From the IMG/VR virus record IMGVR_UViG_3300026199_000007, positions 1 to 21,324 of that record: a DNA stretch of 21,324 nucleotides. One strand, given 5' to 3'. Below are positions 1-21,324 of the stretch, one piece after another. Position 1 is the stretch's first letter. Every line of letters begins with the position of its first letter. The translations under genes were made by a program, and so were the position numbers. Source of the stretch: a virus. The notes beneath the pieces were generated by a model, which saw nothing but the letters and a program-made list of their open reading frames with translations, did not search any database and was not told where the DNA came from.

Positions 1-214
1 CATTTAAATCACCATACTCAACACCACCACCAGGAATAACAGGAACAGATCTCAATCCAGTTGCTATTGGTGTGATTGGCATACTGATATCAGGAAAATT
101 TACTGCCTGACAAAAGAAATCCACACCATCAAATAATTCAAGTTTAAACTTGAATCCTGTAGGTGCTAAGAAATTTCTATTTTTTGGTTGTTCTTTATAC
201 CATTCAGCAGGCAT
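1..214 (-). CDS. Partial virion structural protein, possibly tail-tube/baseplate-tube-like (C-terminus outside window)
   Basis: This reading frame starts at ATG 214 and stays open to the window edge, giving 71 residues beginning MPAEWYKEQPKNRNFLAPTG. A GAGGA ribosome site about 7 bases upstream (221-225) supports the start. The visible pattern is an N-terminal beta strand (GFKFKLELF), an aromatic/cysteine motif (VDFFCQAVNFPDIS), then a strand pair ending in VPVIPGGG and VEYGD. A similar order appears in the gp19 tail tube of this phage (F-V-V-D-V, then LLCKSTALPAS, then VPFRGRTVKIAGDR and TFDTW). Proteins opening NFxxPxGFxF occur as virion structural proteins in marine T4-like phages. From this I infer a tube-fold protein, either a tail tube paralogue or a baseplate tube-initiator-like protein. 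It follows the 86-residue gene by 23 bases and is probably co-transcribed with it. The specific role is unproven because most of the protein lies outside the window. Confidence 0.6.
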   Translation of the reverse strand, partial: MPAEWYKEQPKNRNFLAPTGFKFKLELFDGVDFFCQAVNFPDISMPITPIATGLRSVPVIPGGGVEYGDLN

Positions 215-237
215 CTCAAATCCTCAACTAATTATGG

Positions 238-498
238 TCATGCTTCAACTGCATTATTGTCCTTATCATGTCGTTGATAGGCAGCAGGTGTTCGTGTACT
301 ATTGTCTGCTTTTCTTGCTTGATATGTACCAGGTGTTCTAGTGGTGTTATCTACCTTACGTGCCTGATAATCAGCGTTCCAATCTTTCCATGCCACAGTA
401 CTCCAACCCTCACTGTCTCCAGAATAAAGTGTTTTACTTACACTTCCTGGTTGAGGATCAGATTCTGTATTATTTGATTCGTGTCTTTTGTATGTCAT
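238..498 (-). CDS. Small repeat-bearing protein of unknown function downstream of gp23 terminator
   Basis: This 86-residue protein is not a family I recognise. Residues 1-43 are acidic and polar with aromatic spots (GWSTVAWKDWNADY). Residues 44-58 and 59-73 form a 15-residue tandem repeat (YQARKVDNTTRTPGT then YQARKADNSTRTPAA), and a third, degenerate copy begins YQRHDKDN. It has no signal peptide, membrane segment or obvious catalytic motif, and looks like a basic, flexible linker or tail. The gene lies between the gp23 terminator and the partial tube-like gene. A CTAAATA late-promoter box ends only about 6 bases before the ATG and no Shine-Dalgarno site is visible, so a transcript from that box would be almost leaderless. 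The coherent repeat and the position in the operon favour a real gene. Confidence 0.6.
   Translation of the reverse strand: MTYKRHESNNTESDPQPGSVSKTLYSGDSEGWSTVAWKDWNADYQARKVDNTTRTPGTYQARKADNSTRTPAAYQRHDKDNNAVEA
280..369 (-). repeat. 45-bp in-frame tandem repeat (two copies plus a degenerate third)
   Basis: Two adjacent 45-base units (325-369 and 280-324, read on the minus strand) encode the repeated 15-residue block that starts TyrGln-AlaArgLys and ends ArgThrPro plus two small residues. A shorter, diverged unit follows at about 241-279. The unit length is a whole number of codons, so copy number could change without a frameshift. Confidence 0.7.
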
Positions 499-503
499 AT
501 ATC

Positions 504-510
504 TATTTAG
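504..510 (-). promoter_or_regulatory. Candidate late promoter box CTAAATA
   Basis: On the minus strand this reads CTAAATA, one base off the 7-base core ATAAATA of the T4 late promoter. It sits directly downstream of the gp23 terminator and upstream of the 86-residue gene. With the spacing usual for T4 late promoters, transcription would start almost at that gene's ATG (498), leaving little or no leader. Confidence 0.45.
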
Positions 511-512
511 AC

Positions 513-540
513 AAAAAAAAGGACTCCGAAGAGTCCTTTT
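513..540 (-). terminator. Rho-independent terminator after gp23, UUCG tetraloop
   Basis: On the minus strand the sequence is AAAA, stem GGACTC, loop TTCG, stem GAGTCC, then eight T residues (520-513). The C(UUCG)G loop is an exceptionally stable RNA tetraloop and the stem is perfect. It begins about 24 bases after the gp23 stop, so it ends the capsid gene transcript. The flanking A and T runs make it almost symmetrical, so it could also act weakly on plus-strand transcripts, where the loop would be CGAA with a short T run. Confidence 0.93.
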
Positions 541-564
541 GGTAATGCGAATGTGAAACTTGTA

Positions 565-1989
565 TCACATCAAGTTAGTGACCTGAACACGACGATAGTA
601 CATGTTGGCATTGGCGGTAAGTGTCTCACCGTCAGGTGTACCATTGTATGCACCGTTAGTTGTAACGAATGGATTGGATACCATGCCGTAACGTGTTTTG
701 AAACCGATCTTAGGTTGGAATGTATTGGGGTCAATACTGCGAACCATCTGGAGGGGTACATATGGGCAGTAGAATAGTCCTGCGTCATATGGGGAAGTAC
801 CCTTATAACCGATAACATAGTAATGCTTGTCAGACAAGTTAGCAGCATATGGGTCAACGTAGACCTTAATGCGACCATTGATTGTACCAACAGCAAGATT
901 TCCAGTGTCATCAACATCACCGATGGAAGGACCACCAGCACCGTTAAGACCTGAAGAATAGTCGAGAACACCTGCCATAGCCAGAGCACTTGCAACGTCT
1001 GCAGAACAGATGAGGAAGTTACCCTTTCCACGACGAGTCTCTTGGGCAATAGCGTTAGCGTCACGCTCTACCTGATAAAGAAGACCCTTGAATTTCTCAA
1101 CAGACCACCGACCGTTGCTGTCAACGTCGAGATCGAAGATACCAGCGTTAGCAACGTTGTTCTGAGCACCCTTCTTAGCGACGGTATACACAGTACGAAC
1201 GACTTCACGGTTGATTTCAGCGAGAACTTCACTAGACAGAATGTTAGCGAGTTCTTGCTCAGCATCTAAACCATGAATTGCTTTCAAGTCTTGAGCGAGT
1301 TCAAGAGTGTACTCTGCCTTGAGAGCCCTGGACTTTGCAGTCACAGAAGTCTTCTCAATGCTGAAGGACATCTCACGGAACAAGGAATCAGCCTCACCCA
1401 TTTTTTCCAGTTTTTCCCTGGACATACCACGAGCAACTTCATAAGTTCCAGCAGTGCTGTCATTTAGAAGGGCGGGGTTGTTACCATCGGAAAGACCATT
1501 ACCAGAATCTGAAGTACCATCTCCTTCACGAACAGCATAAGAACCTGCTGTGTCTCCATCGTCACCAGCAGAGAATCCTGTATCTGGTTCGTTGAATAGT
1601 GCTTCTTCGCCAGTCTGTTTCTCGTAGCGAGAACGCATGGCAAAGATAAGTCCTGTAGGACCACTCATTGGTTGTACGCCACATACGTCATATGCCATAA
1701 GGTTAGGCATAGCACGACGAACGAGGCTAATTAGGACAGGATCGAAACCTGCCAAGCCAGCTGTATTGGAATTACCCAATGCAGAATTAGCGGGAGATAC
1801 AGTACCAGCGCCTAATGCGTTGACTGCTACCTCATTGAGCATTCCCCGTTCTTCACGGATGAAACGCTCTTGGTTTTCCAAGAGTACTGCGGTTACTGCT
1901 TTCTTGTAGCGATCTCCTTTAAGTTCAGGAGCTCCCTCATGATTGAGAACAGGTGCCCACTTCTCTTGGAGTTTTTCTGCGTTAAACAT
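565..1989 (-). CDS. 23: Major capsid protein gp23
   Basis: This 474-residue protein forms the hexameric shell of the T4-like head (T4 gp23 is 521 residues). The N-terminus matches the gp23 delta domain (KLQEKWAPVLNHEGAPEL, followed by LLENQE near residue 36). The core signature VRRAMPNLMAYDVCGVQPM lies at residues 90-108, followed by SGPTGLIFAMRSRY. In T4, gp21 protease removes about 65 N-terminal residues at an (I/L)-x-E site. A fitting site here is LNE at residues 51-53, which is my inference. The start at 1989 has only a weak TAGAG site 9 bases upstream. The gene follows gp22 by 38 bases and is closed by the UUCG terminator. No gp24 vertex paralogue follows, so gp23 may also form the vertices or another protein may do so. 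Confidence 0.97.
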   Translation of the reverse strand: MFNAEKLQEKWAPVLNHEGAPELKGDRYKKAVTAVLLENQERFIREERGMLNEVAVNALGAGTVSPANSALGNSNTAGLAGFDPVLISLVRRAMPNLMAYDVCGVQPMSGPTGLIFAMRSRYEKQTGEEALFNEPDTGFSAGDDGDTAGSYAVREGDGTSDSGNGLSDGNNPALLNDSTAGTYEVARGMSREKLEKMGEADSLFREMSFSIEKTSVTAKSRALKAEYTLELAQDLKAIHGLDAEQELANILSSEVLAEINREVVRTVYTVAKKGAQNNVANAGIFDLDVDSNGRWSVEKFKGLLYQVERDANAIAQETRRGKGNFLICSADVASALAMAGVLDYSSGLNGAGGPSIGDVDDTGNLAVGTINGRIKVYVDPYAANLSDKHYYVIGYKGTSPYDAGLFYCPYVPLQMVRSIDPNTFQPKIGFKTRYGMVSNPFVTTNGAYNGTPDGETLTANANMYYRRVQVTNLM

Positions 1990-2017
1990 TTTTTTAAACT
2001 CTAAAGAAAGTGTGTTA

Positions 2018-2030
2018 TATTATTATATTA
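2018..2030 (-). promoter_or_regulatory. Weak AT-rich late-promoter-like stretch before gp23
   Basis: The minus strand here reads TAATATAATAATA, overlapping the gp22 stop codon. It contains TATAATAATA, which only loosely resembles the late box. gp23 must be expressed heavily, so a promoter is expected in this 38-base gap, but the match is not exact. Confidence 0.25.
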
Positions 2031-3206
2031 CTGCCAGCGTTCGATGGCCTGCATGTAAGATGCCATTGCTGGACCTACATCGCCTTGACCTTCTACTGGT
2101 GTCTCGTCAGTTGCTTCTACTGCTTTAACAGCAGGTGCATCTGGGAAGTATGACTCACGAAGAGTCTTGACTGCCTCAGCGAATTTCTCCTCTGATTCAA
2201 ATCCTACCCCCTCTGCTAGTTTAGCAAGTTTGTCTTTCTGTGTATCTGCTAGTCCTTCTGAAATTGTATTCAGAACAACTGTACGTGCAGATTCATCAAG
2301 ACGATTATTAAGTCCCACATTGCGCTCAATCTGTTCATTAAGGCGCTCTTCCATTTTACGAAGATCTTCTGTCAAACCCTCGACGACTTCAATTTTATCG
2401 TCGGGGATATTAATATAATGCTCGTTAAAGAGATTCTTAAGACCGGCAATAAAATCTTCTGTGATTTCATTGCGAATACCACGGTCAATAGCAATCTGGT
2501 TCTCTTCTAACCAGGTCTGAACGGCATACTTACATGTACCGTTTACTTCTTCTGCAAGCTCAGCCTTAATTTCCACTGACTTAGCTTCCAGTTGTATTTT
2601 GAACTGCTCTTCAAGTTTAGTCCACTCTTCATTGAGTTTAGACTTAACAGCAGCCTCAAAAATTGTTGTTGCTTTTTCTTTGAACTCCTCAGAGAGTTCA
2701 GTTCCTTCTGTCAATGCTGCAACATCAGCAGACATATCAACTTCCTCAAAGGAAGGCTTGATCGGATAAGTTACAGTAGGACCAGTAGATGTTCCATGTG
2801 TAATGTCAGCGCCAAACTTAGGATTAGAACCGGCAGGCTCATCTTTACCAGTACCTCGCTGTTGGGGATCACCAGCGACTTGTGATACAGGTGCAGATGC
2901 TTTAGCACCGGGATTATCTTCACCAGACTCATTACCATCAGGACGAGGACCACCGTTATCAGTAATCGATTGACCCGCTTGGGCAACATCGGTACTCAGG
3001 TCAGCAGCATGACCAGTGCGCCCTTCGGCACTACCGCCATTTTGATTCACAGCACCTGAGGTTTGGCTGTTGGCGTGATAAGAACCACCACCAGGAATAA
3101 CAGCAGCAGCAACGGATCCCATGGGATCTTGACCAAGAGTTTCGGCAAGTTCCTTATGTGATTCAGTTACAAACTCCTCAAACTTTTCGTTTAGCATATC
3201 TGACAT
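2028..3206 (-). CDS. 22: Prohead scaffold (assembly core) protein gp22
   Basis: This 392-residue protein is the internal scaffold around which gp23 assembles and is later degraded by gp21. Residues 1-25 are helical and acidic. Residues about 31-150 are a Gly/Asn/Pro/Ser-rich, low-complexity stretch. Residues about 158-355 are strongly helical and Glu/Lys-rich with likely coiled coils, for example KMEERLNEQIERN. The C-terminus ends MASYMQAIERWQ, the kind of short amphipathic tail seen in marine gp22 homologues. T4 gp22 is only 269 residues; most of the excess is the low-complexity stretch. The location between gp21 and gp23 fixes the assignment. An AAGGGGA ribosome site lies about 6 bases before the ATG and an exact TATAAATA box lies about 42 bases upstream. 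Many (I/L)-x-E tripeptides could serve as gp21 cleavage sites. Confidence 0.92.
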   Translation of the reverse strand: MSDMLNEKFEEFVTESHKELAETLGQDPMGSVAAAVIPGGGSYHANSQTSGAVNQNGGSAEGRTGHAADLSTDVAQAGQSITDNGGPRPDGNESGEDNPGAKASAPVSQVAGDPQQRGTGKDEPAGSNPKFGADITHGTSTGPTVTYPIKPSFEEVDMSADVAALTEGTELSEEFKEKATTIFEAAVKSKLNEEWTKLEEQFKIQLEAKSVEIKAELAEEVNGTCKYAVQTWLEENQIAIDRGIRNEITEDFIAGLKNLFNEHYINIPDDKIEVVEGLTEDLRKMEERLNEQIERNVGLNNRLDESARTVVLNTISEGLADTQKDKLAKLAEGVGFESEEKFAEAVKTLRESYFPDAPAVKAVEATDETPVEGQGDVGPAMASYMQAIERWQ

Positions 3207-3247
3207 TTGAGTTTCCCCTTAAAATTATTCTGATAATTATCTGTTTT

Positions 3248-3255
3248 TATTTATA
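3248..3255 (-). promoter_or_regulatory. Late promoter box TATAAATA before gp22
   Basis: An exact minus-strand copy of the T4 late promoter box, in the 51-base gap between gp21 and gp22 and about 42 bases before the gp22 ATG. That spacing leaves a leader of about 35 bases with a good ribosome site. In T4 such boxes are read by RNA polymerase carrying gp55 and gp33; here that is inferred from the sequence match alone. Confidence 0.75.
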
Positions 3256-3257
3256 AA

Positions 3258-3902
3258 TCATAGAGTTGTTAGGAAGTGTTTAAAGACCTGTAAGGTCTTA
3301 CCTTCCAATTCACTCTTTGATGATTGACTGATAGCCTGATGATATTTAGCAACAGTAGTTTCTTTTAAAATACCATTGTTCCATACCCACTCTTTACCTT
3401 CCATGATTCCATTAACAAATGCATCTGGAGCAGAAGGATCTGCAACTATATCTGCAGCAGTGGCAAGCATAAAGTCATCCATGACATAGGCAACACCCTC
3501 TTGCTTATCAAGAGTACCCATGCCTCTAGAAGAAACACCAAGTTTCACTCCTTCACCCAAAAGTGATTTAGCAATCTTGCCATTAGGAGTATCAAGGATA
3601 TGTGCTTTACCGATAAAATTATTACCTTCTGCTTTTAAACTTACGATCCTGTGAGACACACGATCAAGGTTTACAGTAGGTCCATCGGGATGACCCAATT
3701 CACCCAGAGCACGACCTGGTTTGATATATTCTTCATTATAACGTTTCACTTCATTATCAAGAACTTTAAATGGGTATACCCTTCCGTTGCGGTTCTTCAC
3801 TTCAGACTGAAGAAAGACACCCTCAATATAGAGTTTCTTTTCCCCATCTTTTTCTTCAGTGATTAACTCAACTGATTCGATGTTCTCGGTAATAAGTTTC
3901 AT
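3258..3902 (-). CDS. 21: Prohead maturation protease gp21
   Basis: This 214-residue serine protease (T4 gp21: 212) cleaves the scaffold and capsid proteins after (I/L)-x-E during head maturation. The family motifs are visible. The catalytic His is probably His71 in LGELGHPDG, and the catalytic Ser is Ser124 or Ser125 in LGVSSRGMG. The N-terminal VFLQSEVKNRNGRVYP block is also typical. Its ATG overlaps the stop codon of the gp67-like gene (ATGA), implying translational coupling. The protease lies inside the prohead with the scaffold, and its own C-terminal region (about 180-214) is probably removed when it activates itself, by analogy with T4. Confidence 0.96.
   Translation of the reverse strand: MKLITENIESVELITEEKDGEKKLYIEGVFLQSEVKNRNGRVYPFKVLDNEVKRYNEEYIKPGRALGELGHPDGPTVNLDRVSHRIVSLKAEGNNFIGKAHILDTPNGKIAKSLLGEGVKLGVSSRGMGTLDKQEGVAYVMDDFMLATAADIVADPSAPDAFVNGIMEGKEWVWNNGILKETTVAKYHQAISQSSKSELEGKTLQVFKHFLTTL
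3272..3306 (-). other. Nested hairpin at the 3' end of gp21
   Basis: Two nested inverted repeats are present: an outer GGAAG/CTTCC pair (3272-3276 with 3302-3306) and an inner AAGACC/GGTCTT pair (3283-3288 with 3294-3299) around a 5-base loop. No T run follows on either strand, so this is not a standard terminator. It lies just before the gp22 late promoter and could slow polymerase or stabilise a transcript end, or be chance. Confidence 0.35.
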
Positions 3903-4096
3903 TCTTCGTTGGGTTGTTGTTGTGCTGTAGGTTCATCAAAGTATGATGAAGATACAGTCTGTTTATATGTATCAATGACATCTGATGCTCTCGCAAAAAG
4001 AAAATCATTTATCTTGTCCATAGCTTCTGACCTTTTCTTGTCAGCAAGCAGATCAACAATATCAACCAATTCAGAATCTAATGGTGTTGTATCCAT
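3899..4096 (-). CDS. 67: Prohead core protein, gp67-like
   Basis: This 65-residue protein sits between portal gp20 and protease gp21, the position of prohead core gene 67 in T4-like phages (T4 gp67: 80 residues). Residues about 8-48 form amphipathic helices (LVDIVDLLADKKRSEAMDKI, then NDFLFARASDVIDTYKQTV), followed by a polar tail with SYFDEP and QQQPNEE. The helix pattern with a conserved lysine cluster and an acidic tail resembles gp67, but the T4 poly-acidic tail is much shorter here. It overlaps gp21 by ATGA. A CTAAATA box lies about 23 bases before its ATG, inside the end of gp20. No strong ribosome site is visible. No separate gene 68 is present. Confidence 0.75.
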   Translation of the reverse strand: MDTTPLDSELVDIVDLLADKKRSEAMDKINDFLFARASDVIDTYKQTVSSSYFDEPTAQQQPNEE

Positions 4097-4117
4097 AATA
4101 TTTACAAGTTATAAGAA

Positions 4118-5830
4118 TTATTTAGTAGATGAAGTTGCTTTAGAATTTGACGTTGCCTTAATTTTCTGCATTTCCTTCTTATGAGCATCATCAGACTGCG
4201 CTTGACCACGTGCTGCTTGATCATCTTGCTGTTGTGCTTGAATCTCCGGAGCAAAGGCATCATTCTGACGATCCATCATATCAAAACTAGTAACATCAGC
4301 AGGGTTAAGTGCTACACCAGTATCAATATCAAACTTCATTTGCTTGTCCATTTCCTTGTACTCTTTGTCGTTCTGTTGTAGAACATGACGACGCAAATAC
4401 TCTGTGGAGAAGTACTTACCAACAAATGGATCCATCTGTGTTACAAGATTAATTCTTGCCATCAGCAACTCTTGTTCCTTTAATTCATTAAAGTGATTAT
4501 CAAAGAGGAAGTCATATTGAATATGCTCCTCCATATCATCCCAGTCTTCTGGAGCAATGATACCTTTAAGAATCAATTGAGTTTTTAGAATATCCTGGAA
4601 TAGTGCAGAAAATCTCTTGCGGAGTCTGCCAATAAACTTGGTGAACTTAAGTTCATCTCGCAGTATTTCAGTAGTCTTGCCAAGATTAAAAGCTTTATTG
4701 TCATCTGTGAGTCTTGAAGGAGGAAGGTTAAGGGAGTTGTATAATTTTTTCCTAAAATACTCAACGTCTTTAAGTTCTCCAAGGTTCTGTCCTCCTGGTA
4801 GTGTTGAAATTTCTGTTCCTCTACCACCTTCTCTACGTGGCAACCAGAAATCCTCAAGCATACTCATATGCTTTTTATCATCTCTGATCTCACCAGTGTT
4901 AGCATCGTAAACTAACTTGTTACGATAACGAGCCATCACATCACGTAGATATTGTTCTGCTTTTACCTTTGGTAAATTACCAACATCGATGTAAAAGATC
5001 CTACGTTCAGGTGCCCTTGAAAGCCTGTATATAACTAAGGCGTCCTCAATCATTCGCAATTGGTTCAATGACTTAATCGACTTATGCATGAAGCTTAAGG
5101 TATACTTCTTATTCAGATCTGTTACACCTGAATTTGCAGTAGCAATTGAATCATATGCAATCTTAATTCCTTCTGCTGTTGAAAAATCAGAAGAAGAATT
5201 TTGAGGCATACTCATAGAACCAGAGAATCCTCGTGGTTTATAAATGTAATACTCTACGTAATTACCCCAATCATATTCTAAAGCAGTACCACGAACTAAC
5301 TGCGGGTTAGATGTCTGAGAAGGATCTTTTATTTTTTGTCTTACTTTACGAATCTTGAGTGGATCAATATACCTTAACTCAAGAATACCCAATTTGGGGT
5401 TGTCTAAATCTATAACTTTATGATAATAAGTTCTTCCATCTACATACCAGCTTCTAATTATCTGGTGTGCGCCCTTATCAAAATTCAAAAGTTTTTTGAT
5501 ATGATCAAATTCATTACGAATTTTAGTTTTAATACCTGCACTAATGTTTAAATTTGATAGTTCTATTTCAACAGGACTATCATTGGCATCACTAACGACA
5601 AATTCATTAACAATTTCATCAATTGCTGTATCCACTTCTGGGTGAAGTGACATATCTCTGTATCTTTTAATGAGTTCATACTCATTTTGAGATACACCTT
5701 CAACGTCAACATAAGTACCAAAATAGCCACCTGCTACGGTGGCTACACTATCATCACTATTTGGGGGAATTGGAGATTGTCCTTTTGGTTCCCCCTGTTT
5801 ATTAATTAGAAAACCAAACAGTTGACTCAT
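4118..5830 (-). CDS. 20: Portal vertex protein gp20
   Basis: This 570-residue protein (T4 gp20: 524) forms the 12-subunit ring at one head vertex through which DNA enters and leaves, and it nucleates prohead assembly. Recognisable blocks include the N-terminal helix pair (ELIKRYRDMSLHPEVDTAID then EIVNEF), the motif RSWYVDGRTYYHKVID, the following LGILELRYIDPLKIRKVR, and the stem and clip region RAPERRIFYIDVGNLPK. The C-terminal 70 residues are Gln/Asp/Lys-rich and probably disordered. An exact TATAAATA box lies about 27 bases before the ATG, but the intervening leader has no clear Shine-Dalgarno site. Its last codons (TCT ACT AAA TAA) contain the candidate late promoter of the next gene. gp20 has long served as a marker gene for marine myoviruses. 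Confidence 0.97.
   Translation of the reverse strand: MSQLFGFLINKQGEPKGQSPIPPNSDDSVATVAGGYFGTYVDVEGVSQNEYELIKRYRDMSLHPEVDTAIDEIVNEFVVSDANDSPVEIELSNLNISAGIKTKIRNEFDHIKKLLNFDKGAHQIIRSWYVDGRTYYHKVIDLDNPKLGILELRYIDPLKIRKVRQKIKDPSQTSNPQLVRGTALEYDWGNYVEYYIYKPRGFSGSMSMPQNSSSDFSTAEGIKIAYDSIATANSGVTDLNKKYTLSFMHKSIKSLNQLRMIEDALVIYRLSRAPERRIFYIDVGNLPKVKAEQYLRDVMARYRNKLVYDANTGEIRDDKKHMSMLEDFWLPRREGGRGTEISTLPGGQNLGELKDVEYFRKKLYNSLNLPPSRLTDDNKAFNLGKTTEILRDELKFTKFIGRLRKRFSALFQDILKTQLILKGIIAPEDWDDMEEHIQYDFLFDNHFNELKEQELLMARINLVTQMDPFVGKYFSTEYLRRHVLQQNDKEYKEMDKQMKFDIDTGVALNPADVTSFDMMDRQNDAFAPEIQAQQQDDQAARGQAQSDDAHKKEMQKIKATSNSKATSSTK
4119..4125 (-). promoter_or_regulatory. Candidate late promoter box CTAAATA inside the gp20 stop region
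   Basis: The minus-strand CTAAATA overlaps the last sense codon and stop codon of gp20. It is placed 23 bases before the gp67-like ATG, which would give a leader of about 16 bases. The first base differs from ATAAATA, as in the box at 504-510. Confidence 0.45.
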
Positions 5831-5856
5831 AACAGTATGCTATCTATTGCTAGTAC

Positions 5857-5864
5857 TATTTATA
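5857..5864 (-). promoter_or_regulatory. Late promoter box TATAAATA before gp20
   Basis: An exact minus-strand T4-type late box in the 42-base gap between gp19 and gp20, 27 bases before the gp20 ATG. It would give gp20 and the downstream head genes their own late transcript. Confidence 0.75.
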
Positions 5865-5872
5865 TTGGATAT

Positions 5873-6523
5873 CTACTCCTGTATACCACTGCCAAATGTT
5901 GGTCCATCAGTTACCGCCGAAGCAAGTCCTTGACCACCAACAGTTGGAGTAGAAGGAGATAACCAGTAGCTGTACTGGAATTCAACACTGAATTCTTCAA
6001 TCTGATCATTGCTGTCATAAGCAAGATCAATCTGGGAAACATTAGTTGGGAAAGAATGAAGAAGATCATACTGACGTAAAACAGTTCCACTATCAGTGCC
6101 ATCCTTACGCATCTGCTTCACAGAAACAGTTGCCATATAACCTTTATCAGCAGCACTAGTGCCGGATGATGGTTTGTAAAGAGGAGCAGTATTTGATTTG
6201 TGTGTATTCATTTTCTCCAACCATTCTTCAAAGAAGGAACGAATTAACATATCCTTATCATTGAAGAAGGTAGCAGTCCATGTATCGAAGGTACGATCAC
6301 CTGCAATCTTAACTGTTCTTCCCCTAAAAGGAACTTCAATCACACCTAAATTTGATGCCGGAAGTGCAGTAGACTTACAAAGCAAGTTTACTATATTCTT
6401 ATTTTCCTGACTTGTTAATGAAAGTGCTTCTGGAAAATTGACATCAACCACAAACATATTAGGCTTAACGCCTTCTTGGATGTGTGTTAGAAAAGTGTCA
6501 ATTCTTGTAAGTGAGTCTGTCAT
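5873..6523 (-). CDS. 19: Tail tube protein gp19
   Basis: This 216-residue protein (T4 gp19: 163) stacks as hexameric rings to form the inner tail tube through which DNA passes. Characteristic blocks are FVVDVNFPEAL near residue 25, LCKSTALPASNLGVIEVPF (about 49-67), GRTVKIAGDRTFDTWTATFF, and the C-terminal strand EEFSVEFQYSYWL. The extra length over T4 comes partly from the polar loop around residues 108-130 (NTHKSNTAPLYKPSSGTSAA) and a Gly/Thr-rich tail. The gene follows the sheath gene by 40 bases and has a strong AGGAGA site just before the ATG. No exact late box is present in that gap, so it is probably read through from gp18. Confidence 0.93.
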   Translation of the reverse strand: MTDSLTRIDTFLTHIQEGVKPNMFVVDVNFPEALSLTSQENKNIVNLLCKSTALPASNLGVIEVPFRGRTVKIAGDRTFDTWTATFFNDKDMLIRSFFEEWLEKMNTHKSNTAPLYKPSSGTSAADKGYMATVSVKQMRKDGTDSGTVLRQYDLLHSFPTNVSQIDLAYDSNDQIEEFSVEFQYSYWLSPSTPTVGGQGLASAVTDGPTFGSGIQE

Positions 6524-6563
6524 GATTTCTCCTAATTAATTTCCTGGATTATTGTGTATATTT

Positions 6564-9020
6564 TTATCGTCCAACAACTTCACTAAACGAGACGCCAGTC
6601 TTCGTTGCGGTGAAAGTAACCGTAATGTAGTTGATAGAACGAGTTGGTTTGACGAATAGTTCGGCAACAAATTCGTTACGATCAATTACGTCAGGTGTGT
6701 TATTTGTATCATCACATACCACGAGGAAATCAGTTACGCCACGACGAGCCTGTACTTCAGATAAGTAAGAGTTTACTGCACTGGAGAAAGAGCTTCTAGT
6801 TGTCGCATCGTTTTGTTCAAATAGTACTGTCTTCGCAAGATTACCAACTCGCTCCTCAAGGTTGAGGAAGAGACGACGAACGTTAATTCTGTCGAAAGCA
6901 GATGGCGAAGCTAGTGCAGTCTTATCACCGAATAGTGTAACACCACTACCAGGGAAGACTACAACTGGGTTAATTCTTGATTGATAGAGTTCATCTCTAT
7001 CTGCTTTGCTTGGGTTGTAAGCAAGTTTAATTGCATTACGTAGCGAACCACGATTTACACCTGCAGGTGAATACCAATCATCAAGTTGCGTGGAAGTCGA
7101 AACACATAAACCAGCAATGTCTCCATTACATGGAATGTAACGATACTTGTCATTAAAGCGATCATAGTAATACTTATAACCACTATCAAAGACAGCGTAT
7201 GAAGTAGAAGTTAGACCTTCAAAGAATTCAAGTGTGTTCTCTTTCTGTTTAATATTAGTAAGAGCACCTGAGGTTCCAACTTGGTTTCCTTTATGAGGAG
7301 AAACAAATGCTACACAATCCTTACGACCAGAAGCAATTCCAATAACCTTAGCTGCCTTTGCTTTAGTATCAGTTTGTGTAGAAAGTGATCCACCCATTAG
7401 GATGAAATCAACGTCTACTGTTTCTGTATCAGCAAACTCATCAAAAGCATCTGAAATTTCAGCAGTTGAGTATGCATAATCATCAGTACCACCAGATAGA
7501 GTAGTTTCTACTTTACCAGAAATCTGTAATAGATCATTAGCACTCAAAGCACCAGAAGACTGATCCCAAGATTCTCCAACACCAGCAGTAGAAGGATTGG
7601 ATACTCCAGCAATAACAGTACCGTTATAGAATAAATCGGATTGATTATTAATTACATCACGATAGAAAACAGCAGCACCTTCTGTACTCTTGCCATCTGA
7701 TAGTTTAGATGCATACAGAATTCTTTCTAAAACTGTGTTAGCAGAACCACTATAAGCACCTGTTGTATCAATAACAGCAAAATGAATTTCATCATAACTG
7801 ATATTAAGACCAGATGCAAATGCAGAAGTACCAGGACGAGGACCAATAGAACCAAGTGTTAAACCTGTATTGCCAATTGTCTCGTTAGTGTACCAGTCAT
7901 TAACAGCAGTCAGAACGATAGCAGTATCAACTACACTATCAACTGTGAATACTGCATCACCTGTCGTTAATGTAATAACATCTCCAACACTATGACCAGT
8001 ACCAGCAGTTGTTAATGTGATAGTAGCAGCTGGACCTTCGATTGCAGTGATTTCAAATGTGGAGTTAGCATTACCACCATCAATTGTAATCGAATCTCCA
8101 ACTAGATATTGTCCATTACCTGCATTAGAAATTACTGCAGTTTGTACAGCGCCTGCGGTTACAGTGGTGGTAACCTCTAATCCAGTACCAGTTCCACCCG
8201 TTGTAGGCATCACACCACCGGCATTGTTATAACCAGTACCTGGTTGCAAAGAACCAATCGCTGTTGGATCTCCATTTGTTACACCAACCGTAACAGTTGT
8301 GTTGATGCCACCACCATTCGATGTAGTGGTCACCACATCACCATCAGTATATCCAACACCAGGAGCAGTAACAGTAAATGTCGCAGCAGCACCTGTATCA
8401 GGAGTATCTAAAGTATCAGAAGTAGTTAGTCGTGTGAAACCACCATTAGCATTCTTATTAAGAATAACTGCAGCACCTTCAACGACACCTGTAACAGCGT
8501 TTGTCTTAACTGTATGAACAACAGCTTGTTGTCCACCAGTAAATGTTAATGTACTTCCAGCAGCAATAGCAGCAGGAGGATTGCTGAATGTGACGTTTTG
8601 ATCGGCACCACGATCAACCACAACAACCATAAGTCCATTACCCCATGAACCGGCAGTCCTAGCAACATATTGATTGTTGTTTCCACTACCTTCATTCCAG
8701 TCATCATAACTCTTGACTAGAACGTTTGCTGCTGCTGTACCATTTGCGTTAGTAACTCCAGTGTTAGCGCGAGTAATTGCTAACTTGCCGCCGTAATTTA
8801 AAAATTCTGAAGCAACGAACCAATCTTCTGCGTTGCCTTCTGCGGGAGCACCAAAAACTGAAATCAGTTCTTTCTGTGATGCAACGCTAACAACTGTTCC
8901 AATCGGACCCTTTTGGAAAGTAGACGCATGAGCAGCAGTAATTTGTGATGCGCCAACAATTACAGCATTAGATAGATCACGTTCCTTAAGAACAATTCCA
9001 GGCGAGACTTGACTTGCCAT
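6564..9020 (-). CDS. 18: Tail sheath protein gp18 with an inserted beta-repeat region
   Basis: The contractile sheath subunit is 818 residues here, against 659 in T4. The N-terminus (SPGIVLKERDLSN) and the block FGAPAEGNAEDWFVASEFLN, then YGGKLAITRA, are typical. The C-terminal domain has the conserved NVRRLFLNLEERVGNLAKTV block followed by FEQND, ATTRSSF and a final RSINYITVTFTATKTGVSF strand. Between about residues 140 and 390 the protein is enlarged, and residues 212-365 contain about four repeats of roughly 38 residues. These carry motifs such as GVGYTDGDVVT, GNGQYLVGDSITIDGGN and GTGHSVGDVIT. In T4 the middle of gp18 faces outward, so this insertion would probably lie on the tail surface; that is inference. 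A GAGGAG ribosome site precedes the ATG by about 7 bases, and an AATAAATA late box lies 40 bases upstream. Confidence 0.96.
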   Translation of the reverse strand: MASQVSPGIVLKERDLSNAVIVGASQITAAHASTFQKGPIGTVVSVASQKELISVFGAPAEGNAEDWFVASEFLNYGGKLAITRANTGVTNANGTAAANVLVKSYDDWNEGSGNNNQYVARTAGSWGNGLMVVVVDRGADQNVTFSNPPAAIAAGSTLTFTGGQQAVVHTVKTNAVTGVVEGAAVILNKNANGGFTRLTTSDTLDTPDTGAAATFTVTAPGVGYTDGDVVTTTSNGGGINTTVTVGVTNGDPTAIGSLQPGTGYNNAGGVMPTTGGTGTGLEVTTTVTAGAVQTAVISNAGNGQYLVGDSITIDGGNANSTFEITAIEGPAATITLTTAGTGHSVGDVITLTTGDAVFTVDSVVDTAIVLTAVNDWYTNETIGNTGLTLGSIGPRPGTSAFASGLNISYDEIHFAVIDTTGAYSGSANTVLERILYASKLSDGKSTEGAAVFYRDVINNQSDLFYNGTVIAGVSNPSTAGVGESWDQSSGALSANDLLQISGKVETTLSGGTDDYAYSTAEISDAFDEFADTETVDVDFILMGGSLSTQTDTKAKAAKVIGIASGRKDCVAFVSPHKGNQVGTSGALTNIKQKENTLEFFEGLTSTSYAVFDSGYKYYYDRFNDKYRYIPCNGDIAGLCVSTSTQLDDWYSPAGVNRGSLRNAIKLAYNPSKADRDELYQSRINPVVVFPGSGVTLFGDKTALASPSAFDRINVRRLFLNLEERVGNLAKTVLFEQNDATTRSSFSSAVNSYLSEVQARRGVTDFLVVCDDTNNTPDVIDRNEFVAELFVKPTRSINYITVTFTATKTGVSFSEVVGR
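7926..8387 (-). repeat. Beta-repeat module inserted in gp18 (about four copies)
   Basis: This stretch codes for gp18 residues 212-365. The copies start near residues 212, 251, 291 and 330, each built as a strand, a G-x-G-Y/H-x-x-G-D turn, a second strand with Gly/Thr/Asn, then a T-V-T or F-E-I strand. The second copy has a modified turn (GTGYNNAGG). The same turn motif occurs in gp13 and in the 1714-residue protein of this window. The repeat is at protein level; the DNA copies have diverged. Confidence 0.75.
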
Positions 9021-9059
9021 GTTTTAACTCCTCGTGTAGTGCCAATATTAATCTAAAAT

Positions 9060-9067
9060 TATTTATT
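9060..9067 (-). promoter_or_regulatory. Late promoter box AATAAATA before gp18
   Basis: The minus-strand AATAAATA fits the NATAAATA late consensus. It lies in the 65-base gap between gp17 and gp18, 40 bases before the gp18 ATG, which has a good GAGGAG site. It probably drives high late expression of sheath and tube. Confidence 0.65.
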
Positions 9068-9085
9068 CTTTTGTTGACTTCCACG

Positions 9086-10735
9086 CTAAAATGGTAACAT
9101 GTAAGAAACATCTTCTTGTGTCTCTCCATACTCCCAAACAGAATCACCATCAACAAAACCTTCATCACCTTCTAGACCTGTTGTTATGAATCCAAATGGT
9201 GCCATATCCTGTTCAATTTGATTCTTCTGCTCATCATATATTCTCTGACGAACATCATTATCAGTCATTTCTTTGAAATATTCTTGCTGTACCAACCAAG
9301 CAAAGATAACCATACACATCACAAGGTCATCATGATATCCTTCATCTGCTTCAAAGGATTGTTTTTTCTGAATGAATGTAGTTAATTCAGCAATAATTTC
9401 ATAATCATTAAAGGTTAATTTATCATCTTCTATAATTTGTTTTAAATTAGCACACCCTTGTTTCTTCACAGTGATACTCATCTTAACACCAAGTTGTGTT
9501 TTGGTTCCAGAGAATCCTTGTCCTATAATTTGACCAGCCCTACCACGCATGGCAGACATCAAGACATTAGGATATTCAAGATCATAATTTAATATAGATG
9601 CTACAGAATCTCCTACATCATTAACTTCACATAACACCCATGCATTATTATATGCCCTTGCTACATCATTAATAACATTGGGAAAAAGCATAGGTTTGAT
9701 TTCATTATTCCTATACTTTCCTACAATTTTATATGGTACAGTTGTAATATCAAATACAATAAAAGCAGAATAGTCTCCACCTATACCTCTTGCCACATCA
9801 ACAGTCATGAGATATTCATGTTTGTCTTCTGGTCTTACATATATGTCTAAACCTTTATTTTTGCTAATAGGTTCTTCAAATGCTAATGCTCTTAATTTTG
9901 CAGCAGAAATTAAAGTATCAACAGATCCTAAAAATTCACATTCAAATTCTTGAGTGAACTGTCGTTCTGATGTATTGGCAATAGTCAGTGCTTTCCAATT
10001 AGCATCTCTGCCAGGTACTTCAGACCAATGTACTTCAGACCAGGCATATCCATTCCTACCATTAACAGCATCAGTCCACAACTTATAGAAGTGGTTCATA
10101 CCATAAGGAGTAGATATGATTATTACTTTTGTTTTTGTACCAGAAGTAATAGTAGGATAAACACTGGCAAAGAAGGACTCTGCAATATGGTTCGGAACGA
10201 AAGCGAACTCATCGAGGAAGATGATATTGAACGACATGCCTCTGACAGCAGACGCAGATGTAGAAGCTGCCAATATCTTACTGCCATTTTCTAACTCCAT
10301 CGAACCTTTGTTCCATGATATAACACCTTGCTGAATCCATTTAGGTAAGTTCTCGTATGCAGTTTGAAGACGACCTAGTAGATCCCTAGCGGTGGATGCC
10401 TTGTTAGCAAGAATACCAATGTTTACATTATCATTAAAGATAGCATAATGCAACAAATATGAAACCACTGTTGTGGACTTGCCAGTTTGACGAGGAAGTT
10501 TAGCAATATTGAATCTACTGTCATGAAATTTTTGAATTAATTCTTCCTGAAAATCCCATAACTTAAATGGCACAAGACCATGATCCAAAGAAACAATCTG
10601 AATATAATTTTTAATAAAATATAATGGATCGTTCTTACATTTAATAAATTCCTCTACCTGTTTTTTTGTAAATTGTTGTGCAACATTTGCTTTCTTCAGA
10701 AGCGGGTTGCCAAGATATACCTGATCAGATGCCAC
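9086..10735 (-). CDS. 17: Terminase large subunit gp17 (packaging ATPase and nuclease)
   Basis: This 549-residue motor protein (T4 gp17: 610) docks on the portal, pumps DNA into the prohead and cuts the concatemer. The Walker A motif PRQTGKST is at residues 81-88, Walker B with the catalytic Glu is IIFLDE at 171-176, and the coupling motif ISTPYG is near 208-212. The RNase H-like nuclease domain shows Asp313 in TVDVARG, Glu370 in CEVNDVGDS and a late acidic pair in YHDDLVM, matching the T4 nuclease triad arrangement. The start is a GTG with a perfect GAGGAG site 5 bases upstream. No ATG gives an equally good start. The gene is uninterrupted, with no intein or intron. Two small genes separate it from gp16, unlike T4, where 16 and 17 are adjacent. 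Confidence 0.97.
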   Translation of the reverse strand: MASDQVYLGNPLLKKANVAQQFTKKQVEEFIKCKNDPLYFIKNYIQIVSLDHGLVPFKLWDFQEELIQKFHDSRFNIAKLPRQTGKSTTVVSYLLHYAIFNDNVNIGILANKASTARDLLGRLQTAYENLPKWIQQGVISWNKGSMELENGSKILAASTSASAVRGMSFNIIFLDEFAFVPNHIAESFFASVYPTITSGTKTKVIIISTPYGMNHFYKLWTDAVNGRNGYAWSEVHWSEVPGRDANWKALTIANTSERQFTQEFECEFLGSVDTLISAAKLRALAFEEPISKNKGLDIYVRPEDKHEYLMTVDVARGIGGDYSAFIVFDITTVPYKIVGKYRNNEIKPMLFPNVINDVARAYNNAWVLCEVNDVGDSVASILNYDLEYPNVLMSAMRGRAGQIIGQGFSGTKTQLGVKMSITVKKQGCANLKQIIEDDKLTFNDYEIIAELTTFIQKKQSFEADEGYHDDLVMCMVIFAWLVQQEYFKEMTDNDVRQRIYDEQKNQIEQDMAPFGFITTGLEGDEGFVDGDSVWEYGETQEDVSYMLPF

Positions 10736-10740
10736 TAATT

Positions 10741-10746
10741 CTCCTC
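10741..10746 (-). promoter_or_regulatory. Ribosome binding site GAGGAG fixing the gp17 GTG start
   Basis: The minus strand reads GAGGAG, five bases AATTA, then GTG at 10735-10733. The site overlaps the TGA stop of the upstream 80-residue gene, so a ribosome ending that gene sits on the gp17 start signal. This supports GTG initiation and coupling. Confidence 0.8.
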
Positions 10747-10987
10747 ATGATATATGTGTAAAATTATAATCAGTAATCATCGCAAATAGTTTAATTTTCA
10801 ATTCTTGAAGATATCTCAGTTCTTCGATAGATCTTTGAGGAGAACCCGGCCAAATTTCCAAGTATCCACACACAACATTATATAGCATCCTAGTTTCTAT
10901 AATACCCATCTTTGTAACACAATGCCATTCCTTATCAATTTTTTCAGGATCCCATTCTGGTTCATCGTGTCTGTCACTAGTAGTCAT
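10745..10987 (-). CDS. Small conserved-looking hypothetical protein between the terminase genes
   Basis: This 80-residue protein matches no family I can name. It opens with a polar acidic stretch (DRHDEPEWDPEKIDKEWHC), followed by predicted helices (IIETRMLYNVVCGYLEIW and SIEELRYLQELKIKLFAMI) and ends DYNFTHIS. It is soluble, with two cysteines (at VVCGY and EWHCV), and has no membrane segment. Its ATG overlaps the stop of the 124-residue gene (ATGA), and its own stop lies in the gp17 ribosome site. It is therefore translated as part of a tightly coupled gp16-to-gp17 block. The position suggests a packaging or assembly accessory, but that rests on context only. Confidence 0.8.
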   Translation of the reverse strand: MTTSDRHDEPEWDPEKIDKEWHCVTKMGIIETRMLYNVVCGYLEIWPGSPQRSIEELRYLQELKIKLFAMITDYNFTHIS

Positions 10988-11358
10988 TGATCTTTGAAAA
11001 TACTATTCCATATTCTCATACCATCATCACCTTTAACAAAAACACTTAACTCTTCTGGTTCAAAGTTATCATCCAGATCTGATAATGCACTCTCTAAAGT
11101 AACAGATGGAGGAATTCTATTTTGTTCGTTTTCCCAGTCCATCAACATTTGTACCCAATCAGTAGGTCTGTTCCATTGTTGAGCTTCTGCCTTTGGTGCG
11201 AATGCCGTAGTACCTACAATACCACCAGCACCAATACCAATGGCACTTACAATAGCAACTACTCTTTCATTAGCACGTACTCGTGCAGTGAGTTCTTTTT
11301 GTTTTTCAATTAATGCTTCCACCTTTGTTTGAAGGACTGCTATCGAAATTTTTGTCAT
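10984..11358 (-). CDS. Hypothetical membrane-associated protein between gp16 and gp17
   Basis: This 124-residue protein is of unknown function. Residues about 5-30 form a heptad-like amphipathic helix (VLQTKVEALIEKQKELTARV). Residues 33-54 form one hydrophobic Ala/Gly/Ile-rich segment (VVAIVSAIGIGAGGIVGTTA) long enough to cross a membrane. AFAPKAEA-QQ follows, which resembles a signal-peptidase AxA cleavage site. The rest (60-124) is soluble, acidic and Trp-containing (NRPTDWVQMLMDWENEQNR). The gene overlaps its neighbours by ATGA at both ends, so it is produced with the terminase subunits. The topology could suit a membrane-anchored accessory or an exported protein. It differs from typical holins, which have more membrane segments or lack the long soluble tail. 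Confidence 0.8.
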   Translation of the reverse strand: MTKISIAVLQTKVEALIEKQKELTARVRANERVVAIVSAIGIGAGGIVGTTAFAPKAEAQQWNRPTDWVQMLMDWENEQNRIPPSVTLESALSDLDDNFEPEELSVFVKGDDGMRIWNSIFKDQ

Positions 11359-11786
11359 TCATCTGCTCCCACTTTTTTCAACATTTTTTGTAAGTCTGCT
11401 GTACTACCAAGAAACATAGTGTTATTTACAGTAGTAGGAGTACTACCTTTGGTAGGTTCGTCAAGTCTCTTCATTTTTGATTGTAGATCAATAAGCTTAT
11501 CAGTCATATCAGCAACTTGTTTCATTGCATTAGTTGCAACTTCAAATGCTCTGGGATGTCCAGATTCTTGTGCTACTTCTAAAGCATCACGTACTGCTTC
11601 CTGTCCTTGATCTATAAGAGTATATAGTTGTCCTCTAGTATACTCATAATCATCTTTGCTATCATCATTAACATCACGTAATTGTTTTTTTCTAGGAGCA
11701 CATCCTCCCTCTGGAGTATTAGAAGCTTCGATATCTAAGACTTCCTCCATGTTCTTTACCATTTTTTTATCTAATTTTTCAGTCAT
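11355..11786 (-). CDS. 16: Terminase small subunit gp16
   Basis: This 143-residue protein (T4 gp16: 164) forms a ring that recognises phage DNA and stimulates the gp17 ATPase. The central region fits gp16: DDYEYTRGQLYTLIDQGQEA, then an ESGHPRAFEVATNAMKQVAD helix and a coiled coil DKLIDLQSKMKRL. T4 has DDYGVVRRN and SPRHMEVFATLMGQM at equivalent places. The NNTMFLGSTADLQKML block near the C-terminus also parallels NATVFMGSPTEL of T4. Start and stop overlap the adjoining genes by ATGA, giving a coupled 15-16-(two small genes)-17 block. Confidence 0.93.
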   Translation of the reverse strand: MTEKLDKKMVKNMEEVLDIEASNTPEGGCAPRKKQLRDVNDDSKDDYEYTRGQLYTLIDQGQEAVRDALEVAQESGHPRAFEVATNAMKQVADMTDKLIDLQSKMKRLDEPTKGSTPTTVNNTMFLGSTADLQKMLKKVGADE

Positions 11787-12784
11787 AACATTTCAATACC
11801 TTCATTAAAGCCAAAATCATCTGTAGAAATTACAAGATCATCATCAGCCGTGGTTAATTTATTAACAGTAGCACCAGTTGCATGTGTTGCTGCTGTTGTA
11901 CTATCCCAATGTCGCTTGACTTTAACAGATGTTGCATCAATGACACTGGTTATCTTCATTATCTCACTATCAATTACAATCCTATCATCAACCGCCAGGT
12001 TACTAGAATCAGATACTGTGATGGTAGTAATAACTTCTGTGTGATCTGCAGTTGTAGTTGTAGTTGCATCGGAATCATAATCTTTCAATGCCTTAGGTGT
12101 ATAAGACATCTTAGTACTACGTTCAGCAACACCCTTTAAATTTGGTGATTCATATACAATAGCTTTCTTGATAACATCCGCTTTGTTGAACGGTCCATAG
12201 ATGTAAGACTTAGCAGTAAACATCAAGGTCCATACTATGCTTCGTCTATCTAGAAAATTGTCATCCCAATCGTCAGCATAATTAATAGAATTCAAAATAA
12301 TAGATATATCTTTCTTTTCATTCATATCAGGAATCATATTCAACGTAATGTTAAAGTTAGGTTGAAAATAAGGTAGTATCTGTTCTAATATTTGTAGTCC
12401 TGTATCTTGAGACTTTGCTATAATACCCAATTCAAATTCCATATTATATGGTACGGGTACATATTGAACCCGAACTTCTTTTGAATCTTGAATGACAGTT
12501 CTGTATTTCTGTGTTGGTGCTATCTTCCTAGAAGAATCATAGTTAATACCAGACATTTCAAAATATAGTCTAGGTAATGTAATAGCAACCTTCTTATCAA
12601 CACTTGGGTTTTGTTCCAAACGTGTTAAGAATTTACTCTGTGGTCCATATGCAAGAGGTACTTTTTCTGCCTCTAATACATTACCAGCAGCATCAAATTT
12701 CCTGTGTTCAATATTATTGAACAATGTACCAAATCCAACAACAGTTTTACGTATTGCTTCGTTATAAAAATGTGGTCCTAACAT
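11783..12784 (-). CDS. 15: Tail completion and sheath stabiliser protein gp15
   Basis: In T4, gp15 forms a hexamer capping the tail tube and sheath and joins the tail to the neck. The N-terminus here (LGPHFYNEAIRKTVVGFGTL then FNNIEHRK) matches the gp15 opening (FYN..FRRY..LMGDLFSNIQ). The blocks VPLAYGPQSKFLTRLEQ and RLYFEMSGINYDSSRK are also typical. I choose ATG 12784 (333 residues): it overlaps the gp14 stop as TAATG and has AGGTGA 6 bases upstream. A TTG start two codons earlier would touch that site. T4 gp15 is 272 residues; the excess is mainly a C-terminal module at about 251-309 (ITVSDSSNLAVDDRIVIDSE, then IMKITSV). Confidence 0.94.
   Translation of the reverse strand: MLGPHFYNEAIRKTVVGFGTLFNNIEHRKFDAAGNVLEAEKVPLAYGPQSKFLTRLEQNPSVDKKVAITLPRLYFEMSGINYDSSRKIAPTQKYRTVIQDSKEVRVQYVPVPYNMEFELGIIAKSQDTGLQILEQILPYFQPNFNITLNMIPDMNEKKDISIILNSINYADDWDDNFLDRRSIVWTLMFTAKSYIYGPFNKADVIKKAIVYESPNLKGVAERSTKMSYTPKALKDYDSDATTTTTADHTEVITTITVSDSSNLAVDDRIVIDSEIMKITSVIDATSVKVKRHWDSTTAATHATGATVNKLTTADDDLVISTDDFGFNEGIEML
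11858..12034 (-). repeat. Beta module near the gp15 C-terminus, related to one in the 1714-residue protein
   Basis: gp15 residues about 251-309 (in the 333-residue form) run as strand TITVSDSSNL, DDRIVIDSEIMKITSV, a variable loop, VKVKRHWDSTTAATH, then TGATVNK. The 1714-residue protein has a comparable order at residues 1352-1410: MTLEDGTLFPNSGTLIMNNE, IINYT, a loop, ILSGLSRAATHT, then an AH/GS turn. The resemblance is by eye: Asp/Ser turn, xEI(I/M)xxT core, Arg strand, then His/Thr and Gly. Confidence 0.5.
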
Positions 12785-13662
12785 TACCAATCACCTGAAA
12801 CGTTTCCAAATTCACCGAAAGGATTAACTTCTGTAAAATCAAGTAGATTATCGCCTTCGGTCTCTATGTATTTATTGTCTGCGTATGCAGAAGTATTCAT
12901 TGTCAGATTATCTACTGTTGTGATACTTCTTACTGTACTAGATTCACCACCAGTTAAATCCTCACTAGCATTAAAATTACCAGTTCTATTAATAACAGTA
13001 AGTACATCAGAATTCAAATCCCAATAAGATACTTCAGCAGTAACCCCTGTAACAGATCCTGTCACAGTTTCCCCTTGTGTGTATTCTCCTGTTCCAGCAG
13101 TATCCATTTGAAGTGAAATGGATGGACTAAAGATTTCTTCAATAACATCAATATCTGGAATTCCAGTTTCGATATTATCTTCACCAACTTCATAGATCTC
13201 AGCAGTCATCTGATAGATATATCTATCACCTAATTGATAGAAAGGTGCTTCTCTTTCTACAAATTTAATTTCATACAAATCTTCTGTTAAAGGATAGTAG
13301 ATCAAATCTCCTTCATTAGGTCTACCATCAACTTCTGTTATGTCAGCAAAGTTATTAAATATCTGACTCCATCTATTTCTTGATACGACAAATTGTATCT
13401 CATCTGTCACACGCAATCCAAACTTACTAATAAATTCTGAAGGTGATCCAAATCCATCCACATTAATGAGGAACATCTCAATCATATACTGAGTTTTAAA
13501 TTCAGAATATTTAATATCATTTAAAGAAACATCTTTTATAATTGATCGAGGAAGATAGTATACATCAGTTCCAAACAACTTAATTTGCTCATCAACCAAA
13601 CTTTGGATTAATCGTTGTTCAGTTTTAACGCCACCATGTTGGGGAAAATATATACTCTTCAT
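12784..13662 (-). CDS. 14: Neck protein gp14
   Basis: In T4, gp14 forms the lower neck ring that closes the head and attaches the tail. This protein is 292 residues (T4: 256). Recognisable blocks are GTDVYYLPRS (about 31-40), the VDGFGSPSEFISKFGLRVTD block followed by EIQF (68-91), and PNEGDLIYYPLTEDLYEIKF followed by VEREAPFYQLG (115-145), closely parallel to T4 [21 protein letters not shown]. The end (DNLLDFTEVNPFGEFG) is also family-like. Between the core and that end, residues about 182-248 carry a Gly/Thr/Ser-rich module with YTQGETVTGSVTG and NASEDLTGGESST. The start overlaps the gp13 stop (ATGA); a TAGG lies directly before it, so coupling probably matters more than the ribosome site. 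Confidence 0.94.
   Translation of the reverse strand: MKSIYFPQHGGVKTEQRLIQSLVDEQIKLFGTDVYYLPRSIIKDVSLNDIKYSEFKTQYMIEMFLINVDGFGSPSEFISKFGLRVTDEIQFVVSRNRWSQIFNNFADITEVDGRPNEGDLIYYPLTEDLYEIKFVEREAPFYQLGDRYIYQMTAEIYEVGEDNIETGIPDIDVIEEIFSPSISLQMDTAGTGEYTQGETVTGSVTGVTAEVSYWDLNSDVLTVINRTGNFNASEDLTGGESSTVRSITTVDNLTMNTSAYADNKYIETEGDNLLDFTEVNPFGEFGNVSGDW
12869..12876 (-). promoter_or_regulatory. Possible internal late promoter AATAAATA inside gp14
   Basis: The minus-strand AATAAATA fits the late consensus and lies 85 bases before the gp15 ATG, but it is within gp14 codons (Asn-Lys-Tyr) in AT-rich DNA and may be chance. Confidence 0.25.
12919..13119 (-). repeat. Two-copy beta module inserted in gp14
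   Basis: gp14 residues 182-248 contain two degenerate copies of a roughly 33-residue pattern: G-E/F, Q/A-x-E-x-(V/L)-T-G, then S-x-V-T/R, then a strand. The visible cores are GEYTQGETVTGSVTGVTAEV and GNFNASEDLTGGESSTVRSI. They interrupt the gp14 core before its conserved C-terminal end. Confidence 0.55.
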
Positions 13663-14723
13663 CCTATCTGACCAATGGCAGGAAGTTCAAATTGATCGTG
13701 TCCTTCTGCCTTCAACATTGCAATATCTTTTTCTGCATCAGCAAAAATCTTTTCCCCGTTAAGAGAGACACCACCAGGCAGTTGAACATTCTGAAACTTA
13801 ATTAAATTCTGACCCCATTGTCTTTTAATAAGAGCAGTAGTATATGGTTTAATCCATCTGTCATTATATACTTGAGTAAACTCTTCTGGATTGAGCATAC
13901 GATAACAATCGATAAGGATGTAATTACCTTTCACTATCTTTGCTGGATCTATATCAAGAAACAATCTATCTTGTTTTTGACTCCATCTATACTCAACTAA
14001 CTGTCCAGTATTGACAATTCTATCAAGAGTCTCAAAGTACTGACGAATCATATAATAGTTCGTCATATCAAAATTACCAAAAGCAAATCCAGATGAAAAT
14101 GAGAATATATCCATCAAGAAATATTGGTTACTCAATCCAAAGAGATCATTACGAACCCAATTAGATGACACACCAAATACTTTTGATATTCCTAATACAT
14201 GATCAGGAACCTTTAAATAATTATTCCTATTCTCCCAGATACTATCACTATCAACAGATCTAACTGTTATAGTTGCATCAGTGTTGCCACCAGAAACGGT
14301 AATAGTATCTCCAATCTCATAATCCTGACCATCAGCATTGACCAGTATCTTTGTGATCGCACCATTAGTAGTTGAGATATTTAATGTTAACCCAGTACCA
14401 CTACCACTAGTAGATGTTGCAACAGCAGTAGCATCAGCATAATTTGACCCACCATTGGTTACAGTATATGTAACAACACCCTCATCACCAGGTAACGAAA
14501 CTAATTGATCAGAACCTTTAAACCTTTCTACATCATCTGCAGTAATATGATGCTTAAGAAACATTCTTTCGATACCATCATAATGACGCTCGTGAAAATA
14601 CTGCAAGGCATCGTCTATTAAATCCTCTATCTGGTCGTCATCTACATTGACTTCCAGAACAGGAGCACCTAATTTCCTCAGACAGTACTCCTTTAATTCT
14701 GCTCTACTGGATGGTTGTGCCAT
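13659..14723 (-). CDS. 13: Neck (head completion) protein gp13
   Basis: In T4, gp13 binds the portal after packaging and, with gp14, forms the neck. The protein is 354 residues (T4: 309). The N-terminus is typical (SRAELKEYCLRKLGAPVLEV, then DDDQIEDLIDDALQYFHERH and YDG). After the insertion come FSSGFAFGNFDMTNYYMIRQ, YRWSQKQDRLFLDID and the TQVYNDRWIKPYTTALIKRQ block followed by WGQNL, which are gp13-like. Residues 83-157 are a Gly/Thr/Asn-rich insertion with two copies of a GGSNY / GQDYEIGDTITVSGGN pattern also found in gp18. The AAGGAGAG ribosome site is about 7 bases before the ATG. The gene starts 12 bases after the 1714-residue gene stops and overlaps gp14. Confidence 0.94.
   Translation of the reverse strand: MAQPSSRAELKEYCLRKLGAPVLEVNVDDDQIEDLIDDALQYFHERHYDGIERMFLKHHITADDVERFKGSDQLVSLPGDEGVVTYTVTNGGSNYADATAVATSTSGSGTGLTLNISTTNGAITKILVNADGQDYEIGDTITVSGGNTDATITVRSVDSDSIWENRNNYLKVPDHVLGISKVFGVSSNWVRNDLFGLSNQYFLMDIFSFSSGFAFGNFDMTNYYMIRQYFETLDRIVNTGQLVEYRWSQKQDRLFLDIDPAKIVKGNYILIDCYRMLNPEEFTQVYNDRWIKPYTTALIKRQWGQNLIKFQNVQLPGGVSLNGEKIFADAEKDIAMLKAEGHDQFELPAIGQIG
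14253..14477 (-). repeat. Beta-repeat module inserted in gp13 (two copies)
   Basis: gp13 residues 83-157 hold copy one (YTVTNGGSNYADATAVATST, then TGLTLNIST) and copy two (GAITKILVNADGQDYEIGDT, then ITVSGGN and TITVRSV). The second copy resembles gp18 GNGQYLVGDSITIDGGN followed by TFEITAI. The insertion falls between the conserved N-terminal helices and the rest of gp13. Confidence 0.75.
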
Positions 14724-14735
14724 TAATATCTCTCC

Positions 14736-17700
14736 TTATGCTTGTGCTTCTGCCCAACGTAGGTTAACTGTCGCATTAATCGCGTTACCAGACGTTAGAT
14801 AAGCATTGATCGCTAGAACATCAGGACCGTTGGGGAATGTACCACGTCCACCAATTGGAGTATTGGTAAGTTCTTTCAGTTCTGATAGGTCTAGGTTGTC
14901 TCTTTCACCACCACCAGAGGCAGTAAAGGAGAATACCTGTTCTCCAGGAATTGCTGCAGTAACAATTGGTGCAAAAGTATATGTAGTATTTCCAGCAGTA
15001 CCAGGAGTAGTTCTGTCAGATAGGTAGAACCATACTCTAGTGCTATCATAGTTGTAAATGTTAGCAACAGTAGCACCACCTTTTAGACCACCACCAGAAA
15101 CTTCCCAACCAATCTGCACACCAGCAACATCTACTCGATTAAATACAACCCAGTTTGTATTATAAGACTGGTTATTAGCGTTAGGAGCAGTAATTGCTGA
15201 AGCAACACCCTCCCATGTAACGTCAGAACCAGATGCAACTTGTGCGAATGATGGTTGTCCACCAGCACCACCAGTATTCAATCCTCCCCATTTAATATCT
15301 GTAGGATCAGTGGGATAATTTTTTGGATTCATAACACCCTCAATAACCACACCCTGTGAAGATGATCCACCCTGTGTAGTAATCTCAATGTTCTTGAGTA
15401 GTAATTGTGCTCGGTTGATTAATTCTCTTTCTCCTAGGTCTCCAGTAACAGAGTTAGAAACACTAGGCGACAAACGAATTAGGAAAATAGCACTCTTAGT
15501 AGTTGAAATTTGAACTTCCTTTTCTTGCCAAGAGAAGAGATAACCACGATCTTCATCAAATCCACCATCAGTTAGGAATGCAGAACCCCAGTGGTTAATC
15601 TGTGGTGTAGCAGTAGTTGATAGTAGAACAACACCACTACCTTTAGTGTGAGCAATAGCAGATCCTGCAGTATAAGTTCTTTGTGCTCCACCAGCAAAAT
15701 TAGTATGAGTTGCTGCTCTGGAAAGACCACTCAAAATATTATCATTTTTGTGAGTATAATTAATAATCTCATTATTCATAATCAATGTACCACTATTAGG
15801 GAATAGTGTTCCGTCTTCTAATGTCATTGTCTCTTGAGTTTGATCCATTGCAACTGCCACTCTTCCTCTCGCACCTTCGTTAATAACCTCATACCTAACA
15901 GGTAAATTACCAGAACGCATAAATGCTTCGTTGTTTCTATTGTTATTCTTTAATCTATGTAAGAAAACAAAGTTACCATCCGGTCCTCTAAACATCCAAT
16001 CGATGAATCCTGCTCCATACCATGAGTATTGGAATCCCATCATCTGCATCTTCGTGATGTCCGTATTATATCCAGACTTACCTGTACCATCTGCTTTATC
16101 AATATTCCACTGACTTTGTGGAATAAGAATTTCTTTTGTCAATGCAGCTTTTACATTAGAGACTGTAGTAACTCCTCTATAATCAGGATTCATATACAAC
16201 CTTGTGTTATTATCAATCTCTGTAATGAGATGACACATACCACGTAAAACAATCCTATCACCAACTTTTAACTGTTCAGTAAACTTGGTATTAATACCAG
16301 TAAGTTCATTACTATTTGGCGTAGCAGTTACTGTACCAGCAATTTGATATGTAGAAGACCTTAATCCACAGGAAACAATATCCCCATCATACTGAATAAA
16401 GATACCATTCTGATCATCAAAAGCACCAGCACGAACTGTAGCACCTTTCCACTTATAAAGTGAAACGATTGGTTGATCACCAAATTCTGCACTACTATGC
16501 TCTAGTACTTGGGTAGCAATAACAGTAAATGTAATCTCATCAATGACTGATGCTACAGCATAAGTACCAGCATAACCAGTAGATGTTATACCACGAAGTT
16601 TTACCTGTGCTCCAACCTGGAAACCATGATTCAAATCATCTGTTACAATTGTAATGATACTTCCAACTTCTGTACCGTTAGCCTCAACAGAACGCAGGTC
16701 GTAGTTTGGAGCAAACAAAGCACCAGTGGTATACATAATACCTTTACCTGATTGGTATCTAATATACTTTTTAGACTGCCTAACTGCTTGAGCACCATGC
16801 GATGGTGAACCAGTTCCTAGTTGCACACCACCATCAAATGGTCTATGTCTATAGAATGAATCTGTTCTTGGATATATCTTACCCGTTAGTCCATTAGAAA
16901 CACTACCAACAGATCTTGCTGTATATGATATTGAAGTTAATGACGGAACTTTATTAACATAAAACGGTCCTGAACACAAATTATGCCCAGATGAACTAGA
17001 TGTAATTGCTGATAAAATTGTATCTCCAGGAACCAAACCATGATTAGATGCAAAGGTAACTAATATTTGTGCAATTGCTGAATAACTTACTGTAGATCCT
17101 GGTCCAAGAACACTAGATGTGGGAGCAGATATAGATACTGCTGGATAGAAAGCAATAGCATCTCCTGATACTGGAGTACCAGTTGCTGTGACACCAGTAA
17201 TACCACCAACCCCACTAATATCAGTTACATCAATAGTCATATCATTTAGTGGTGATGTGCCGCCCAATATAGTACCCATAATATTAAATTGATATCCAAT
17301 TTTATATCCACTACCAGCAGTATCCACAGTGGGAGAATATACACCACCAAGAATTGCTGGAAGGAATTTTGCTCCAAAAGCAGTTGGGTTTGTGTAACGT
17401 TCTGTTAAAGTTTCACTACCATCTACAGGTGTACCAGTCTGCGAAATTCCAGTAATAGCACCAGAAGCAGTAACAGAAAGAACAGTAACAGTAACATCAT
17501 TGGTTACATCCACTCCACCCAATTTACTACCATTAATAGTAATAGTATCATTAATTGCATATCCACTACCTGGATTTACATAATTTACTGTATATGATGG
17601 TGTAGTAGTTGTATCAGAATTGGCAGTCATGACCGAAACTGTGAGTGTTTGATCATCAGCAGGATTGCCAGCAGCATCTTCTGTTAATACAGAGCATCCA

Positions 17701-19880
17701 AATTCGGATCCAGGAACTTTAGCAAATAAATCTATTATTGTATTATTAGATTGATTTGCTGCACTTACAGCATAACAAGGTGTTGGAAATCCAACATTCT
17801 GTTCGACAAGAGAATTGATTAATGTAATGAGTCCATTCCTTACATCAGATGGAGTATCATTAGCAACTGCAGTATACGTAAATTCAGAAGTATATGGTGT
17901 GCCGGAAACCGTTTCAGTAACAGTTACCTTGAATGTATCATCAACTTCAATCGGTCCACCAATAACTATCCGCTCAACTTTCTGTGTTGTAACACCAGCA
18001 CCAATCCGTTCAATTTGAAAAGAAGAATTGATACCAGATGCACTAGTGGCATCTGGTAATAAATTTGAATAACTTTGATCTGCAGGAAGACCTATACCAT
18101 ATGATTCAAAATTTGTAATTTCACCTGATCCACCAATTTCAGTAACGTAAATATCAAGATCATTTAAAGGAGATTGACCACCCAAAGAGTTGCCATAAAC
18201 AACAACTTTTTCTCCGATATTATAATTCGTCCCATCATTAATACTAGAAGAAGCAACTACAGGAGGAGTACCAGCAATGTTACTGTGAGTTGAATGAACA
18301 CTAAACGATGATATGTTACCAGCTGGTCCAACAGCGGTTATTTCAATTCTTAAATCATTACCAGCTTGTTCTACTGATGATCCAGTTCCTGGAGTACCAT
18401 CAACACCACCAACGGAAGATCCTATTATATTGAATACAACATTTCCAGTAGCAATATAGTTACTACCACCTGTATTCATAGTTACAGCATAACTAGGACT
18501 AGCTCCACCAGTTCTAACTACTGTAAATAACGCATCTAAACCTAACCCACTGTTGTTATCACCACCATACCAAGTTGGTGATTGATTAGCATATGTTGTT
18601 GTCTCATCTACGACAACAGTAGTATAAGCACCCTTTGTTCTAGCAACATTAAATAATGCTCCTTGTCCTAGTCCAAAATTCTGTGGAGTACCATCTACAG
18701 CACCAGAAATAAAACTGTTACCTGTTTTAGAAACTGTATATGGAGAAGATAACGTTACAACACTACCTTCAATATTAGTAACAAAAATAGTATCACCAGA
18801 TCCATTATTTAATGCAGCACCAATCTGAATATTTTGTGTATCGTTAAATGTGATTGTTGATACAGGTGCTGTAAATGAATTCGTAATATTAAGAGTAGTG
18901 TTAGTGCCAACAACACCAGTTACCTGTGTTCCTGATGCAACACCAGTACCAGATAAAGGAGCACCTACCGGAGGTAATGTAGATAAGGGTGCTATACCGA
19001 AAGTAACAGCACCTGAAGGTGTAGAACCTTCTGTCGCAAAGGATCCGGATGCGCCATTTGTTAGTACCGCAAATGTAGGAGTTGTTCCAATTTCAGCACC
19101 AGTGTAGAATCCAGCTTCTTTCAAAAATGTAAAACTAGATGTAAGCGATGTAGCAGGAGAAGTTCCTACCTTTGCTTTTGAATAATAATTAAATTGTTTT
19201 GAATTAGGAACAGAATTAATAATAAAAGAACCTTCAGCAGCAGAGAATCCTACAACAGAATCGGAAAGACCCTTAATACTAATAGGTTCTCCTACAGACA
19301 AACCATGTTCTAATTCTGTATCAATCGTGATTAAAGAAGGACCAATACCACCAGCACCTTGAGAAGCATCTGTAGTGATCGCAGAAACAGAAATATCAGA
19401 ACCAGGAATCTCGTAGATAGAAGGATAATTTCTTAATAGGTCAATACTTTGCCACTTCGTTGGTTGAATACCATACTCAAAGTCAGCATCAAGCATAGAC
19501 TCTGGGGCAGCAAAACGCATACGTTCGATAGCGTCTGTACCGAAGTCGTATGGTCTAACCCTTTGTTCTTCTGCTTCGACAAAAATCTGAACATCATCAG
19601 ATGATACATACGCTGTAGTATCATATAAGAAGGTAATAGTTGTTACACCATTAGTTCTGGAATCTTCATTTGGAAAATCTGGATCAGCGCCATCAGCAGT
19701 TTGAATAAACGAAACACTAACTTGTCTTAAGGTGTCACTGAAATTATATAAAACCTCATTCTTAGAAGTATTAGTAATCAACAAGAGTTGATCACTATCA
19801 TATTTACCAAGAAGTTTTAGTGTTCCTACACCAGCAATACCTGGAGCAAATACATAATCCCGAATCTGTTTCTTTGCCAT
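14736..19880 (-). CDS. Giant modular virion structural protein upstream of gp13 (fibre/baseplate type)
   Basis: This 1714-residue protein belongs to a type of large virion protein of marine T4-like phages that opens MAKKQIRDYVFxPGxxGVGT. I do not know its exact place in the particle. Residues 1-170 form a conserved start, ending near FGIQPTKWQ-like sequence (FEYGIQPTKWQSIDLLRNYP). Residues about 180-1130 are beta modules. There are HGLxVG modules at about 180-245, 935-1005 and 1073-1130, IxIG/VxGxGV modules at about 300-345 and 350-390 with another near 1590, and GxxYxIGD modules starting at 472, 550, 771 and 856. A conserved block RHRPFDGGVQLGTGSPSHGA then RYQSGKGIMYTTG precedes the C-terminal half, which has TPQINHWGSAFLTDGGFDED. 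The gene lies 9 bases after the fibre-like gene, with AAGGA before its ATG. It occupies the area where T4 has the whisker gene wac. Confidence 0.85.
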   Translation of the reverse strand: MAKKQIRDYVFAPGIAGVGTLKLLGKYDSDQLLLITNTSKNEVLYNFSDTLRQVSVSFIQTADGADPDFPNEDSRTNGVTTITFLYDTTAYVSSDDVQIFVEAEEQRVRPYDFGTDAIERMRFAAPESMLDADFEYGIQPTKWQSIDLLRNYPSIYEIPGSDISVSAITTDASQGAGGIGPSLITIDTELEHGLSVGEPISIKGLSDSVVGFSAAEGSFIINSVPNSKQFNYYSKAKVGTSPATSLTSSFTFLKEAGFYTGAEIGTTPTFAVLTNGASGSFATEGSTPSGAVTFGIAPLSTLPPVGAPLSGTGVASGTQVTGVVGTNTTLNITNSFTAPVSTITFNDTQNIQIGAALNNGSGDTIFVTNIEGSVVTLSSPYTVSKTGNSFISGAVDGTPQNFGLGQGALFNVARTKGAYTTVVVDETTTYANQSPTWYGGDNNSGLGLDALFTVVRTGGASPSYAVTMNTGGSNYIATGNVVFNIIGSSVGGVDGTPGTGSSVEQAGNDLRIEITAVGPAGNISSFSVHSTHSNIAGTPPVVASSSINDGTNYNIGEKVVVYGNSLGGQSPLNDLDIYVTEIGGSGEITNFESYGIGLPADQSYSNLLPDATSASGINSSFQIERIGAGVTTQKVERIVIGGPIEVDDTFKVTVTETVSGTPYTSEFTYTAVANDTPSDVRNGLITLINSLVEQNVGFPTPCYAVSAANQSNNTIIDLFAKVPGSEFGCSVLTEDAAGNPADDQTLTVSVMTANSDTTTTPSYTVNYVNPGSGYAINDTITINGSKLGGVDVTNDVTVTVLSVTASGAITGISQTGTPVDGSETLTERYTNPTAFGAKFLPAILGGVYSPTVDTAGSGYKIGYQFNIMGTILGGTSPLNDMTIDVTDISGVGGITGVTATGTPVSGDAIAFYPAVSISAPTSSVLGPGSTVSYSAIAQILVTFASNHGLVPGDTILSAITSSSSGHNLCSGPFYVNKVPSLTSISYTARSVGSVSNGLTGKIYPRTDSFYRHRPFDGGVQLGTGSPSHGAQAVRQSKKYIRYQSGKGIMYTTGALFAPNYDLRSVEANGTEVGSIITIVTDDLNHGFQVGAQVKLRGITSTGYAGTYAVASVIDEITFTVIATQVLEHSSAEFGDQPIVSLYKWKGATVRAGAFDDQNGIFIQYDGDIVSCGLRSSTYQIAGTVTATPNSNELTGINTKFTEQLKVGDRIVLRGMCHLITEIDNNTRLYMNPDYRGVTTVSNVKAALTKEILIPQSQWNIDKADGTGKSGYNTDITKMQMMGFQYSWYGAGFIDWMFRGPDGNFVFLHRLKNNNRNNEAFMRSGNLPVRYEVINEGARGRVAVAMDQTQETMTLEDGTLFPNSGTLIMNNEIINYTHKNDNILSGLSRAATHTNFAGGAQRTYTAGSAIAHTKGSGVVLLSTTATPQINHWGSAFLTDGGFDEDRGYLFSWQEKEVQISTTKSAIFLIRLSPSVSNSVTGDLGERELINRAQLLLKNIEITTQGGSSSQGVVIEGVMNPKNYPTDPTDIKWGGLNTGGAGGQPSFAQVASGSDVTWEGVASAITAPNANNQSYNTNWVVFNRVDVAGVQIGWEVSGGGLKGGATVANIYNYDSTRVWFYLSDRTTPGTAGNTTYTFAPIVTAAIPGEQVFSFTASGGGERDNLDLSELKELTNTPIGGRGTFPNGPDVLAINAYLTSGNAINATVNLRWAEAQA
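15651..15827 (-). repeat. Module in the 1714-residue protein resembling the gp15 C-terminal module
   Basis: Residues about 1352-1410 have the order MTLEDGTLFPNSGTLIMNNE, IINYT, loop, LSGLSRAATHT, then GSAIAH. The gp15 module has the same order of strand, acidic turn, xEI core, Arg-containing strand and His/Thr turn. This is a pattern comparison by eye only. Confidence 0.45.
16491..19343 (-). repeat. HGLxVGD module family in the 1714-residue protein (three copies)
   Basis: Three copies have their HG at residues 192 (ELEHGLSVGEPISIKGLSDS), 947 (ASNHGLVPGDTILSAITSSS) and 1085 (DLNHGFQVGAQVKLRGITST). Each is preceded by a beta strand with I/V-T-I/F and followed by G-(S/P/T)-(F/Y)-x-(I/V) and a V-x-x-x-x-x-F/Y strand. 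In DNA they cover about 19343-19146, 17078-16866 and 16664-16491. Confidence 0.65.
17181..18497 (-). repeat. GxxYxIGD module family in the 1714-residue protein (four copies)
   Basis: Copies begin at residues 472 (GSNYIATGNVVFNIIGSSVG), 550 (GTNYNIGEKVVVYGNSLGGQ), 771 (GSGYAINDTITINGSKLGGV) and 856 (GSGYKIGYQFNIMGTILGGT). Three share a following N-D-(L/V/M)-(D/T)-(I/V)-x-V-T strand and all end in G-x-I-(T/S). The first two are close together, then a spacer, then the second pair 85 residues apart. The turn is like that of the gp13 and gp18 insertions. Confidence 0.75.
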
Positions 19881-19889
19881 AATCCTTGT

Positions 19890-21032
19890 TTATCCTAGTG
19901 CGATGGAGAAAGCAGCAATTTTTGAATCAACATATCTACGTGTGGCAGCATCTGTTAATGCGATAGGCTCTGCAAGATTTGTTACCTTATTATTTAGAAG
20001 ATCTAAATCAGATGAAAATGACCCAGAAGTACCTGTAATGTTACCACCTGTAATGTTACCAGTGGATGGGTCAACAGCAAATTTATTTGCTCCCACTTCA
20101 AGAGTACCCGAAGTACTAAAACCACCAACAGAAGATATAGATCCTTGAGTAGATATTAAACCAGTTTCATTTGATATACTATATTTTTGAACATCAGTAG
20201 AATCGTGACCAACAACTGTTCCTCTTACATCAGTAGTTCCAGTTACATCAATTCCACTAGATGCTGTAAGTTTTCCTGTGAGAGCAGAAGTTCCAGCAAC
20301 CACAAGATCAGTACCAACATCAATACTTGTTCCAACATCTAAACTACCTGCAAGTGATAGGTCAGTAGTAATGACTGTGAAATTGAATTTAGCATATGCA
20401 GCAAATCCTATACCAGGATTATCTGACCAAACAATAACACTTTGATCTCCACGTACTTTAATATCAGTTCTCTGATATGTCTGTCTTGGATTTAAATCTC
20501 GGTGATACTCCATGTATTCAGATGAAGCAAGTGTTGTTTCGTTTTCCGAACACACACCCATTCTAATTCTGGCTGGATCAGCACTTTGATTAGTAATGAA
20601 AACATTTAATGTTGCTTCTTCACCACTGGGAACAGTGTATAAAACATAAGGAACTTTAATATTAGTTGTCTTCAGTGAATTAACAAATCCAGATGCTGTT
20701 GGATCATCAACCATCTGACCCTGAATAATAAAACTTGTGTCAGGGGAATCAGAATATACTACTAAATTTTGTTCGTCTGCATAATAAATGGATGCACTCT
20801 CATAACTCTCACCAGCATCAATAATATAATCGTAAATGATATATGCCGAAGGATCAAAATTTGTTAAGGATCCAGATGAAACACCAACTCTTATTCTAGT
20901 TGGGAATGGATTCTTATGAGTGATCGTAAGTTTTCCTTCAACTAACTTTCCTGCGTCAGCAGTATGCAAAACTTCTTTGTTTTTTGCAGTCGGAATTAAG
21001 GAACCTAAATAACCAAAAGTAGGATTCGTCAT
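19890..21032 (-). CDS. Tail-fibre-like virion protein with duplicated N-terminal domain
   Basis: This 380-residue protein appears to be a virion fibre or adhesin component. Residues about 1-110 and 111-222 are two related beta domains. In each a strand (KLTITHKNPFPTRIRVGVSS versus TLNVFITNQSADPARIRMGV) leads to a Y-x-Y/M-x-Y segment and then LVVYSDSPDTSFIIQG versus VIVWSDNPGIGFAAYA. Residues about 225-340 are short beta repeats rich in Gly/Ser/Thr (LSLAGSLDVGTSIDVGTDLV), like the shafts of trimeric fibres. The end, LDLLNNKVTNLAEPIALTDA followed by ATRRYVDSKIA, is a motif common near the ends of phage tail fibres. The gene is the first of the minus-strand cluster, behind an exact TATAAATA box and an AGGAAA ribosome site. 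The binding target cannot be told from sequence. Confidence 0.82.
   Translation of the reverse strand: MTNPTFGYLGSLIPTAKNKEVLHTADAGKLVEGKLTITHKNPFPTRIRVGVSSGSLTNFDPSAYIIYDYIIDAGESYESASIYYADEQNLVVYSDSPDTSFIIQGQMVDDPTASGFVNSLKTTNIKVPYVLYTVPSGEEATLNVFITNQSADPARIRMGVCSENETTLASSEYMEYHRDLNPRQTYQRTDIKVRGDQSVIVWSDNPGIGFAAYAKFNFTVITTDLSLAGSLDVGTSIDVGTDLVVAGTSALTGKLTASSGIDVTGTTDVRGTVVGHDSTDVQKYSISNETGLISTQGSISSVGGFSTSGTLEVGANKFAVDPSTGNITGGNITGTSGSFSSDLDLLNNKVTNLAEPIALTDAATRRYVDSKIAAFSIALG
19991..19997 (-). promoter_or_regulatory. Possible internal late box CTAAATA before the 1714-residue gene
   Basis: The minus-strand CTAAATA is about 110 bases before ATG 19880, inside the conserved LDLLNNK codons of the fibre gene. 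It matches the two other CTAAATA candidates but may reflect codon sequence only. Confidence 0.2.
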
Positions 21033-21054
21033 GTATTTTCCTGCTTGCGAATTT

Positions 21055-21083
21055 TATAATTCTATGTTATTCTTATTTATAAT
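21055..21083 (+). promoter_or_regulatory. Host-type -10 boxes (TATAAT) for the plus-strand epimerase gene
   Basis: Two exact TATAAT boxes on the plus strand (21055-21060 and 21078-21083) precede the epimerase ATG at 21118. Neither has a convincing TTGACA at the usual distance; the first has only TGTATT 17 bases upstream. The second overlaps the minus-strand late box. AT-rich context makes chance matches likely. Confidence 0.35.
21074..21081 (-). promoter_or_regulatory. Late promoter box TATAAATA before the fibre gene
   Basis: An exact minus-strand late box, 42 bases before the ATG at 21032, in the 85-base divergent gap. It is the only exact TATAAATA upstream of the fibre, 1714-residue and neck genes, so it probably heads that long late transcript. 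A further CATAAATA (minus strand, 21120-21113) lies over the start of the divergent gene and could be a second, weaker box. Confidence 0.75.
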
Positions 21084-21117
21084 TTAGGGTTTGAGCCACT
21101 GAAAGGAGTTGCTATTT

Positions 21118-21324
21118 ATGAAAATGATAACCGGCTGTAATGGATTTATTGGATCATATTTTAAGAATTTAGAAAAAAAATATATTGGTATAGAGCAAAA
21201 TACTGCAATGCATATGATTGATAATTTTCCTATGTGGGAAGATATTGATGAAATTATTCATATGGGAGCAATTTCTTCCACTACAGAAAAAGATCTTATA
21301 TCATTAAATTATTATAATGTTGAT
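21118..21324 (+). CDS. Partial NAD-dependent nucleotide-sugar epimerase, HldD-like (C-terminus outside window)
   Basis: Sixty-nine residues are visible, beginning MKMITGCNGFIGSYFKNLEK. GCNGFIGS is the Rossmann-fold glycine motif (GxxGFIG) of the short-chain epimerase/dehydratase family. The later block DEIIHMGAISSTTEKD matches the strand-plus-SSTTE segment of ADP-heptose 6-epimerase HldD (there HEGACSSTTEWD). Such enzymes act on NDP-sugars for surface polysaccharide, so the phage copy may alter host or virion glycans; this is inference. The start has AAAGGAG 9 bases upstream. It is the only plus-strand gene here, has no late box of its own orientation, and is probably transcribed separately from the structural cluster. 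The segment between the glycine motif and SSTTE is shorter than in bacterial HldD. The tyrosine of the catalytic YxxxK motif would lie outside the window. Confidence 0.85.
   Translation, partial: MKMITGCNGFIGSYFKNLEKKYIGIEQNTAMHMIDNFPMWEDIDEIIHMGAISSTTEKDLISLNYYNVD

Follow-up and report, generated by a model that had tools for sequence, protein, structure and literature searches.

It is quite likely that, in the window (the whole 21,324-nucleotide stretch of viral DNA analysed here), a gp55-type late promoter lies behind the gp23 terminator with its +1 on the start codon of an 86-codon gene, x86, that a leaderless mRNA runs from there into gp3, and that x86 moved onto an old +1. The window comprises a minus-strand structural gene cluster of a T4-like virus of cyanophage type, its gp23 being 89% identical to gp23 of S-PM2. 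The elements of the locus are the following:

565..1989, minus strand: gp23, major capsid protein (PHROG 138 major head protein, E 3.6e-168), the gene upstream of the terminator
513..540, minus strand: intrinsic terminator with a 10-bp stem, UUCG loop and eight T (sequence and fold)
504..511, minus strand: putative late promoter box TCTAAATA, containing CTAAATA (510..504), expected at -13..-6 (sequence, relatives and the numbering given in PMC2988020)
499..503, minus strand: gap GATAT, five bases, expected at -5..-1 (sequence and recurrence of the five-base gap)
496..498, minus strand: ATG of x86, its A the predicted +1 (T4 geometry; conserved N-terminus)
238..498, minus strand: x86, 86-codon gene (PHROG 17325, function not known)
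221..225, minus strand: GAGGA, Shine-Dalgarno site of gp3 (duplex -5.6 kcal/mol)
2..214, minus strand: start of gp3 (tail completion; PHROG 45 tail tube), the second gene after the box, truncated where the window ends

On the minus strand from 540 to 496, the terminator, the dinucleotide GT (512..511), CTAAATA, GATAT and ATG follow one another. The terminator is composed of the arm AAAAGGACTC (540..531), the loop TTCG (530..527) and the other arm GAGTCCTTTT (526..517), with the run of eight T at 520..513, four of which are paired within the stem. Its fold (-13.6 kcal/mol, z -4.3, with none of 200 shuffles equally good) is that of an intrinsic terminator, a stable stem followed by a U run. A preliminary description had named this hairpin and a CTAAATA within the ten bases after it, both of which are confirmed, and had counted six bases from box to ATG, where there are five. 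No Rfam match was obtained for window positions 1-2100. CTAAATA occurs 5 times in the window (4.7 expected) and TAAATA 23 times (24.6 expected); box frequency is thus at chance level, and the claim rests on place, i.e. spacing, and conservation. Other candidate late boxes of the window are situated 39 (gp18), 26 (gp20), 41 (gp22), 22 (a 65-aa gene) and 41 nt (a 380-aa gene) from their genes, the 65-aa gene possessing a further TAAATA at gap 2.

The x86 start lacks a Shine-Dalgarno site, as had been described (anti-SD duplex +0.5 kcal/mol). Window genes gp18, gp19, gp22, gp13 and gp17 form anti-SD duplexes of -7.3 to -8.6 kcal/mol; besides x86, gp20, gp21 and the 65-aa gene are without such a site. 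The start codon of x86 is secure, since relatives from both genomic contexts of the gene begin alike, with M(T/A/S)Y(K/V/I)R.. at the N-terminus. There is no TAAATA within 60 nt of gp3, which is therefore without a late box of its own.

The T4 late box comprises 8 bp numbered from -13, with its last A at -6 (PMC2988020), and together with the five-base gap this numbering would place +1 on the A of the x86 ATG. TCTAAATA is an 8-bp box with a single difference from the family consensus TATAAATA, a C at -12, which is the variant given for phage Aeh1 (PMC2988020). As in T4 late promoters (gp55/gp33/gp45), TAAATA would lie about one helical turn upstream of +1, and close or near-identical relatives of the window encode gp55 in all three records examined (80-81% to the S-PM2 protein), its presence being judged from these records. 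Unlike in the window, no T4 ORF has the box at gap 5 (0/286), and the divergent promoter of T4 gp4 has a leader with AAGGAG. Assuming that the T4 start position applies to cyanophages, host RNA polymerase with phage gp55 would read a T4-type late promoter two bases past the gp23 terminator and start the RNA at the first base of the x86 ATG. The leaderless mRNA would be translated from its 5'-terminal AUG independently of a Shine-Dalgarno site, and the transcript would continue into gp3, which would use its own.

The 3' flanks of gp23 were compared in 18 isolate cyanophage records, 79 IMG/VR loci and six further loci (103 in total), the IMG/VR loci being the best 80 among the matches listed minus L385, whose contig ends at the gp23 stop. 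Three flanks are too short, and 95 are distinct after removal of repeats. Gaps were counted from the first TAAATA, sought within 170 nt of the gp23 stop, to the next ATG opening at least 30 codons. Among the matches listed, TAAATA is present in 69 of the 95 distinct flanks, mostly directly behind the terminator, with a gap of five in 25, of seven in one and of 12-61 in 41, and with no ORF in two; gaps of 0-4, 6 and 8-11 are found in none of these 69. S-RSM4 was rejected as a gap-7 case, its annotated start lying 15 nt further on. The single gap of 12 belongs to L006, where the box precedes the terminator; the gp3 homologue of this locus is 61% identical to the annotated gp3 of S-PM2. The same locus, of marine virus AG-345-P14 (L006 7220-7260), carries, ahead of gp3, a relative of the window's 80-aa gene (10745..10987) whose ATG is six bases from a TAAATA.

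Genes behind the 25 gap-5 boxes among the matches listed are unrelated, comprising x86, gp3-like and several other small genes. Most relatives possess a terminator at the same place behind gp23, with different stems. In a tree built from gp23 C-termini (90 rows among the matches listed, 27 of them with gap 5), gap 5 requires nine changes, at least three of them forced by well-supported branches; it occurs in an HTVC008M-like group, the L414 group, the window clade beside S-PM2, and L442. HTVC008M has terminator, TAAATA, AACAT and ATG behind gp23. Between the window and L012, a variant of the same site, gap letters and terminator stem differ while the gap of five is kept. L375, close to the window clade on this tree, possesses TAAATAGATATA behind the terminator, a 19-nt gap and GAGG before the ATG of another gene. 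The gp23-gp3 boundary of other T4-like phages resembles that of the window in the succession of terminator and late box and differs in its leader, about 13-37 nt in most and none in the window clade, pelagimyophages and a few others.

Relatives of x86 are present in 62 phage records and 80 IMG/VR loci; Pfam yielded no match. The gene lies between gp23 and gp3 in the window clade, and behind gp16 and before gp17 in the other relatives showing a place. Of 80 loci with upstream DNA, 42 have the gene at gap 5 (36 behind gp16 and 6 at the gp23 site), a count that omits L004, L011, L021 and L068 (internal domain or no upstream DNA) and in which L001 and L032 are the same phage, P-HM1. The 36 gap-5 loci behind gp16 carry four different gap sequences. 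The x86 tree scored L011 and L068 as without gap 5 though their upstream DNA is missing, and its number of changes is not used. In four loci at the gp16 site (L020, L025, L038, L064) the ATG is set off from the gap-5 position by an additional 17 nt containing GGAG, which extend the gap to 22; this segment may represent a natural switch between a leaderless and a leadered start of one gene, in either direction.

A box travelling with x86 from the gp16 site was considered and rejected: L014, the sister of the window clade and the nearest x86 relative outside it (92%), carries the gene after gp16 without a box; the box is a feature of the gp23-gp3 site. From the boxless L014 and from L375, which has the same TAAATAGATATA with a 19-nt leader, we infer that x86, elsewhere behind gp16, arrived in the window clade so placed that its ATG coincided with the old +1. 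At this site the promoter probably predates x86, since many T4-like phages have a late box after the gp23 terminator, often followed by a leader of about 15-30 nt. Two points from the gp16 site, where the x86 ATG lies 4 nt past the stop codon, count against a leaderless reading: a fixed 4-nt intergenic gap could preserve the spacing by descent alone, and x86 could be translated there by coupling. The x86 protein possesses degenerate tandem repeats (YQARKxDNxTRTP..), and an x86-like stretch is found close to the N-terminus of a protein of 403 aa in phage ACG-2014f (L004 2971-4182). Behind its gp16, where other relatives have x86, the window carries a 124-aa gene with no PHROG or Pfam match.

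Late promoters of the cyanophages S-PM2 and Syn9 are given as NATAAATA (PMC2984593); they share box family and phage family with the window and differ in that the boxes, as measured in eight cyanophages, are for the most part separated from the ATG by 19-40 nt. Of the 2186 ORFs of these eight, 4 are at gap 5 (p 0.08, or 0.014 with ATAAATA). TAAATAN5ATG yields 30 matches in the eight records against 26 for the reversed control, i.e. no excess, and ATAAATAN5ATG yields 4 against 10 in ten more. A genome-wide gap-5 class in cyanophages was rejected, pattern and ORF counts giving no clear excess, and the window case is therefore exceptional within its group, the spacing being maintained in individual families (x86, PTOX, GC441). 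The four cyanophage gap-5 genes have a median anti-SD energy of -4.7, counting against a leaderless pattern there.

PTOX and GC441 were followed because P-SSM4 shows gap 5 in them. Among 80 PTOX loci, gap 5 is found with TAAATA in 9 and with TATATA in 6, a box at 12-30 in 9, and none in 56. The PTOX box of L204, L226, L239 and others lies inside a longer palindrome, AAGTATAAATACTT or GTATATATAC, which occurs in varied upstream contexts at gap 5 or about 20 and is possibly more than a late box. GC441, behind psbD, has gap 5 in 10 of 10 close relatives (L266, with no start, left out); in P-SSM4 (L172 1040-1090) psbD is followed by a terminator, TATAAATA, a five-base gap and the start codon of a 79-aa gene, packed as in the window.

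The window finding appears to lead on to a broader regularity in pelagimyophages. HTVC008M, a Pelagibacter phage isolate, was picked before its sequence was seen; it possesses TAAATA at gap 5 in 10 of 211 ORFs, against 8 for all other gaps of 0-11 together (binomial 4e-7, assuming every gap equally likely), and the pattern search returns 14 matches, compared with 4 when the pattern is reversed. For the starts annotated by the depositors in the first 32 kb, gap 5 occurs in 8 of 53, and boxes at other gaps up to 60 nt in 5; annotated starts agree with the gap-5 start codons. The eight include head completion protein (gp4), DNA end protector (gp2), a putative tape measure, tube-associated baseplate protein and a baseplate wedge subunit. 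G009, G004 and G002 were picked for pattern matches already seen in them, so that pooled ORF-gap p-values overstate the effect. In HTVC008M, G009, G004 and G002 the median anti-SD energy is +0.8 kcal/mol for gap-5 genes (n=24) and -5.7 for gaps of 12-45 (n=65; difference p 6e-8), a contrast that is partly circular since the box at gap 5 occupies the Shine-Dalgarno slot. On the reverse strand of L455 (G009), a 544-aa ORF (MPATDAYLGN), a probable large terminase with an N-terminus like that of the window's gp17, has TAAATA at gap 5.

In HTVC008M, gp2 and gp4 are divergent, with 26 bp between their ATGs and one gap-5 box per gene inside; no upstream gene on the same strand could supply either of them by read-through. 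Where relatives have gap 5 or 6, the spacer is 16-32 bp. The comparison comprises 43 of 44 loci; on the gp4 side, gap 5 is found in 22 by script and in 7 more by reading the next ATG by hand, the remainder having gap 6, leaders or no box. T4 and most cyanophages have leaders at the gp4 promoter. The same exact spacing is found before many putative late genes of related ocean viruses, above all those infecting the abundant SAR11 bacteria, and marine T4-like phages appear likely to use leaderless transcription as a second regular mode of late gene expression, one that prevails in pelagimyophages, with a gp55 box ending at -6 fused to the ATG of core virion genes and forming a movable cassette. 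The predicted mode would include gp2, gp4, baseplate wedge, tape measure and the gp23-gp3 boundary. A nearly leaderless start at the late box had been proposed for the window; comparison supports it, the gap predicting an exactly leaderless RNA. The rarity ascribed to such starts among late phage genes applies to T4 and the cyanophages at the counts above and fails for pelagimyophages, in which gap 5 is common.

Alternatively, x86 could be translated from a long mRNA that reads through the gp23 terminator, with a start independent of Shine-Dalgarno pairing in an A/U-rich unstructured stretch and the box a relic or weak. This is unlikely: many Prochlorococcus genes are said to start without such a site (PMC5607370), other window genes likewise lack one and the start behind gp16 is placed as in translational coupling, but a strong terminator intervenes, the exact gap of five is common to several lineages, and it recurs at the divergent gp2/gp4, where upstream read-through is impossible. 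It is quite unlikely that the box is a real late promoter serving gp3 and the genes behind, with x86 just at the 5' end and poorly translated. A box behind the gp23 terminator is indeed common whichever gene comes next, and gp3 has a Shine-Dalgarno site and no own box here, but the frequent exact gap of five, with none at 0-4, 6 or 8-11 among the matches listed, would be left unexplained, and the gap of 22 with GGAG in L020, L025, L038 and L064 looks as if the x86 start itself mattered. A chance TAAATA in AT-rich DNA, with no promoter, would agree with the motif counts of the window but is highly improbable, as many diverged phages have the box after their gp23 terminator and it persists with its gap while terminator stem and gap letters vary. 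The arrangement of elements at the locus is confirmed, and its reading as a leaderless late promoter is supported by comparison.

Leaderless mRNAs are known from bacteria and phages, lambda cI being an example. The predicted x86 mRNA is like them in its 5'-terminal AUG without a Shine-Dalgarno site, and unlike them in that the type would pair with a phage-coded late sigma factor and recurs in virion genes, the start being predicted by geometry. Among cyanobacteria and other phages, 19 leaderless start sites are given for Synechococcus elongatus UTEX 2973 (PMC6091082), leaderless transcripts are called likely in Prochlorococcus MED4 (PMC5607370), and the authors on AR9 describe phage transcripts as often leaderless (PMC5312081). 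Leaderless late genes of T4-like phages were not found described in the openly licensed literature, which is weak evidence of absence. According to a pelagimyophage study, late promoter prediction was unsuccessful in its genomes (PMC7029224); a simple explanation would be that a box set against the ATG might escape a search designed for leadered promoters.

If the leaderless mode is true, box plus ORF would be the smallest possible expression cassette, movable without a ribosome binding site, and x86 and PTOX may have moved as such cassettes. Virion genes of some very abundant ocean viruses would then be translated without leader or Shine-Dalgarno site, which would bear on gene finding, promoter prediction and the competition of late phage RNA for host ribosomes.
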